Shown here one piece after another: positions 1 to 64,000 of a stretch of 64,000 nt of DNA. The stretch is from assembly GCA_039030075.1 (NCBI GenBank), contig JBCCEW010000007.1, forward strand, positions 186,001 to 250,000. The letters are read 5' to 3'. Source of the DNA: Myxococcota bacterium. GTDB lineage: Bacteria > Myxococcota_A > UBA9160 > SMWR01. A model generated the notes under the pieces. That model saw only the letters and a list, made by a program, of their open reading frames with translations, did not search any database and was not told the origin of the DNA. Position 1 is the stretch's first letter. Each line of letters begins with the position of its first letter. Both the position numbers and the translations under genes were made by a program.

Positions 1-98
1 TCGGCTACTACAACATGCTGGCGCGGCTGACCGAAGTGGTGGACCTCGATCCCCAGTCCCCCGCCGGCACGGCGGTCTCCGACGCGGCGAAGCGTTGA
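1..98 (+). CDS. C-terminal end of a carboxymuconolactone decarboxylase/AhpD-like protein (partial)
   Basis: The frame with codons starting at base 3 is open from the window edge and ends at TGA 96-98, giving about 31 residues. They begin GYYNMLARLTEVVDLDP. A Gly-Tyr-(Tyr/Phe)-Asn start followed by a helix and 'VDLDP' resembles the last helix of AhpD/carboxymuconolactone-decarboxylase-fold peroxidase-like proteins. Family assignment from so short a piece is weak; the catalytic CxxC region would lie outside the window. The next gene on the same strand follows after about 50 bp and has its own -10-like box. Confidence 0.4.
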   Translation, partial: GYYNMLARLTEVVDLDPQSPAGTAVSDAAKR

Positions 99-139
99 AG
101 CGGCGGCGGGCGGCGGCCCGTGTCCCGCCCGAACGGCGC

Positions 140-145
140 TAGGCT
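140..145 (+). promoter_or_regulatory. -10-like box TAGGCT, 6 nt before a start codon
   Basis: TAGGCT lies 6 nt upstream of the GTG at 152, and no Shine-Dalgarno sequence sits in between. This spacing would place the transcript start at or next to the start codon, as in a leaderless mRNA. No convincing -35 element is visible. Confidence 0.4.
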
Positions 146-151
146 CGCCCC

Positions 152-1129
152 GTGAGCGCGGCAGAAGCGACCCAACAGGACCGGATCGAACTGGGCATCA
201 CGCCCTGGGATTTCTCGGCCGGAATGCAGGCGGACCGGCTTGCCCAACAGGGCGAGCGCGCCGAAGCCCTGGGCATAGGCTCGTTCTGGCTCCCCGAAAA
301 CCACTTCTCGGGTCCGGGCGCGATCCCGCAGCCGCTCCTGTGGCTGGGCGCCGTCGCCGCGCGCACCCGCCGCCTGCGACTCGGCACGACCTCCTACCTC
401 TTGCCGATCCGGAATCCGCTGCAGGCCGCGGAAGAGGTCGCCGTGCTCGACCGCCTGTCTGGCGGCCGCGTCATCCTCGGCGTCGGACGCGGTTTTCGAA
501 AGGCGCTCTTCGAAGCCTTCGACGTCGACGTGAGCACCAAGCGTGACAACTTCGAAGCCACGCTCGCCGTCATGCAGAAGGCGTGGTCCGGCGAATCGCT
601 CACCGACGGCCCTGGGCCTCCGACCCGGCTGGCGCCCCTGCCCGTGCAGGCACCCCACCCGCCGATCTGGGTCGCGGCCTTCGGACCGAAGGCACTCGCC
701 CAGGCGGGACGCCTCGGCCTGCCTTATCTGGCATCGCCGATGGAGAGCCTCGACTCGCTGGTGGAGAACTACGGCCGCCACCGGGAGAACCTCGCCGAGC
801 ACGACCACGACGGCAGCGACCTCGCGGTGCCGATCATGCGCACCGTGTTTGCCCACCCCGATCCCGGCGTCGTCGGCCGGGTGCGCGACGCGCTCACCCG
901 ACAAACCCTGGCGATGGCGAAGAACGCCTCGCCCGCGCTGCGCCGCGCCGGCAGCACCGACGTCGAGGACTTCGCGCTGCTCGGAGAACCGGCCCGCGTC
1001 GCCGATGCCGCGGCCCGCTATCGCGAGAAGCTCGGCATGACGCACCTGATCGCCCGCACCCAGCTCCCCGGCGCCGAGGAGACGGAGCTGCTCGAAGGCC
1101 TCGAGCACGTGGCGGGCCTGTTTGCCTGA
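152..1129 (+). CDS. LLM class (luciferase-like) flavin-dependent oxidoreductase
   Basis: The 325-residue protein has the luciferase-like monooxygenase TIM-barrel layout. The N-terminal strand is LGITPWDFSAG, followed by GSFWLPENHF, the conserved LGTTSYLLPIRNPL segment and GGRVILGVGRGFRKA. It then has a long insert and a PIWVAAFGPKAL strand. Family members use reduced FMN or coenzyme F420. The F420:NADP oxidoreductase at 51402 makes F420 use plausible, but the cofactor cannot be read from sequence. The GTG start at 152 lacks a Shine-Dalgarno site and follows a TAGGCT box. The COG0523 GTPase begins 4 bp after the stop, so the two probably share a transcript. Substrate unknown. Confidence 0.85.
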   Translation: MSAAEATQQDRIELGITPWDFSAGMQADRLAQQGERAEALGIGSFWLPENHFSGPGAIPQPLLWLGAVAARTRRLRLGTTSYLLPIRNPLQAAEEVAVLDRLSGGRVILGVGRGFRKALFEAFDVDVSTKRDNFEATLAVMQKAWSGESLTDGPGPPTRLAPLPVQAPHPPIWVAAFGPKALAQAGRLGLPYLASPMESLDSLVENYGRHRENLAEHDHDGSDLAVPIMRTVFAHPDPGVVGRVRDALTRQTLAMAKNASPALRRAGSTDVEDFALLGEPARVADAAARYREKLGMTHLIARTQLPGAEETELLEGLEHVAGLFA

Positions 1130-1132
1130 CCG

Positions 1133-2047
1133 ATGAACGAGCGCATCCCCGTGCTCATCGTTTCGGGCTTCCTCGGTAGCGGGAAGACGACGCTCGTTCG
1201 GCATCTGTTGGCCGACGCCCAGCGCACCGGCGTCCGGCTCGCTGTGGTGTCGAACGAGTTCGGAGAGCTCGGCGTCGACGCGACGCTCTTCACCGCGGCG
1301 CGCGAAGACTACGTGGAGCTCTCGGGCGGCTGCATCTGCTGCAAGCTCTCCGACGCGCTCGTCGAGACCCTGCAAGAAATCCGCGAGCGCTCGAACCCGG
1401 ATCGCATCGTGATCGAGACCTCCGGCGTCGCCCTTCCCTTCGACACCCAGCTCCAGCTCTGGCGGGATCCCGTACGAGATTGGGTGTCCGACGACGTCGC
1501 GGTCGTGGTGGTGAATGCCGAGCAGGTCGCGACGGGACGCGACCTCGACGACACCTTCGAGCAACAGGTCTCGTCCGCGGACCTCTTGTTGCTGAACCAG
1601 GTCGACCAGGTTCCCGAAGACGCGCTGCCCCGGCTCGAAGACACCCTGCGCGAGCTCGAACCCGAAGCGCCGATCCTGCGCGCGAACCACGCCCGCGTGG
1701 CGCCGGATCTGCTGTTCCCGCCCGACCCCGAGGGCCTGCGCCAGCGCCGACGCGCAGACGGCGAGAGCGCCGCCCCCCACACCCACGAGCCCTTCGCCTC
1801 CGAGGAGCTCGCGGTGCCCGACGGCATCTCCGAGGCGGCACTGCTCGAACGACTCTCGAACCTGGGCGCGTTGCGCGCGAAGGGGTTCGTGGTCACCGAC
1901 GCCGGGCTGCGGGTGGTCCAGGGGGTCGGCGCGCGCGTTCAGCTCGAGGTGCCCGACTTCGAGGTACCCGCCGAACAGCGCGGTCGCATCGTCGTGATCC
2001 GCCGCGCTGGCAGCGCCGCGGTTCCGCACGGAAGCCCTGCCGCGTGA
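1133..2047 (+). CDS. COG0523 (CobW/P47K) family GTPase, putative metal chaperone
   Basis: The 304-residue protein starts with the Walker A loop GFLGSGKTT (residues 12-20). It carries the family's diagnostic metal-binding CxCC as GGCICCK (Cys67, Cys69, Cys70) and the guanine-specificity segment LLLNQVDQV. A His-containing segment (HTHEPF) precedes a short CobW-C-type domain. COG0523 proteins couple GTP hydrolysis to delivery of Zn, Co or other metals. Which metal cannot be read here. The C-terminal CobW domain looks shorter than in full-length members. The stop overlaps the helicase GTG start by 4 bp, implying translational coupling. Confidence 0.85.
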   Translation: MNERIPVLIVSGFLGSGKTTLVRHLLADAQRTGVRLAVVSNEFGELGVDATLFTAAREDYVELSGGCICCKLSDALVETLQEIRERSNPDRIVIETSGVALPFDTQLQLWRDPVRDWVSDDVAVVVVNAEQVATGRDLDDTFEQQVSSADLLLLNQVDQVPEDALPRLEDTLRELEPEAPILRANHARVAPDLLFPPDPEGLRQRRRADGESAAPHTHEPFASEELAVPDGISEAALLERLSNLGALRAKGFVVTDAGLRVVQGVGARVQLEVPDFEVPAEQRGRIVVIRRAGSAAVPHGSPAA

Positions 2048-4551
2048 ACCTCGGCGAGCGCATCACCGCCGCCGCGGATGCCGACGCGATCCTCGACCGC
2101 TTCCTCGCCTGGGTGAGCGATCAGGGTATCTCTCCCTATCCGGAGCAAGAGGAGGCCATCCTCGAGCTCCTGGCGGGGCACCACGTGGTGCTCTCGACGC
2201 CGACGGGCTCGGGGAAATCCCTGGTCGCGCTCGCGCTGCATTTCAGAGCGCTGTGCGACGGCGAGCGATCCTTCTACACCGCACCGGTCAAGGCACTCGT
2301 CAGTGAGAAGTTCTTCGCGCTGTGCGACACCTTCGGCGCCGACAGGGTCGGCATGCTGACGGGCGACGCGAGCATCAACCCGGATGCTCCGGTGATCTGC
2401 TGCACCACCGAGGTGCTCGCCAACATGGCGGTGCGCGGCGGCGAGAGCACCGACGCCCCCTGCGTGGTGCTCGACGAGTTCCACTTCTACGACGACGTGG
2501 AGCGCGGCATGGCCTGGCAGCTGCCGCTCCTCGTGCTGCGCCACTCCCAGTTCCTGTTGATGTCGGCGACCATCGGAAACACCGACGGACTCGAGCGACA
2601 GCTCGCCGGCTTCACCCAGCGCGATGTCGCCCACGTCCACTCGGATCTGCGCCCGGTCCCGCTCGAGTTCGAGTACCGGGAGACGCCACTCCACGAGACC
2701 CTCGAGGACCTGATCCGACGCGACCTGGCGCCGGTCTACGTCGTCAACTTCACCCAGCGCGAGTGCGGAGAACTCGCCCAGGGGGCGACCAGCGCCAACC
2801 TCGCCGACCGCGAGGCCCGCCGCGCGATCGCCGAGGAGGTCGGCGACTTCCGCTTCGACTCGGCCTACGGCCGCGACGTGAAGCGCTTCCTCTCCCACGG
2901 CATCGGCATCCACCATGCGGGGCTGCTGCCGAAGTACCGGCTCCTCGTCGAGCGCCTGGCCCAGCAGGGCCTGTTGCGGGTGATCTTCGGGACGGACACG
3001 CTCGGAGTTGGCGTGAACGTGCCGATCCGCACCGTCGTCTTGAACAAGCTGTCGAAGTTCGACGGGGAGAAGGTGGCGCTGCTGCGCTCGCGCGAGTTTC
3101 GTCAGATCGCGGGACGCGCGGGGCGCAAGGGCTTCGACGACCGCGGCATGGTGATCTGCCAGGCGCCGGAACACGTGATCGAGAACCTCCGCCAGGAAGC
3201 GAAACAGCGCGAGTCGGGGAAGAAGAAGCCGCCGCGTCGCAAGCCCGCCCCGGCGGGCTTCGTCCCCTGGAACGCCGAGATCTTCGACACGCTCGTCGAG
3301 AAACCGCCCGAGATGCTGCGATCGCGTTTTCAGGTCGACCATGGCCTCGTGCTCGGCGTGCTCCAGCGCGATGGCAGGGCGGACTACGCGGCGGTCGCGC
3401 GGCTGATCGAGCGCTCCCACGAATCAGACGCCTCGAAGGCGCGACAGCGACGCCAATCGGCCCAGTTGTTTCGCTCCCTCGTCCAGGCAGACCTCGTCGA
3501 GCTGGTTCCCGCGCCGAACGGACGCGAGATCCGCGTGAGCCCCGAACTCCAGGCGGACTTCTCGCTCCACGACACCCTCTCCCTCTTCCTCGTCGAGGCG
3601 GTCGACGCCCTCGACCCCGACAGCGACACCTACCCCCTCGAACTCCTCAGCGTGGTCGAGGCCGTGCAGGAGAACCCGCGTGCGATCCTGCGCGAGCAGG
3701 AGCGCCGCGAGAAGGGCGAGTGCATCGCGCGCTGGAAGGCCGAGGGCGTCGAGTACGACGAGCGAATGCGCCGCCTCGAAGAGGTGAGCTACCCGAAACC
3801 CGAAGAGGAGTTCCTCCGCGGGGCGTTCGCCGTGTTCGCCGAGCAGCATCCGTGGGCCCGGGAGGACGCGATCCGCCCGAAAGGCATCGCCCGGGAGATG
3901 GTCGAGAGCTTCCGGAGCTTCGACGACTACGTCCGCGAACTCTCGCTCGCGCGCGGTGAAGGCGTGCTGCTCCGCTACCTGAGCCAGGTCCACAACGCGC
4001 TCGTCAAGACCATCCCCGAGGCGGCGAAGACCGACGCCGTGATCGAGGTGATCGCTTTCCTGCGCTCGACCCTGGCGGCGGTGGACACGAGCCTGCTGGA
4101 GGCCTGGGAGGCGCTGGTCGCTCCGGACGCGACTCGCGAACGCGCGGCGACCCCCGAACCGCCGCGCTTCGACCTCGCCGCCCAACCGCGCCTGCTGCGC
4201 GCGAGGGTCCGCTCGGAACTCCTGGCCATCGTGCGCGCTCTGTCCCACCGCGACTACGGGGGCGCTCTCGAGTGGTTGTGCCCCGACGGCGAGGAGCGCT
4301 GGGATGCCGCGCGGCTCGAAGCCGACCTCGAGACCTTCCACGAGGAATACGGCGCCATCCTGTTCACCCCCGAGGCTCGGCAAGCCCATTGGACCCAGCT
4401 GAAGCCGGTCGCCGAGCGCCGCTGGCAGGTGTCCCAGGTGTTGCTCGACAGCGCTGGCGACCACCTCTGGGCCCTCCACGGCGAAGTCGACCTGCGGCAA
4501 GATCGCGAACCCGACGCCCCGCTCTTCCAGCTGCTGCGAATCGGCACCTAG
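2044..4551 (+). CDS. Ski2-like DEAD/DEAH-box helicase with a DUF3516-type C-terminal region
   Basis: From the GTG at 2044, inside the upstream stop, the protein has 835 residues. Visible helicase motifs are motif I STPTGSGKS (Lys58), motif II LDEFHF (Asp144-His147), motif III MSATIG, and motif VI QIAGRAGRKGFD with the GTDTLGVGVNVP strand before it. Domain order and length match bacterial superfamily 2 helicases whose C-terminal half is DUF3516. That half, from about residue 400, contains long charged helices and no known catalytic signature. Such proteins are thought to remodel RNA, but this is not established. The gene is coupled to the COG0523 GTPase by a 4-bp overlap. Confidence 0.85.
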   Translation: MNLGERITAAADADAILDRFLAWVSDQGISPYPEQEEAILELLAGHHVVLSTPTGSGKSLVALALHFRALCDGERSFYTAPVKALVSEKFFALCDTFGADRVGMLTGDASINPDAPVICCTTEVLANMAVRGGESTDAPCVVLDEFHFYDDVERGMAWQLPLLVLRHSQFLLMSATIGNTDGLERQLAGFTQRDVAHVHSDLRPVPLEFEYRETPLHETLEDLIRRDLAPVYVVNFTQRECGELAQGATSANLADREARRAIAEEVGDFRFDSAYGRDVKRFLSHGIGIHHAGLLPKYRLLVERLAQQGLLRVIFGTDTLGVGVNVPIRTVVLNKLSKFDGEKVALLRSREFRQIAGRAGRKGFDDRGMVICQAPEHVIENLRQEAKQRESGKKKPPRRKPAPAGFVPWNAEIFDTLVEKPPEMLRSRFQVDHGLVLGVLQRDGRADYAAVARLIERSHESDASKARQRRQSAQLFRSLVQADLVELVPAPNGREIRVSPELQADFSLHDTLSLFLVEAVDALDPDSDTYPLELLSVVEAVQENPRAILREQERREKGECIARWKAEGVEYDERMRRLEEVSYPKPEEEFLRGAFAVFAEQHPWAREDAIRPKGIAREMVESFRSFDDYVRELSLARGEGVLLRYLSQVHNALVKTIPEAAKTDAVIEVIAFLRSTLAAVDTSLLEAWEALVAPDATRERAATPEPPRFDLAAQPRLLRARVRSELLAIVRALSHRDYGGALEWLCPDGEERWDAARLEADLETFHEEYGAILFTPEARQAHWTQLKPVAERRWQVSQVLLDSAGDHLWALHGEVDLRQDREPDAPLFQLLRIGT

Positions 4552-4598
4552 CGCGCGCGAAGCCCTCGCGCGGTGGTCCGCCCACCCGGAAAGCCAGC

Positions 4599-4604
4599 TA
4601 GGCT
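4599..4604 (+). promoter_or_regulatory. -10-like box TAGGCT before the exchanger gene
   Basis: TAGGCT ends 10 nt before the ATG at 4615. There is no Shine-Dalgarno sequence in the gap. It is the same hexamer, near the same position, as the box before the gene at 152. Confidence 0.35.
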
Positions 4605-4614
4605 CTGCGACCCT

Positions 4615-5598
4615 ATGGCGCTCGACCTCTTCCTGATGGTGGTCGGCCTCACCCTGCTCATGGTCGGCGGCGAGGCCGTCGTTCGCGGAGCAACGGGACT
4701 CGCGCGCGCGCTGGGTGTCTCACCGCTCGTCATCGGCCTGACCGTCGTCGCCTTTGGAACGAGCGCGCCGGAGCTCGCGATCAACCTGATCGCCGCCTGG
4801 GACGGACGTCCGGCCATCTCCTTCGGCAACATCATCGGCTCCAACCTCGCGAACATCGGCGTGGTGGTGGGAGCAACCTCGCTGTTCCGCCCGATCCTGG
4901 TGAGGGGCGTCGTGATCGCGCGCGAGCTTCCCATGATGCTGCTGGCGACGGCCGCCGCCGTCGTGATGGGCTTCGATCGGGTGCTCGGCATGGGCACCGA
5001 CGCCTTCGATCGCGCCGACGGCCTGATGCTGTTGATGCTCTTCCTCGTGTTCCTCTACTACACGATCGGCGACTTCGTGCGTGAGCGGAGGAGCGCCAAC
5101 GGGGCCGCGGACGAGGACGAGGAGCAGAGCGCCGCAGCCGAGGCATTGGGCAAGAACGCTCTCATCACGCTCGCCGGACTCGTCGGCCTGGTGGGAGGCG
5201 CGGAGATCACGGTCGACGCGGCCGTCGATCTGGCACGCGCCTTCGGTGTCCCCGAGGTCGTGATCGGGCTCACCGTGCTGGCGATCGGAACCAGCCTCCC
5301 CGAACTCGTGGCGTCGATCCTCGCCACCGCCCGGGGCCACGCCGATCTCGCCGTCGGCAACGTGGTGGGATCGAACATCTTCAACCTGCTCCTCGTCTGC
5401 GGCATCACCTCGCTCGTCACGCCGATCGTGATCCCGCCGGGCGGCCACCTCGACCTCTTGATGCTCGCCCTGTTGTCGCTCGTGCTCTTCGGCGTCGCGA
5501 TGACCGGCAAGCGTCAGATCGTCCGCCTCGAAGCGGGCCTCTTGCTCTTCAGCTACATCGGCTATCTGACCTGGCGCGCCGGCCAGGCGATGCTCTAG
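4615..5598 (+). CDS. Calcium/sodium antiporter (CaCA family, YrbG-like)
   Basis: This 327-residue inner-membrane protein contains both alpha repeats that define CaCA exchangers. The first is FGTSAPELAIN with GNIIGSNLANIG, and the second is IGTSLPELVAS with GNVVGSNIFNLL. They occupy the N- and C-terminal halves in the usual inverted arrangement. The acidic residue of each GTSxPE motif is intact, so ion coordination should be possible. A charged cytoplasmic loop (about residues 160-180, rich in Glu/Asp) separates the halves. I chose the ATG at 4615 rather than an in-frame ATG 14 codons earlier because the earlier stretch is hydrophilic and unlike the family. The gene converges on nth with a shared CTAG. 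Confidence 0.9.
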   Translation: MALDLFLMVVGLTLLMVGGEAVVRGATGLARALGVSPLVIGLTVVAFGTSAPELAINLIAAWDGRPAISFGNIIGSNLANIGVVVGATSLFRPILVRGVVIARELPMMLLATAAAVVMGFDRVLGMGTDAFDRADGLMLLMLFLVFLYYTIGDFVRERRSANGAADEDEEQSAAAEALGKNALITLAGLVGLVGGAEITVDAAVDLARAFGVPEVVIGLTVLAIGTSLPELVASILATARGHADLAVGNVVGSNIFNLLLVCGITSLVTPIVIPPGGHLDLLMLALLSLVLFGVAMTGKRQIVRLEAGLLLFSYIGYLTWRAGQAML

Positions 5599-6257
5599 CG
5601 CCGCCTCGACCGCGCGGTCTCGCGGGCGACCTGCGCCTTCGACGCCGCCCACCCGCAGATCGGACACGTTTCCAGATCGTGCCCCCGCGCCGGACAGTGT
5701 TCCCGTCCGAAGAAGATGATCTGCAGGTGCACCTTGCCCCAGGTCTCCGGGGGGAAGAGCTTCTTCAGATCGCGCTCGACTTCGACGACGTTTCGCGCCC
5801 GCGACAAGCCCCAACGTCCCGCCAGGCGGTGGATGTGGGTGTCGACGGGAAAGGCCGGCACACCGAAGGCCTGGGACATCACCACGCTTGCGGTCTTGTG
5901 TCCAACGCCCGGCAGGGACTCGAGCGCCCCGAGATCGGACGGAACGCGACCCTCGTACTCGTCGCGCAGGATCACCGAGAGTGCGCGGATGTTCTTCGCC
6001 TTCGCGGGGGCGAGACCGCAGGAGCGAATCATCCGCTGGATCTCGGACGCGCGCAGCTTCGCCATCGCATCCGGCGTCGAGGCGCGCGCGAAGAGCGCCG
6101 GCGTCACCTGGTTCACGCGCGCGTCCGTGCACTGGGCCGAGAGCAGCACCGCGACGAGCAGCGTGTAGGGATCCGTGTGATCGAGGGGAGCGTCGGGACG
6201 CGGGTAGCGCTCTTCGAGAATGGCAGCGATGCGCCGGGCTTTCTCAGCGCGCGTCAC
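5595..6257 (-). CDS. nth: Endonuclease III-like DNA glycosylase/AP lyase, atypical cysteine cluster
   Basis: The 220-residue HhH-GPD protein has the helix-hairpin-helix LPGVGHKTA with the lyase Lys121 and the catalytic Asp139 in FPVDTHIHR. Both active-site residues of Nth are therefore present, for removal of oxidised pyrimidines. The C-terminal cluster differs from the standard C-x6-C-x2-C-x5-C. Only Cys188, Cys198 and Cys201 are seen (C-x9-C-x2-C), and no fourth Cys follows. The GTG start overlaps the upstream GST stop by 4 bp, so it is the last gene of a coupled three-gene set. Its stop shares the palindrome CTAG with the converging exchanger gene. Confidence 0.9.
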   Translation of the reverse strand: MTRAEKARRIAAILEERYPRPDAPLDHTDPYTLLVAVLLSAQCTDARVNQVTPALFARASTPDAMAKLRASEIQRMIRSCGLAPAKAKNIRALSVILRDEYEGRVPSDLGALESLPGVGHKTASVVMSQAFGVPAFPVDTHIHRLAGRWGLSRARNVVEVERDLKKLFPPETWGKVHLQIIFFGREHCPARGHDLETCPICGWAASKAQVARETARSRRR

Positions 6258-6952
6258 GCCGCCTCTCGGTCGCGGGTGGCGTCCTCGACGCGGCCCATGA
6301 AAGCCGCAAGGTTCGGGCGCTCTTGGATCAGACGCGACGCGCCGGGGATCGCATCCTTGCGCATCGTGAAGAGCATCGCGTAGACGCCGAGGTCGGCCAT
6401 GCTCAACGTCTCGGAGTAGAAGAAGGGACGCGCGCCGAGGAAGTTGACCAGGTCATCCATGCGCAGCCCGAGCTCGCGCAGGAGCGCGGTGAGCGGACGC
6501 TCCCAGGTTCCTCCGGCGCGCAGCCAGGCGCCCAGCCGGCGTAGCGAACCCGACGTGGGCGACGGCGTGTCGTAGGTGCCGCCGTCCGAGCCCTCGGCGA
6601 GGGGCAGGCCCAGCTCTTCGCCGATCATTCGGCGGTACTTCAGGAAGTACCAGAGGAAGGATTCGTCGGCCCATTCCTCGAGCTGTCGCTGCTGATCGGC
6701 CACCATCGGGTCCCTCGAGAGCAGCGGGGGCTCGGGGAAGCGCTCGTCCAGTCGCAGCAGGATCTCGGTCGAGTCTTCGATGCCCTCACCGTCGAGGTCC
6801 AGGAAGGGAAGCAAGCCCGTCTTCGGGTTCCAGCGCGTGTAGTCTTCCTTCGACCGGGGCTCGCGCAGCTCGAAGGACACACCCTTGTAGAGCAGGGCGC
6901 GACGCACCTTCTCGGTGAAGGGAACACGAGCAGCCCCGTAGAGGACGATCAT
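6254..6952 (-). CDS. Glutathione S-transferase family protein
   Basis: The 232-residue protein has a thioredoxin-fold N-terminus (VLYGAARVPFTEKVRRAL, then the cis-Pro region KTGLLPFLDLDG and EDSTEILLRL). An all-helical C-terminal domain follows, with FYSETLSMADLGVYAML as the conserved N-capping Asp region. The catalytic residue near ARVPFT is not a clear Ser, Cys or Tyr, so the reaction is uncertain. The ATG at 6952 overlaps the stop of the upstream crotonase gene by 4 bp, and its own stop overlaps nth. The three genes form one translationally coupled unit. Confidence 0.8.
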   Translation of the reverse strand: MIVLYGAARVPFTEKVRRALLYKGVSFELREPRSKEDYTRWNPKTGLLPFLDLDGEGIEDSTEILLRLDERFPEPPLLSRDPMVADQQRQLEEWADESFLWYFLKYRRMIGEELGLPLAEGSDGGTYDTPSPTSGSLRRLGAWLRAGGTWERPLTALLRELGLRMDDLVNFLGARPFFYSETLSMADLGVYAMLFTMRKDAIPGASRLIQERPNLAAFMGRVEDATRDREAA

Positions 6953-7728
6953 GCTTCGTCCGCTCCCCCTTGGCGCCGACCGCGCTCCTGGATGCCTGCC
7001 CGGCGATCGGCGATCGCCTCGGGCGTGACGCTCTCGAGGTGTCTCCGCGACAGACGCGTCTCGGTGCGCAACCCGTCGCCGAAGGTCTGGGCGTAGCCCT
7101 CGTCGATCATCTGCTTGTAGCGAACCAGGGACGCCGGATCGCAGGAGAGCATGTCGGCGGCCAGCGATTCGCACGCGGGCAGCAGCTCGCCAGGCGCGAC
7201 GACGCGGTTCACGAGACCCCAGCGCTCGGCCTGGGCCGCATCGATGAAGTTCCCGGTGAAGGAGACCTCCTTCGCGCGTCCGATGCCGATGAGCCGCGAG
7301 AGCTTCTGGCTGAGCCCCCACCCGGGCACGATCCCGACGCGGGCGTGGGTGTCGGCGAAGACCGCCGCCTCGCTGGCGATCAACACGTCGCAGGCCAGCG
7401 CCAGCTCGAATCCGCCGGTGACCGCGAAGCCGTTGATGGCGCCGATGATCGGCCCCGGAAAGCGATGCAGCGCCGCAATCGTGTCCTCGTCCGACGCACC
7501 GGACGTGCCGAGCGGCGCGGCCGAGAGTTCCTTCAGGTCGAGCCCGGCCGAGAACGCCCGCCCCGCCCCGGTGAGGATCGCCACGCGCACGTCGGGATCG
7601 GCGGCGAGGCGATCGAAAGTGTCGCGAATCGCGTCGCGCAGCTCCGCGTTGAGCGCATTCAACGCGTCGGGCCGATTCAGGGTGATCCGGGCGAGGCCGC
7701 CGGACATCTCGACGAGCAGGATGGACAT
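6949..7728 (-). CDS. Enoyl-CoA hydratase/isomerase (crotonase) family protein, second catalytic Glu replaced
   Basis: The 259-residue crotonase-fold protein shows the CoA-binding strand NRPDALNALN, the oxyanion-hole segment GAGRAFSAGLDL and GAINGFAVTGGFELALACD. The last of these contains the first catalytic Glu (equivalent to rat Glu144). The second Glu (Glu164) is replaced: FADTHARVGIVPGWG has His where PE is expected. Such proteins form a known subgroup whose reaction need not be syn-hydration. I chose the ATG at 7728 because the in-frame extension upstream is hydrophilic and unlike the family. It heads the coupled crotonase-GST-nth set and is divergent from the gene at 7832. Confidence 0.85.
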   Translation of the reverse strand: MSILLVEMSGGLARITLNRPDALNALNAELRDAIRDTFDRLAADPDVRVAILTGAGRAFSAGLDLKELSAAPLGTSGASDEDTIAALHRFPGPIIGAINGFAVTGGFELALACDVLIASEAAVFADTHARVGIVPGWGLSQKLSRLIGIGRAKEVSFTGNFIDAAQAERWGLVNRVVAPGELLPACESLAADMLSCDPASLVRYKQMIDEGYAQTFGDGLRTETRLSRRHLESVTPEAIADRRAGIQERGRRQGGADEA

Positions 7729-7831
7729 GAGCCCCTGGCAAGAGGGGCGGAGGATAACCAATGCCGGTTGGGCAGCCGAACTGGCGCCAGGGACCTGACA
7801 CCGTGATGGCGAATCGGCGACAATCCGGCGC

Positions 7832-8164
7832 GTGCCCCCGTCGAGTGACACCTATCCGAAGATCTACGCCGTGGTGAAGCGCATTCCGAGGGGTCGGGTG
7901 GCCACCTACGGGCAGGTCGCCGAGCTCGCCGGCCTGGGTCGCGCGGCGCGGCAGGTGGGGTACGCCCTGCACGCGCTGCGGAGCGATCCGGCGCGACTGC
8001 CCTGGCACCGGGTGATCAACGCCCAGGGCCGCGTGAGCGTGCGGAGCGAACCGGGCGGCGACTCGATCCAGCGGCAGCTCCTGGAGCGCGAAGGCATCGA
8101 GTTCGATGCGCAGGGTCGCGTGCCCCTCGATCGGGTGCGCTGGCGCCCGCGGAGCCGCCGATGA
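7832..8164 (+). CDS. Alkyltransferase-like protein (ATL), MGMT-fold without the acceptor Cys
   Basis: The 110-residue protein is the DNA-binding half of O6-alkylguanine alkyltransferase. It has the helix-turn-helix IPRGRVATYGQVAELAG with the Tyr-Gly segment and the Arg finger in RAARQVG. The active-site PCHRV is instead PWHRVIN, with Trp at position 58. Proteins with this substitution (ATLs) bind O6-alkylguanine and recruit nucleotide excision repair rather than transferring the alkyl group. GTG start at 7832. The last bases overlap the ATG of the M20 peptidase (ATGA). Confidence 0.9.
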   Translation: MPPSSDTYPKIYAVVKRIPRGRVATYGQVAELAGLGRAARQVGYALHALRSDPARLPWHRVINAQGRVSVRSEPGGDSIQRQLLEREGIEFDAQGRVPLDRVRWRPRSRR

Positions 8165-9648
8165 AGCGCGCCCTCGGTCTCCTGGCGATCGTCCTCCTCG
8201 CGCTCCTCGCCGTGGGCGCGTGGCGCGCCTGGCAGCTGCCCTCCCGGCAGCTCGAGGCCGCGCCCCTCGAGGATCCGGCGATCGATGCCGATCGCGTGGC
8301 CGGGATCCTCGGCCGGACCCTCGTGCATCGGACGATCTCGCACTACGACCGGGAGCGGGTCGAGACCGCCGCCTTCGAAGCCCTGCAGAGCGAACTCGAC
8401 CAGTCCTTCCCCCGGGTCCACGCCACCCTGGCCGTCGAACGCTTCTCCGATTGGAGCCTGCTCTACCACTGGCCCGGTAGCGACCCGTCCCTGGAGCCGA
8501 TCCTGCTGGCGGCCCATCAAGACGTGGTGCCCGTCGACCCCAGCACGGCCGACCAGTGGGAGCAGCCGCCGTTCTCCGGCGCGATCGTGGCCGGCGAGAT
8601 CTGGGGCCGCGGCGCCCTCGACGACAAGGGCAGCCTCGTGTGCGTGCTCGAAGCCGTCGAAGGACTCCTGGCCGAGGGGTTCTCCCCCGCGCGCGGCGTG
8701 TACCTCGCGTTCGGCCACGACGAAGAGGTCGGAGGCCACCGCGGCGCCGAGGTGATGGCGAAGGCGCTCGAGGCACGCGGTGTGCGTCTGGAGTGGGTGC
8801 TCGACGAGGGCGGCGTCGTGGTGCGCGACCTCGTCGACGGCTTCGACGATCCGATCGCCTTGATCGGCGTCGCCGAGAAGGGATCGGTCAGTCTGGCCCT
8901 CATCAACGAAGGCCCCGGCGGCCATTCGTCGATCCCGCCCGCCCAGACCGCGGTGGGCATCGTCGCGGCCGGGGTCCAGGCGCTCGAGCAGCAGAAACCG
9001 GAAGCGGATCTCGTCCAGACCACGCGTTCGACGATCGCGTTCCTCGCGCCCGAGCTCCCCTTCGCGTTCCGCTTCGTGCTCGCCAACCTGGGCGTCTTCG
9101 AAGGCTGGCTGCTGCGCGGGGCGAGCCACCTGCCGCCGCTCGACGCCGCGAACCGCACCACCACGGCTGCCACCATCTTCCATGGCGGCACCAAGGAGAA
9201 CGTGCTGCCGCGTCGTGCCGAAGCCGTCGTGAACTTCCGGATCCGCCCGGGCGACAGCGTCGCGAGCATCACCGAGCACGTGCGAGCCACGGTCGCCGAC
9301 CCTCGGATTCGCGTAGAAGTGGCCGGCGGCACGACGCCGCGCGAGCCGAGCCCCGAGTCGTCGGTGGACAGCGACGCCTTCGCGATCCTGCAGCAGTCGA
9401 TCCACGCCCAGTTCTCCGACGCACTCGTCCTCCCCTATCTCGTGGTGGGCGGCACCGACGCCCGGCACTACGCGCGCGTCTCGGATGACGTCTATCGCTT
9501 CCTGCCGTTCCGCATCGCCGACTCGGAGCGGTCGCGCCTCCACGGGATCAACGAGCGCGTCGCCATCGACGACCTCGTGGCCGGCGTGCGTTTCTACCGC
9601 GACGCGATCCTGCGCTCCCAGCCAGGCGCTGGGACGATCACGCCCTAG
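8161..9648 (+). CDS. Membrane-anchored M20 family metallopeptidase (PM20D1/carboxypeptidase S type)
   Basis: The 495-residue protein begins with a hydrophobic helix (about residues 5-24) that should anchor it in the inner membrane, followed by an M20 catalytic domain. Metal and catalytic residues are visible at AAHQDVVPV (His119), GALDDKG (Asp154) and FGHDEEVGG (Glu188/189). The dimerisation lid starts near EKGSVSLALINEG, and NERVAIDDLV holds late conserved positions. Length and the single N-terminal helix resemble PM20D1/CPS1-like enzymes that cleave or form N-acyl amino acids. The substrate is an inference from the family. Translation is probably coupled to the ATL gene. Confidence 0.85.
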   Translation: MKRALGLLAIVLLALLAVGAWRAWQLPSRQLEAAPLEDPAIDADRVAGILGRTLVHRTISHYDRERVETAAFEALQSELDQSFPRVHATLAVERFSDWSLLYHWPGSDPSLEPILLAAHQDVVPVDPSTADQWEQPPFSGAIVAGEIWGRGALDDKGSLVCVLEAVEGLLAEGFSPARGVYLAFGHDEEVGGHRGAEVMAKALEARGVRLEWVLDEGGVVVRDLVDGFDDPIALIGVAEKGSVSLALINEGPGGHSSIPPAQTAVGIVAAGVQALEQQKPEADLVQTTRSTIAFLAPELPFAFRFVLANLGVFEGWLLRGASHLPPLDAANRTTTAATIFHGGTKENVLPRRAEAVVNFRIRPGDSVASITEHVRATVADPRIRVEVAGGTTPREPSPESSVDSDAFAILQQSIHAQFSDALVLPYLVVGGTDARHYARVSDDVYRFLPFRIADSERSRLHGINERVAIDDLVAGVRFYRDAILRSQPGAGTITP

Positions 9649-9715
9649 CGGGTTGCTGAAGATCTCTGGACCGAGCCATGCGAGCGAGTTCCGGTGGCCT
9701 TCGAGGCGACGAAAC

Positions 9716-10690
9716 CTAGGGCTGCAACAGCACCTTCCCCGTCGTGGCCCGCCCTTCGAGGGCGCGGTGGGCGTCGGCGGCCGCGGCCAGGGGGAACTCG
9801 GCGCCGATGCGAACGTCGAGGGCACCCGACGCCACGGCTTCGAGCACGGCGCCGGCGCGCAGCTCGAGTTCGGCGCGATCGGCGGCGTAGTGCGCGAGGG
9901 AAGGTCGCGTCACGAAGAGCGAGCCCTGGGCATTCAAGCGGCCGAGATCGAAGGGCGGGACGGGGCCCGAGGACTGGCCGTAGAGCACCAGGAGGCCGCG
10001 CGGCCGCAGGCAGGTGAGGCTGCCCTCGAAGGTCGTCGCGCCAACCGAGTCGTACACGACGTCGACCCCGCGGCCGTCGGTGAGTTCCTGCACGGCCTCG
10101 GCGAAGTCGACCTCCGTGTAACGGACGACGTGCTCGGCCCCGGCGCCGCGCGCGAGGGCTTCTTTCTCGGCGGTCGAACAGGTGCCGATCACCCGAGCAC
10201 CGGCGCGCGCCAGCGTTTGCACGAGCAGCAGACCCGCACCGCCCGCCGCCGCGTGTACCAACGCCCAGTCGCCAGCGCGGGTCTCACGACAGCCGTGCAC
10301 GAGGTAGTGGGCCGTCATGCCCTGCAGCATCGAAGCGGCGGCCACCGCGTCGGACACTGCCTCGGGGACGCGCACCAACAGGTCCGCGGGTGCGAGGAGA
10401 CCCGTGGCGTATGAGCCCGGCGCCATCGCCCAGGCCACGCGATCGCCGGGGGAGAGGTCGCGCACCCCTGCACCCACCGACTCGACCACCCCCGCCCCTT
10501 CGAGCCCGAGCACGAAGGGCGTGGGCCGCGGGTAGAGCCCCGTCCGGAAGTAGACGTCGATGAAGTTCACGCCGCAAGCACGGGTTTCGACCCGCACCTG
10601 GCCCGGCCCGGGCTCCGGCAGGCTGGCTTCCCGGTAGTCGAGAGCCTCGGCGCCGCCCGTCGCGTCGACGTGGATCGCCTGGATCTTCAC
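9716..10690 (-). CDS. Zinc-independent quinone oxidoreductase-like MDR enzyme
   Basis: The 324-residue medium-chain dehydrogenase/reductase has the GroES-like N-terminus with GVNFIDVYFRTGLYP. It then has the Rossmann strand AAAGGAGLLLVQTLARAG and the late segment DVVYDSVGATTFEGSL. Cys/His zinc ligands are absent, as in NADPH:quinone oxidoreductases (QOR group). It would reduce quinones or enals with NAD(P)H. The GTG start at 10690 overlaps the stop of the isocitrate-lyase-family gene by 4 bp, and together with cysE these three genes read as one unit. Confidence 0.85.
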   Translation of the reverse strand: MKIQAIHVDATGGAEALDYREASLPEPGPGQVRVETRACGVNFIDVYFRTGLYPRPTPFVLGLEGAGVVESVGAGVRDLSPGDRVAWAMAPGSYATGLLAPADLLVRVPEAVSDAVAAASMLQGMTAHYLVHGCRETRAGDWALVHAAAGGAGLLLVQTLARAGARVIGTCSTAEKEALARGAGAEHVVRYTEVDFAEAVQELTDGRGVDVVYDSVGATTFEGSLTCLRPRGLLVLYGQSSGPVPPFDLGRLNAQGSLFVTRPSLAHYAADRAELELRAGAVLEAVASGALDVRIGAEFPLAAAADAHRALEGRATTGKVLLQP

Positions 10691-11568
10691 CGAGGCTCCT
10701 CGCGAGAGGCATCGGCGTAGCGCGCCTGTTCCGCTTCGTAGGCGTCGAAGCCCACGATCTCGCGCAGCTCGGCGAAGGGCAAGAGCCCTTCGACCTGGGT
10801 TCCGTCGCCGAGCGCCGCGAGCGCCTGTTGCATGGCGCGCGTCGCGGCGGACAGGAGCGTGAGCGGATAGGCCGCGATGCGATAGCCGAGCGACTCCAGG
10901 CGATTCGGCGGGAGGATCGGCGTATCGCCGCCTTCGACCATGTTCGCCATCTGGGGGACCGACGTCGCGCCGCACACCCGCTCCATCTCCGCCTCACTCG
11001 TCGGCGCTTCGACGAAGAGCAGATCGACGCCGAGATCGGCGAAGGCCTGGGCGCGCCAGAGCGCTTCGTCGAGCCCGTGGGTGGCGCGGGCGTCGGTGCG
11101 CGCCATGATGAGGACGTCGGCGCCGGCATCGCGGGCGTCCACCGCCGCGCGCACGCGCGACAGGGCTTCGTCGCGTTCGACCACCTGTTTCCCGCGCGTG
11201 TGACCGCAGCGCTTCGGCGCGCGCTGGTCCTCGATCATGGCGCAAGCGAACCCCGCCGCGGCATAGCCTGCGACGGTGCGACGCACGTTCATCGGGTTTC
11301 CGTAGCCCGTGTCCGCATCGCCGATCACGGGGAACGAGACGGCACTGCAGATCTGACGCCCCTGATCCTGCATCTCGCCGTAGGAGAGCAAGCCCGTGTC
11401 GGGAAAGCCGCGCGCCGCGGCGACGGCGAAACCGCTCATGAAGGTCAGGGGGAAGCCGGCGCGTTCGATGAGGCGCGCGGTGTGGGCGTCGTAGCAACAG
11501 GGCATCCGCAGCAGTGCGGAGCCCTCCAACAGTGTCCGCAACCGGTCGGCGGGGGACGTACGGGTCAT
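10687..11568 (-). CDS. Isocitrate lyase/PEP mutase family protein (oxo-acid lyase type)
   Basis: The 293-residue TIM-barrel protein has the Mg2+-binding segment VIGDADTGYGNP and the lyase-type flexible loop KRCGHTRGKQVVE with the catalytic Cys. It then has MARTDARATHG and LFVEAPTSEAEM. The KRCGH loop separates C-C lyases (methylisocitrate lyase, dimethylmalate lyase, oxaloacetate-cleaving members) from true PEP mutases. The precise substrate cannot be assigned. It sits 3 bp after cysE and overlaps the quinone oxidoreductase gene by 4 bp. Confidence 0.85.
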   Translation of the reverse strand: MTRTSPADRLRTLLEGSALLRMPCCYDAHTARLIERAGFPLTFMSGFAVAAARGFPDTGLLSYGEMQDQGRQICSAVSFPVIGDADTGYGNPMNVRRTVAGYAAAGFACAMIEDQRAPKRCGHTRGKQVVERDEALSRVRAAVDARDAGADVLIMARTDARATHGLDEALWRAQAFADLGVDLLFVEAPTSEAEMERVCGATSVPQMANMVEGGDTPILPPNRLESLGYRIAAYPLTLLSAATRAMQQALAALGDGTQVEGLLPFAELREIVGFDAYEAEQARYADASREEPR

Positions 11569-11571
11569 GTC

Positions 11572-12207
11572 TCAACTCTCTCGGCCAACACGCGCAGCAC
11601 TGGCGTCGTTCGGAATCGCGACCGGGATGGCTTCGTCGGGCAGGCGCGTACGGGGCAACTCGGCTTCGACCCGCTGCCCCGCGCGCTTCACGATGCGAGC
11701 CGGGGTACCCACCGCCGTGCAGTCGTCGGGCACGTCGCGCATGTGGATGAAGGAGCCAGCGCCCACCTTCGCGTTCTCGCCCACCAGGATCGGTCCCAGC
11801 AGGGTGGCCCCCGTCCCCACGTAGACCCGGTCGCGCAGGGTCGGATGGCGTTTCCCCTGATGTTTCCCGGTGCCACCGAGGGTGACGTTGTGGAAGAGCA
11901 CGCAGTCGTCTCCGATCTCGGCGGTCTCGCCGATCACCACGCCACTGCCGTGATCGATGAAGAAACGCCGTCCGACCTGCGCACCGGGGTGGATCTCCAC
12001 GCCCGACCACGCGTGGGCCACGGCGGCCACCGCGCGCGCGAGACGCCGGAAGCCCGAAGTGAAGAGCCGGTGCGCGATGCGATGGGCCCAGATCGCGTGA
12101 AGCGCGGTGTGTCCGAGGGCGGATTCCCAGCGGTCGCGCGAGGCCGGATCGTTGCGCGCGACGGCGTCCCAGTCTTCCGCCATCGCGGCCCAAAGCTCAC
12201 CGGCCAT
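11572..12207 (-). CDS. cysE: Serine O-acetyltransferase
   Basis: The 211-residue protein has an N-terminal helical region followed by the left-handed beta-helix of hexapeptide transferases. The core is WSGVEIHPGAQVG, FFIDHGSGVVIGETAEIG, the glycine loop TLGGTGKHQGKRHPTL, and GATLLGPILVG. It transfers acetyl from acetyl-CoA to serine, the first step of cysteine synthesis. It is the short bacterial type. The ATG at 12207 lacks a Shine-Dalgarno site; a TACACT box lies 7 nt upstream. Nothing in the two downstream genes is obviously tied to cysteine synthesis. Confidence 0.9.
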   Translation of the reverse strand: MAGELWAAMAEDWDAVARNDPASRDRWESALGHTALHAIWAHRIAHRLFTSGFRRLARAVAAVAHAWSGVEIHPGAQVGRRFFIDHGSGVVIGETAEIGDDCVLFHNVTLGGTGKHQGKRHPTLRDRVYVGTGATLLGPILVGENAKVGAGSFIHMRDVPDDCTAVGTPARIVKRAGQRVEAELPRTRLPDEAIPVAIPNDASAARVGRES

Positions 12208-12214
12208 GGGCGGC

Positions 12215-12220
12215 AGTGTA
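12215..12220 (-). promoter_or_regulatory. -10-like box TACACT before cysE
   Basis: On the minus strand TACACT lies 7 nt before the cysE ATG. The whole gap to the divergent thioesterase gene is only 44 bp, too short for two ordinary promoters with leaders. Confidence 0.4.
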
Positions 12221-12238
12221 CCACCGGCCCGAGAAGGG

Positions 12239-12244
12239 TACGTT
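12239..12244 (+). promoter_or_regulatory. -10-like box TACGTT before the thioesterase gene
   Basis: TACGTT lies 7 nt before the GTG at 12252, facing away from the cysE box in the same 44-bp spacer. No Shine-Dalgarno sequence is present. Confidence 0.35.
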
Positions 12245-12251
12245 TCGGGTC

Positions 12252-13124
12252 GTGTCCGACTCCCTCAAAGGCTTGTTGCAACTGCTCGACCTCGAAGACC
12301 TCGAGGTGAACCTTTTCCGTGGTCGCAGTCCGGCCTCGGGCGGGCAGCGTGTCTTCGGCGGGCAGGTGTTGGCCCAGGCGCTGATGGCCGCCGGGCGCAC
12401 GGTCGAACAGGGCACCGCGCACTCCCTGCACGCCTACTTCGTGCGCCCGGGCGATGTCCGGATCCCCATCCTCTATCAGGTCGACCGCACGCGCGACGGG
12501 CGCTCCTTCACGACGCGGCGGGTCACCGCCATCCAGAAGGGGCGCGCGATCTTCCATCTCGAGACCTCCTTTCATGTGGACGAGGACGGTCCCCGGCATC
12601 AGGTCGAGATGCCCGACGTCCCGGATCCCGAGGGTCTTCCCACCTGGCAGGAGCGCTTCGCGCCGCTCGTCGAGCAGCTCGGGGACGGCGCGAGCTGGTT
12701 CCTCGGCAAGGGCCCGATCGACATCCGGCACGCGACGGCCTTCGACCCGATGCAGCCCGCCGAACGGCCCCCGCGCCTCGATGTCTGGATCCGGGCCGAC
12801 GGACAGGTACCCGACGACCCGATCCTGCAACGCTGCCTCGTGGCGTATGCCTCGGACATGACGCTGATCGACGTCGCCGGCATGCCTCACGCCATGGACG
12901 CCCTCGCGACCGGCTACCAGCTCGCGAGCCTGGACCACGCGATGTGGTTCCACCGGGATTTCCGCGCGGACAGCTGGCTGCTCTATTCCCAGGAGAGCCC
13001 GATCACCTCGGGTGCCCGGGGGTTCACGACGGGACGGCTGTTCACCCAGTCGGGAGAACTCGTGGCATCGGTCGTTCAGGAAGGGCTGCTGCGCCCGGAA
13101 AAGCCCGCCGCAGAGCGCAGCTGA
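12252..13124 (+). CDS. tesB: Acyl-CoA thioesterase II (TesB-like, double hotdog)
   Basis: From GTG 12252 the protein has 290 residues, close to the 286 of E. coli TesB. Family landmarks are GGQVLAQALMAA, SLHAYFVRPGD, TRRVTAIQKGRAIF, and the C-terminal LDHAMWFHRDFR with WLLYSQESP and ARGFTTG. The Asp of YASDMTLID matches the catalytic Asp of the family. It hydrolyses medium- and long-chain acyl-CoA. An in-frame ATA/GTG region 12 codons earlier is possible but would overlap the -10 box. It precedes a thiolase and an SDR that also act on acyl-CoA. Confidence 0.85.
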   Translation: MSDSLKGLLQLLDLEDLEVNLFRGRSPASGGQRVFGGQVLAQALMAAGRTVEQGTAHSLHAYFVRPGDVRIPILYQVDRTRDGRSFTTRRVTAIQKGRAIFHLETSFHVDEDGPRHQVEMPDVPDPEGLPTWQERFAPLVEQLGDGASWFLGKGPIDIRHATAFDPMQPAERPPRLDVWIRADGQVPDDPILQRCLVAYASDMTLIDVAGMPHAMDALATGYQLASLDHAMWFHRDFRADSWLLYSQESPITSGARGFTTGRLFTQSGELVASVVQEGLLRPEKPAAERS

Positions 13125-13151
13125 CGGGCACGCGCTCCTGACGAACCGTGA

Positions 13152-14459
<1,308 letters not shown>

Positions 14460-14483
14460 CCGCCGTCAAGGAGAGACACCGCC

Positions 14484-15401
14484 ATGGGTTCGCTGGAAGG
14501 AAAGGTCGCGGTCATCACGGGCGCCGCGAATGGGCTCGGGAAGTCCCACGCCCTCGAACTCGCTCGCGAAGGCGCGCGCATCGTCGTCAACGACATCGGC
14601 ACGAGCGTCGATGGCGAGGGCCGGGACGAGACCGCGGCGCGCGCCGTCTGCGAAGAGATCGAGAAGATGGGCGGCGAGGCCGTTCCCCACTTCGGCGACT
14701 GCGCCGACTTCGGCGACGCCCAGGCGATGGTGAAGACCGCCGTCGACGCCTTCGGCAGCCTCGACATCCTCGTCTGCAATGCGGGCTTCACCCGCGACGG
14801 CGTGATCTTCAACATGAGCGAGCAGGACTTCGACGATGTCGTGCGCGTGCACTTGAAGGGTCACTTCGCGCCGCAGAAGTTCGCGGCGATGTACTGGCGG
14901 GAAAAGAGCAAGACCGAGGGCGGCCCGGTGTACGCCCGCGTGATCGCCACCGCCAGCGAGTCCTTCCTGTTCGGCACGCCCGGCCAGCCGAACTACGCGC
15001 CGGCGAAGGCCGGCATCGTGGCGCTCACCCTGGGCACCGCGAAGGTGCTGCTCAAGTACGGCGGCACGGCGAACATCGTGATGCCCCGGGCGCGCACGCG
15101 CATGTCCCACCGCGGTCCCTTCGCCGCGATGTTCGACGTTCCCGAGGAAGGCTTCGACAACATGAACCCGGGCAACAGCTCGCCGCTCTTCGCCTACCTC
15201 GCGAGCCCCCAGGCCCAGAACGTCACGGCCCAGCTCTTCATCGTGTGGGGAAAGCAGGTGGTGGTGATGAACCGCCCCTCCCACGGCGCCACCTTCGACA
15301 ACGACCAGGCCTGGTCCGCGGAAGACCTCCACAAGCACCTCGGGCCCCACTTCGAGAAGCAGGAGCCGATCGTCGACGGGTACCCGCTGCCCGAGGTATA
15401 G
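14484..15401 (+). CDS. SDR family hydroxyacyl-CoA dehydrogenase-like protein (MFE-2/17beta-HSD4 type)
   Basis: The 305-residue classical SDR has the NAD-binding TGAANGLGKSHALELA, the acidic strand end IVVNDIG that favours NAD+, CNAGF, and the catalytic Ser-Tyr-Lys in ATASES and PNYAPAKAG. The insertion IGTSVDGEGRDET and the long C-terminus resemble the dehydrogenase domain of peroxisomal multifunctional enzyme type 2 and its bacterial relatives. These oxidise 3-hydroxyacyl-CoA. AAGGAGAG precedes the ATG, and the thiolase is immediately upstream. Confidence 0.85.
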   Translation: MGSLEGKVAVITGAANGLGKSHALELAREGARIVVNDIGTSVDGEGRDETAARAVCEEIEKMGGEAVPHFGDCADFGDAQAMVKTAVDAFGSLDILVCNAGFTRDGVIFNMSEQDFDDVVRVHLKGHFAPQKFAAMYWREKSKTEGGPVYARVIATASESFLFGTPGQPNYAPAKAGIVALTLGTAKVLLKYGGTANIVMPRARTRMSHRGPFAAMFDVPEEGFDNMNPGNSSPLFAYLASPQAQNVTAQLFIVWGKQVVVMNRPSHGATFDNDQAWSAEDLHKHLGPHFEKQEPIVDGYPLPEV

Positions 15402-15469
15402 GCCGCCTCACCCCCCGGGTCCGCAGACGGCCCGACCGCCCACGCCGTCCCGCCCCGTGCGCTCCGCGA

Positions 15470-15499
15470 TTGAAAGCGGACTCCTGGTCATGTTATGAG
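15470..15499 (+). promoter_or_regulatory. Candidate sigma-70-type promoter before the MAPEG gene
   Basis: TTGAAA at 15470-15475 (5 of 6 to consensus) and TATGAG at 15494-15499 (4 of 6) are separated by 18 bp, upstream of the GTG at 15532. The stretch is visibly less G+C-rich than its flanks. Confidence 0.35.
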
Positions 15500-15531
15500 C
15501 GGTAGGGTCACTTGCGTCCAGGGAGTCCCAC

Positions 15532-15915
15532 GTGGAGCGCGTTGCGATCGTTACCGCCCTGGTCTTGGCCGAGTATCTGGTGATCGTCTGGCTCACCGGC
15601 CAGTCCCGGGGTCGCCACGGGGTGCCGGCCCCCTCCATGACGGGTGACGTGGCCTTCGAGCGCTGGGCGCGTGTCCAGGGCAATACCGTCGAGCAGCTGG
15701 TCGTCTTCCTGCCAGCCCTGTGGCTCTTCGCCATGTACGTCTCCGAGCTCTGGGCCTGCGTCCTGGGGCTGGTCTTCTTCGTCGGCCGGGCGCTCTTCGC
15801 CCGGGGCTACGCCGAGGACCCGGCGAAGCGGGGTCCGGGCTTCATGCTGACCCTCGGCGCGAACATGATCCTGACCCTCGGAGCCCTGATCGGAGCGACC
15901 CTGGCGGCCTTCTGA
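15532..15915 (+). CDS. MAPEG family membrane protein
   Basis: The 127-residue protein has four hydrophobic helices and the MAPEG signature FERWARVQGNTVEQLVVFLPAL in its second helix, with GRALFARGY after the third. MAPEG proteins include microsomal glutathione S-transferases and leukotriene C4 synthase. The Arg and Asn of RVQGN that contact glutathione are present. The GTG start follows a GGGAG Shine-Dalgarno site. A detoxification role is likely by family only. Confidence 0.85.
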   Translation: MERVAIVTALVLAEYLVIVWLTGQSRGRHGVPAPSMTGDVAFERWARVQGNTVEQLVVFLPALWLFAMYVSELWACVLGLVFFVGRALFARGYAEDPAKRGPGFMLTLGANMILTLGALIGATLAAF

Positions 15916-16019
15916 GGGGCCGCCTCGGGCCCCTCGCACGCAGCCATGGCCCCGTGGGGAGAAGGCGATTCCGCGCCGGATTTCCACGTGACCGAATGTT
16001 CCGTCTGGGTCACGAACGA

Positions 16020-16025
16020 TATACT
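16020..16025 (+). promoter_or_regulatory. Candidate -10 box TATACT for pckG
   Basis: TATACT is 5 of 6 to the -10 consensus in an otherwise G+C-rich stretch. A start just downstream would give pckG a leader of about 150 nt containing the hairpin at 16056-16085. No good -35 is visible. Confidence 0.35.
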
Positions 16026-16055
16026 GGGCGGCCTCGCGGCTTCGCCCGCGACCTG

Positions 16056-16085
16056 GGCCCGTGCTCTTCCGGCGCGGGCCGTTTT
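16056..16085 (+). terminator. Intrinsic terminator-like hairpin between the MAPEG gene and pckG
   Basis: A 10-pair stem (16056-16065 with 16071-16080, two of the pairs G-U) closes the loop CTTCC and is followed by G and four T residues. It could end MAPEG transcription. If the TATACT at 16020 is a promoter, it could instead attenuate pckG. Confidence 0.55.
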
Positions 16086-16181
16086 CCTCCCTGACCGAGC
16101 GCGCCGACCTCGACCCGGCAGCGGCCCATCCGCTGCGACCGGGCGGTGACCGAGTCGCGACTCCCAATTAAGCGAGACTCC

Positions 16182-17972
16182 ATGTCCAGCAACAATGCGA
16201 AGTTGAATTCGTGGGTGGCCGAATTCGAAGCTCTCTGCCAGCCCGACCGTGTGCAGTGGTGCAACGGCAGCCAGGCTGAGTACGACGAGATGGTCGCCCT
16301 GATGCTCGAGGCCGGTACGGCCCGGAAGCTCGACGCGCGCCCCAACAGCTATCTGGTCTGGTCGGATCCGGCCGACGTTGCGCGTGTCGAGGACCGCACC
16401 TTCATTTGCTCGGAGCAGGAGATCGACGCGGGCCCCACCAACAACTGGGCCGACCCGACCGAGATGAAGACCAAGCTGCGCGGCCTCTTCGAAGGCTGCA
16501 TGCGCGGTCGCACCATGTACGTGATTCCCTTCAGCATGGGTCCCGTGGGATCACCCATCGCCCACATCGGGGTTCAGCTGACCGACTCGCCCTACGTCGT
16601 GGCGAGCATGCACACCATGACCCGCGTCGGCAGCCGCGTGCTCGAGGTGCTGGGCGACGACACCTTCGTCCCCTGCCTCCACTCGGTCGGCGCGCCTCTC
16701 GCCGAAGGCCAGCAGGACGTGCCGTGGCCCTGCAACGGCGACAACAAGTACATCGTCCACTTCCCCGAGACGCGCGAAATCTGGTCGTTCGGTTCGGGCT
16801 ACGGCGGCAACGCCCTGCTCGGGAAGAAGTGCTTCGCGCTCCGCATCGCCTCGGTCATGGCCCGCGACGAGGGCTGGATGGCCGAGCACATGCTCATCCT
16901 GAAGCTCACGCCGCCGGAAGGCCAGCCGCGCTACGTCGCAGCCGCCTTCCCCAGCGCCTGCGGCAAGACGAACCTCGCGATGATGACGCCCACGATCCCC
17001 GGCTGGAAGGTCGAGTGCGTCGGCGACGACATCTGCTGGATGAAGTTCGGCGACGACGGGCAGCTCTACGCGATCAACCCCGAAGCCGGCTTCTTCGGCG
17101 TCGCACCGGGCACGAGCATGCACTCGAACCCGAACGCGATGCTCTCGCTCAGCGAGAACGCCTTCTTCACGAACGTGGCCCTCACTCCGGACGGCGATGT
17201 CTGGTGGGAGGAGATGACCAAGGAGCTCCCGGCACGCCTGACCGACTGGCACGGCGAGGACTGGACGCCCGAAAAGGGCAGCCCGGCCGCCCACCCGAAC
17301 GCGCGCTTCACGGCGCCCGCGAGCCAGTGCCCGGTGATCGCCGACGAGTGGCAGGACCCGAAGGGCGTGCCGATCAGCGCGATCCTCTTCGGCGGTCGCC
17401 GCGCCACCGTCGTGCCCCTGGTGAACGAAGCCCGCGACTGGCAGCACGGCACCTTCCTCGGGTCGATCATCAGCAGTGAGAAGACGGCCGCCGCCGCGGG
17501 CAAGGGCGTCGGCGAGCTGCGGCGCGACCCGATGGCCATGCTGCCCTTCTGCGGATACAACATGGCCGACTACTGGAACCACTGGCTCGAGATCGGACAG
17601 AAGGCCGGCGCGAAGCTGCCGAAGATCTACAACGTCAACTGGTTCCGGAAGAGCGACGGCGGCGACTTCCTCTGGCCCGGCTTCGGGGAGAACGGCCGCG
17701 TCCTCAAGTGGGTGTTCGAGCGCTGCGAAGGCACGGCGAAGGCGATCGAAACGCCGATCGGCAACCTGCCCCAGGAAGGCGACCTCGACACCAAGGGTCT
17801 GGACATCGACGCCGACGACATGGCGCAGCTGCTCCGGGTCGACGTCGACGGCTGGCTCCACGAGCTGCCCCTGATCCGCGAATACTACGAGCAGTTCGGC
17901 GCCCGCATGCCGCAGGAGCTGGTGAACCAGCTCGACGCGCTGCGCGAGCGGCTGGAAGCCGCGAAGAGCTAA
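16182..17972 (+). CDS. pckG: Phosphoenolpyruvate carboxykinase (GTP)
   Basis: From ATG 16182 the protein has 596 residues, the usual length. It carries the PEPCK P-loop with reactive Cys, FPSACGKTN (256-264), the kinase-2 region [19 protein letters not shown], and the GTP-binding segment [16 protein letters not shown]. The enzyme interconverts oxaloacetate and PEP with GTP/GDP, linking the TCA cycle to gluconeogenesis. That fits growth on acetyl-CoA-yielding substrates. An in-frame GTG 12 codons upstream exists, but the family N-terminus matches the later ATG. A GC hairpin follows the stop. Confidence 0.95.
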
Positions 17973-17976
17973 CGGA

Positions 17977-18012
17977 CGAAGGCGCTGCGATCCTGCGACC
18001 GCGGCGCCTTCG
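17977..18012 (+). terminator. Hairpin right after pckG
   Basis: A perfect 9-bp stem (17977-17985 with 18004-18012) around an 18-nt loop begins 5 nt after the pckG stop. There is no T tract, so it may be an RNA-stabilising 3' structure or a weak terminator. It ends 10 nt before the next ATG. Confidence 0.35.
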
Positions 18013-18022
18013 CGCTCACCCC

Positions 18023-18709
18023 ATGGCCTCGATCCCTCCCGATCCGGACGCCGCCGAGCGCCTGACTGCCGAGGCGCGCCGCGTGGTCGACCTGGTGCGT
18101 CGGACCCAGGCGCCGACGGAAGTCGCCGACGCGGCCCTCGCCCACCTCGAGCAGGCGACCGCGCTGCTCGCCCCCCACGCCCATCCAGGGCCCTGGGCCC
18201 AGCGCTCATTGGCCTGGGAGGACGGCTTCACCTCGTTCGAGCCGGGCGAAACCCTCGAGCAGTACTTCCCCTACAGCCCGCTCATCGGCCCGCGCAATCC
18301 GCTCGCGCCGCCCGCCGAGTTCACGGTGCGCGACGGCCGCATCCACGGCCGGGTGCGCTTCGGCGCGGCCTACATCGGCCCCCCGACCTGCGTGCACGGG
18401 GGCGTGATCGCGGCACTCTTCGACGAGCTGCTGGGCTCGGTCAACGTCGCCAACCAGGTCGGCGGGATGACCGGCACGCTGCGTGTCATCTACCGCTCGC
18501 CCACGCCGATCGACACCGAGTTGCGGCTCGAGAGTTGGGTCGATCGCACCGAGGGCCGCAAGATCTTCGCGAAGGGCACGATGCACGCGGGCGAAGTGCT
18601 CACGGCCGAGGCCGAGGGCATCTTCATCCAGGGCACCATCCAGCGCTTCGAAGAGATGCGGCAGCGGGGAGCGACCGCCGGCCCAGCGAGCGACTCGCCC
18701 GCCCGGTAA
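18023..18709 (+). CDS. PaaI-type hotdog thioesterase
   Basis: The 228-residue protein has an N-terminal helical part of about 75 residues followed by a hotdog domain. The domain contains the thioesterase signature GPPTCVHGGVIAALFDELLG, with HGG and the catalytic acidic DE, then GTLRVIYRSPTPIDTEL. It would cleave an acyl-CoA. The N-terminal extension is longer than in minimal PaaI proteins but common in the wider family. The start at 18023 follows the pckG hairpin directly. Confidence 0.8.
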   Translation: MASIPPDPDAAERLTAEARRVVDLVRRTQAPTEVADAALAHLEQATALLAPHAHPGPWAQRSLAWEDGFTSFEPGETLEQYFPYSPLIGPRNPLAPPAEFTVRDGRIHGRVRFGAAYIGPPTCVHGGVIAALFDELLGSVNVANQVGGMTGTLRVIYRSPTPIDTELRLESWVDRTEGRKIFAKGTMHAGEVLTAEAEGIFIQGTIQRFEEMRQRGATAGPASDSPAR

Positions 18710-18837
18710 CGTTTCCCAGCGCCCCGCCCCGCGCGGCGAGGGCACTCGGGTGCGCGACACCACCGGGCGTACGGTTTGTCGATCCGGCGGTGGACCGCGC
18801 GCGTATGATGCGAGGGAACCCCGAGCCCGGAGGCGCC

Positions 18838-19266
18838 ATGTCCCCCTCTCATCCGACCGTCGTTCCCACCCTTCGATACACCGACGCACGGAAGGCCATC
18901 GACTGGCTCTGTGAGGTCTTCGGCTTCGAGCCGCACCTCGTGGTTCCAGACGAGGCAGACGGCGTCGCGCACGCCCAGCTCGTGCTCGGCAACGGCATGG
19001 TCATGCTGGGCAGCGCCCGCGACGACGAGTGGGGCCAGTTCGTGAAGCCGGCGAACGCACTCGGCGGCAACTCGCAGTCCGCCTACGTGGTCGTGCCGGA
19101 CTGTGAAGCCCACTACCAGCGGGCGAAGGAACGTGGCGCGCGCATCGCGATGGGACTCGAGACGAAGCCCTACGGTGGTTCGGGCTACGGCGCCTGGGAC
19201 CTCGAGGGCAACGTCTGGAGCTTCGGCAGCTACGACCCGTTCGCCGAATCCGACGGCGGCGCCTGA
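18838..19266 (+). CDS. VOC superfamily (glyoxalase/bleomycin-resistance-like) protein
   Basis: The 142-residue protein has the paired beta-alpha-beta-beta-beta units of the VOC fold: VVPTLRYTDARKAIDWLCEVFGFE, then QLVLGNGMVMLG, then a second unit ending GYGAWDLEGNVWSFGSY. Metal ligands are not obvious at all positions, so it may be a binding protein rather than an enzyme. GGAGG precedes the ATG at 18838. The function is not assignable. Confidence 0.8.
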   Translation: MSPSHPTVVPTLRYTDARKAIDWLCEVFGFEPHLVVPDEADGVAHAQLVLGNGMVMLGSARDDEWGQFVKPANALGGNSQSAYVVVPDCEAHYQRAKERGARIAMGLETKPYGGSGYGAWDLEGNVWSFGSYDPFAESDGGA

Positions 19267-19270
19267 GCCC

Positions 19271-20029
19271 TCAGCTCGAGAGCAGGGTGCCCAAGGCTCC
19301 CAGCAAGAGCGCGCCATCGACCGCGACCAGCCCGTAGCGCTCGCCCGGCGAGAACGGCAGCAGCACCACCGCGGTCGTCCATGGAACGAACGCCAGAGGA
19401 AGAAGCGGATCGGGCGCCAGCAAGGCCAACAGCAGACCCAGGAGCGCGCTCCCGCGCGCCAATCGCAGCGGCACCGCCGGCCCGTAGCGTGCGGTCACGG
19501 CTTCGCCGTCGCGCAGGTTCGAGGCGACCACGTTGGCGAAGATCGTGGTGCCGATGATGGCAGCGGCCCAGCCCACGTCGACGACCGACTCCACACCCGC
19601 GATCGGCAAGCCGACGGTCACCGCGGTCCAGGCACCGCTGATGTAGAAGGGCTTCCACCAGCGGTGTCGCTTCAGACGGCGATGGAAGAGGCCGAGCAGG
19701 GCCACCGCCGCGAGCAGCACCCAGGCTTCGGCGGGCAGGCGCCACGCCGCCAGCGTCGCCACCACGACCCCGAAGAGGCTGAGACCCACCAGGCTGGGCG
19801 TATGCGTCTCGACGAAGTCGGTGCGCGCTGGCGTCGTCTCCCGATCCCGATCGCGATCGCGCAGCCGGTCGACGTTGTAGACGACCAGCGTTCCGGCGCC
19901 GGCGAGAACCGCGGCGTCGACCGCCACGGCGCCGAGCAGGATGCGCGCGACGGCCGCACACAAGGCCGCCGCCGTCAGCGCCACCCACACCGAGCTGAAA
20001 GCGAGGGTTTCGAGGACGCGGATGATCAC
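19271..20029 (-). CDS. UbiA-superfamily-like integral membrane protein
   Basis: The 252-residue protein has about seven or eight hydrophobic helices. An Asp-rich loop after the second helix (NVDRLRDRDRDRE) has the spacing of the first Asp motif of UbiA prenyltransferases (N/D-x2-D-x3-D). The second Asp motif is weaker (ASNLRDGEAVTARYG). This could be a prenyltransferase acting on a lipid or an inactive relative. The GTG at 20029 has a TACCGT box 7 nt upstream. It converges with the VOC gene, 4 bp from its stop. Confidence 0.55.
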   Translation of the reverse strand: MIIRVLETLAFSSVWVALTAAALCAAVARILLGAVAVDAAVLAGAGTLVVYNVDRLRDRDRDRETTPARTDFVETHTPSLVGLSLFGVVVATLAAWRLPAEAWVLLAAVALLGLFHRRLKRHRWWKPFYISGAWTAVTVGLPIAGVESVVDVGWAAAIIGTTIFANVVASNLRDGEAVTARYGPAVPLRLARGSALLGLLLALLAPDPLLPLAFVPWTTAVVLLPFSPGERYGLVAVDGALLLGALGTLLSS

Positions 20030-20036
20030 ACGCGCA

Positions 20037-20042
20037 ACGGTA
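20037..20042 (-). promoter_or_regulatory. -10-like box TACCGT, 7 nt before a GTG start
   Basis: On the minus strand TACCGT precedes the GTG at 20029 by 7 nt, with no Shine-Dalgarno site. It is one of the repeated start-proximal TAnnnT boxes in this window. Confidence 0.3.
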
Positions 20043-20068
20043 CCCGAGTCCGACCCGTCGGCTCTTCG

Positions 20069-20929
20069 CTACGCCGAGGCGCGCACCCGCCAGGTTGCCC
20101 CGGAGAGCGTCACGCCGTTCGCGTCGTGATGCGGCTTCAGCGCCTCGCGCACCGCATCGGTCGCCTGGGCGCGCTGGGCGTCCGTCGCGTCTTGCATCAT
20201 GCGCCCGGCCGGGCCCATCGCGAGCGAGAACTCCACCGCGACATCGAGCTCCGGCCCGCCGCCCAGGACGAGCGCCGCGTCGTCGGGCTCGACGGTGATG
20301 TCGCGGTAGCCTGCATCGCGCAGGATGCCCTCGACCCGGTCGGGGTCCGCCAACGAGAACGGGCCCGGCGCGCCCGGCGCCGGCATGTCGGGAGGCGGCA
20401 GAATGTCCGCGACCGCCTGCATCGGCACCATCACCCAGGGGTTCTCGGTCGGTGGCCGCCAGCAGGCGAACACGAGTCGGCCGTTCGGAGCGAGAGCGCC
20501 GCGCAGGTTCGCAAAGGCAGCCGTCGGATCGTCGAAGAACATCACCCCGAACCGAGACACCACGGCGTCGAAGTGACCCGCCGGGAAGGCGTGGAGCTGG
20601 GCGTCCGCGTTCACGAAGGACACCTGTTCGAGACCGTCGATCTTCGCGCGCTCGCGCGCCCGGCCGAGCATGACGGTCGAGATGTCGACACCGACCACTT
20701 CGCCCGCGCTGCCGACGCGACCACCGGCGTCGAGACTCGTCGCTCCGCATCCGCAGCCGACGTCGAGCACCTTCTCGCCGGCGGACAGCTTCGCCGCGTC
20801 GAGAACGCGCTCCCCGAAGACGGCGATCTGGGCGTCGATGCGCTCCTGGAGCGCCACCCACTTGTCTCCCGAGGCTTCGTTCCAGTAGGTGATCTGGTCC
20901 TTGTTGGGACCGTCGGCGGCGAGCGTCAT
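20069..20929 (-). CDS. Class I SAM-dependent methyltransferase
   Basis: The 286-residue protein has motif I VLDVGCGCGATSLDAG, motif II VVGVDIS, motif post-II NADAQLHAF, and motif III LAPNGRLVFACW. The N-terminal segment ITYWNEASGDKWVALQERID resembles UbiE/COQ5-like small-molecule methyltransferases. The substrate is unknown. AAGGAAGG precedes the ATG at 20929, and aat lies 28 bp upstream on the same strand. Confidence 0.85.
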   Translation of the reverse strand: MTLAADGPNKDQITYWNEASGDKWVALQERIDAQIAVFGERVLDAAKLSAGEKVLDVGCGCGATSLDAGGRVGSAGEVVGVDISTVMLGRARERAKIDGLEQVSFVNADAQLHAFPAGHFDAVVSRFGVMFFDDPTAAFANLRGALAPNGRLVFACWRPPTENPWVMVPMQAVADILPPPDMPAPGAPGPFSLADPDRVEGILRDAGYRDITVEPDDAALVLGGGPELDVAVEFSLAMGPAGRMMQDATDAQRAQATDAVREALKPHHDANGVTLSGATWRVRASA

Positions 20930-20957
20930 GGGGCCTTCCTTTGCTGCGGGCGTCGCC

Positions 20958-21650
20958 TCAGTCTGCCGAATCGAAGCCCCAGGCGCCGCGGCGGGTGGGC
21001 GCCGCGACCGCCTCGGCGAGGGACCGCAGGAAGCGGTTGCGCGGCCACTGGACGGCGCCGAAGCGCTCCAGATGCGCGGTGTGCATCTGACAATCGATGA
21101 GCGTGAAGCCCCAGCGCGCGAGCTGCTGGACGAGCGACACGAACGCGACCTTCGAGGCGTCGGAGGCGTGGGCGAACATCGATTCGCCGAAGAAGGCCCG
21201 TCCGATCGAGACACCGTAGAGCCCGCCGACGAGCTGCCCGTCCTGAAACGCCTCGGCCGAGTGGGCGAACCCCGCCTCGTGCAGCGCAACGTATGCCTCC
21301 TGCATCTCGGGGGTGATCCAGGTGCCGACCTCCCCGCTCCGCGGCGTCGTCGCGCAGGCACGGATCACCTCGGGGAAGACGCTGTCGAGGCGGAGTTCGA
21401 ACGGAGCCCGACGTACGACCTTCGCGAGGCTCCGCCCAACGTGCAGGGCGCTCGGGATCAGCACGGCGCGCGGGTCCGGTGAATGCCACAGGATCGGCTG
21501 GTCGTCGGAATACCACGGGAAGATCCCGGCGGAGTAGGCCAGCAGCAGACGCTCGACCGACAAGTCGCCCCCCACCGCCAACAAGCCCGAGGGATCGCTC
21601 TCGGACGGGTGGGGAAACACGAGTTCGGTCCCGAGGCGGTAGATCGGCAT
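20958..21650 (-). CDS. aat: Leucyl/phenylalanyl-tRNA-protein transferase
   Basis: The 230-residue protein carries the Aat signature: FPHPSESDPSGLLAVGGDL, GIFPWYSDDQPILWHSPDPR, WITPEMQEAY, the active-site segment LVGGLYGVSIGRAFFGESMF, and LIDCQMHTAHL. It adds Leu or Phe from aminoacyl-tRNA to proteins with N-terminal Arg or Lys, marking them for ClpAP. This N-end-rule enzyme is typical of Proteobacteria-like Gram-negatives. Confidence 0.95.
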   Translation of the reverse strand: MPIYRLGTELVFPHPSESDPSGLLAVGGDLSVERLLLAYSAGIFPWYSDDQPILWHSPDPRAVLIPSALHVGRSLAKVVRRAPFELRLDSVFPEVIRACATTPRSGEVGTWITPEMQEAYVALHEAGFAHSAEAFQDGQLVGGLYGVSIGRAFFGESMFAHASDASKVAFVSLVQQLARWGFTLIDCQMHTAHLERFGAVQWPRNRFLRSLAEAVAAPTRRGAWGFDSAD

Positions 21651-21714
21651 GGGAGTCGACGGGGAGACGGTCGCACGCGGCGGCCAGCCCTCCCCTTCTC
21701 TTGCACGGGTGCTC

Positions 21715-22875
21715 TTACACGAAGCGCGTCCAGCCGTCGGGGTGGCGCGACTTGTAGCGATGGTAGGCCAGGCACGCGGGATAGAGGAGCACGACGGCTG
21801 CCAACGCCGCGAGGTACGTATGTACCAACCCGCCAGCCTGCAGAGAACCCGTCGCGATGGCCATCGCGAGCAGCAGCGGGAAGTGCAAGAGATAGAAGAA
21901 AAGCGCCGTGCGACCGAGCACGAGGCACGGGTTGTACTTCCAGGGTTCCCCTCGCATTCGGCCCTGGACGAAGAGCAGCGCCGCCAGCAGCAGCGCCATC
22001 AATCCGAGTTCCAGACACGCGAACGAAAGGCTCGGCGGATACTTGCTGGTGTGGAGCCACTGGACCCAGGAACCATCGTCGCGGAGGAGCCCGAGGTTGC
22101 CGATACCGTTCGAACCTCGCACCGCCGTGAAGACCAGCAGACTCGCCACGCCTGCGAATGCGCAGTGGGGGGCGACCGCGTCCGAGGTCTCTCCACGCTC
22201 CCGGCGGCGCATGAGGTGGGTGCCGAAGGCCCACCCGAGCATCATCATCGCCAGCCAGGGCAGCACCGGGTAGGCCACCGCCGCAAGACCGAACTCACCC
22301 GGGGCGAGCAGGAGCGCGGCGACGGGGCCGACGTCCGGTCCGACCGGCGCGAGACGGGGCGTCAGGACGTCGCTCACGACGAACCAGGCCAGCGCGAAAC
22401 CGACCAACCACGCAGAAGGCAGGCGGCGCAAGGCAGCCATCGCGACCAGCGAGGCGCCGATCGCGAACAGCACCTGGAGCACGAGCAGGTAGCGGCCGAC
22501 GGCGGCGCTGGGCCCCAGCGAGAGCCAGCACGCCTCGAACGCGATCAACACGAGGCCGCGGGCCACCAGGTGTCGGTCGATGGAGCGTGCGGACTCGCCG
22601 CGGACCGTACGGCCCGCCACGCTCATGGCAAGTGAGGTTCCGGACAGGAAGAGGAAGGTCGGAGCACACAGGTGAGTGATCCAGCGTGTGAAGAACTGGG
22701 CGCCGTCGAGGGAGGTGCCCGCTTCCCAGCCGGGCACGAAGAACGCGGCAACGGGATACACCGAGTCCACGGCCAGACGACCCGTGTTCATGAAACCAGA
22801 CGCGTGATCGATGGCCATCAAGATCATCACGAAGCCACGCAACCAGTCGATCGCGATGAAACGCTCTCTCGGCAT
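21715..22875 (-). CDS. DUF1624/HGSNAT-like multi-spanning membrane acyltransferase
   Basis: From ATG 22875 the 386-residue protein starts RFIAIDWLRGFVMILMAIDH, the conserved first helix and His of heparan-alpha-glucosaminide N-acetyltransferase-like proteins. About ten further helices follow, including YPVLPWLAMMMLGWAFG and LGRTALFFYLLHFPLL, and the protein ends in a cytoplasmic basic tail. Such proteins move acetyl or acyl groups across the membrane onto glycans. I rejected a 49-codon in-frame extension because it is basic and unlike the family. Confidence 0.8.
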   Translation of the reverse strand: MPRERFIAIDWLRGFVMILMAIDHASGFMNTGRLAVDSVYPVAAFFVPGWEAGTSLDGAQFFTRWITHLCAPTFLFLSGTSLAMSVAGRTVRGESARSIDRHLVARGLVLIAFEACWLSLGPSAAVGRYLLVLQVLFAIGASLVAMAALRRLPSAWLVGFALAWFVVSDVLTPRLAPVGPDVGPVAALLLAPGEFGLAAVAYPVLPWLAMMMLGWAFGTHLMRRRERGETSDAVAPHCAFAGVASLLVFTAVRGSNGIGNLGLLRDDGSWVQWLHTSKYPPSLSFACLELGLMALLLAALLFVQGRMRGEPWKYNPCLVLGRTALFFYLLHFPLLLAMAIATGSLQAGGLVHTYLAALAAVVLLYPACLAYHRYKSRHPDGWTRFV

Positions 22876-22943
22876 GGTCTCCTCGAAGGCGGTCGGGTCC
22901 GCCGGGAGCGCAGCGTTCGCGCCCGCTACGACCGGTTCCGCGC

Positions 22944-23735
22944 CTAGCGGCCGACGAACTTGGGGCTGCGCTTTTCGAGGAACGCGGAGACGCCCTCTTT
23001 GTAGTCGTCGCTCGCGAAGCACACGCGAATCGACTCGGCGACCGCCTCGAGGTCGCGCTTCGCCGCCGGCTTGCTCAGCTCGAAGACGATCTTCTTGACG
23101 CTGGCCACGGTGAGCGGCGCGTTCGCCGCGATGCGGCCGGCGGTCTCTCGAACCGACGCCTCGAGTTCGGCCTTCGGGAAGACGTCGTTCACCAACCCGA
23201 TCGCGTGGGCGTCGGCGGCCGAGTAGCGCTTCGCGGTGAAGAAGATCTCCTTCGCGCGCGACGGCCCGACCAGATCCTTCAGCATCTCGATCCCCGACAT
23301 GTGGTACCCGAGCCCGAGTCTTGCCGCGGGTACCGCGAACACGGCATCGTCCGCCACGTAACGGAAGTCGGCGCAGAGTGCGATCGCGACGCCGCCTCCC
23401 ACACAGAATCCGTGAATCATTGCGATCAGCGGCTTCGGAAAGGCCTCGAGCGCGCTGAACGCGCGCTGCCCGTCGGCGTCGTAGTCCTTGGCGGCGTCGC
23501 CGGTGCGCGTCTCGCTGAACTCGGAGATGTCGGCGCCGGCCACGAAGGCGACGTCACCGACACCGCGCAGGATCACCACCCGGACGCTGTCGTCCGCGGC
23601 GAGCTCTTCGAGTCGGGGCGGAATCTGTCGCCACATCTCCACGCTGATCGCGTTGCGCCGTTCCGGGTGATCGAAGATCAACCAGGCGACGCCCGGGTCG
23701 TTCGAGTCTCGTTCGATGCGTACGTGTCCGCCCAT
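22944..23735 (-). CDS. Crotonase family protein lacking both canonical catalytic Glu residues
   Basis: The 263-residue protein has the crotonase core: DHPERRNAISVEMW, FVAGADISEF and MIHGFCVGGGVAIALCADFRY. Where hydratases have GGGCELA it has GGGVAIA, and where they have PE it has VPAARLGLGY, so both Glu144 and Glu164 equivalents are missing. It may be an isomerase, hydrolase, decarboxylase or other crotonase-fold activity. The ATG at 23735 has a TAGACT box 8 nt upstream and no Shine-Dalgarno site. It is divergent from the lipid operon at 23993. Confidence 0.8.
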   Translation of the reverse strand: MGGHVRIERDSNDPGVAWLIFDHPERRNAISVEMWRQIPPRLEELAADDSVRVVILRGVGDVAFVAGADISEFSETRTGDAAKDYDADGQRAFSALEAFPKPLIAMIHGFCVGGGVAIALCADFRYVADDAVFAVPAARLGLGYHMSGIEMLKDLVGPSRAKEIFFTAKRYSAADAHAIGLVNDVFPKAELEASVRETAGRIAANAPLTVASVKKIVFELSKPAAKRDLEAVAESIRVCFASDDYKEGVSAFLEKRSPKFVGR

Positions 23736-23743
23736 GGCGGGGC

Positions 23744-23749
23744 AGTCTA
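23744..23749 (-). promoter_or_regulatory. -10-like box TAGACT, 8 nt before an ATG
   Basis: On the minus strand TAGACT precedes the ATG at 23735 by 8 nt, with a C-rich gap that cannot act as a Shine-Dalgarno site. Confidence 0.4.
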
Positions 23750-23810
23750 GTGGTTTCGAAGCGGGCCGGTTTCGACGGCCCACCGCTCGGGTGCCCTCCG
23801 CGCCGACGGC

Positions 23811-23838
23811 TTGACAAGAAGTGACTGTGGGTCAGAAT
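23811..23838 (+). promoter_or_regulatory. Sigma-70-type promoter of the lipid-synthesis operon
   Basis: A perfect -35 TTGACA (23811-23816) is followed after 16 bp by CAGAAT (23833-23838, 4 of 6 to consensus). It is the best-matching promoter I found in the window. It points at the KAS III gene, leaving a leader of about 150 nt. Confidence 0.55.
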
Positions 23839-23871
23839 ACCGCCCGTCGGCCCCCAAGAGGCCGGGGGGTC

Positions 23872-23888
23872 GGGTTGCGTGGCAACCC
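23872..23888 (+). promoter_or_regulatory. Stem-loop in the leader of the lipid operon
   Basis: GGGTTGC (23872-23878) pairs perfectly with GCAACCC (23882-23888) around GTG. A further short GC stem (CGGCC with GGCCG) lies just upstream. The hairpin is in the predicted leader, with no T tract after it. Confidence 0.4.
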
Positions 23889-23992
23889 CGCCCTGTCTCG
23901 AGCCAGCCAAAAAACCTGAATTCGATCAAGGTCTTGGCGCGCCCCCAAGGTCTTCCCGACCGCGCAACGCCGCCACCCCCTGGGGGAATCGC

Positions 23993-24994
23993 TTGAGCCT
24001 CTATCTACACGGGCTGGGACACGCCCACCCGGAAGCCGAGATCTCGAACCGTTTCCTGGAGTCGCTCGACATCGGCACCAGCGACGAGTGGATCCTGGAG
24101 CGCGTCGGGATCCGCTCTCGTCGCAGCGTCATGCCCCTCGACTACATCCGGACCACCCGCAACCGCGATCCGCGCGAGGCCCTGGACGCCGCCACCGACA
24201 ACAACGCCAGCCTCGGTGCACGCGCCGCGCGGATGGCGATCGCGCGCGCCGGGATCACCGACACCGAGATCGGCCTGGTCCTCTCGGGGAACTCGGCCAC
24301 GGACACGAGCGGCGCTCCGGCGGAAGCCTGCAACGTCGCCGCGGCGCTGGGTCTGGACACGCCGGCCCTCGACGTGAGCTCCGCCTGCACCAGTTTCTTC
24401 GCCCAGCTCTACTTCCTGTCGCTGATGGACCCGGCCAAGCTGCCCCCGTACGTGCTGCTGGTCGCCCCGGAAACCTTGTCGACGACGGTCGACTACGAGG
24501 ACCGCGCGACGGCCGTCTTGTGGGGCGACGCCGCGGCGGCGGGGATCGTCTCCACCCGGGTTTCGGCTCCCGCCGAGATCGTGGCCAACGCGCTCGCCAG
24601 TCAGCCTTCGGGGCGCGACAAGGTCGTCGTCCCGCGCGGCCGGCACTTCCGCCAGGAGGGCCGGACGGTGCAGATGTTCGGCATCAAGAAGATGGTGGCG
24701 GCCGTCGAGCGCCTGCGCGACGAACTCGAGGTGCCCACGCGCCGCCTGCACTTCGTCGGCCACCAGGCGAACCTTCGCATGCTCGAGCGGGTGCGAGATC
24801 TCGCCGAGATCCCGACGGAGCGCCACCACACGAACGTGGAATGGTATGGCAACACCGGCGCCGCCAGCGCCGCCAGCGTGCTCTCGATGGAGTGGGAAAA
24901 GTGGCGACCCGGTGACGACGTCGCGGTGGCCGGTGTGGGCGCCGGCCTGACCTGGTCGAGCTACGGTGTCCGCTTCGTGGGAGAGAGTGCGTGA
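23993..24994 (+). CDS. 3-oxoacyl-ACP synthase III-like (KAS III) condensing enzyme
   Basis: From TTG 23993 the protein has 333 residues with the KAS III triad: Cys132 in VSSACTSFF, His257 in FVGHQANLRM and Asn287 in YGNTGAASAAS. This combination is that of FabH-type initiating synthases, which condense an acyl-CoA with malonyl-ACP. No ATG fits: the next in-frame ATG upstream (23879) lies in the structured leader and would add 38 unrelated residues. GGGGGAA precedes the TTG. It is the first gene of the operon, and its stop overlaps the FabA-like GTG by 4 bp. Confidence 0.85.
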   Translation: MSLYLHGLGHAHPEAEISNRFLESLDIGTSDEWILERVGIRSRRSVMPLDYIRTTRNRDPREALDAATDNNASLGARAARMAIARAGITDTEIGLVLSGNSATDTSGAPAEACNVAAALGLDTPALDVSSACTSFFAQLYFLSLMDPAKLPPYVLLVAPETLSTTVDYEDRATAVLWGDAAAAGIVSTRVSAPAEIVANALASQPSGRDKVVVPRGRHFRQEGRTVQMFGIKKMVAAVERLRDELEVPTRRLHFVGHQANLRMLERVRDLAEIPTERHHTNVEWYGNTGAASAASVLSMEWEKWRPGDDVAVAGVGAGLTWSSYGVRFVGESA

Positions 24995-25581
24995 AGTACG
25001 AAGAGTTCCAGGCCCGCGACGCCTTCGACCACGCCGAGCTGCTCGCCTTCGCGCACGGTCGACTGTTCGATGATCCGCCGCTGGGTTTCGACGCCCGCCT
25101 GCCGCTGCCGCCGATGCTGATGCTCGACCGCATCACCCACATCGAGCGCAACGGATCGCGCGGAAGGATCGTCGCCGAGCGCGACGTGCGTCTCGACGAC
25201 TGGTTCTTTCAGTGTCACTTCCTCGGCGACCCGGTCCAGCCGGGCTGCCTCGGCGTCGACGGTATCTGGCAGTTGTTGGGCTTCTTCTGCGCCTGGGCGG
25301 GCGGGCTCGGATCGGGCCGCGCGCTGGGCTGCGGTGAGGTGGAGTTCTTCGGCCAGATCCGCCCCCACGACCGCTGCGTTCGCACCGAGGTGGACGTCCG
25401 CCGCTACACCGAGCTCGAGAAGGCCGGCGCGGCCATGGTCATCGGCGACGCCACCCTGTTCGTCGACGACGCCCCGATCTACACCGTCAAGCGCGCGAAG
25501 GTCGGCACCTTCCAGGGCATTGCCTACCCCGACTACCCCCACCCCTCCCCGCACGGTCGCGGCGGGCAGATGGAGCGCTGA
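24991..25581 (+). CDS. FabA-like 3-hydroxyacyl-ACP dehydratase/isomerase
   Basis: The 196-residue hotdog protein matches FabA around its active site: FFQCHFLGDPVQPGCLGVDG, with catalytic His76 and Asp90, followed by IWQLLGFF. It also has LPPMLMLDRITHIE near the N-terminus. FabA dehydrates 3-hydroxyacyl-ACP and can isomerise trans-2 to cis-3. Whether this protein isomerises is unknown. The GTG start overlaps the KAS III stop. Having both FabA- and FabZ-type proteins in one operon suggests two dehydration specificities. Confidence 0.85.
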   Translation: MKYEEFQARDAFDHAELLAFAHGRLFDDPPLGFDARLPLPPMLMLDRITHIERNGSRGRIVAERDVRLDDWFFQCHFLGDPVQPGCLGVDGIWQLLGFFCAWAGGLGSGRALGCGEVEFFGQIRPHDRCVRTEVDVRRYTELEKAGAAMVIGDATLFVDDAPIYTVKRAKVGTFQGIAYPDYPHPSPHGRGGQMER

Positions 25582-25610
25582 GCGGTCTCCCGCTCACGAG
25601 CACCCGACCC

Positions 25611-26063
25611 ATGACGATGACCCCGGCCGAAGTCCTGGCGGCGATTCCCCAGCAGGAGCCGTTTCGCTTCATCGACGAGATCCTGGAGCTGGGCGACGAG
25701 CACATCGTCGCGGCCACCCGTTTCCCCGCCGACGCGGATTTCTATCGGGGCCATTTTCCCGGGAACCCCATCACCCCCGGGGTGATCCTGATCGAGGCCA
25801 TGGCTCAGGCAGGCGTCGTGGCGCTCGGGATCTACCTCCTCGAGCGCGAGGTGGGCGCCGACGAAGCCAGCAAGTACACCACCCTTTTTACCGACGCCTC
25901 CGTGGACTTCAGCGGTATCGTCGCTCCGGGGGATCGTGTGCTCACGACCGGGCGCGTCGTCTTCTTCCGCCGTCGCAAGCTGCGTTGCGCGGTGGAGATG
26001 AAGCGCGAAGATGGGACGGTGGTCTGCTCGGGCACGCTCTCCGGCATGGGGGTACCCAAGTGA
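25611..26063 (+). CDS. FabZ-like 3-hydroxyacyl-ACP dehydratase
   Basis: The 150-residue protein has the FabZ active-site helix region FYRGHFPGNPITPGVILIEAMAQ with His48 and Glu62, and an N-terminal IPQQEPFRFIDEI typical of FabZ. It would dehydrate 3-hydroxyacyl-ACP to the trans-2-enoyl product. Two ATGs lie at 25611 and 25617; either could be used. The stop overlaps the GTG of KAS II by 4 bp. Confidence 0.85.
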   Translation: MTMTPAEVLAAIPQQEPFRFIDEILELGDEHIVAATRFPADADFYRGHFPGNPITPGVILIEAMAQAGVVALGIYLLEREVGADEASKYTTLFTDASVDFSGIVAPGDRVLTTGRVVFFRRRKLRCAVEMKREDGTVVCSGTLSGMGVPK

Positions 26064-27337
26064 CGAACCGCGTCGTCATCACCGGAATCGGGGTCGTGGC
26101 GCCCAACGGCGTCGGGACCGATGCCTTCAGCGGCGCCCTCCGCGCCGGCCTCTCGGGCATCCGTCACAACGAGGCCATGGCGGAGCACGGCTTCGGCAGT
26201 CAGGTCGCCGGCGTGCCCGAGGGCATCGACGAGATCGCCGAGAAGCACTTCGACGAAGAGCTCCTGCGCGCGATGAACTCGTCCCACCGCTATGCGGCGA
26301 TCGCCGCTCTCGACGCCTGGCGCGACGCGGGGCTCACCCGGCCCAGCCCCGAGGACGACGCCGTCGATTGGGACACCGGCGCGATCATCGGGACCGGCAT
26401 CGGGGGCATGGACACCACCGGCTCGCGCGTCGTCCCGCTCACCGACGCGAAGAAGGTGCGCCGCCTGGGCAGCACGGCCGTCGAACAGGTGATGGCCAGC
26501 GGCGTCTCGGCCCGTGTGTCGGGCCTCCTCAGCCTCGGCAACCAGGTCACGACGAATTCGAGTGCGTGCAGCACGGGCGCCGAGGCCATCGCGATGGGCG
26601 CCGAGCGCATCCGACGCGGGCAGGCGACGCGCATGCTCTGCGGCGGCGCGGAAGGCGAGAGTCACTACATCTGGGCGGGCTTCGACGCCATGCGCGTCCT
26701 CAACCGCAATCACAACGACACGCCGGAACTCGCGTCCCGACCGATGAGCGCGTCGGCCGGCGGGTTCGTTCCGGCGGCGGGCGCGGGCCTGCTCATGCTC
26801 GAGAGCGAAGAGAGCGCGCGCGAACGCGGTACCCGTATCTACGCCGAGGTCGCCGGGTCCGGCATCAACTGCGGCGGGCACCGCCAGGGCGGCTCGATGA
26901 CCGCGCCCAACCCCAACGCGGTGCGGCGCTGCATCCAGCTGGCCCTCGACGACGCGGACATCGGCCCGTCGGATGTCGGTGCCATCAACGGCCATCTCAC
27001 CGCCACCGGAGCCGACCCCAAAGAAGTGGCTTCCTGGGCAGTGGCGCTCGACCGCGCGCCCGGACAGCTGCCGCCGATCACGAGCACGAAATCGATGGTC
27101 GGCCACACGCTGGGTGCGGCGGGCGCGATCGAAGCGGTGGCCTGCGTGCTGATGCTCGACGGCGGGTTCGTACACCCGTCGACGAACTGCGAGGACGTCC
27201 ATCCCGAGATCGAGCCCCATGCCGACTCGATTCCCCACGAAGCCCTCGACCGGCCCGACCTCGATGTCGTGGTGAAGGCGGGCTTCGGATTCGGGGACGT
27301 CAACGCCTGCCTGGTGTTTCGACGCCCTCGCGACTAG
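26060..27337 (+). CDS. Beta-ketoacyl-ACP synthase II-like (FabF/FabB) condensing enzyme
   Basis: From GTG 26060 the protein has 425 residues with the elongating KAS Cys-His-His triad: Cys170 in TNSSACSTGAEA, His312 in INGHLTATGADP, and Lys344 with His349 in STKSMVGHTLGAAG. The first His motif is NGHLTAT rather than the usual NAHGTST, marking a divergent branch. It condenses acyl-ACP with malonyl-ACP. The start overlaps the FabZ-like stop. It follows the two dehydratases and precedes the ACP. Confidence 0.85.
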   Translation: MTNRVVITGIGVVAPNGVGTDAFSGALRAGLSGIRHNEAMAEHGFGSQVAGVPEGIDEIAEKHFDEELLRAMNSSHRYAAIAALDAWRDAGLTRPSPEDDAVDWDTGAIIGTGIGGMDTTGSRVVPLTDAKKVRRLGSTAVEQVMASGVSARVSGLLSLGNQVTTNSSACSTGAEAIAMGAERIRRGQATRMLCGGAEGESHYIWAGFDAMRVLNRNHNDTPELASRPMSASAGGFVPAAGAGLLMLESEESARERGTRIYAEVAGSGINCGGHRQGGSMTAPNPNAVRRCIQLALDDADIGPSDVGAINGHLTATGADPKEVASWAVALDRAPGQLPPITSTKSMVGHTLGAAGAIEAVACVLMLDGGFVHPSTNCEDVHPEIEPHADSIPHEALDRPDLDVVVKAGFGFGDVNACLVFRRPRD

Positions 27338-27376
27338 CGCCTACGAACCGAGAAGCCAAGCAATCAAGGAGAAGCC

Positions 27377-27625
27377 ATGAGCCAGGAAGAAGTCTTCGAG
27401 CAGGTCGTCAAGATCCTCACGCCCTACGTGAAGAGCCAGGAAGCGCTCGACGCCGTCAGTCACCAGACCCACATCCTCGACGAGCTCAAGGTGAACTCCG
27501 CACGACTCGTCGATGTGGTGCTCGAATTCGAGGACGCGTTCGACATCGAGATCGCCGACGAGGACGTCGACAAGGTCGAGACCGTGGGCAACGCGGTGGA
27601 GCTCATCTCGGCCAAGCTCGGGTAG
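27377..27625 (+). CDS. Acyl carrier protein
   Basis: The 82-residue acidic protein has four predicted helices and a phosphopantetheine site at Ser41 in ELKVNSARLVDVV. The residue before the Ser is Asn, not the Asp of the usual DSL motif. The recognition helix LVDVVLEFEDAFDIEIAD is typical of type II fatty-acid ACPs. AAGGAGAA precedes the ATG. Its stop overlaps the first base of the acyltransferase GTG. It is probably a dedicated carrier for this operon. Confidence 0.9.
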   Translation: MSQEEVFEQVVKILTPYVKSQEALDAVSHQTHILDELKVNSARLVDVVLEFEDAFDIEIADEDVDKVETVGNAVELISAKLG

Positions 27626-28389
27626 TGGGCGACACCGCCCCTTCCGACCTCTCGAGTCATGCCCGGTTCGCGCTGAAGATGCAGCGCGCGGTGGGGAGAG
27701 TTGTATCTCCTCTCACCACCGCCGCCGTGGGTTGGTTCCTGCGCGGATTCCTACGGCTGCGTTTCGTCGACATCGCGCCGCTGCGCCGGGCCTATCGAGA
27801 GCATCGCCAGCGCTCGGACGCGCCGCTGCTGATCTGCGGCAACCACCTGACGATGATCGACTCGGCCCTGATCGCCTACGCCCTCGCGTCGCCCGCCTGG
27901 TACGTCGCACACTTCTCGTCGCTCCCGTGGAACATGCCGGACCGCACCACCTTCGCGTCGAAGCCCTGGCAACGCCTGTTGACCTACTTGTACAAGTGCC
28001 TGCCCGTGGCACGCGGAGGGTCGCGCGAAGAAGTGGCGGGATCGCTGGCGCGCTTCGCCCATCTCCTGCAGCGCGGCGACGTCGGCCTCGTGTTTCCCGA
28101 AGGCGGCCGCAGCCGCACCGGCCGGATCGAGGTGGAGAGCGCGGCCTACGGCGTCGGCCGGATGGTGAAAGCCGTGCCCGGTTGTCGGGTGTTGTGCGTC
28201 TACCTCCGTGGCGACGCGCAGCAGGAGTACAGCGGGGTTCCGGAACGCGGCGACACGATTCGGGCGCGCATGGCGTGGCTCGAACCCAAGAGTGACCACG
28301 GCGGCTTGCGCGGTTCACGCGACATCGCGCGGCAGATCCTGGCGCGTCTCTCCGAACTGGAGCAGGAGCACTTCGATGCCGCCGCCTGA
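27625..28389 (+). CDS. PlsC-like 1-acylglycerol-3-phosphate acyltransferase family protein
   Basis: The 254-residue protein has the acyltransferase motifs in order: the His-Asp box GNHLTMID (His74, Asp79) and the phosphate-binding FPEGGRSRTG (about 157-166). An N-terminal hydrophobic helix (about 30-45) would place it at the inner membrane. It could transfer the chain built on the ACP to a glycerol phosphate or another hydroxyl or amine acceptor. The GTG start (TAGTG junction with the ACP stop) and a 14-bp overlap with the carboxylase indicate tight coupling. Confidence 0.85.
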   Translation: MGDTAPSDLSSHARFALKMQRAVGRVVSPLTTAAVGWFLRGFLRLRFVDIAPLRRAYREHRQRSDAPLLICGNHLTMIDSALIAYALASPAWYVAHFSSLPWNMPDRTTFASKPWQRLLTYLYKCLPVARGGSREEVAGSLARFAHLLQRGDVGLVFPEGGRSRTGRIEVESAAYGVGRMVKAVPGCRVLCVYLRGDAQQEYSGVPERGDTIRARMAWLEPKSDHGGLRGSRDIARQILARLSELEQEHFDAAA

Positions 28390-31300
28390 GGATCCGCGAC
28401 GAGCACGTCCGATCCAACGCATCGCCATCGTCAACCGCGGTGAAGCCGCGCTGCGCTGCATCCGAACCGTGAAGGCGATGCGCGCGCGCGATGGCTCGGA
28501 GCTCACCTGCGTTGCGCTCTACACCGATCCCGACCGCGACGCGCCCTTCGTGCGCCAGGCCGATGCGGCCCTGCGCCTGGAGCCGACGGGCGCGACCGCC
28601 GTCAGTGCCTACCTCGATCACGAGGGTCTGCTCGAAGCCCTGCGCCGCTGCGAGGCCGATGCCGTCTGGCCCGGTTGGGGGTTCGTCGCCGAGGACGCCG
28701 CTTTCGCCGATCGGGTGAGCGAGGCGGGGATCACCTTCCTCGGTCCGAGGGGCGACGTGATGCGCGCGCTGGGCGACAAGATCGGCGCGAAGCACGTGGC
28801 CGAGGGCGCCGGTGTGCCGGTGATCCCTTGGAGCGGCGGCGAGGTCGAGAGCGTCGAAGCCGCCCGGGAACACGCCGAACGCATCGGCTACCCAGTGGTG
28901 CTCAAGGCGAGCGCGGGTGGTGGGGGACGCGGCATCCGCGTGGTCAGCTCCGAAGCGGAGCTGGCGCCGGCGTTCGAGAGCGCCCGTTCGGAAGCCCGAA
29001 CCGCGTTCGGCGACGACCGCCTGTTCGTCGAATCGAGGCTGCGCCGCGGTCGCCACATCGAGGTGCAGATCGCGGCCGATCTCCATGGCACCGTGTGGGC
29101 CCTCGGCAGTCGCGACTGTTCGGTGCAGCGCCGACACCAGAAGATCCTCGAAGAGGCTCCGCCGCCCAGCCTCGACGCAGGGCGCATTCACGATCTGCTC
29201 GACGCCGCGAAGCGGCTCGCCTCGAGCGTCGGCTACACGGGCGTCGGCACCGTCGAGTATCTGGTCACGGACGACGAGGTCGCCTTCCTCGAGGTGAACC
29301 CCCGGCTCCAGGTCGAACACGGGCTCACCGAGGAACTCACGGGCGTCGACCTGGTCGAGCTGCAGATTCGCATCGGCAACGGAGAAGCCCTCGCACCCGA
29401 ACCTCCTCCGAGCGAGGGAGCCGCGATCGAGGCCCGGGTCTGCGCCGAAGATCCGGAGGCCGACTTCCTGCCCTCGCCCGGGCACATCGCCCGCTTCGAC
29501 CCCGCACTCGGTCGCGGCATCCGCATCGATACCGGCGTGGGGGTCGGCTCCGACGTCCCGCCCGACTTCGACTCCCTGATCGCGAAGGTGATCGCGATGG
29601 GGAAAACGCGCGAGGAAGCGCGGGCGCGCCTCGCCATGGCGCTGCGCGACTTCGACCTCGTGGTCGAGGGCGGCGCGTCCAACAAGGGCTACCTGCTCCA
29701 CCTGATCGAGACCGAGCGCTACCGCAGTGGCGACGTCGACACCGAGTGGCTCGACTCCCACCCGGAACTGCGCGAGGGAGACGCCACCTACGCCGTCCCG
29801 GCGCTGTGCGCGGCGGCGGTGCTTTCTTACCAGCAGGGTCGCGATCGCGCACGCCGCGAGATCTTCGCCGACCCGGCGCACCTGACCCCGGCCTCGGCTC
29901 CCGCTTCGACCGGGCAACACATCGACCTCTCGTTCCGCGGTGAGTCCTACGAGCTCGACGTCTTCGCGATCGGCGCCTGGCGCTACCGCGTCCACCTCGA
30001 CGGAAGGGTCGTCCCCGTAGCCCTGCGCAGCGACGGCCCCCACCGCGCCAGCTTCGAGTTCGGCGGCAAGAGCCTACGCCTGCTCTTCGATCACACCGAC
30101 CAGGGGCTCCGGGTCGAGGTCGAGGGGCACCCCTATCGCTTCGCCACCGGCTCCGCCGGCCACGTGCGCTCGGGGACGCCGGCGATCGTCGTCGCCCTCG
30201 ACGTCGTCCCGGGTGACCGCGTCGACGCGGGTTCGATTCTCGGCCGGCTCGAAGCGATGAAGATGGAGATCGGCTTCGAGGCACCGATCAGCGGCGTGGT
30301 GAAGGAAGTGCTCGTCGCTGCGGGCCAGCAGGTGGAAGCCGGCGAGCTGCTGCTGAAGATCGAGCCCGACGGAGACAGCGACGACGCATCGGCTCCGCGC
30401 CTCGCGATCGAGGCCGAGGTCGATCCGCTCGACGGCTTCTTCGTCGACGGGGTCCCGGACCTGGCCCAGGCGGAACAGGCGGCCCAGGGCGAGCGTCGGG
30501 CGGCGATGGACGCGGCGCGCGAGGAGATCCGCCGCGTGCTGATGGGCTACGACGTCAATCCCGACCGCGGTGAGAAACTCGCCGCCTTCCTGGAAGCGCC
30601 GCTGCCCGACGGCTTGAGTGATGGCTTCCGATGGGAGCTCGCCGAGGTCCGCCGCGAGCTGACACTGTTCGCCGACATCGAGCAGCTCTTCAGCCGCGCG
30701 CCGTTGCCGCGCCCCACCGGGGAAGCCGGCGCTTCGACGCGTGCGCTCCTGCTGGACGCGATCCGCCGCTACCGCGATGGCGGCGAGTCCGTGCCCGAGG
30801 GTTTCCGGGAGATCTGGCTGCGCGCCCTGGGGCACTTCGGGGTCGACTCCCTCGAGGCGACCGGCGCGCTCGAACGCGCCTTGCTGCGCCTGCTGGCGTC
30901 CCAGCTCGCTCCCGAACTGCGACGGCGGCTCGTGCTCGGGTGCCTCTCCCGCATCCACGCCCTCGCGGCCACGGGGATCGACCTGGGCGGCGATCGCGCC
31001 CTCGACGACGTGCTCGCCCGCATTGCCGGCCTGCGGGGCCTCGTCTCCGACGCCATCGCCGACCTCTGCCTCGAAGCGCGCTACACGATCTTCGAGGGGC
31101 CGCGCCTCGAGGTCCAGGCCGAGCGCACCTCGAAAGAGGTCGAGAGCTGGCTGGCTGCGGCCGAGGCGTCGCTCACCCACCCGCCCGAGTCGGTCCTGGC
31201 GCACCTCGCCAACGCGCCGCGGGCCGTCTTCCATCGCGTCGGGCGCTGGCTCGAAGACGACGACCCGCGACGCCGTGCGATCGCCGTCGCCGCCCACGTC

Positions 31301-33997
31301 CGTCGTCTCTACGGGCACCAGCGGCCCAACGCGCACACGTCGGGCGTGGTCGGTCCGGTCCACGTCGAGCGCATCGACCTTCCGGGTGAACGCATCGTCC
31401 TCGGCAGCCTGTCGCGCGTCGATGCCCTCGGCCCGACCCTCGAGCGGCTCGGACGCGCGGCGAGTGCCGCATCGAATCGGACGCCGACGCGCCGCGTGCA
31501 CGCGATCGAGCTGCTCGTGCCGTTGCACGACGACACCGACGAGGCCGCCGTTTCGGAAGCCATCGCTCCGCTCCTCGGCCCGTCCCTGTCGACCCAGCGC
31601 CTGACCCTCACCTTCCTGCGAACGGGCACGCCGCCGACCCACCTGACCTTCGAGCACGAGGGCGCCGGCGCATCTCCGTTGCGTGAGCGCCGCGATCTCT
31701 GGGGCATCCATCCGGACACGGCCGCCCGCATCGACCTCGATCGCCTGCGCAAGTTCGACGTCGAGCGCCTCGACGCGCCCGAGGATCTCTATTGCTTCCA
31801 CGCCCGCAGTCCCGAGATCCCCGACGACGAGCGGCTGCTGGTGTTCGCCGACGTGCGCGGACGCTCCCCCGACGACACCGATGCCCACGAGGCGAGCCTG
31901 CACGTGCCGGCGTTCGAGCGGGACTTCTTCGAGGCCGCGCGCTGCCTGCGCAATCACCTCCAGCTCCGCGACCCGCGCCGACGCCTGCAGTGGAATCGGT
32001 TGATGCTGTTCGCGACGCCTTCGGTCTACCTCGAGCAGGAGCTGGTCGAGTCCCTGGCGCGTCGACTCTACCCCGCCACCCGCCACCTCGGACTCGAGAA
32101 GGTCGTGGTTCGCTTGAACGTGCTGGATCGGGAAGCGCCCGAGTCACCGGCCCGCCCCGTCGAGATCGTCTTCATGGATCCCACGGGCAGCCGCCTCGAG
32201 CTCTCCTGGCGCGAGCCTCACCACGAAGCCCTCGAACCCGCCCAGACCTACGAGCGCAAGGTGGTCGCGGCCAGGCGCCGACGCCTCGTCTATCCCTACG
32301 AGATCGTCCGGATGCTCACCGGCGCACCGGACAACGTCGACCTCGCCGGCGACGGCGGCCTCCCGGCCGGTCACTTCGAGGAGTTCGACCTCGACCCCGA
32401 TCATGCGGCGCCGAAGGCGAAGAGCGTCGCCGGACGTCCGCCGGCCCAGAACACCAGCGCGATCGTCTTCGGCGTCATCGACACCCCGACCGAAGCGATC
32501 CCGGAAGGCATGCGCCGGGTGCTGGTGCTCTCGGACCCGACGCTGGGCATGGGGTCGCTCTCGGCCGCAGAGTGCGATCGCATCGTCGCGGCCATCGACC
32601 TCGCCGAGGCCGAGGGCCTCCCGGTCGAGTGGGTGCCGGTTTCGAGCGGCGCGCGAATCGCGATGGACAGCGGCACCGAGAACCTCGACGCTACCGCGCG
32701 GGTGGTGCGACGGATCGTGACCTTCACCCAGGCGGGTGGATCCATTCACGTGATCGTGCAGGGCGTGAACGTCGGCGCCCAGAGCTACTTCGACGCCCTC
32801 TCCACCATGCTCCAACACACCCGAGGCGTGCTGATCATGACGCCGTCGGCTTCGATGGTGCTCACGGGCCGGGCCGCACTCGCGGCTTCGGGGTCCGTGT
32901 CGGCGGAAGACGAGGTCGGGATCGGGGGCTACGAGCGCATCATGGGCCCGAACGGCCAGGCCCAGTTCCTCGCACGGAATCTCGCCGAAGCCTACGGGAT
33001 CCTCTATCACCACTACCGCTACGCCTACGTGGTGCCCGGAGAACTCGCGCCGCGACCGCTCCCGACCGACGATCCGATCGATCGCCGCGTCACCGAATCC
33101 GAGACGCGCCGCGCCCACGGCCACGACTTCGACCGCATCGGCCAGATCTTCGACACCACTGAGAACGCGGAGCGCAAGCGCCCCTTCGCCATGCGCGCGC
33201 TGATGGAGTCGGTGGTCGACCACGACTTGGGCCACCTCGAGCGCTGGCGCGGCTGGCGCGGCGCCGAGACCGCCATCGTCTGGGATGCCTGCCTCGGTGG
33301 CCAGCCGATCAGCCTGATCGGCATCGAGAGCCGCAACCTGCCGCGCGCAGGCGCGCCGCCCACCGACGGGCCGTCTTCCTGGACCGGCGGCACGCTGTTC
33401 CCCGGGTCGAGCAAGAAGGTGGCGCGCGCGCTCAACGCGGCGAGCGGTGTGCGCCCGGCGGTGGTCCTGGCCAACCTCTCGGGGTTCGACGGTTCGCCCG
33501 AGTCCATGCGCACGCTCCAGCTCGAGTACGGTGCCGAGATCGCGCGTGCCGTCGTGAACTTCAGCGGCGTCCTCGCCTTCCTGGTGGTGTCTCGGTATCA
33601 CGGCGGCGCCTACGTCGTGTTCAGCCGCGAGCTCAACCCGGGCCTGCGAGCCGCCGCCGTTGAGGGCTCTTTCGCGTCGGTCATCGGCGGCGGGCCGGCC
33701 GCGGCGGTGGTCTTCTCGCGCGAGGCACGCGCTCGAGCGCTGCGCGACCCCGAGATCGCGCGCCTTCAGCGGCTGTCCCAGCGGCACGACGACCCCGAGG
33801 CCCGCGCCGCCTTCGAGGCTGCCTACCGCCAGGTGCTCCTGCAGAAGCAAGCCGAGATCGGAGCGGAGTTCGACGCCATCCACTCGGTGGAACGCGCCCT
33901 CGAAGTGGGATCGCTCGAAGGACTGATCGCCGCGGAGGAGATCCGTCCCTTCCTCGCCGGTCTGGTGCGCGGCGGCGAGATTCCCCAGCGCGACTAG
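28376..33997 (+). CDS. Single-chain biotin-dependent acyl-CoA carboxylase (BC-BCCP-central-CT fusion)
   Basis: The 1873-residue protein holds every part of an acyl-CoA carboxylase. A biotin carboxylase domain (about 15-460) has the ATP-grasp loop KASAGGGGRGIRV (from Lys177) and EVNPRLQVEH. A biotinyl domain has EAMKMEIGF with Lys629 as the biotin site. An uncharacterised helical region spans about 690-1250. A carboxyltransferase domain (about 1270-1860) includes the SSGARIAMDSG and VVLANLSGFDGSPESM segments. This order and the large central region recall eukaryotic acetyl-CoA carboxylase rather than the split bacterial enzyme. The likely product is malonyl-CoA or a longer 2-carboxyacyl-CoA. 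The ATG lies inside the PlsC gene; the stop shares CTAG with the converging gene. Confidence 0.85.
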   Translation: MPPPEDPRRARPIQRIAIVNRGEAALRCIRTVKAMRARDGSELTCVALYTDPDRDAPFVRQADAALRLEPTGATAVSAYLDHEGLLEALRRCEADAVWPGWGFVAEDAAFADRVSEAGITFLGPRGDVMRALGDKIGAKHVAEGAGVPVIPWSGGEVESVEAAREHAERIGYPVVLKASAGGGGRGIRVVSSEAELAPAFESARSEARTAFGDDRLFVESRLRRGRHIEVQIAADLHGTVWALGSRDCSVQRRHQKILEEAPPPSLDAGRIHDLLDAAKRLASSVGYTGVGTVEYLVTDDEVAFLEVNPRLQVEHGLTEELTGVDLVELQIRIGNGEALAPEPPPSEGAAIEARVCAEDPEADFLPSPGHIARFDPALGRGIRIDTGVGVGSDVPPDFDSLIAKVIAMGKTREEARARLAMALRDFDLVVEGGASNKGYLLHLIETERYRSGDVDTEWLDSHPELREGDATYAVPALCAAAVLSYQQGRDRARREIFADPAHLTPASAPASTGQHIDLSFRGESYELDVFAIGAWRYRVHLDGRVVPVALRSDGPHRASFEFGGKSLRLLFDHTDQGLRVEVEGHPYRFATGSAGHVRSGTPAIVVALDVVPGDRVDAGSILGRLEAMKMEIGFEAPISGVVKEVLVAAGQQVEAGELLLKIEPDGDSDDASAPRLAIEAEVDPLDGFFVDGVPDLAQAEQAAQGERRAAMDAAREEIRRVLMGYDVNPDRGEKLAAFLEAPLPDGLSDGFRWELAEVRRELTLFADIEQLFSRAPLPRPTGEAGASTRALLLDAIRRYRDGGESVPEGFREIWLRALGHFGVDSLEATGALERALLRLLASQLAPELRRRLVLGCLSRIHALAATGIDLGGDRALDDVLARIAGLRGLVSDAIADLCLEARYTIFEGPRLEVQAERTSKEVESWLAAAEASLTHPPESVLAHLANAPRAVFHRVGRWLEDDDPRRRAIAVAAHVRRLYGHQRPNAHTSGVVGPVHVERIDLPGERIVLGSLSRVDALGPTLERLGRAASAASNRTPTRRVHAIELLVPLHDDTDEAAVSEAIAPLLGPSLSTQRLTLTFLRTGTPPTHLTFEHEGAGASPLRERRDLWGIHPDTAARIDLDRLRKFDVERLDAPEDLYCFHARSPEIPDDERLLVFADVRGRSPDDTDAHEASLHVPAFERDFFEAARCLRNHLQLRDPRRRLQWNRLMLFATPSVYLEQELVESLARRLYPATRHLGLEKVVVRLNVLDREAPESPARPVEIVFMDPTGSRLELSWREPHHEALEPAQTYERKVVAARRRRLVYPYEIVRMLTGAPDNVDLAGDGGLPAGHFEEFDLDPDHAAPKAKSVAGRPPAQNTSAIVFGVIDTPTEAIPEGMRRVLVLSDPTLGMGSLSAAECDRIVAAIDLAEAEGLPVEWVPVSSGARIAMDSGTENLDATARVVRRIVTFTQAGGSIHVIVQGVNVGAQSYFDALSTMLQHTRGVLIMTPSASMVLTGRAALAASGSVSAEDEVGIGGYERIMGPNGQAQFLARNLAEAYGILYHHYRYAYVVPGELAPRPLPTDDPIDRRVTESETRRAHGHDFDRIGQIFDTTENAERKRPFAMRALMESVVDHDLGHLERWRGWRGAETAIVWDACLGGQPISLIGIESRNLPRAGAPPTDGPSSWTGGTLFPGSSKKVARALNAASGVRPAVVLANLSGFDGSPESMRTLQLEYGAEIARAVVNFSGVLAFLVVSRYHGGAYVVFSRELNPGLRAAAVEGSFASVIGGGPAAAVVFSREARARALRDPEIARLQRLSQRHDDPEARAAFEAAYRQVLLQKQAEIGAEFDAIHSVERALEVGSLEGLIAAEEIRPFLAGLVRGGEIPQRD

Positions 33998-34590
33998 CGC
34001 TCGAGCGACTCCAACACGCGCCGCGCCACCTCGCGCACGCCATCCTCTTCGTGCTCCAGCCGCTCCTGGGCGGCAGCGCGCACGCGGGGATGGTCCACCC
34101 CGATCAGTGCTTGCAGGGCGGCGACGGACACCTCGGGGACGTCGTCGTCGAGGGCGTCGATCAGCGCCGCGCGTGCTGCGGGTTCCTCGCTCCCCGCGAG
34201 TTGCAGCGCCGACCAGGCGCGCATGTCGGCCGGGAGCGCCGGGTTCTGGACGGCGACCAGGAAGGCGGTCGGATCCGCCACGGCCGGCGTCACGTTCGGA
34301 GCGGGATCGGGCACGGGATTCGCGGGCTGCGTGGGAAGCGCGACGTCGTCCCCGCTGCCTCGCGCGACCCAGGTATCCGGGCCGCCCTCCAACGCGAACT
34401 TGAGGATCTCTCCCGTGTCGGGGTCGGTCCGCACGAGCACGGGCGCACCGGCGGCGAAGCCCGTGATGCTGTACCGCGCGTCGTCGCTGCACGGCACGGC
34501 GTCGGCTGCACCCCAACTGCGTACGAGCAGCGCAAGCAGACACACGACGACGGCGCCCAGCAGACCTCGCGAGATCCAATCGGCATTCAT
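33994..34590 (-). CDS. Predicted membrane-anchored or exported protein with HEAT-like repeats
   Basis: The 198-residue protein starts with one hydrophobic helix (about residues 8-26), then a small beta-rich part, a Pro-rich linker, and paired helices from about residue 110. The helices (SALQLAGSEEPAARAALIDAL and SVAALQALIGVDHPRVRAAA) look like two or three HEAT repeats. No enzyme motif is seen. I chose the ATG at 34590 over 34608 because a GGAG lies upstream of it. It is convergent with the carboxylase and divergent from the surface-protein gene at 34776. The function is unknown. Confidence 0.65.
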   Translation of the reverse strand: MNADWISRGLLGAVVVCLLALLVRSWGAADAVPCSDDARYSITGFAAGAPVLVRTDPDTGEILKFALEGGPDTWVARGSGDDVALPTQPANPVPDPAPNVTPAVADPTAFLVAVQNPALPADMRAWSALQLAGSEEPAARAALIDALDDDVPEVSVAALQALIGVDHPRVRAAAQERLEHEEDGVREVARRVLESLER

Positions 34591-34694
34591 GACGCAAGCA
34601 CTCCGCAAGCGAGAGGAAGAACGAACCGCGAGCCAGGCTAGCAGCTCCGCGTTGCGCCCTTCGCGTGATGGGGGTCACCGTCGTCGTGGCAGGC

Positions 34695-34714
34695 CGGGTG
34701 ACCCGGGTCACCCG
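34695..34714. promoter_or_regulatory. 20-bp perfect palindrome upstream of the surface-protein gene
   Basis: CGGGTGACCCGGGTCACCCG reads the same on both strands. It lies 61 bp before the ATG at 34776, between two divergent genes. Its length and symmetry fit an operator for a dimeric repressor or activator. A half-site GGGTCACC also occurs near 34671. Confidence 0.5.
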
Positions 34715-34775
34715 CAGTGTTTCGAGTTTCGCCGAAACCGGGTCCAGGACGGGAGGGTTTCGGGGAGCGAGCACG

Positions 34776-36263
34776 ATGGGCGTGCGAACGATCGTGGGAG
34801 TCGCGGGGCTGGTCTTCTCTTTGGGGGCCGGCACGGCGCAAGCAGAGATCGTATTGGAAGGAACGCGGCAGGTGACCCTGGAATGGGACGCCGCGACGGG
34901 AGCCATCGGGTACTACGTCATCGTGACGCGCGACGGCGGGGCCGCCCGCGTCGAGGCGATCTCGATGGACCCGAAGCAGAAGCTGAAGGGGCGCTTCGGC
35001 GAATCCCTGGTGGTCCAGGTAGCGGGCTTCGACAGTGAAGGCACGGCGGGGCCGATCTCACCGCCCTCCGAGGCGCTGCGCTTCGCGCGCCGGGGCAGCG
35101 GCGCGAACCCGCCGCCGGACGAAGACCCGGGCTCCGGGGATCCGGGCAACGGCGGCGGCAACGAACCGCCGCCGACCGGCAGCGGCGTTCGCTTCGACCA
35201 CGACGGCGATGGCGTCTCGGACTGGGTCGTCGGTTTGGGTGGAGCGCGCACGCTGTGGCGCCGCCAGGCTGGTGGGACCATCGTCGAGGCCACGCTACCG
35301 CCGGGGCCTGGCGCCCTGGTCGCGCGCGGAGACTTCGACGGGGACGGCATTGCCGATCTGGTGTGGCACGACCCGGCGGCGGGTGTCGTCACGCTGTGGC
35401 CGATGGGCGCGGGCGGGGCCAGCGGTGCGCGCACCTTCGCGACCGATGGGCTGGCCGCCGCCGAGCGGTGGCTGGTGGCCGGGTCGGGCGACATGGACGC
35501 TGACGGGCGCGACGAGCTCGTCTGGTTCAGTCGCGTTGCCGGGCAGACGGTGGCTTGGAGCCTCGAGGGAGCCGAAGCCACCGCGGTGACCGCCGACGGA
35601 CACTTCGGTGCCTGGAGTATCGTCGCCATCGACGACTTCACCGGAACGGGCACGGCCCGGTTGCTCTGGCTCGACGAGCGCTTCCGCGAGCTCGAACTCG
35701 ATGGCGGCAACCTGGGCGGATTGGACCCGGCTTGGCGCGTCGCCGGCAGCGCGGATCTGGACGGCATCCCGGGCGCGGAGCTCGTGGTCCGACACCGGGA
35801 TACGGGCGCCGTCGAAGCCTGGTCCCTGAGTGCCGGATCGGTGAGTGGAGGTGCGGTCGGGATGGACCCCCTCGAAGCCGCCGACACGCTGCTCGCCGGC
35901 GGCGACTACGACGGGGACGGGGTCGAAGATCTGCTCCGCGCGGGCGGCGGAGGCGACATCGGGCTGTGGCTCTCCGGCGCGTCGCTGCTCGACCCGGTCG
36001 AGCCCTTCCTGGCACCGGGCGCTGCAGTCCTCGCCGGGCGTGGTTCGGACGACAGCGTCTTCCGACGCCGGTTCTGTAGCGGCGACCTCGACGGGAGCGG
36101 CGCCGTGGATGGCTCCGACTACGCGGTGCTCCAGCGCTGCTTCTCGGCCGATTCCGTGACGGGAGAGTGCGCAGACGTCGACATGGACGGCGATGGGGTC
36201 CTTTCCCTGGAGGACGCCAACCTGTTCATCGAACGCTTCCAGGGGCGCCGCTGCGGCGGCTGA
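34776..36263 (+). CDS. Secreted FG-GAP/VCBS-like repeat protein with C-terminal dockerin-like domain
   Basis: The 495-residue protein begins with a signal peptide (MGVRTIVGVAGLVFSLG, cleavage near AQA-E). A fibronectin-III-like segment (about 25-100) follows, then a Pro/Gly linker. Several beta-propeller-type repeats with Ca-binding loops such as DFDGDGIADLVW, DMDADGRDELVW and DYDGDGVEDLLR come next. The last 60 residues contain two Asp loops, GDLDGSGAVDGSDYAVLQ and DVDMDGDGVLSLEDANLF, spaced as in type I dockerins. No sorting tail is seen, so it may be held at the surface through the dockerin-like part. GGGGAG precedes the ATG. A strong terminator follows. Confidence 0.7.
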   Translation: MGVRTIVGVAGLVFSLGAGTAQAEIVLEGTRQVTLEWDAATGAIGYYVIVTRDGGAARVEAISMDPKQKLKGRFGESLVVQVAGFDSEGTAGPISPPSEALRFARRGSGANPPPDEDPGSGDPGNGGGNEPPPTGSGVRFDHDGDGVSDWVVGLGGARTLWRRQAGGTIVEATLPPGPGALVARGDFDGDGIADLVWHDPAAGVVTLWPMGAGGASGARTFATDGLAAAERWLVAGSGDMDADGRDELVWFSRVAGQTVAWSLEGAEATAVTADGHFGAWSIVAIDDFTGTGTARLLWLDERFRELELDGGNLGGLDPAWRVAGSADLDGIPGAELVVRHRDTGAVEAWSLSAGSVSGGAVGMDPLEAADTLLAGGDYDGDGVEDLLRAGGGGDIGLWLSGASLLDPVEPFLAPGAAVLAGRGSDDSVFRRRFCSGDLDGSGAVDGSDYAVLQRCFSADSVTGECADVDMDGDGVLSLEDANLFIERFQGRRCGG

Positions 36264-36331
36264 GCCCCCCTGTCGGGGGCTTCCTGGCCTGGGGTAGGCG
36301 ATCCGCGGAAACCCTCCAGACCGGGAAGCGT

Positions 36332-36371
36332 AGAGAGGCCTCGCGGCGTTGCCGCGGGGCCTCTTTCCTTT
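36332..36371 (+). terminator. Intrinsic terminator after the surface-protein gene
   Basis: A stem of about 16 pairs (36332-36347 with 36351-36366, G-U pairs included) with a GTT loop is followed by TTTCCTTT. It lies between converging genes. A shorter 7-bp hairpin overlaps the stop codon at 36263. Confidence 0.65.
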
Positions 36372-36404
36372 GGCGAGCGCGGATCGGGCGCCCTGGACCT
36401 GCGC

Positions 36405-36974
36405 TTACGTGCGGTGGCGACCGCGCAGGCCAAGACCCAACAGACCGAGCCCCAAGAGGGCTGCCGTCGTCGGCTCTGGCCCGATGTAGGGCGAGGTGCT
36501 GGCGTCGGCGGCGCCGAAGAATCCATTCACGGCCGTATCGAAGCTGGGGAAGCTGCCGGGTGCGTCCGCGGAGAACGTCAGCACGATGGTGCTGGTATAG
36601 GCGTCCGCCGCCGCCCCCGTCGGGTTGGGAGCGATCTGATCGACGAGTCGGCAGAGGTCCGGCTGGTCGCACTGACCCTCGAGGGCGCCGACCGTCCACG
36701 GGGCCGAGCCGCCGAAGGACGCGAGCTGCGCCGCCGGTGCGTCGACCGACGCGTTGCCAACCAGAGCGACGTCGTAGCCCAGGGTCAGTATCGCGCCCGA
36801 GGCGCTCTCGCCGGCGTTCACGAGGAGGTCCACCACGACGGTGATGGTCTCACCGGGGATGTAGCTCGCCTTGTCCGTCGAGATCGCGACCGAAGCGGCG
36901 TGGGCCGTCGCTACCAGCCCGAGGACAGCGAGGACAGCGAGCATCCCGAGTACGGGATGAGGGACGCGCGTCAT
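36405..36974 (-). CDS. PEP-CTERM surface protein with cohesin-like ectodomain (paralog 1)
   Basis: From ATG 36974 the 189-residue protein has a signal peptide (cleavage near AHA-A) and an immunoglobulin-like ectodomain. It ends in a PEP-CTERM signal: GPEPTTAALLGLGLLGLGL followed by RGRHRT. The ectodomain opening ISTDKASYIPGETITVVVDL and SGAILTLGYDVAL resembles the first strands of cohesin modules; this is my inference. A Cys pair (QCDQPDLCRLVDQIAPNPTG) is shared with the neighbour. The protein should be cut and anchored by the exosortase encoded at 38638. A terminator lies only 20 nt before its ATG. Confidence 0.8.
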   Translation of the reverse strand: MTRVPHPVLGMLAVLAVLGLVATAHAASVAISTDKASYIPGETITVVVDLLVNAGESASGAILTLGYDVALVGNASVDAPAAQLASFGGSAPWTVGALEGQCDQPDLCRLVDQIAPNPTGAAADAYTSTIVLTFSADAPGSFPSFDTAVNGFFGAADASTSPYIGPEPTTAALLGLGLLGLGLRGRHRT

Positions 36975-36993
36975 GGGGCCCCTCCTCGAAACG

Positions 36994-37026
36994 AAAAGAG
37001 CCCCGAGGTCGAAACCTCGGGGCTCT
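36994..37026 (-). terminator. Strong intrinsic terminator between the two PEP-CTERM paralogs
   Basis: A perfect 13-bp stem (36997-37009 with 37014-37026) with a 4-nt loop is followed, on the minus strand, by TTTT. It ends transcription from the 37634 gene. It stops 20 nt short of the next gene's ATG at 36974, leaving room only for its Shine-Dalgarno sequence. Confidence 0.75.
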
Positions 37027-37073
37027 CTCATTCACACGGTCTCCGCAGAAGCGGAGCCCGGCGCCTCAGCTGA

Positions 37074-37634
37074 TTAGCTGCGGCGGCGGCCGCCCAGCGC
37101 GAGGCCGAAGAGGCCCAGGCCGAGAAGCGCAGCCGTGGTCGGCTCCGGCACGATCGTGACACTCGCGTTGGCGTTTGCGGCGCCAAAGAAGTTGTTCACG
37201 GCCGTCGTGAAGTCGATCGTGCCAGCGTTGCCAGCCAGGAACGTCAGGACGACGCTCGAAGCATACGCCGGGCCCACTGCGGCACCCGTCGGGTTCGGAG
37301 CGATCTGGTCGACGAGGCGGCAGAGGCCGGGGGCGTCGCACTGACCCTGGAGGGCCGCGACGGTCCAGCCAGCCGAACCACCGAACGACGTGATCTGAGC
37401 CGCGCCGGTATCAACGGATTCGCCCGAAACCGTCCCGGTGTCACCCGAGCCGAAGCCCAGCGTCACGATCGCACCCGAGGCGCTTTCGCCGTCCGCGATG
37501 GCCAGGTCGACCGTCACGGTAATCGTCTCACCAGTGATGTAGCTCGCCTTGTCCGTCGAGATCGCGATCGAGGCCGCGTTGGCCGAAACCGCGAATCCGA
37601 GAACGGCGACTACCGCAATCAAAGTCCGCTTCAT
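37074..37634 (-). CDS. PEP-CTERM surface protein with cohesin-like ectodomain (paralog 2)
   Basis: The 186-residue protein starts with a signal peptide (MKRTLIAVVAVLGFAVSANA) and ends VPEPTTAALLGLGLFGLAL plus GGRRRS, a clear PEP-CTERM signal. Its ectodomain is strongly similar to the next gene downstream: ISTDKASYITGETITVTVDL, SGAIVTLGF, the QCDAPGLCRLVDQIAPNPTG loop, and NNFFGAANA. The two arose by tandem duplication. A GAGGAGAG Shine-Dalgarno site precedes the ATG. A cohesin-like fold is inferred from strand pattern only. Confidence 0.8.
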   Translation of the reverse strand: MKRTLIAVVAVLGFAVSANAASIAISTDKASYITGETITVTVDLAIADGESASGAIVTLGFGSGDTGTVSGESVDTGAAQITSFGGSAGWTVAALQGQCDAPGLCRLVDQIAPNPTGAAVGPAYASSVVLTFLAGNAGTIDFTTAVNNFFGAANANASVTIVPEPTTAALLGLGLFGLALGGRRRS

Positions 37635-37745
37635 TGTGACATCTCTCCTCAGTTGTTGCGTCTGCTGCCGGTCAGGCCCGGATCGACGCGTGCGTTAGAA
37701 ACCAATCAGAAATCGAGAATCAAAAAGTGCTTGAACCGTTCAGGA

Positions 37746-38156
37746 TCAGCTGCAGGGCGGCGTGCCGGCGCAACCGAGGCCCGAGGGACCGGGGGCACCC
37801 GTACCCGTGAACTGGTTCAGGAAGCCCGGGTTGAAGTCCGTACCGTCGACGTCGCCGTCGCAGTCGATGTCGGTACCGGTGCCGCCGTCCGTGCCACTGC
37901 CGGTGAAGTCGGACAGGAAGCCGGGGTTGAAGTCCGTGCCGTCGATGTCGAAGTCGTTGTCGAAATCGCCATCACAAGCGTTGCCGTAGCCATCAGTGTC
38001 GGTGTCGCAGTTGATCGGGGCGGCATTCGCCACGCCGCTGCAGTTGTCGAGCACGTCCGGAACGCCATCAGAGTCGGCGTCGGGAGCCAGCCCGGCGAAG
38101 GCCGGGAAACCGACCATGAGGGTGAAAATCATCGTTGCCAGTACACCAAACTTCAT
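37746..38156 (-). CDS. Secreted Asp-rich Ca-binding protein with thrombospondin-3-like and dockerin-like loops
   Basis: The 136-residue protein has a signal peptide (MKFGVLATMIFTLMVGFPAFA) and then DADSDGVPDVLDNC, a thrombospondin type 3 repeat. Two near-copies of an Asp loop follow, FDNDFDIDGTDFNPGFLSDF and DIDCDGDVDGTDFNPGFLNQF. The duplicated D-x-D-x-D-G-x-D-F loops match the pairing of dockerin Ca-binding loops. Cys residues sit at the repeat ends. No membrane anchor or sorting tail is present. GAGGAG precedes the ATG. It may bind a neighbouring surface protein. Confidence 0.75.
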   Translation of the reverse strand: MKFGVLATMIFTLMVGFPAFAGLAPDADSDGVPDVLDNCSGVANAAPINCDTDTDGYGNACDGDFDNDFDIDGTDFNPGFLSDFTGSGTDGGTGTDIDCDGDVDGTDFNPGFLNQFTGTGAPGPSGLGCAGTPPCS

Positions 38157-38637
38157 TTCGTCTTTACTCCTCGGTGTTACGGGTATTGGGCATTAGGCCT
38201 GATTCGTAGGCTCTTGTCCAGCTTTACCTGGGTCTGCATCCAGCCCCGGCACCCCCGGGGGTTCGCCTCCGCATCGGTCTGAATGCGTCCCGAATCCTAC
38301 ACGCGATCTCGCGCTTGCCTCCATGACTCTTTCGTGGCTTTGCGACCGCGACCGAGTGACAGGTGTTTTCAGGACTTATCGGGAGCTTGGCTCGGATTCC
38401 GAAGGGCTCTGAAACCTGCCTGGAAGGCGCCTGCGATGAAACTCCCGTGTCTGACCGGGCATTGGCTGGATCCCAGCCGTCGCCCGTCGCAGTTCCAGTC
38501 TGCAAACCCCATGCCCGAGCGGGGAAAAATCGTAACTCCCTGAAAATGCAGTGAAACGCGATCCGAGCGACCCCCCGAAAGGTGGAAAAAGTGTTCCCAG
38601 GGAAACTCAGGTTAAGAAAACCGTTTCCCTCGGCCCC
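38157..38637. other. 481-bp non-coding region, less G+C-rich than its flanks
   Basis: I find no convincing gene. The right end holds a probable exosortase terminator (38586-38629). The left end must carry the promoter of the minus-strand gene at 38156, but I see no good -35/-10 pair. A run of C then G (near 38252) forms a short palindrome. The A/T content is visibly higher than in surrounding coding sequence. Confidence 0.5.
38586..38629 (-). terminator. Terminator-like structure after the exosortase gene
   Basis: On the minus strand GGGAAAC (38629-38623) pairs with GTTTCCC (38606-38600), with an inner GGTT/AACC pairing. It is followed after 9 nt by TTTTT (38590-38586). The spacing between stem and T tract is longer than ideal. 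Confidence 0.45.
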
Positions 38638-40446
38638 TTAAACCCCCCTGGGGGATCCGATCTCCTTCAGGGCGGGTCCCAATGCCCCCGCAAACTGCTC
38701 GAGGCGCGCCCGAGCGCGGTCGCGTGCGATCGGCTTGGAGGTGAGGAGCGGGGTCGAGAGCCGGACCGCCACGGGCAGTTCTTCGCGAGCCGCCGGCGTC
38801 GCATCCAGGGCGAGCAGGGAGCGCGTGGTCTCTTCGAGCACCCCCGGGGAGTCCTCGAACCAGTGGGCCACCAGCATCCGCCGGGACCCGAGGCGCAGGG
38901 TCCGGAACGTCGCCGGGCGGCCGGCGAGCGCGTGGGTCTCCTCGCGCTCGACCGTCCAGCCACTGCCTGGGTAGGCGACCTTCGGAGAGAGGTAGCTGCG
39001 GACGCGGTTGTCCAGGTCGGCCTGGCCGACGAAGACGTCGACGGCTTGCTGCCCGGCCTCGTAGCGACGGTGGAGGGTCTGGCGGAACTTCGCCTTGCCG
39101 AGGAACAGCCAGTCGACCTTGATGTCGGTGCCCTGCCAGTCCCCGAACTCGAGCGGCAGCGCCCCGGCCACGGCCGCCGGCTCGGTATCGGGGCGCTCGA
39201 AGGGCGGCAACCAGGAGAGGGCGAACAGCGCCAGGCAGAATGCGAACACACCCGCAAAGCGAGGCTCGATCCGCGCGAGCGGGGCGCCGGCACCCCGCAC
39301 CGCCCGCTCCCACGAGGACACCGGGCCCGGGTCCTTCCACACCCGCTCGAGCAGACCGTCGATCGCGTAGAGCAGGAGGACCCCGCCGAGCAGCATCACG
39401 ACGCCCTGCAGGTTGTGGATGCTCGAGATGTCGGCGTGGGGGTTGAACACCAGCCCGACGCAGCGGAACCCATTGATCAGGAAGGCGACAAAGGGGGAGG
39501 CGGCCAACAGGGCGACGGCGTGGCCCCCACGCCGTCGGAAGAGTTCGACCATCAGCACGCTCAGCATCCCGAGCGTCTCGATCGAGCGCATGCCGCTGCA
39601 AGTCTCGATGATCTGGTAGTAGCCGTCGCTCATGATCAGGCGGTCGCCGGTGAGCAGGACGTCGAACCCCAGGATCTCGATCAGGAAGGCGGTGAAGCCG
39701 GCGGTCCAGATCTGGAGCTTCCACAGAATGGCGTTGGTCAGGGGCGCCGGGATGGGCACGGCGAACAGCAACACGGCCGCCGGCAGCGCGACCACCCGCA
39801 GCCCGGCGGGCCCGCAGAGCGCGTGAGCGGCCCCCAGGAGCCCGGGGATCAGCGCGATCGCCTGGAGATCCGGCGCGCCGGCCAGCAACGACCAGACGAA
39901 GATCCCGGCGGCCGCGGCGAAGAGCACCGCCGTCCATAGGAAGGGAGCGGGTGCCCCGAAGAGCTTTCCGAGACGCGCGCGGCGCCTCCATACCAGCCAC
40001 GCGCAGAGCCCGAGGACGATCCACGGCGAGCTGTCCGAGGGCTCGAAGAAGAACTCCTCGACCTCGCCGGACAGCAAGACGAGATTGGTCTCCGGCTGAA
40101 ACCCCAGGAGCTCGCGACAGGCGAAGCCCAGCAGCACCAGCGCGCCGGCCAGACCCGCAGCCATCCAGGGGCTGCCTCCCGGCTTCGCCGTCTTCGGGGC
40201 CGGGGCGCCGGGGGGCGCGTCCGGGAGCTTCTGAGATTGCGCGGGGGCGTCGTCCAAGATCTCTTCCAGCAGATCGGTGTCTTCCAACGGATCGGGTCGC
40301 GGCGCGCGAACGGTACCGCGCGAAGCCGCGAGTGTCTGACGCCGAGGTGAGGTCCCGGGTTCCACATCGGCGGAGTCCCGCCTCGACTCCAGGTCGGCCC
40401 GGCGCGGCCCGGGTGCAGGGGGGCCTGGCCCGCGTGGCCTGCCCAA
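38638..40446 (-). CDS. Exosortase with fused C-terminal EpsI domain
   Basis: The 602-residue protein has a hydrophilic N-terminus of about 90 residues, then about eight helices with the exosortase catalytic residues: Cys283 in IIETCSGMRSIE, Arg328 in INGFRCV and His344 in SSIHNLQG. From about residue 425 a soluble EpsI-type domain begins (LPLEFGDWQG, then RSYLSPKVAYPG and VAHWFE). Exosortases cleave PEP-CTERM tails, and EpsI is a usual partner, here in one chain. The start is uncertain: GTG 40365 would remove 27 residues and a divergent overlap with the permease gene. Its probable substrates are encoded just downstream. Confidence 0.9.
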   Translation of the reverse strand: MGRPRGPGPPAPGPRRADLESRRDSADVEPGTSPRRQTLAASRGTVRAPRPDPLEDTDLLEEILDDAPAQSQKLPDAPPGAPAPKTAKPGGSPWMAAGLAGALVLLGFACRELLGFQPETNLVLLSGEVEEFFFEPSDSSPWIVLGLCAWLVWRRRARLGKLFGAPAPFLWTAVLFAAAAGIFVWSLLAGAPDLQAIALIPGLLGAAHALCGPAGLRVVALPAAVLLFAVPIPAPLTNAILWKLQIWTAGFTAFLIEILGFDVLLTGDRLIMSDGYYQIIETCSGMRSIETLGMLSVLMVELFRRRGGHAVALLAASPFVAFLINGFRCVGLVFNPHADISSIHNLQGVVMLLGGVLLLYAIDGLLERVWKDPGPVSSWERAVRGAGAPLARIEPRFAGVFAFCLALFALSWLPPFERPDTEPAAVAGALPLEFGDWQGTDIKVDWLFLGKAKFRQTLHRRYEAGQQAVDVFVGQADLDNRVRSYLSPKVAYPGSGWTVEREETHALAGRPATFRTLRLGSRRMLVAHWFEDSPGVLEETTRSLLALDATPAAREELPVAVRLSTPLLTSKPIARDRARARLEQFAGALGPALKEIGSPRGV

Positions 40447-41963
40447 CGCACACTCGGTCGCGAGGGGAGGGGGTTCTGGCGGAAGAGCCGGACAGGGGCA
40501 CGGGTGGGGTTTCCTACCGACCGGTCGAAGCGGACTACTTCGCCGACCGGGGACTGCGACGCTTCGCCGGCGCCGGTTCGCTGTGGGCGCTCGGAGTCGG
40601 TGCTGTCATTTCCGGTGACTTCTTCGGCTGGAACTTCGGCCTGGAGGCCGGTGGCTTCGGTGGCCTGCTGATCGCGACCGCGATCGTCACCGTCCTGTTT
40701 ACGGGTCTCTGCTTCAGCATCGCCGAGATGACGGCGGCGCTGCCCCACACCGGCGGCGCCTATTCCTTTGCACGCTCGGCGATGGGTCCTTGGGGCGCCT
40801 ATGTCACCGGCCTCGCCGAGAACATGGAGTACGTCCTCACGCCGGCCGTCATCGTCGTCGGCATCGGCGGCTACCTGGGGGCAATCACGGGAACCCCCGC
40901 CGAGGCGGCTCCGCTCTGGTGGCTCGCGACCTACGTCGCCTTCGTCGGCTTGAACGTCGTCGGAGTCGAGGCCAGCCTACGCTTCACGGTGTTCATCACC
41001 TTGGTCGCCCTCGCGATCCTCGTGGTGTTCTACATCGGCGCGATCCCCCACCTCGACATCGCGACCCACGCGCTCGCCCGGGGCGATCGGCCCTGGCTTC
41101 CGAATGGCTGGGCCGGCGTGTTCGCCGCCCTGCCCTTCGCGATCTGGTTCTACCTCGCGATCGAGGAACTGCCGCTCGCGGCGGAAGAGGCGCATGCCCC
41201 CGAACGCGACCTGCCGCGCGGAATTCTGCTCGGACTCGCCACGCTCGTCGTCTGCGCCTTCCTGACCCTGATCCTGTCGGCGGGGATCGCGCCCGGCAGC
41301 GCGGCGCTGGGCAAGAGCGACGAACCCCTGTTCGACAGCCTGCGCACGATCTTCGGCGACGGACTCGGCGCTCGGGGGCTCGCGCTGGTCGCCGTGGCTG
41401 GCCTGGTCGCGAGTTTCCACACGATCGTGTTCGCCTACGGTCGGCAGATCTTCTCGCTGTCGCGCGCGGGCTACTTCCCGCGCTGGCTCTCGAAGACGGG
41501 CCGACGCCAGACGCCCCACCGCGCTCTCTGGGTGGGGGCGGCGATCGGGTACGCCGTCGCGGCCACCGTCCACACCCTCGGACCGGAGCATCCCGTGGGA
41601 GCGGTCCTGTTGAACCTCGCCGTGTTCGGTGCGGTGCTCTCCTACACCTTCCAGATGACGTCCTACATCCTGTTGCGACGTCGCTTCCCGGACATCGAGC
41701 GGCCCTATCGAAGCCCCTTCGGCGTGCCGGGTGCGGTCGCGGCGCTGGTGATCTCGCTGGTCACGCTGGTCGCGCTGTTCGTGAGCGACCCCGTGTACCA
41801 GCGCGTCGCGATCGGCGCGGCCGTCTGGTACGCCCTTGGTCTGGTGTACTTCGCCGTGTACGGACGCCACCGTCTGGTGCTGTCTCCCGAAGAAGCGTTC
41901 GCCATGGATCTCGGCGCAGGTGCGCCCGAGGCCCGCGATGCTGAGCCGACCCCGGACCCGTAG
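40434..41963 (+). CDS. Ethanolamine permease-like APC family transporter
   Basis: The protein has 12 predicted helices and the ethanolamine-permease N-terminus: YFADRGLRRFAGAGSLWALG, GVGAVISGDFFGWNFGLEAG, then PHTGGAYSFARSAMGPWGAY. The late FQMTSYILLRRRFPDIERPY segment also fits. The start is uncertain. No ATG is in frame before helix 1; GTG 40434 gives 509 residues, while CTG 40476 behind GGGGAGGGGG would give 495. No ethanolamine ammonia-lyase genes lie in the window. It is divergent from the exosortase, with little or no intergenic space. Confidence 0.8.
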   Translation: MACPTHTRSRGEGVLAEEPDRGTGGVSYRPVEADYFADRGLRRFAGAGSLWALGVGAVISGDFFGWNFGLEAGGFGGLLIATAIVTVLFTGLCFSIAEMTAALPHTGGAYSFARSAMGPWGAYVTGLAENMEYVLTPAVIVVGIGGYLGAITGTPAEAAPLWWLATYVAFVGLNVVGVEASLRFTVFITLVALAILVVFYIGAIPHLDIATHALARGDRPWLPNGWAGVFAALPFAIWFYLAIEELPLAAEEAHAPERDLPRGILLGLATLVVCAFLTLILSAGIAPGSAALGKSDEPLFDSLRTIFGDGLGARGLALVAVAGLVASFHTIVFAYGRQIFSLSRAGYFPRWLSKTGRRQTPHRALWVGAAIGYAVAATVHTLGPEHPVGAVLLNLAVFGAVLSYTFQMTSYILLRRRFPDIERPYRSPFGVPGAVAALVISLVTLVALFVSDPVYQRVAIGAAVWYALGLVYFAVYGRHRLVLSPEEAFAMDLGAGAPEARDAEPTPDP

Positions 41964-41966
41964 AAT
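41961..41966 (+). promoter_or_regulatory. -10-like box TAGAAT, 6 nt before the aminopeptidase ATG
   Basis: TAGAAT (5 of 6 to the -10 consensus) begins in the stop codon of the permease gene and ends 6 nt before the ATG at 41973. No Shine-Dalgarno site is present. Confidence 0.45.
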
Positions 41967-41972
41967 CGCGCC

Positions 41973-43289
41973 ATGACCGATCCCGTCGCCGACCTGCTCT
42001 CGTTTCTCGATCGATCACCCACGCCGTACCACGCGGTGGCCGAATGCGTGGCCCGGCTCGAACGTGCGGGCTTCCGCGCCCTGGATGCCGGGGCACGCTG
42101 GAAACTCGACGCCGGTGACAAACGCTACTGCGTGCGCGGCGACGGGAGCCTGGTCGCTTTCGAGATCGGCCAGGCGCCGGTCGCCGACGCGGGCTTCCGC
42201 TGGATCGGCGCACACACCGACTCCCCCAACCTGCGCGTGAAGCCCCTGCCCGACGCGAGCGCCCATGGCTACCAGCGCGTGGCGGTCGAGACCTACGGCG
42301 GCGTGCTGCTCCACACCTGGCTGGACCGCGACCTGTCCTTGGCCGGCCGCGTGACCCTGCGCGGAGCCAACGGCCCGACCACGGTGCTCGTCGACTTCGC
42401 GCGCCCGTTGCTGCGCGTCCCGAACCTCGCGATCCATCTCTACCGGGAGATCCGCACCGACGGGCTGAAGCTCAACGCCCAGACCCACGGGATCCCGGTG
42501 CTGGGGCTCGAGGATGCGCCGGCGCTCCCGGAGCTCCTGCTCCAGGAGCTCCGAGCCCAGGACCTTGCGCCGAAGTCCGTCGCGGCATCGGACCTCCTCG
42601 GCTTCGACCTGATGGCCTACGACACGCAACCGGCTTGTGTGTCGGGAGCCCGCGGCGAGTTCGTCCAGGCCGCGCGTCTCGACAACCTGGCGTCGTGTCA
42701 CTCTGCGGTGTCGGCGTTGCTCGACGCGGGCGCCGCCGGCCCGAGTCGCGTCCACCGCGGCTTCGTGCTCTACGACCACGAAGAGGTCGGCAGCCGCAGC
42801 GCCCAGGGCGCCGGCGGGCCGCTACTCGCGGAAACGCTGGAGCGCATCGCGGGGGGCACGAAGGACGCGGCGCCCGACAGCCTCGCCCGCGCGCTCACCC
42901 GCAGCGTGCTCGTCTCGGCGGACATGGCCCACGCCCTCCACCCCAACTACGCCGATCGCCACGAGCCGGGGCACCAGCCGCGGATCGGAGCGGGACCGGT
43001 CATCAAGATCAATGCCAACCAGTCCTACGCGAGCGACGCCGTCACCGGCGGGTTGTTCGCCGACCTCTGTCAGCAGGCCGGCCTCGAGCCCCAGTACTTC
43101 GTCGCCCGCAACGACATGGGCTGCGGTTCGACGATCGGACCGATCTCGGCCGCGCGCGTCGGCATGCCGACGGTGGACGTCGGCAACCCGATGCTCTCGA
43201 TGCACTCCTGCCGGGAGATGGCGGGCAGCGCCGACGTCGCTCCGATGATCGACGTGCTGACCCGCTTCCTCGCGCCCGGCGATGGCTGA
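41973..43289 (+). CDS. apeB: M18 family aminopeptidase
   Basis: The 438-residue cytosolic metallopeptidase shows all M18 metal and catalytic positions: GAHTDSPNLRVKP, AARLDNLAS, YDHEEVGSRSAQGA, SADMAHALHPNY and MLSMHSCREM. Length and motifs match bacterial aspartyl/broad-specificity aminopeptidase (ApeB). It releases N-terminal residues from peptides. The start at 41973 has a close -10-like box and no Shine-Dalgarno site, so a leaderless transcript is likely. The AI-2E-type permease follows after 24 bp. Confidence 0.95.
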   Translation: MTDPVADLLSFLDRSPTPYHAVAECVARLERAGFRALDAGARWKLDAGDKRYCVRGDGSLVAFEIGQAPVADAGFRWIGAHTDSPNLRVKPLPDASAHGYQRVAVETYGGVLLHTWLDRDLSLAGRVTLRGANGPTTVLVDFARPLLRVPNLAIHLYREIRTDGLKLNAQTHGIPVLGLEDAPALPELLLQELRAQDLAPKSVAASDLLGFDLMAYDTQPACVSGARGEFVQAARLDNLASCHSAVSALLDAGAAGPSRVHRGFVLYDHEEVGSRSAQGAGGPLLAETLERIAGGTKDAAPDSLARALTRSVLVSADMAHALHPNYADRHEPGHQPRIGAGPVIKINANQSYASDAVTGGLFADLCQQAGLEPQYFVARNDMGCGSTIGPISAARVGMPTVDVGNPMLSMHSCREMAGSADVAPMIDVLTRFLAPGDG

Positions 43290-43313
43290 CCTCGGGACGG
43301 AGGGAACACGACC

Positions 43314-44417
43314 GTGAACGACGAAGGCGGCGACCGGGCTTTCATCGAACGCAGTCTGCGCATCGCCATCATCGGCGTGGTCGTGTTGGCGATCGTGGTG
43401 GGCACGCTCTGGGTGCTCAAAGGAGCCCTCACGCCCCTCGTCGCGGCCTGGGTCATCGCGTACCTCTTCGATCCGCTGATCGACCGCTTCGAGGCGCGCG
43501 GCGTGCCGCGCGGTGTCGCGATCCTGCTGCTGCTGGTCCTGGTGGGAGGTTCGCTATTCGGCGTCGCCTTCGTGTTGATACCGGCGATGCAGCGCGACAT
43601 CGCGACCTTGTCGGCGAGCCTGCCGGGCTACCTCGAGACCGCGGTCCAGACGCTCGGGCCCCGCCTCCAGGAACAGTTCGGGATCACCCTGCCCCGCTCG
43701 GTGCAGGACGCGATCACGTGGCTCCAGGCGGGCGAGTTCCAGATCCCGCTCGAAGCGACCCGGGAGCTCCTGCAGCAGGTGGTCCGCGGGGTGACGGGCA
43801 CCGTCGGCGCGCTGGTGTCATTGCTGATCATTCCGGTGCTCGCCTACTACCTGCTCGTCGAGTTCGATCGGATCCGACTCGCGGTGCTCGACCTGGTACC
43901 CCGCAGCTACCAGGACAGCGTCGCCACCCAGGCGGCGCGGGTCGACGCGCTCGTGTCCGGGTTCATTCGAGGCCAGCTCACCGTCTGCCTCGTGTTGGGC
44001 GTCCTCTACGCCGTCGGATTCGCTGCGATCGGCGTCGATCTGGCGATCGTCATCGGGGTAGCGAGTGGGCTCCTTGCGATCATTCCCTACGTCGGCGGCG
44101 CACTCGCGTTGATCAGCGCCGCGGGGATGGCCCTGCTGGAGTTCGGTCTCGACGTCCACGTCGCGCTGGTGGCGGCCTGGTACTTCGTGGTGCAGGGGCT
44201 CGAAGGGTTCGTGCTGACCCCGCGGATCGTGGGCGGAAGCCTCGGCATGCACCCGGTCACGGTGATCGTCGCCCTCCTGATCGGAGGCGACCTGCTCGGC
44301 TTCCTCGGTCTGCTGATCGCGGTTCCGTTCGCCGCCGTGGTGCAGGTCTTCCTGCAGGACCTCGTCGCCATGTACCGCCGCTCCACGCTCTACGACGACG
44401 CGCCGGGAGGGGCTTAG
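43314..44417 (+). CDS. AI-2E/PerM family permease
   Basis: The 367-residue protein has the family pattern of paired N-terminal helices, a long soluble stretch (about residues 85-160), and four or five C-terminal helices. Conserved LTPLVAAWVIAYLFDPLIDRFE, SGFIRGQLTVCLVLGVLYA, and GLLAIIPYVGG are present. It ends in PVTVIVALLIGGDLLGFLG. Family members include Na+/H+ antiporters and efflux proteins; the AI-2 link is doubtful for most. GGAGGGAA precedes the GTG. Confidence 0.85.
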   Translation: MNDEGGDRAFIERSLRIAIIGVVVLAIVVGTLWVLKGALTPLVAAWVIAYLFDPLIDRFEARGVPRGVAILLLLVLVGGSLFGVAFVLIPAMQRDIATLSASLPGYLETAVQTLGPRLQEQFGITLPRSVQDAITWLQAGEFQIPLEATRELLQQVVRGVTGTVGALVSLLIIPVLAYYLLVEFDRIRLAVLDLVPRSYQDSVATQAARVDALVSGFIRGQLTVCLVLGVLYAVGFAAIGVDLAIVIGVASGLLAIIPYVGGALALISAAGMALLEFGLDVHVALVAAWYFVVQGLEGFVLTPRIVGGSLGMHPVTVIVALLIGGDLLGFLGLLIAVPFAAVVQVFLQDLVAMYRRSTLYDDAPGGA

Positions 44418-44471
44418 GCGCCCAGCAGCGGCTGGCGACGCCACCCGGGGCCTACGCTAGCTTCGCGCGCG

Positions 44472-44960
44472 ATGTCGGAACCCGAGCACGATCAACAGTC
44501 TCTCGAAGCGAAACAGCGCGACGCCGACGCAGCGTCCGGTGACGAAGAGGACGACGACGAAGTCTCGAGCCCCTTCGACCACCCGGCGTTCCTACCGGTG
44601 CTCTTGTGGGGCGCGTCGGTCTGGTTCGGCTACGACGGCTGGTTCAGCGAGACGATCGAAGCGGTGAACTTCAATCGCTACGGCTTCTTCTTCCTGGTCG
44701 GGTTTGCGATCTACTTCACGGTCTCCGAGACGATGCGCATCCCGTTCCTGCTGCCCGGGCTCTGGGCGGTGTTCGCACTCTGGCTGACCGGGTTCACGCT
44801 CTTCGGCGCCGAAGACGCCTGGTGGCGTGAGGACTCGGACGACCTGCTCACCTCGGCGTCCTTCAATCGGATGGGCGCCATCGGCTGCGCGATCCTGGCC
44901 GCCTACTTCGCGTTCAGCGAATGGCGCAGCGGCGGCGGGGACGACGAAGCCCCCGCCTAG
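44472..44960 (+). CDS. Small membrane protein with a duplicated helical hairpin
   Basis: The 162-residue protein has an acidic N-terminal tail (about 35 residues, many Asp/Glu) and four helices. The two halves resemble each other: WFGYDGWF, then FNRYGFFFLVGFAIYFTVSE, compared with FGAEDAWW, then FNRMGAIGCAILAAYFAFSE. This suggests an internal duplication of a two-helix unit. No known family is recognised. A TACGCT hexamer lies 13 nt before the ATG. Confidence 0.65.
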   Translation: MSEPEHDQQSLEAKQRDADAASGDEEDDDEVSSPFDHPAFLPVLLWGASVWFGYDGWFSETIEAVNFNRYGFFFLVGFAIYFTVSETMRIPFLLPGLWAVFALWLTGFTLFGAEDAWWREDSDDLLTSASFNRMGAIGCAILAAYFAFSEWRSGGGDDEAPA

Positions 44961-44975
44961 TTTTTTGACCGACGC

Positions 44976-45029
44976 GACGCGCGGTCCCTCTGACCGCACG
45001 AAGACGCGCTGGTCTTCTGGCCGCACGCA
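44976..45029. repeat. Two tandem imperfect 27-nt repeats
   Basis: Units 44976-45002 and 45003-45029 match at 21 of 27 positions; both start GACGCGC and contain CTGRCCGCACG. A partial third unit follows. Unit 1 contains the self-complementary pair GCGGTC/GACCGC, and GAAGAC/GTCTTC bridges the unit boundary. Confidence 0.55.
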
Positions 45030-45056
45030 GCGCGCGGTTCGCGTGAGCGCGCGCTG
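45028..45056. terminator. GC hairpin between converging genes
   Basis: CAGCGCGCG (45028-45036) pairs perfectly with CGCGCGCTG (45048-45056). No T tract follows on either strand. With the two repeat hairpins it fills the gap between the genes ending at 44960 and 45068, and may limit read-through from both sides. Confidence 0.35.
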
Positions 45057-45067
45057 CTGATCCGCGT

Positions 45068-46693
45068 CTAGGCGGCGAGCAGGTTGCGTCCGATCACCTT
45101 GAGCTCGAGGGTCGCCTTCACGCCCTCGAAGATCGGCAGCACCTGGGCGTCCACCACGTAGCGGCTGATCGGGTACTCCTCGGCATAGCCCCAACCGCCG
45201 TGCAGCAGCTGGCCGAGCTGGGTGAGTTCGACGGCCATGTCGCAGGCGAGCAGCTTCGCCTGAGCCGCGAAGGGAGCCGCAGCGCGCTCGTCCTCGTCCA
45301 TGGCGGCGGCCGCGGCGTAGGTGATCGCGCGGGAAGGCGCGAGCATCGCCGTCATGCGGCCGAGGTTGTACTGGGTGAGACCGTACTCGGAGATGGGATT
45401 GCCGAACTGGACGCGGTCGACGACGTACTCGGCGGTCTTCTCGAGGGCCGCCTGGGCGAGACCGCAGGCGCGACCGCCGGTCTGGAGGCGGCCGGCGGTG
45501 AAGCCTGCCATCTGCAGGTAGAAGCCGCGGCCGAGGCCCTTCTCCCCACCCACGAGGTTGGCACCCGGCACCACGTAGTCCTCGAAGTTCAGCGTGAACG
45601 AGTGCATGCCCCGATAGCCGGGGGTCGCATCCGCCTTGCCCACCAGCTTGCCGCCGCCGGGCTGCACCATCTCGAAGGCGTGTCCGTCGAAGCGGTCCTT
45701 CGGCGCGATGAAGAGCGAGAGCCCCTTCGCTCCCTTCGACATGTCGGCGTCGGTGCGGCACAGCACCGCCAGCACGTCGGCACGACCGGCGAAGGTGCAC
45801 CAGGCCTTCGGCCCGTTGATCACCCAGTCGTCGCCGCGCTTCTCGGCCCGACACTTCACGCCGGCGACGTCGCTGCCGATGTCGGGCTCGGTCACCGAGA
45901 TGCCGACCATGACCTCGCCGGCCGCGATCTTCGGCAGCCAGTGGGCCTTCTGCTCGTCGGTGCCGCCGCCCTCGAGCGCCTTGGTCAGGATCTCGGGGCG
46001 GGTGATCAGCGAGCCCGCAGCCGCGAGGGAGGCCCGCGACAGCTCCTCGGTGGTGAGGATCATCGCGAGGTTGCCCATCTCGGAGCCGCCGTACTGCTCG
46101 GGGATGGCCAGCCCGAAGTAGCCGAGCTCCGCCATGTTCGTGATGAAGGACTCGGGCACGAGCTCGTCGTTGCGGTGGATGCGCTCGGCCTCCGGCGCCA
46201 CCTCGTTCTCGCCGAACTCCCGGACGGCCTCGCGCACCTGGTCGTGAAGCTCATCGAGGGGCCAGTCGTTGCGACCCCGGGTCTCGGCGCAGTGGGCGCC
46301 GATCGCCCGGAACACCGACTCGTGGCCGGCCCGGCGCAGCGCCGACCGCGTGTCGCCGGAGAAGGTCTCGTCGAGGACCGCGTCGCCCAGACCGAGGTCG
46401 TCGAGCAGGGGCTCGAGGCGCCCGATCAGGCTGCGCGAGAGATCGGCGACGGCCGCCGCACAGGTGATCTCGGCCATGCCGCGCTGACCCGACGCGTCGA
46501 CGGCGTCCACCAGCTCCGAGGCCGCCCGGGCCTGGGTGGCGGCGTAGGTCACGCTCTCGGTGAGCACCTGGTGGTCGTCGATCCGCTTGCCGCCGTCCGT
46601 GATCTCCCGCGCGCGCTCGAGGGAGCGGTCGACGAGATGGTTCGCGGCGTCGCGAAGGAGGTGGGCTTCGGCCAGGGTGGGATGGTCGCTCAT
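45068..46693 (-). CDS. Methylsuccinyl-CoA dehydrogenase-like acyl-CoA dehydrogenase
   Basis: From ATG 46693 the protein has 541 residues. About 150 N-terminal residues (GGKRIDDHQVLTESVTYAAT) are absent from ordinary acyl-CoA dehydrogenases. The core then has ISVTEPDIGSDVAG, PGYRGMHSFTLNFEDYVVP, GRLQTGGRACGLAQAALEK, and the C-terminal VLPIFEGVKATLEL carrying the catalytic-base Glu position. This extended layout is that of (2S)-methylsuccinyl-CoA dehydrogenase of the ethylmalonyl-CoA pathway. Electrons would go to ETF and the ETF-QO at 57318. The other pathway enzymes are not in the window. A GC hairpin (46726-46743) lies in the upstream gap. Confidence 0.75.
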   Translation of the reverse strand: MSDHPTLAEAHLLRDAANHLVDRSLERAREITDGGKRIDDHQVLTESVTYAATQARAASELVDAVDASGQRGMAEITCAAAVADLSRSLIGRLEPLLDDLGLGDAVLDETFSGDTRSALRRAGHESVFRAIGAHCAETRGRNDWPLDELHDQVREAVREFGENEVAPEAERIHRNDELVPESFITNMAELGYFGLAIPEQYGGSEMGNLAMILTTEELSRASLAAAGSLITRPEILTKALEGGGTDEQKAHWLPKIAAGEVMVGISVTEPDIGSDVAGVKCRAEKRGDDWVINGPKAWCTFAGRADVLAVLCRTDADMSKGAKGLSLFIAPKDRFDGHAFEMVQPGGGKLVGKADATPGYRGMHSFTLNFEDYVVPGANLVGGEKGLGRGFYLQMAGFTAGRLQTGGRACGLAQAALEKTAEYVVDRVQFGNPISEYGLTQYNLGRMTAMLAPSRAITYAAAAAMDEDERAAAPFAAQAKLLACDMAVELTQLGQLLHGGWGYAEEYPISRYVVDAQVLPIFEGVKATLELKVIGRNLLAA

Positions 46694-46942
46694 GGGTTCC
46701 TTCCAGAGAAAGTCAGAGACGGAAACGGCGCGCTTGCGCGCCGGGAAGCACAGTCCGCGAACCGCGGGCGGCGGCGTTTTGGGGCGCCGCAACCAGATGG
46801 CCTCGGGGTTCGTGGAGGTTCGGAATCGAGGGGTTTTCGGGCTCGGCCCGAGGAGGCCGCGGCTAGGATAGCGTGGCTCCGGGAAGCGCCGAATCCTTTC
46901 GCGCGCATGCAACGCGCCTATCTCAAAAGGAGACCTGTCTCG

Positions 46943-47365
46943 ATGCGTCACCGCAATGGACCGTTCCGCCGTCCGATCCGCTCACTGGGTCTGGTACTCG
47001 TCGCCCTCGCCTCGCTCGGCCTCGCCTGCGCTCATGGCGGACACCGCGGCAAGCACGGTTTCACCTCGGAAGTGTCGAAGATCCAGGTGGTCTCCACCCT
47101 GGTCGGCGGCAAGAACGTCTTCATTCCGTCGACGATCGTGGTGACCAGCGGTCAGCCCGTGACCCTGTCGATCTACAACACGACCGAGATCCCGCACGGT
47201 TTCCGGATCCCGGCCCTCGACATCGCCCATGTGTTGCCGGCGCAGGAGGAGTACGAGATCGAGCTCCCCGCGATGGAGCGCTACCAGGTGCTCGGCATCC
47301 AGTGCCATCTGCACACGGCGCACCGCACGGCGACGCTGGTGGTCCTGCCCGCACGCAAGGAGTAG
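46943..47365 (+). CDS. Exported cupredoxin-domain protein
   Basis: The 140-residue protein has an N-terminal hydrophobic export signal (LGLVLVALASLGLAC); the Cys may be lipidated, but the lipobox is not perfect. The rest is one cupredoxin domain. VFIPSTIVVTSGQPVTLSIY precedes the first His ligand in IPHGFRI, and the later loop GIQCHLHTAH supplies Cys and His. It resembles the copper domains of cytochrome oxidase subunit II and nitrous oxide reductase, but the exact copper centre is uncertain. AAAAGGAGA precedes the ATG. It is divergent from the dehydrogenase gene. Confidence 0.75.
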   Translation: MRHRNGPFRRPIRSLGLVLVALASLGLACAHGGHRGKHGFTSEVSKIQVVSTLVGGKNVFIPSTIVVTSGQPVTLSIYNTTEIPHGFRIPALDIAHVLPAQEEYEIELPAMERYQVLGIQCHLHTAHRTATLVVLPARKE

Positions 47366-47390
47366 CTCCGGCGGGGCGCAGCGCGCTTCT

Positions 47391-48170
47391 CTAGAAGTAG
47401 GCGAGCAGCTGCTCCACCAGGCCGGGGCTGCCGATCACGAGCCCGCATTTGCCGGGCTGCCCCGGCAGGACCTCGCAGCGCCCGCCCGCCTCGGGGACCA
47501 GCAGCCGTGACGGCGCGGCGTCCCACGGGTTGAGGTCCAGGTCGACCATCGCCCCGACGCCGCCGCCCAGCACGAGCGCATGGCCGAAGGCGTCGGTGTA
47601 GCCGCGCAGCAGGGGCAGCTCGGTCGCCATGCGCGCGAAGACGTCGGCACGCCCGAAGCGCTCGAAGCAGAACGGGTCTCCGTGCGAGACGATCGCCTGC
47701 TGCAGATCCGTCTCGCCCGAGACCCGCGTCGGGCGTCCATTGCGGAGACAACCCTCCCCGCGCACCGCCGTGTAGCGTTCGTCGAGGGCCGGTAGATCGA
47801 GTAGAGCGACGACCGGTTCGCCGTCTTCGAGCAGGGCGATCAGCGTGGCGAAGAGCGGGATCCCGCGTGAGTAGGCGATCGTGCCGTCGATCGGGTCGAT
47901 CACCCAACACGGCCCTTCGCCCTCTCCCTCTACCCCGAACTCTTCGCCGAGGATGCGGTGGTCGGGAAACCCCGCGCGCAGGGTTTCGCGGATCGCCTGC
48001 TCGGCGGCGCGGTCCGCTTCGGTCACGGGCGAACCGTCGCCCTTGGTCTCGACTTCGACGCGACGAAAGCGCGAGAGCACCTCGCGGCGCGCGCGATCCG
48101 CGGCGGTCGTAGCGGCCGCCAAAGCGTCGTGAAGCGGGAGCGGCACGGGGCGGCAGGATATCGCTCGCAC
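47391..48170 (-). CDS. Inositol monophosphatase family phosphatase (possibly histidinol-phosphatase)
   Basis: The 259-residue protein carries the metal-binding motifs of the family: GEEFG, WVIDPIDGTIAYSRG and DLNPWDAAPSRLLVPEAGG. It also has KGDGSPVTEADRAAE near the N-terminus. Members dephosphorylate inositol-1-phosphate, fructose-1,6-bisphosphate, PAP or histidinol-phosphate. The SPVTEAD and YSRG segments resemble the HisN-type group, but the assignment is tentative. GTG 48170 and GTG 48146 are both possible starts, and neither has a clear Shine-Dalgarno site. Confidence 0.8.
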   Translation of the reverse strand: MRAISCRPVPLPLHDALAAATTAADRARREVLSRFRRVEVETKGDGSPVTEADRAAEQAIRETLRAGFPDHRILGEEFGVEGEGEGPCWVIDPIDGTIAYSRGIPLFATLIALLEDGEPVVALLDLPALDERYTAVRGEGCLRNGRPTRVSGETDLQQAIVSHGDPFCFERFGRADVFARMATELPLLRGYTDAFGHALVLGGGVGAMVDLDLNPWDAAPSRLLVPEAGGRCEVLPGQPGKCGLVIGSPGLVEQLLAYF

Positions 48171-48215
48171 CGCGCCGCCGCCGGGCCGGATTCTCCCCGG
48201 ACGGAGGCCTGGCGG

Positions 48216-49142
48216 CTACAACGCCCTTCGACCTCCCACGACCAGCGCAACGCTCAGCACGACCAGCCCGAGGACTCCGAGGCCCGGGACCGAGGAGCTG
48301 TTCTGCTGGGCGAGGAACGACTGGGCTTGCGCCATATCCTTGAACTGAAAATTGGTGTCGAGTTCGGATTCCGTGCAGGTCAGGGTTCCCGGCTCGGTCG
48401 CTGCCACGCATTGTCGCGAACCGCTACTGCCCGGCGGGAAGTCGAATCGCCTCACGTACTCGACCCCGCTGGTCGAGGTCAGCACCAACGAGCCCGACGG
48501 TGTCGTGGTGTAGGTCCCGACCTCGGTCGGCCCGCCACAGCGATCGAGGGAATAGCTTCCCGATCCTGCCGAGTCGAACTCGATGGTCTCGAGCACCCAG
48601 GCCGGTCCGCAATCGACCGGATCGAGACGGACGATGTACATCGTGATGTCGACGAGCTCGATGCCCGTGTACGGAATGTACCCGACCCGATCTTCCTGGA
48701 AGACCTGAGCCGTTTTCAGATCGTAGAACTCGTAGCTCTCACTGAGCGTGGTGGCGCTGCAGTTGAGCGTGTCCGCTTCGGTGTCCGCGTCGCAGATCTG
48801 GTAGCCGTCCCACACCGGGTCGTAGTTGATCCGGCGCAAGTACTCATCGGTGCCAGAGAAAGTGATACGAAGAACGCCCGAGGGAAGCAGCGTGTAGCTC
48901 CCGACTTCCGGCGGCCCTCCGTCGCAGGGCCAGAGCGTGTACTGCCCCGGTCCGGGCTCGTCGAACTCGCTGGTTTCGATGACCCAGTCCGGCGAACAGC
49001 CTTCTTCGTCGAACCAGACGTTGTAGAACTCTTCGGTCAGCTCTCCGGCCGTGTAGGGGATGTTGGCGAGTGCAGGCGGGGAAACGAGCGAGACGGTCGC
49101 AAGCACGACCAGCGTTCGGAGAATTCGCGACAAGATTGCCAC
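48216..49142 (-). CDS. Surface protein of two tandem repeats with a PEP-CTERM-like tail lacking PEP
   Basis: The 308-residue protein has a signal peptide (cleavage near ALA-N) and two copies of a domain of about 120 residues. Shared marks are IPYTxxEL, C-x-P/A-x-WV-x-ET-x-EFD, a Cys-Gly-Gly-Pro-x-EVG-x-YT turn and a C-terminal FQFKDMAQAQ-like helix. The tail SSVPGLGVLGLVVLSVAL then VGGRRAL has the three parts of an exosortase signal, but VPGLG replaces PEP. The GTG start directly follows the stop of the PEP-CTERM gene upstream. No family recognised for the repeat. Confidence 0.65.
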   Translation of the reverse strand: MAILSRILRTLVVLATVSLVSPPALANIPYTAGELTEEFYNVWFDEEGCSPDWVIETSEFDEPGPGQYTLWPCDGGPPEVGSYTLLPSGVLRITFSGTDEYLRRINYDPVWDGYQICDADTEADTLNCSATTLSESYEFYDLKTAQVFQEDRVGYIPYTGIELVDITMYIVRLDPVDCGPAWVLETIEFDSAGSGSYSLDRCGGPTEVGTYTTTPSGSLVLTSTSGVEYVRRFDFPPGSSGSRQCVAATEPGTLTCTESELDTNFQFKDMAQAQSFLAQQNSSSVPGLGVLGLVVLSVALVVGGRRAL

Positions 49143-49982
49143 CTAGGGTTGAGGGTAGAAAGAAGGCGCGCGGCGGGAGGCAAGAGCCATCAGCAAGCCC
49201 ACCCCGCAAGCGAAGGACAACGCGAAGCCAGGCTCCGGAACGAAGGAGACGGTGTTCTCGCTCGAGTAGCCGCTGCTGAAGAGGTAGGCCCGGCCACCGC
49301 TCGACGTCCTCGGATCGTCCAGCGAGAAGACCTGCACGAACGAGATCGGGAAGTCGTATGCGACGGCGTCCTCGATTCCGGTGGGCGTCCAGGACGTGTC
49401 GGTCGCGGGGGCGCCCAGGGGGTCGCCGAAGAACAGGGCCTCATCGACCAGGTCGCCCATCGGCGACTCTTCCACCGAGACGGCGATCGCTTGGACCCAC
49501 GCCGGCGGGGCGCTCCAACTGAGAGGCGACCCCGAGGCGACCGAGGCCCCAGGCTGGGGTACCGCGACGTTCGGTCGATCGCTGCCCTGCCCTGGTGCGG
49601 GGTCCCAGTCGGCGACCGGAACCACGACGGTGTCCATCTCGCCCAGGTCTCCGACGATCTGGAAGGTGAGGCTCCCCAGCGCCGTGAGATCGCCGACCGC
49701 CGCGAAGTTCTCGCACGGTTCGCTGGCGATGACCTCGTCGCACTCGAACTGATCGGGATCGGTCTCGACCATCGGGACGTCGATGCCGCCGAACTGGCTC
49801 GTCAACTGAACCGACGCGATTCCGGATCCGCGCACCACCGGAGCGAGGAAGTAGTCCGAGAACACGTCGTCGACGTAGGCGGGGCCCGAGGTGATCTGCA
49901 CATCGTCGATCACGAGCTGAGCCTTCGAGCCGAGAGGCATCACCAACAGCACAGCCGCGAGCCCACGAATCCATCGCTGCAT
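49143..49982 (-). CDS. PEP-CTERM surface protein
   Basis: The 279-residue protein has a signal peptide (MQRWIRGLAAVLLVMPLGSKA) and a beta-rich ectodomain of unknown family. It ends VPEPGFALSFACGVGLLMAL, then ASRRAPSFYPQP, a PEP-CTERM tail with a longer than usual basic end. It should be processed by the exosortase at 38638, about 9 kb away. It is followed without a gap by the repeat protein, so the two are probably co-expressed. Confidence 0.75.
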   Translation of the reverse strand: MQRWIRGLAAVLLVMPLGSKAQLVIDDVQITSGPAYVDDVFSDYFLAPVVRGSGIASVQLTSQFGGIDVPMVETDPDQFECDEVIASEPCENFAAVGDLTALGSLTFQIVGDLGEMDTVVVPVADWDPAPGQGSDRPNVAVPQPGASVASGSPLSWSAPPAWVQAIAVSVEESPMGDLVDEALFFGDPLGAPATDTSWTPTGIEDAVAYDFPISFVQVFSLDDPRTSSGGRAYLFSSGYSSENTVSFVPEPGFALSFACGVGLLMALASRRAPSFYPQP

Positions 49983-50008
49983 CGGTGGCCCTCCACGTTT
50001 CGCCAGCT

Positions 50009-50037
50009 TTGACGACCGATCGCGAGGCGGTTCTACT
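50009..50037 (+). promoter_or_regulatory. Candidate sigma-70-type promoter
   Basis: TTGACG (50009-50014, 5 of 6) and TCTACT (50032-50037, 4 of 6) are separated by 17 bp in the divergent gap upstream of the hydrolase gene at 50169. The leader would be about 125 nt. Confidence 0.35.
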
Positions 50038-50168
50038 CGACTGGGCCCTCGCCTTCAAGCGCGGTTGCGCACCTGTGCAGGGTTTGGCACAGCGATCCAG
50101 GGTCGCCGGGGACGGGCCGACCCGGTTGCAGTACGGTCGCGGAAGAGTTCGATGGGGAGAAGCCAACG

Positions 50169-50975
50169 GTGGAAGCGAACCCCGAGACTCCGAGGCTTCA
50201 CATCGAAGTCAGAGGCGAAGGGCCGCTCCTGGTCTGGGCCCACGGCTTCGGCGGCAGCGCCCGCAACTTTCGTCCCCAGTGGCGCCGCTTCTCGGAGCGG
50301 TTCCGCTGCGTGATCTACGACGCGCGGGGCCACGCCCGCAGTGACGCGCCCCCGAACGCCCACGACTACTCGATTGCTCTGCTCTGCGAAGACCTCGGCC
50401 GCGTCCTCGACGCCACCGACCCGGCGCCGGCCTTCGTCGGCGGGCTCTCCCTCGGCGCGGCGACGGCGCTGGCCTTCGCGCGCGCGCGACCCGAGCGCAT
50501 CCGGGGTCTGATCCTGGCCTCGTACCCCGCGTCGCGGGGCGCCGGACCGGGCGGTTTCTCACGCGTCGCCCGCGCGTTCGCGGACCGCCTCGACGCCGAC
50601 GGCCTCGAGGCGGCCGGATCCGAATTCGTTTGGGGACCCAGCTCCGGCCTGGACGCCCGCGGCGCCGACCTCGTGCGTCAGGGCTTCCTGGAACACCCGC
50701 CCCACGCCATGGCCCACATGCTGCGCGGCGTCGTGCACGCGCTCCCGACGCCGGAAGACCTCGCCGAGGCGCTCCGCGCGAAGCCGCTGCCACTCCCCGT
50801 ATTGCTGATCGCGGGCGCGGAAGATGCGGGCTCGCTCGCGGCCAGCCGGACCCTCGCAGACGCCCTGCCCAGCGCGGAGCTGGTGGTCGTGCCCGAGGCG
50901 GGACACGTGGTCAACCTCCAGGCGCCGGCCGCCTTCGACGCCGCCGTCGAGGCGTTCCTCGCGCGGGAGGGCTAG
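50169..50975 (+). CDS. Alpha/beta hydrolase
   Basis: The 268-residue protein has the canonical hydrolase order: oxyanion segment WAHGFGGSARNF, DARGHARSD, nucleophile elbow GGLSLGAAT, acid in LIAGAEDAGS, and His in VVPEAGHVVN. The catalytic triad is intact. The substrate cannot be assigned. GGGGAG precedes the GTG at 50169. Its stop shares the palindrome CTAG with the converging DUF971 gene. Confidence 0.85.
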   Translation: MEANPETPRLHIEVRGEGPLLVWAHGFGGSARNFRPQWRRFSERFRCVIYDARGHARSDAPPNAHDYSIALLCEDLGRVLDATDPAPAFVGGLSLGAATALAFARARPERIRGLILASYPASRGAGPGGFSRVARAFADRLDADGLEAAGSEFVWGPSSGLDARGADLVRQGFLEHPPHAMAHMLRGVVHALPTPEDLAEALRAKPLPLPVLLIAGAEDAGSLAASRTLADALPSAELVVVPEAGHVVNLQAPAAFDAAVEAFLAREG

Positions 50976-51289
50976 GAGGCGTCGCCGCCCAGCTCGCGCA
51001 GGCGCGCGAAGGGGTAGATCCCGGTCTCGTGGCCGTCGCTCCACGCCACCTGGATCGCGTAGCGACCCACCGGCTGGATCGTGACGGGGTGGATGTCCTC
51101 GGGGACCGACGAGACGTCGAGGAGCCCCTCGCCGCTCCACTCGTCGATGCAGCTGGCGCAGCCACAGGCGAGGCGCAGCGCGCGCACCTCGATCTCGCTG
51201 AGCACGCCGTCGGACCAGCGGATCGCCAGGGTGCGCGGCCCTTTCTGGGCGATCTCCGTCGGTTGGATGGGTGCGCCCGGCTCGCTCAC
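50972..51289 (-). CDS. DUF971 domain protein
   Basis: From GTG 51289 the 105-residue protein contains the DUF971 (gamma-butyrobetaine hydroxylase N-terminal-like) fold: TLAIRWSDGVLSEIEVRALRL, the metal-binding CGCASCIDEW, and YAIQVAWSDGHETGIYPFARL. Small DUF971 proteins have been linked to Fe-S cluster handling, but the role is not settled. A TACCCT box lies 6 nt before the GTG. It is divergent from the F420 oxidoreductase gene and convergent with the hydrolase gene. Confidence 0.8.
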   Translation of the reverse strand: MSEPGAPIQPTEIAQKGPRTLAIRWSDGVLSEIEVRALRLACGCASCIDEWSGEGLLDVSSVPEDIHPVTIQPVGRYAIQVAWSDGHETGIYPFARLRELGGDAS

Positions 51290-51295
51290 CCCGCT

Positions 51296-51301
51296 AGGGT
51301 A
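51296..51301 (-). promoter_or_regulatory. -10-like box TACCCT, 6 nt before a GTG
   Basis: On the minus strand TACCCT precedes the DUF971 GTG at 51289 by 6 nt. It fits the repeated start-proximal TAnnnT pattern. Confidence 0.35.
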
Positions 51302-51401
51302 GGCCCTCTTTCGGCGAGCCCCAGTTCGCCCTTCCCTGCGACGCTCCCGCGCCCTCGGCGCGGCCCCCCAGACGCGCTTCGCGCGAGATCGGAGATGCAC
51401 G

Positions 51402-52076
51402 ATGTCGAGTTCGGTGGCCATTCTCGGCGGAACCGGAGATCAAGGACTTGGACTGGCCCTGCGCTTCTGCGCCGCGGGAAGGCGCGTCGTGATCGGTTCG
51501 CGAAAAGCCGACCGCGCCGTCGAGGCCGCCGAGGAAGTCCGACAGAAGGTGCCCGGAGCCGACGTAGAGGGGCTCGAGAACGGAGACGCCACGGCGAGTT
51601 CCGAGATCGTGATCCTGTCGGTGCCTTTCGAGCACACCGCCGGGACGGTGAAGGGCATCAAGGAGCGCCTGTCCCCGGGTCAGATCGTGGTGTCGATGGG
51701 CGTCCCGCTGGCCACCTCGGTGGGCGACGCGGCGTCGCGGATGATCGGAGTCTGGCAGGGTTCCTGCGCGGAACTCGTGGCGGCCCTGGTCCCGAAGGGC
51801 GTCCACACGGTTTCCGCCTTCCAGAACGTGTCGGCCCACCGGCTCCAGCATCTGCCGGACCCGGTCGAGTGCGACGTCGTCGTCTCCGGCCCCAAGGAGC
51901 CGCGCGGCCAGATCATCGAGCTCTGTGGCCTGATTCCCGGGCTCCAGGGGGTCGACGGCGGCCCGCTCTCGAACGCCCGGATCGTGGAATCGATGACCGC
52001 CCTGCTGATCGGCATGAACATCCGGTACAAGGTCTCGGACGGGATCGGCGTCCGCTTCACGGGCCTGCCGGACTGA
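51402..52076 (+). CDS. F420H2:NADP+ oxidoreductase-like protein (NpdG/Fno family)
   Basis: The 224-residue Rossmann protein begins VAILGGTGDQGLGLALRF, with the GGTGxQGxGLA loop typical of F420-dependent NADP reductase. It follows with VVIGSRKADRA (basic residues that favour NADP), VILSVPFEHT, and a C-terminal SNARIVESMTALLIGMNIRYK. Fno moves hydride between F420H2 and NADP+. It implies that the cell makes or takes up F420, consistent with the luciferase-like oxidoreductase at 152. GGAG precedes the ATG. Confidence 0.85.
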   Translation: MSSSVAILGGTGDQGLGLALRFCAAGRRVVIGSRKADRAVEAAEEVRQKVPGADVEGLENGDATASSEIVILSVPFEHTAGTVKGIKERLSPGQIVVSMGVPLATSVGDAASRMIGVWQGSCAELVAALVPKGVHTVSAFQNVSAHRLQHLPDPVECDVVVSGPKEPRGQIIELCGLIPGLQGVDGGPLSNARIVESMTALLIGMNIRYKVSDGIGVRFTGLPD

Positions 52077-52104
52077 GCCGGGCCAAGCCACGGCGGAGAG
52101 GCCA

Positions 52105-52130
52105 TCAACCCTTTGAAATCAAGGGGTTGA
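52105..52130 (+). terminator. Hairpin after the F420 oxidoreductase gene
   Basis: TCAACCCTTTG (52105-52115) pairs with CAAGGGGTTGA (52120-52130) around AAAT, giving 11 pairs with one G-U. No T tract follows, so termination is possible but not assured. Confidence 0.4.
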
Positions 52131-52197
52131 GCGCCCTCCCTGCTGTCCGCTTGCGGGTCCGCTTGGAGCCCCGCCCGAACAATGGGGCGAAAAGGCG

Positions 52198-52287
52198 TGT
52201 GTACTCAAGGGCTTGTGTTGTTGACCCTGGATAGCCACCACATTTTGTGGCTTCGTGCTTGACTCACTCAGGCCCCGGGAGTACACA
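52198..52287 (+). ncRNA. Candidate structured RNA of about 90 nt
   Basis: TGTGTACTC (52198-52206) is the exact complement of GAGTACACA (52279-52287), enclosing a hairpin AGCCAC/GTGGCT (52232-52237 with 52246-52251). A second hairpin (GTCAG to CTGAC, about 52289-52319) and a terminator-like stem (52402-52420) follow. The strand cannot be proven, but the terminator supports plus. No known RNA family recognised. Confidence 0.3.
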
Positions 52288-52401
52288 AGTCAGACGGGGA
52301 TGAGACATGTCCCTCTGACGGCCTGGGGGGGTTCGATAACAGGCGGTCGGCAGGGGGAAGCGAGCGGGTTTCCGGGATGGAGGACCTGGTGCTTGTTCGG
52401 G

Positions 52402-52420
52402 GGCCCTGAGTTTCAGGGCC
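52402..52420 (+). terminator. Terminator-like hairpin in the region before nrdJ
   Basis: GGCCCTGA (52402-52409) pairs perfectly with TCAGGGCC (52413-52420) around GTT and is followed by TCTCTC, a weak U-containing tail. It may end a short transcript from the upstream structured region. Confidence 0.4.
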
Positions 52421-52782
52421 TCTCTCATCCCCGGTGAATTGAAAGAGAATGAGAGCGGGCGGCCCTTCGACGGCCGCGCACCTCGCCCCCAAACGAGCAT
52501 CCACCACGGTGCTCCAAAGCACTCAGAACAACGCATCGGACTGGACCGGCCCTTGGGGGGCCTGGATCCGCCGAGTCCACCACCGGAAGTTCGAAAGGGC
52601 TTTCGGAACAGGTGTCTTCTGAGCGCGCGAAGCGGCGAGCGTGCGATCGCGTCGAAGCCCACGGTCTCCCCATCTCGGCACTCGCTGAGCAGTCATCCGC
52701 GCCAGGGGTCAGCGCCCGAACCGACCCCGCCCCAAATCGTCACACATCGCCGCCACCGACGGGGCGGTGTGCAGCAACTCAC

Positions 52783-52803
52783 TCGTCACGTCTTGCGTGA
52801 CGA
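52783..52803. promoter_or_regulatory. 8-5-8 inverted repeat upstream of the nrdJ promoter
   Basis: TCGTCACG (52783-52790) and CGTGACGA (52796-52803) are exact complements separated by TCTTG. The repeat ends 20 bp before the TAGGAT box of nrdJ, a normal position for a regulator site. It does not match the NrdR-box consensus. Confidence 0.4.
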
Positions 52804-52823
52804 CCATCGGACCCATCAACTTC

Positions 52824-52829
52824 TAGGAT
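52824..52829 (+). promoter_or_regulatory. Candidate -10 box TAGGAT for nrdJ
   Basis: TAGGAT lies 21 nt before the ATG at 52851, with GGGGGGAAG as Shine-Dalgarno site in between. The leader would be only about 15 nt, so the structured region upstream is probably not part of the nrdJ mRNA. Confidence 0.35.
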
Positions 52830-52850
52830 CTTCGGGGGGAAGCACGCTTC

Positions 52851-55634
52851 ATGGCTACGCACACCACGGGCGGCAACGGCAAGGATCGAGGCAGCAACGA
52901 AGGCGCGCATCTGCGCGCCGTCGGAGCGAAGGGGCGCAAGACGCGTCGCACGCCGAAGGGCGTCTCGATCCAACGCAACTTCACCCGCAAAGGCGAAGAC
53001 CCGTTCGACGCCGTGGTCTGGGAGCTGCGCAGCGCGAAGATCTCCGGCGAGAACGGCGAGGTCGTCTTCGAACAGAACGACGTCGAGATCCCGAAGGACT
53101 GGTCCCAGCTGGCCACGAACGTGGTCGTGTCCAAGTACTTCCGGGGTCACCTCGACACGCCCGAGCGCGAGCGCAGCGTCAAGCAGCTGATCGGACGCGT
53201 GGTCGGCAAGATCCGCGAGTGGGGCGACGGCGCGGGCTACTTCGCGACACCGGCCGACTCCCAGGCCTTCTCGGACGAGCTGACCCACATCCTCGTCACC
53301 CAGCGGATGGCTTTCAACTCGCCGGTCTGGTTCAACCTCGGCGTCAAGAACACGCCCCAGCAGGCCAGCGCCTGCTTCATCAACTCCGTGGACGACACCA
53401 TGGAGTCGATCATGGACCTGGCGAAGACCGAGGCCATGCTCTTCAAGGGCGGCTCGGGCGCCGGCTCGAACCTGTCGAAGATCCGCTCGTCGAAGGAGCG
53501 CCTGGCTGGCGGTGGCACCGCGTCGGGCCCGGTTTCGTTCATGCGCGGGTTCGACTCCTTCGCGGGCGTCGTGAAGTCGGGGGGGAAGACCCGCCGCGCC
53601 GCCAAGATGGTGATCCTGAACGTCGACCACCCCGACATCATGGAGTTCGTCCACTCCAAGGCCGACGAGGAGAAGAAGGCCTGGTCGCTGATCGACTCCG
53701 GCTACGACGGCGGCTTCAACGTGCCTGGCGGCGCCTACGACTCGGTGTACTTCCAGAACGCGAACCACTCGGTCCGGGTGACCGACGGCTTCATGCAGGC
53801 CACCCAGAACGACGCCGACTGGCAGACGCGCGCGGTCACCACGGGCGAGAGCCTCGAGACGCTGAAGGCGCGCGACGTCATGCGCGAGATGGCCGAAGCC
53901 GCACACGTCTGCGGTGATCCCGGCATCCAGTACGACACCACGATCAACCGCTGGAATCCGGTGAAGGCGTCCGGGCGCATCCACTCGAGCAATCCCTGCT
54001 CCGAGTACATGTTCCTCGACGACACGGCCTGCAACCTGGCCAGCCTGAACCTGATGAAGTTCGTGGACGAGGGCGGACGGTTCGACGTAGAGGCCTACCG
54101 TCACGCCGCCGCGCTCACGATCCTGGCCCAGGAGATCCTGGTCGACCACGCGGACTACCCGACGCAGGCGATCGCGAAGAACAGCCACCTGTTCCGCCCG
54201 CTCGGGCTCGGCTACGCCAACCTCGGCGCGCTGCTCATGTCGTTCGGACTGCCCTACGACAGCGACGAGGGCCGCAACCTCGCCGCCGCGCTCACCGCAC
54301 TGATGTGCGGCCAGGCCTATGCCACGAGTGCCGAGGTCGCCGAGGCGATGGGGCCGTTCCCGCGCTACCGCATGAACCGCAAGCCGTTCCTCGAAGTGAT
54401 CGGCATGCACAAGGAGGCCGCCGAGGCGATCCCGTCGACGGGTGTCCCGGAAGACCTCATGACCGCGGCTCGCGAGAGCTGGGCAGAAGCCCTCGAGAAG
54501 GGAACGAAGCACGGGTACAAGAACGGCCAGGTCACCGTGCTCGCTCCCACCGGCACGATCGCCTTCATGATGGACTGCGACACGACCGGCGTGGAGCCGG
54601 ACATCGCCCTCGTGAAGTACAAGAAGCTGGTCGGCGGCGGTCTCCTGAAGATCGTGAACGGCACGGTCCCGAGTGCTCTGCGGCACCTCGGCTACTCCGA
54701 GGAGCAGATCGTCCGGATCGTCGAGTACGTCGACGAGAACGAGACGATCGAAGGCGCACCCGATCTCGACGAGGCCCACCTCGCCGTCTTCGACTGCGCC
54801 TTCCGCGCCGCGAAAGGCACCCGCAGCATCCACTGGATGGGGCACGTGCGCATGATGGGCGCGGTCCAGCCCTTCCTCTCGGGCGCCATCAGCAAGACGG
54901 TCAATCTCCCCGAGGACGCCACGGTCGACGACATCGTGCTCGCCTACACCGAAGGCTGGCGCCTCGGCCTGAAGGCGCTGGCGGTGTACCGCGACGGCAG
55001 CAAGCGGACCCAGCCGCTCAACGCCGGCAAGGACGTCTCGAGCGAGACCAACGAGGAGACCGCGGCGCGTCCGATCCGGGCGAAGCTCCCCGACGAGCGC
55101 GAGGCGCGCACCCACAAGTTCTCGATCGCCGGCCACGAGGGCTACCTCACGGTTGGGCTCTACGAGAACGGCCAGCCGGGTGAGATCTTCCTCCGCATGG
55201 CGAAGGAAGGCAGCACGGTCTCGGGGCTGATGGACACCATCGCCACCATGACCTCGATCTCGCTCCAGTACGGCGTGCCGCTCAAGGCACTGGTGGACAA
55301 GTTCAGCCATACCCGATTCGAGCCGGCCGGCTTCACCAACAACCGCGAGATTCCGATCGCGAAGTCGGTGATGGACTACGTGTTCCGCTACCTGGGCAAC
55401 CGCTTCCTGCAGGAGCCGGCCATGGCCGACGAGCAGGACAACCTGACCGCGGATGGCCTCGAAGCCCCGGCTCCCGAGAAGGTGGCTGCGGTCGCCGGTG
55501 GGTCGGGGGTTGAGCCCAGCTCCTTCGTGAACCAGGCGGACGCGCCGAGCTGCAGCGATTGCGGCTCGATCATGATCCGCAACGGCGCTTGCTACAAGTG
55601 CCCGAACTGCGGCGGCACCAGCGGCTGCAGCTGA
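52851..55634 (+). CDS. nrdJ: Class II (adenosylcobalamin-dependent) ribonucleoside-diphosphate reductase
   Basis: The 927-residue protein has the class II core. Cys175 is in QASACFINSVDD. The thiyl Cys383 and its partner Cys394 are in SNPCSEYMFLDDTACNLAS, the same 11-residue spacing as in Thermotoga NrdJ. LAPTGTIAFMMDCDTTGVEP also matches. A C-terminal zinc-ribbon-like tail has CSDCG and CYKCPNC, used to re-reduce the active site. It reduces ribonucleotides to deoxyribonucleotides without oxygen, using a B12 radical. No second RNR gene is seen in the window. A strong terminator follows. Confidence 0.95.
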   Translation: MATHTTGGNGKDRGSNEGAHLRAVGAKGRKTRRTPKGVSIQRNFTRKGEDPFDAVVWELRSAKISGENGEVVFEQNDVEIPKDWSQLATNVVVSKYFRGHLDTPERERSVKQLIGRVVGKIREWGDGAGYFATPADSQAFSDELTHILVTQRMAFNSPVWFNLGVKNTPQQASACFINSVDDTMESIMDLAKTEAMLFKGGSGAGSNLSKIRSSKERLAGGGTASGPVSFMRGFDSFAGVVKSGGKTRRAAKMVILNVDHPDIMEFVHSKADEEKKAWSLIDSGYDGGFNVPGGAYDSVYFQNANHSVRVTDGFMQATQNDADWQTRAVTTGESLETLKARDVMREMAEAAHVCGDPGIQYDTTINRWNPVKASGRIHSSNPCSEYMFLDDTACNLASLNLMKFVDEGGRFDVEAYRHAAALTILAQEILVDHADYPTQAIAKNSHLFRPLGLGYANLGALLMSFGLPYDSDEGRNLAAALTALMCGQAYATSAEVAEAMGPFPRYRMNRKPFLEVIGMHKEAAEAIPSTGVPEDLMTAARESWAEALEKGTKHGYKNGQVTVLAPTGTIAFMMDCDTTGVEPDIALVKYKKLVGGGLLKIVNGTVPSALRHLGYSEEQIVRIVEYVDENETIEGAPDLDEAHLAVFDCAFRAAKGTRSIHWMGHVRMMGAVQPFLSGAISKTVNLPEDATVDDIVLAYTEGWRLGLKALAVYRDGSKRTQPLNAGKDVSSETNEETAARPIRAKLPDEREARTHKFSIAGHEGYLTVGLYENGQPGEIFLRMAKEGSTVSGLMDTIATMTSISLQYGVPLKALVDKFSHTRFEPAGFTNNREIPIAKSVMDYVFRYLGNRFLQEPAMADEQDNLTADGLEAPAPEKVAAVAGGSGVEPSSFVNQADAPSCSDCGSIMIRNGACYKCPNCGGTSGCS

Positions 55635-55684
55635 TCGAGCGAGATTCGAGACGTCTCGACCAAGGGGGGTGAGAGACGTCGGGA

Positions 55685-55723
55685 GGGGCGGGAGCCGCGT
55701 GCGGCTCCCGCCCTCTTCGTTTG
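55685..55723 (+). terminator. Intrinsic terminator of nrdJ
   Basis: A perfect 13-bp GC stem (55686-55698 with 55701-55713), flanked by a G-T pair, is followed by TCTTCGTTTG. A second inverted repeat (GACGTCTC and GAGACGTC) lies just before it. Confidence 0.6.
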
Positions 55724-55819
55724 TGGCTTCGCCGACCGATTGGAACGCGAGCCCCGTCGGCTTCCGGGAAGCGCGCCGCTACCATCCGCATTCCAGGACC
55801 GCTTTCGGGAGGAACCGTC

Positions 55820-56803
55820 ATGTCGCTCGCCCTGCGCCTCGCCACTCTCTGCCTCGCCTTTGGCGCCGTGATCGGCGCCTCGGGTTGCATCACCATCAAC
55901 CTCCCGAGTGGACGCGTCGAACCGCTGGTCGAGACGACGGTCGACGGCAGCGGCGACGCGAAGATCCTGTTGCTCGAGATCGACGGCGTCATCCGGGACG
56001 CGCCCGAAGTCTCCCAGCTCTTCGGTACGGTCACCGAGGGGATGGTCAGTCGGGTGCGCGACGAGCTCGATGCCGCCCGCGAGGACGACAACGTGCGCGC
56101 GGTGGTCCTGCGCATCAACAGCCCGGGCGGCACGGTCACCGGCAGCGACATCCTCTACCGGGAGATCCTGCGCTTCAAACAGGAAGAGGAGGTGCCGGTG
56201 GTAGCCCAGATGATGGGCATGGCGACCTCCGGCGGCTACTACGTTGCGATGGCTGCCGACCGCGTGCGGGCCGAGCGCACGACGGTCACCGGGTCGATCG
56301 GTGTGATCTTCTCGGGTCTGAACCTCACCGGTCTCATGAAGAAGGTCGGCGTCGAGGACCAGACGGTCACGAGCGGCGACTTCAAGGACACGGGCTCGAT
56401 GTTGCGACCCATGCGGAAGGACGAGCGCGTCCAGCTGCAATCCGTGATCGACGATCTCTACGGGCGCTTCCTCGAAGTGGTTGCCGCGGGACGCGAGGAC
56501 CTCACCGAGGAGCAGATCGCAGCACTCGCCGACGGGCGCATCTACAGCGCATCACAGGCGCTCGAAGCCGGTCTCATCGACGAGATCGGTTCCGTCGACG
56601 GCGCCGTCGCAATCGCCCGCAGCCTGGCCGGGGTGCCCAACGCCAAGGTCGTCACCTATCACCGACCGAGCGAGCACACGAGCAACTTCTACACGCGGCC
56701 GGCCGAGCGTACGCGCGAGCTACCGAGCCTCTGGCCCGATGGCATGGCGCTGCGCGGCCCGGCGTTCCTCTACCTGTGGGCGCCGGCCGTGGGGCTTCAG
56801 TAG
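55820..56803 (+). CDS. sppA: Signal peptide peptidase SppA-like (S49), single-domain, probable lipoprotein
   Basis: From ATG 55820 the 327-residue protein starts with an export signal ending in IGASGC, a plausible lipobox. The S49 fold follows, with LRINSPGGTVTGSD, the catalytic Ser in MGMATSGGYYVAMAAD, and the catalytic-Lys region GLNLTGLMKKVGV. Single-domain SppA proteins degrade cleaved signal peptides or membrane proteins. GGAGGAA precedes the ATG. The gene for lipoprotein acylation, lgt, is at 60153. Its 3' end overlaps the converging gene by 7 bp. Confidence 0.85.
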   Translation: MSLALRLATLCLAFGAVIGASGCITINLPSGRVEPLVETTVDGSGDAKILLLEIDGVIRDAPEVSQLFGTVTEGMVSRVRDELDAAREDDNVRAVVLRINSPGGTVTGSDILYREILRFKQEEEVPVVAQMMGMATSGGYYVAMAADRVRAERTTVTGSIGVIFSGLNLTGLMKKVGVEDQTVTSGDFKDTGSMLRPMRKDERVQLQSVIDDLYGRFLEVVAAGREDLTEEQIAALADGRIYSASQALEAGLIDEIGSVDGAVAIARSLAGVPNAKVVTYHRPSEHTSNFYTRPAERTRELPSLWPDGMALRGPAFLYLWAPAVGLQ

Positions 56804-57222
56804 TCCCAGCGTCCGTCCCGGTAGCGGAAGAGCGCGGCCCGCGGCGACGCGTGGGTCACGCTGCACGTGTCCGCGCTGGCGTCCCGACAGCGGTATACCC
56901 ACTCGCGGTAGTGGACGACGCCCACGTAGGGCGCCTCGTCGACGCCGGTCGGACGCAGCTCGGTCTCGAACCCCGGCGCCACCAATCGGTAGGTCGCGGT
57001 CACGTGTCCCGTCGCGTCGGCGCGCAGCTGCGGTGCGCTACGGGATGCGTCCGCGCGCTGGCTCGCCCCGGTGTACCAGTCGTGGGCGGTCTGGGCGAAA
57101 CGCGCCTCGGCCAGCCCCCGTTCCACGGCACGCAGATAGCGAGCGCGATCTTCGGTGTCCGGGCTCGCGCTCGCGGACGAAGCCACAACGAATAGGCCGC
57201 AGAGGGCAGCGGTGAAGCGCAT
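56797..57222 (-). CDS. Small exported protein of unknown function
   Basis: From ATG 57222 the 141-residue protein has a signal peptide (MRFTAALCGLFVVASSASA). A mixed helix/strand domain follows, with ARYLRAVERGLAEARFAQTA and a beta-rich second half containing a Cys pair (YRCRDASADTCSV). No family recognised. It is convergent with sppA and lies upstream of nothing on its strand. Confidence 0.6.
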   Translation of the reverse strand: MRFTAALCGLFVVASSASASPDTEDRARYLRAVERGLAEARFAQTAHDWYTGASQRADASRSAPQLRADATGHVTATYRLVAPGFETELRPTGVDEAPYVGVVHYREWVYRCRDASADTCSVTHASPRAALFRYRDGRWDY

Positions 57223-57317
57223 GCCCTGACGTTTCGGCCGGGCCGAGCCGACGCTTGAACCGCGTGCGCGCGTGGAGCAGAGTGCGCTGGGGCGGGACCG
57301 AAGCCCCGCCCCGCGTC

Positions 57318-59015
<1,698 letters not shown>

Positions 59016-59188
59016 GGGGTCCTCACTATGTATGGGGGGCCGGTGGGACGCCGACCCGTCGATCGAACATAGGGGACCCCCCCGGGCGCGGCCATCGAGG
59101 CGCGGACTCTCAGTCACTCCGCAAGGCCGCCTGACGACTGGGGAATCGGGCGTCACGCGAACGTGTGGGCCCGGTGCGGGGCCACCCA

Positions 59189-59194
59189 TATACT
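59189..59194 (+). promoter_or_regulatory. -10-like box TATACT, 9 nt before an ATG
   Basis: TATACT (5 of 6 to consensus) ends 9 nt before the ATG at 59204. The same hexamer followed by GG occurs before pckG at 16020. Confidence 0.45.
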
Positions 59195-59203
59195 GGACGC
59201 GGA

Positions 59204-60145
59204 ATGCGCTCCAAGAACCGGATCGTCGAGATCCTGCGCGACTTCTTCGAGGTCCACCGACTCGTCGACGAGCTCGCGCGGCGCCACGACAGCGTCGGGT
59301 TGCGCTTTCCCGAGCTCGCAGTGCTGATCGGCGACGACGAGTCGAGCGTGCTGTTCCGACTCAAGGAGCGCAGCCACGCGTTCTTCCGGGAACCCGGCGA
59401 GGACCGGCGGCCCTCCCACCGGGAGGCGCTCTTCGACCTTGCGGTCGGATCGCTCTTCCACGAGGCGATGAAGCTCCGCGAGAACCTCTATCAGCGTGAA
59501 GTCTATGGGCCTCGGGTTCGCGCGCTGCACTCGGACGCCGGCGAGGACAGCAAGGCGCTGTTCGAGGAGTTCGAGAAGATGCTCGAGACGGTCGGGGAGC
59601 GGCTGGACGAGGGCGTCCAGGAACTTCAGGACCTCGTCGCGCGCACCTCGGACCAGCTGCGCATGCTCGTCGTCGAGTCCTCGAACGAGGTCGCTGCGCG
59701 TTTCCTCTGCGAACGCCCCGATCGCGTGCTCGCGGTCTTCGGCACCTCCCTCGATGACGTGCTCTCTCAGATGTTCGGAGACCCCGCCCACGGGTTGATG
59801 GTGGCGGGACGCTCCTACCTCGAGGCCGGTGCCTTCGAGCGGGCGGCCCAGGTCTTCACCCGAGCGCTCGACGAACCCGACCCGCCCGCGGAAGTCTCGG
59901 GCCTGTGCGATTACGCCGAGGGCATGGCCGCCTACTTGTCTCGCGACTACGCGAAGAGCGTGGCGCGCCTGACAGCGTGGGCGGCGGGCGGTCCCCCGGA
60001 TGCGCGCTGGGTCCCTCTCGCGCGCGATGCCGTCGCGAGCCTGTCTCAACTCGCCTTCGGCGAGGACCGTGATCGCGTCGTCAGCGCCGCCCAGGCGCTG
60101 GCCGACCGGCTCGGCGAAGACACACGCCGCGCGGGCGCTGGTTGA
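59204..60145 (+). CDS. Cytosolic helical protein with TPR-like C-terminus, unknown function
   Basis: The 313-residue protein has no signal peptide or membrane helix. It is rich in charged amphipathic helices, including a likely coiled coil (SKALFEEFEKMLETVGERLD). The C-terminal third has two TPR-like pairs, MVAGRSYLEAGAFERAAQVFTR and MAAYLSRDYAKSVARLTAWA. No enzyme motif is seen. The ATG at 59204 is preceded by TATACT and lacks a strong Shine-Dalgarno site. It is divergent from the ETF-QO gene and convergent with lgt, 7 bp from its stop. Confidence 0.6.
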   Translation: MRSKNRIVEILRDFFEVHRLVDELARRHDSVGLRFPELAVLIGDDESSVLFRLKERSHAFFREPGEDRRPSHREALFDLAVGSLFHEAMKLRENLYQREVYGPRVRALHSDAGEDSKALFEEFEKMLETVGERLDEGVQELQDLVARTSDQLRMLVVESSNEVAARFLCERPDRVLAVFGTSLDDVLSQMFGDPAHGLMVAGRSYLEAGAFERAAQVFTRALDEPDPPAEVSGLCDYAEGMAAYLSRDYAKSVARLTAWAAGGPPDARWVPLARDAVASLSQLAFGEDRDRVVSAAQALADRLGEDTRRAGAG

Positions 60146-60152
60146 CGCGGAC

Positions 60153-60929
60153 CTAGGAAGAGGTCGCGACCGAACGCGTCGCGAGGGACGGATCCTCGGC
60201 GACGCGGCTCCGGAAGTACAGCCAAGACGAAGCGCCCGCGATCATCAGGAAGATCCCGACGATCTGGGGTTCGGTGAGACCGAGCAGCACTTCCTCGTTG
60301 ACGCGCAGCTCCTCGATGAAGAGCCGACCGAGCCCGTTCGCCGCGATGTACTCGCCGAACAGGAAAGGACTCTTGTCCCGCCGTTTCCAAAGCACGGCGG
60401 CGACAGGCATGAGCCACAGGATCTCGTAGATCTGCGTGGGATGGACGTAGTCCAGGGTGGGGGGCGCGCCCTGGGGGAAGGTGACGGCCCAGGGAACGTC
60501 CGTGACCTTGCCGTAGTCGTCTCCGACGAGAAAACACCCGACACGACCGAGGGACTGCCCGACGGCGACCGCAGGCGCCACGCAGTCCATCAATTGCTTC
60601 ACGGAGACACCGTGGATGCGGCATCCGATCGCGCCAATGACCGTGCCGAGGATCAGCCCGCCGTACCACGTAATGCCATCGCGAGCGAAGAGAAGATCGG
60701 TGAAGGGCCTTCCTTCGCGAAAGTGCACGTCGATCGCGAAATACAGCTTCGAGCCGAGGATGCCCCCGAGCATCACGTAGACGAGCAGGGTCGTGGCGAG
60801 ATCGGGGTCGAGACCGATCTCCTCCATGCGACGCGCCGTGATCCACGAGCCGACCAAGAAGGCCGTCGCCATCATCAGACCGAATGTGCTGATGGTGAAG
60901 TCGCCGATCGAGAACAGGACCGGATACAT
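60153..60929 (-). CDS. lgt: Prolipoprotein diacylglyceryl transferase
   Basis: From ATG 60929 the 258-residue protein has seven helices and the Lgt signature GQSLGRVGCFLVGDDYG. It also has ITWYGGLILG (Tyr where E. coli has His103, a common variant), HPTQIYE and GEYIAANGLGRLFIEELR. It attaches diacylglycerol to the lipobox Cys of preprolipoproteins such as the SppA-like protein at 55820. GGAGGTGGC precedes the ATG. The histidine kinase gene lies 67 bp upstream on the same strand. Confidence 0.95.
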   Translation of the reverse strand: MYPVLFSIGDFTISTFGLMMATAFLVGSWITARRMEEIGLDPDLATTLLVYVMLGGILGSKLYFAIDVHFREGRPFTDLLFARDGITWYGGLILGTVIGAIGCRIHGVSVKQLMDCVAPAVAVGQSLGRVGCFLVGDDYGKVTDVPWAVTFPQGAPPTLDYVHPTQIYEILWLMPVAAVLWKRRDKSPFLFGEYIAANGLGRLFIEELRVNEEVLLGLTEPQIVGIFLMIAGASSWLYFRSRVAEDPSLATRSVATSS

Positions 60930-60996
60930 GCCACCTCCCCGGCGCGCGAGGCTACGGGAAGCCCCTGAGCCGGGCAAGGCAAGCAGGGAGCTGCGG

Positions 60997-62439
60997 CTAG
61001 GGCGCGCTCGCTTGGGGAGTCGGGAAGCTCACGTGGAAACGAGCGCCCTTTCCCGAGTCGCTCTCCACCCAGACCCGGCCACCGCGCTTCTCGGCGATCT
61101 TCTTCACGATCGCGAGCCCCATCCCCGTTCCGTGTCGGGCGGAGCGCTTCCCGAGGCTCTGGAAGATCTCGAAGATGCGTCCGTGATCCGCGGGGTCGAT
61201 GCCACGGCCGTTGTCCGAGACCACGATCTCGTGACCGCTCTCGTTCGAGTCGACGCGAACCTCGATCCGCGGATGCGCCATCGGTCCCATGTGCTCCACG
61301 GCGTTCCCGATCAGGTTCGAGAAGACCTGGTAGAGACGCGGGCGTTCGCAGTGGACGCGCAGCTCGGAACTCTCGGGCACCACCAGCTCGATGCCGGCCT
61401 CCTCGAGGCGCGGTGCCAGCGCGGAAGCGACTTCCGCGATCACCCGACTCGGGTCGACGGGGATCGGTTCGACCTCGGGCTCGCTGATCCGCGCGAGCTC
61501 GAGCAGGTCGTGGATCAGCGACTCCATGCTGCGCGCGGCCGTTTCGATGCGATCGACGAAGTGTCGCCCGGTGTCGTCGAGCACGGACTCATAGTCCTGC
61601 CGGAGCAGCCGCGAGAACCCGAGCAGGCTCACGAGCGGCGAACGCAGGTCGTGTGCCAGCCCACCGATGCAGTGCTCCAGCTCATCGTGGGCGCGCTGGA
61701 GGTCGACGGAGTCGGCCTGGCCGGGACGGCGCAGCAGGAGAGCCAGGTGACCGTCCGACAGCGGACGCACCGTCGCCTCCAGGGTGGCCTGTTCGCCCGA
61801 GGCGCCGCGCAGCTCGAGCGACGCGCTCTCGACGCACGTCGGCCCGGTGAGCAGGGACGTCAGCGATTCGAGATCTTGCACCCCCTGCGCGAGCAGGGTG
61901 GTCACGGGGCGCGCCAGGATCTGCTCTGCCTCGACCTCGAGGAGACGGCAGGCGGCGGCGTTCGCCCGGCGAACGAAGCCCGCCGCGTCGATCGCGAGCA
62001 GGGCCTCGGGGACGAGTTCGACGATCTCGGCGTCCAGGCCGCTCTCGACCTTCGCGGTGCTCTCGGTCGCGATGACGAAGAGCAGATCACCGGCTTCGGA
62101 ATCGATGCGCACCAGATCGAGGTCGACGTCGATCGGGCGGCCGTCGGAGGCGCGCAGCTCGAGCGGGACCGATTCGAGATGACTCCGGCCGCGCAGGCTG
62201 GAGCGCAGCGGGAACACCTGTTCGGGCCGCGGCAGACGCGACAGAAAGGAACGTGCATCGACGCCGGGGCGGAAGTCGTCCAGGCCATCGAGATCCGACA
62301 ATCCTTCACTCACCCACAGCACGCGCCGCTGTTCATCGATCACGAGGATCCAGGGATGGATCCGGCTGAGCGCCTCGAGCAACCGGTCGGCCGGTATGCC
62401 TTCGAGACGGGTATTGAAGGCGAAGGTCGGGGAATCCAT
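60997..62439 (-). CDS. PAS-domain sensor histidine kinase
   Basis: From ATG 62439 the 480-residue protein has two PAS-like domains (about 20-125 and 135-240). The dimerisation helix has the phosphorylated His263 in GGLAHDLRSPL. The ATPase domain has NLIGNAVEH, SDNGRGIDP, IFEIFQSLG and GTGMGLAIVKK. All kinase motifs are intact. It lacks membrane helices, so it senses an intracellular signal or small molecule. No response regulator is adjacent, so it is an orphan here. Confidence 0.9.
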   Translation of the reverse strand: MDSPTFAFNTRLEGIPADRLLEALSRIHPWILVIDEQRRVLWVSEGLSDLDGLDDFRPGVDARSFLSRLPRPEQVFPLRSSLRGRSHLESVPLELRASDGRPIDVDLDLVRIDSEAGDLLFVIATESTAKVESGLDAEIVELVPEALLAIDAAGFVRRANAAACRLLEVEAEQILARPVTTLLAQGVQDLESLTSLLTGPTCVESASLELRGASGEQATLEATVRPLSDGHLALLLRRPGQADSVDLQRAHDELEHCIGGLAHDLRSPLVSLLGFSRLLRQDYESVLDDTGRHFVDRIETAARSMESLIHDLLELARISEPEVEPIPVDPSRVIAEVASALAPRLEEAGIELVVPESSELRVHCERPRLYQVFSNLIGNAVEHMGPMAHPRIEVRVDSNESGHEIVVSDNGRGIDPADHGRIFEIFQSLGKRSARHGTGMGLAIVKKIAEKRGGRVWVESDSGKGARFHVSFPTPQASAP

Positions 62440-62881
62440 GGGTGAGGGAAATCCTTGGGAGCCGTGGAGGCTTCGACTTTCGCGACGCGTCGGCGTCGTC
62501 CTGCTCGCGTTGCCCGTGCTTTCTTCAAGACTCCGGTGCGTTCGTTGCCCTTGGGACGTTTTCGTGCCCACTGAACGGGCCCATGGCGACGAACGGCTTG
62601 GCGATCAGGCGGGTGCCCCCGGTCAGATTCCCAGGGGCGATTCGGGCTCCATGACGCATGACGGACGCAAACAACGGCGACCCATTGGGTCCCATCCCCA
62701 TCGAACCGCAAGCAGCCTATCACCCGCTCCAAAGAGGGGTCAACGCGACTCGAATGCGACTTGCGCACCCGCGGGAAAATCGCCGCCACAGCCACTTGAA
62801 ACGCTCGGTTGCCGCTCCTCAATGGAGCTTCCGAGTTTCGGGTTTGGTCCGCCCAGCGATCGAACGATACTCTCGGGTGCG
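62440..62881. other. 442-bp non-coding region between divergent genes
   Basis: The gap separates the histidine kinase from the lytic transglycosylase. I see no gene, RNA family or strong hairpin. Frames that continue the transglycosylase upstream are basic and Pro-rich with no start signal. A TACTCT box at 62868-62873 is the only promoter-like element noted. Confidence 0.45.
62868..62873 (+). promoter_or_regulatory. -10-like box TACTCT, 8 nt before a GTG
   Basis: TACTCT precedes the in-frame GTG at 62882 by 8 nt, matching the spacing of the other start-proximal boxes in the window. Confidence 0.3.
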
Positions 62882-63472
62882 GTGAATCACGCTCTTGGGG
62901 TGAGGCGGCTCGTCTCGTCCACCCCTGGGGGACCCCCTGTGAGACGCGCGCACATCCTGTTCTTGGCGGTACTCGCCTTGGGCCTCGTGGTCCGGGGCGA
63001 GCCTCACATGGCGGGCGGCGATTCGGCCGAGCGACCCGCCGTGGAGCAGGCCGTCGACTCGATCGACATGGTGCTCGGGTCGGCGAATCCGCATCTGGCT
63101 CCGAGTGAACGGCGTCGGATCGCGCGCGCGGTGATTCGCAGCAGCGAGCGTCACAGCCTCGATCCGCAGCTCGTCACGGCAATCATTCTGGTCGAGAGCA
63201 GCGCCCGCCCCTGGGCCCTCTCGAAGAGTGGCGCCGTCGGACTCATGCAGGTGATGCCGCACATGGCCGCCCTGCTCGACCTCGGCGGCAACCTGACGAC
63301 CATCGAGAACAACATCGAAGCCGGCTGCTGGATTCTGGCCGACAACATCCGTCGGCTCGGCGAGGACGACGGGATCTCCGCCTACTTCTGGGGTTCGGAC
63401 ATTCGCGGCGTGGCCTACCTGGATCGCGTACGCGCCGCCCGCGCCACCGTCCAGCGACTCGCCCGCTCCTGA
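62882..63472 (+). CDS. Exported lytic transglycosylase (SLT domain)
   Basis: The protein has a hydrophobic export segment (HILFLAVLALGLVV) and one SLT domain. The catalytic Glu is in IILVESSARPWALS, followed by the family's SGAVGLMQVMP, and by NNIEAGCWILADNI. It cleaves peptidoglycan between MurNAc and GlcNAc. Two GTG starts are possible: 62882 (196 residues, 8 nt after a TACTCT box) and 62939 (177 residues, after GGGGGA). The second gives a more ordinary signal peptide. The domain is otherwise complete. Confidence 0.8.
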   Translation: MNHALGVRRLVSSTPGGPPVRRAHILFLAVLALGLVVRGEPHMAGGDSAERPAVEQAVDSIDMVLGSANPHLAPSERRRIARAVIRSSERHSLDPQLVTAIILVESSARPWALSKSGAVGLMQVMPHMAALLDLGGNLTTIENNIEAGCWILADNIRRLGEDDGISAYFWGSDIRGVAYLDRVRAARATVQRLARS

Positions 63473-63485
63473 AGTCGACACGACC

Positions 63486-64000
63486 TTGAGTACACCGCTT
63501 CGCCGCTACGAGCTCTCGGTTCAGGGCATCGCGGCGCGCTCTCTCTATCGACGGGGTTGGCTCCCGCGCGCACCGCGCGCCGCTGTCCTGCTCGCGCATG
63601 GCCTGGCCGAGCACAGCGGCCGCTATGAGCACGTGGGGACCTGGCTCGCCGAGCGCGGCATCGCGGTCCATGCGCTGGACCACGTCGGACATGGACGCTC
63701 GAGTGGTCCCCGCTGCCACGTCGATCGTTTCGAGATGTTCCTCGACGACTACGGGTTCGTGCTGGACGCCCTTCGCAAGGAGTCTCCCGAACTCCCGTTC
63801 TTTCTACTCGGGCACAGCATGGGCGGTCTGATCGTCTCCGCCTTCGTCTGCGAGCGCGGTCCAGAAGTCAGCGGCGTCGCGCTGTCCGGCCCCCCGCTCG
63901 CGATCGCCGAAGGTGCGCTGCGCCGAAAAATGAGCTTCGCCCGCCTGCTCCGGATGGTCGCGCCGAAGCTCCGGATCGCCGCAGGCCTACCAGAAGACGG
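63486..64000 (+). CDS. Monoacylglycerol lipase-like alpha/beta hydrolase (5' part, cut by window end)
   Basis: The open frame runs from TTG 63486 to the window edge, about 171 residues. It has the lipase-type oxyanion loop LLAHGLAEHSGRYEHVGTWL, then DHVGHGRSSGPR and the nucleophile elbow FLLGHSMGGLI. This order is that of monoacylglycerol lipase/lysophospholipase (PldB-like) proteins. The acid and His lie beyond the window. No ATG is in frame near the family's N-terminus, so TTG is the best start. It begins 14 bp after the transglycosylase stop. Confidence 0.75.
   Translation, partial: MSTPLRRYELSVQGIAARSLYRRGWLPRAPRAAVLLAHGLAEHSGRYEHVGTWLAERGIAVHALDHVGHGRSSGPRCHVDRFEMFLDDYGFVLDALRKESPELPFFLLGHSMGGLIVSAFVCERGPEVSGVALSGPPLAIAEGALRRKMSFARLLRMVAPKLRIAAGLPED

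Follow-up and report, generated by a model that had tools for sequence, protein, structure and literature searches.

In cellulosomal cohesin-dockerin pairs, a nine-strand cohesin-type sandwich is matched to a two-fold symmetric dockerin of paired F-hands, and dual-binding dockerins carry duplicated, near-identical recognition segments that provide two similar cohesin-binding faces (PMC5429695). Cohesin and dockerin modules are also found outside cellulosomes (Peer et al., 2009, as cited in PMC5244752), where their function is called unknown in a review on methane-oxidising archaea that has both exosortase and dockerin (PMC5244752). A separate system pairs EpsH-type exosortases with PEP-CTERM substrates (Haft et al., 2006; PMC1569441). 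No literature joining PEP-CTERM with dockerin was found in the papers searched, although these covered few subscription papers, which makes the absence weak evidence of novelty.

The locus analysed here, from an uncultured myxococcal bacterium, appears to encode its own anchoring enzyme and two anchored, cohesin-shaped surface proteins (C and B), into which, by prediction, a small secreted dockerin protein (D) probably plugs. We consider it probable that the genes for the exosortase, D, C and B, in that order, form a surface-attachment operon in which the cohesin-like C and B hold D through its dockerin as a predicted co-evolving matched pair. Docking of D is supported jointly by the fold of the ectodomains, the conservation of the operon and the co-variation of the partners. 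The arrangement is best filed as a variant of the known cohesin-dockerin kind, namely an exosortase-anchored, co-operonic pair. It shares with cellulosomal pairs the sandwich and the symmetric paired F-hand dockerin (both predicted at this locus), and with the dual-binding dockerins (PMC5429695) the duplicated recognition segments. In contrast to cellulosomal pairs, there is a single cohesin-like domain per anchor, there is no scaffoldin, carbohydrate-binding module (CBM) or glycoside hydrolase, anchoring is of the PEP-CTERM/exosortase type, and the pair is co-operonic. The description 'cellulosome-like' in the first-pass annotation was therefore overstated, and cellulosome membership was rejected, since B and C have one domain each and, by Pfam, the only further domains on the dockerin proteins are TSP3 in D and FG-GAP in A. 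Relative to the non-cellulosomal modules of Peer et al. (2009), as cited in PMC5244752, the locus has a fixed operon that includes an exosortase gene, and there are signs that the specificity of the pair is matched; relative to the system of Haft et al. (2006), with which it shares an EpsH-type exosortase and PEP-CTERM substrates, those substrates would be receptors for a co-encoded secreted protein.

Gene order and predicted anchoring

The window, a 64,000-nucleotide stretch of a Myxococcota genome (G000, contig C7, positions 186001-250000), contains the five genes under study (A, B, C, D and the exosortase), all at the positions first annotated. The first gene of the conserved unit encodes an exosortase fused to an EpsI/DUF3485 domain (38638-40446, minus strand). 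Its Exosortase_EpsH domain (PF09721, about 39355-40044) scores 130.5 bits against a cut-off of 25.7 and its EpsI/DUF3485 domain (PF11984, about 38662-39243) scores 67.3 bits, which bears out the exosortase previously proposed for the locus. The nearest NCBIfam model is XrtD (TIGR04152); membership of that family was rejected at 129.9, far under the curated cut-off of 400. The genome has four exosortases and about 66 PEP-CTERM matches over the cut-off.

On the same strand follow D (37746-38156), which consists of a signal peptide, a TSP3 region, a dockerin with two F-hand-type loops and a GPSGLxCAGTxPC tail, and then the tandem paralogs C (37074-37634) and B (36405-36974), which are 67% identical. 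Each has an ectodomain (37152-37577 in C, 36480-36899 in B) and a PEP-CTERM tail (37080-37151 and 36417-36479, respectively); the start codon of B is most likely at 36974, as judged from its signal peptide. Both had been proposed as PEP-CTERM proteins, and both exceed the Pfam cut-off of 20.7 for this domain, at 24.6 bits for C and 22.1 bits for B. Pfam thus places PEP-CTERM tails and an EpsH exosortase side by side, and these assignments, together with the conserved order of exosortase, D and PEP-CTERM gene, point to anchoring of C and B by the neighbouring enzyme. From what is known of the family, the exosortase would cleave their PEP-CTERM tails and fix them at the cell surface or in the extracellular matrix. 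A promoter and terminator scan around B to D gave signals no more frequent than in shuffled sequence. Elsewhere in the window, at 28208-33997, one frame of 1929 residues combines the domains of a biotin carboxylase, a biotin carrier and a carboxyltransferase with a weak ACC-central match, a layout resembling that of eukaryotic acetyl-CoA carboxylase.

Fold of the C and B ectodomains

Neither B nor C gave a match to the Pfam cohesin family (PF00963) at E≤1, and neither reached its curated cut-off. The first-strand motif TDKASY..GET.T.., on which the cohesin reading was originally based, is not specific to cohesins and was rejected as evidence; what sustains that reading is the comparison of profiles and structures. 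The profile of the B/C family aligned with a profile of 16 cohesin sequences at an hhalign score of 40.5 over 143 columns, whereas control ectodomains from 21 other PEP-CTERM proteins of the genome scored no more than 18.1 against the same profile and the reversed cohesin profile scored 13, a comparison that is unequal because the control ectodomains were single sequences. When members of the B/C family were themselves scored singly, they had a median of 17.9 and a maximum of 29.5, against 12.8 and 18.1 for the controls. The best bridge between the B/C family and cohesins was the partner of the D homolog in genome G075 (probability 93 over 125 columns), which has a PNPT segment in common with C. 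Profile similarity to cohesins was not found for the PEP-CTERM ectodomain of G001, a genome of the same genus, taken as a single sequence.

An AlphaFold model of C from an alignment with B only was poor (pLDDT 53); cohesins made up almost all of its PDB matches, although no match had an E below 0.001. Including ten further ectodomains of D-partners in the alignment gave a model with nine strands (pLDDT 72.7, pTM 0.72), which is not fully independent evidence given that the alignment included those partners. In a Foldseek search of the PDB this model matched many cohesins at E of about 1e-6, with a TM of only about 0.5, and other beta-sandwiches (the CLIPPER adhesin domain, integrin and AgI/II) ranked alongside them. 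We conclude with moderate certainty, from the models and the profile comparison, that the ectodomain of B and C has a cohesin-like fold.

The other sandwiches in the Foldseek ranking, and a G001 partner that is not recognisably cohesin, would suit a reading in which D and the ectodomain do bind as a matched pair, with the ectodomain being another beta-sandwich adhesin that does not descend from cohesins and the dockerin-like repeats making contact through a different interface. Cohesins dominate the first structure search and recur in the second, the profile match to them extends over 143 columns and homologs of D score as Dockerin_1, and we regard this reading as very unlikely. A more general possibility is that B and C are PEP-CTERM proteins of the usual matrix or floc type whose beta-sandwich is generic, that D and A are independent secreted proteins that bind calcium, and that the genes cluster only because they share an exosortase and matrix neighbourhood. 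The missing Pfam cohesin match would fit this, as would the abundance of PEP-CTERM genes in the genome and a weak similarity of C to PepA (38.8 bits against an NCBIfam cut-off of 80). The B/C family has 14 members in the genome, including a pair on contig C10 and, on contig C2, a tandem array of six genes (147321-151106; L068:7316-11110) beside which the stretch read contained no dockerin gene, again as expected for matrix proteins. Direct searches of the genome contigs with B/C alignments gave no confirmed match. The order of the genes in other genomes, the presence of Pfam cohesins in the same slot and the co-variation of dockerin and ectodomain, all described below, argue against ordinary matrix proteins, and we judge that explanation unlikely.

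Dockerin repeats and their co-variation with the ectodomain

Paired dockerin-like Asp loops had been noted in the two secreted proteins, and this was confirmed: D has two dockerin-type 12-residue loops, DFDNDFDIDGTD (residues 64-75; 37932-37967, minus strand) and DIDCDGDVDGTD (residues 96-107; 37836-37871, minus strand), and A has a Dockerin_1 domain that passes Pfam. D itself is under the Dockerin_1 (PF00404) cut-off, and its homologs in G002, G007, G028 and G074 pass. Like type I dockerins, D has a pair of F-hand loops whose recognition segments are duplicated, with a repeat identity of 0.75. Across D proteins the repeats have a mean identity of 0.73 within a protein and 0.22-0.28 between proteins or orthologs. 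As the repeat cores were first picked by hand, the test was redone automatically, giving an own-pair score of 68 against 26, with the own pair ranked first in 16 of 24; for D, repeat 1 scored 104 with repeat 2 against a mean of 25 with the others. Repeats that are alike within and unlike between proteins fit dockerins with two similar cohesin-binding faces (PMC5429695).

The Asp loops might instead be no more than calcium sites of the TSP3 kind, serving to stiffen a secreted coat protein. D scores best in Pfam as TSP_3 (22.9, just under the cut-off of 25; the G001 ortholog passes at 32.5), and its best NCBIfam models are the TSP3 cohesion proteins MtsC/MtsD, far below cut-off; a literature search for MtsC in Myxococcus papers gave none. 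However, the best TSP3 match in D covers residues 26-45, separate from the two later loops, and each of those is followed by a hydrophobic segment that is matched within the protein and divergent between species, which calcium binding alone would not require. We therefore find this explanation scarcely credible. On the preferred reading, D would carry a TSP3 calcium-binding module and would be a non-enzymatic coat or cohesion subunit, held by the cohesin-like sandwiches of C and B through a two-fold symmetric and presumably Ca2+-dependent dockerin, the best-supported step of the mechanism.

Similarity of the dockerin half of D correlated with similarity of the neighbouring PEP-CTERM ectodomain (r 0.86, 13 loci). 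With exosortase divergence held fixed, the partial r over the 13 loci was 0.65 (0 of 5000 permutations); an earlier version had used 17 loci and no exosortase control. The half comprising signal peptide and TSP3 showed no clear co-variation under the same control (0.21; 416 of 5000), a difference that generic matrix proteins would not lead one to expect. Between the window and G001, the TSP3 half of D is 78% identical and the dockerin half 32%, while the PEP-CTERM tail is 100% identical and the ectodomain 23%. In a paralog of D on contig C10 of the window's own genome, near B/C-family genes, the dockerin half is kept at 78%. Judged by these comparisons, the dockerin half and the ectodomain are replaced together within the genus, and D and C/B would thus co-evolve as a matched specificity.

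The secreted FG-GAP protein A (34776-36263, plus strand) has three FG-GAP_3 stretches and a C-terminal Dockerin_1 domain (36081-36236) at 24.2 bits against a cut-off of 22.9. The proposal that PEP-CTERM posts capture the dockerin proteins is supported, as predicted binding, for D and is weak for A. The gene for A does not belong to the conserved unit, to which it is convergent, and the dockerin of A shows no shift in G001, where the PEP-CTERM ectodomain is replaced (A dockerin 44% identical, whole A 45%). A was accordingly downgraded from a client equal to D. It has a true dockerin with nothing tying it to B and C, and is a possible additional client, either of the cohesin-like proteins here or of some other cohesin in the genome.

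Recurrence of the unit in other genomes

The locus in G001 is syntenic, with the carboxylase, A, one PEP-CTERM gene, D, the exosortase and an aminopeptidase. Homologs of D were present in 105 of the 118 genomes searched, if every TSP3 match to the profile is included, and in 17 of the best 30 D loci a PEP-CTERM frame lay within about 1.5 kb. Linkage was assessed in a set of 80 loci from Myxococcota, Planctomycetota, Betaproteobacteria and others, retrieved by a search that used only the D alignment and did not select for PEP-CTERM. Of the 66 loci with enough downstream DNA, 32 had a same-strand PEP-CTERM frame after D, mostly within 200 bp, whereas none of the 66 had one downstream on the opposite strand and none of the 62 counted upstream had one there; such strict order is hard to reconcile with clustering of unrelated matrix genes. 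By profile search, 13 loci of the D-only set have an exosortase gene immediately before D in the same orientation, all in myxococcal, deltaproteobacterial or unclassified bacterial MAGs. Exosortase, D and PEP-CTERM gene, in this order and on one strand, thus form a unit that recurs among Myxococcota.

Betaproteobacteria carry the dockerin on a Peptidase_C25 protein that has both TSP3 and Dockerin_1, followed by PEP-CTERM proteins, two of which were tested and pass Pfam Cohesin (PF00963; 26.0 and 29.8 bits), with others close. Many Aquabacterium loci are closely related. Four such loci in Aquabacterium and other Betaproteobacteria (L245, L257, L266, L289) have a small cohesin-like PEP-CTERM gene directly after the C25 protein. 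They share with the window a TSP3-dockerin protein followed by a cohesin-like PEP-CTERM gene and differ in that the client is a large peptidase and the fetched DNA has no adjoining exosortase gene; in this equivalent layout the peptidases would be presented on a cohesin PEP-CTERM anchor. Some genomes have a second, dockerin-only small protein beside a second PEP-CTERM gene, and one myxococcal partner of this kind passes Pfam Cohesin (24.5 against 24.1). The slot next to the dockerin is thus occupied elsewhere by Pfam cohesins, a further point against generic matrix proteins. The window's own genome has three Dockerin_1 matches and a single Pfam cohesin. The latter belongs to a PEP-CTERM protein whose gene, on contig C2, comes right after that of a large dockerin protein, giving the organism an independent pair of cohesin and dockerin.

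Several related arrangements were seen. The large dockerin protein on C2 (L069:4359-10594) has 1878 residues, with TSP3 motifs, a dockerin and a hydrophobic, Arg-rich C-terminus, and a similar pair occurs in G050 (contig C353). In five related Myxococcota loci (L113, L160, L161, L162, L164) two dockerin and PEP-CTERM pairs face each other, one of them with a dockerin-only small protein. Cytochrome c-type (CXXCH) proteins with a TSP3-dockerin end occur at L247 and L269, in the latter followed by a PEP-CTERM gene, and a Planctomycetota MAG contig (L237) has a small TSP3-dockerin gene and then a PEP-CTERM gene.

A further-reaching reading is that exosortase, dockerin and cohesin-PEP-CTERM protein constitute rapidly diversifying matched-pair recognition, serving as a strain- or kin-specific device for cell-to-cell cohesion in Myxococcota. 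Related species would then exchange the dockerin helices together with the cohesin face and keep the anchor and TSP3 parts, as expected of such a device; we rate this reading as quite unlikely. For the favoured surface-attachment operon, the conserved unit joins cohesin and dockerin modules outside cellulosomes (PMC5244752) with PEP-CTERM ectodomains, which mostly have no assigned role, and a natural swap of specificity within one genus makes the questions surrounding both testable with small soluble domains. The unit also offers a Gram-negative route for displaying secreted proteins.
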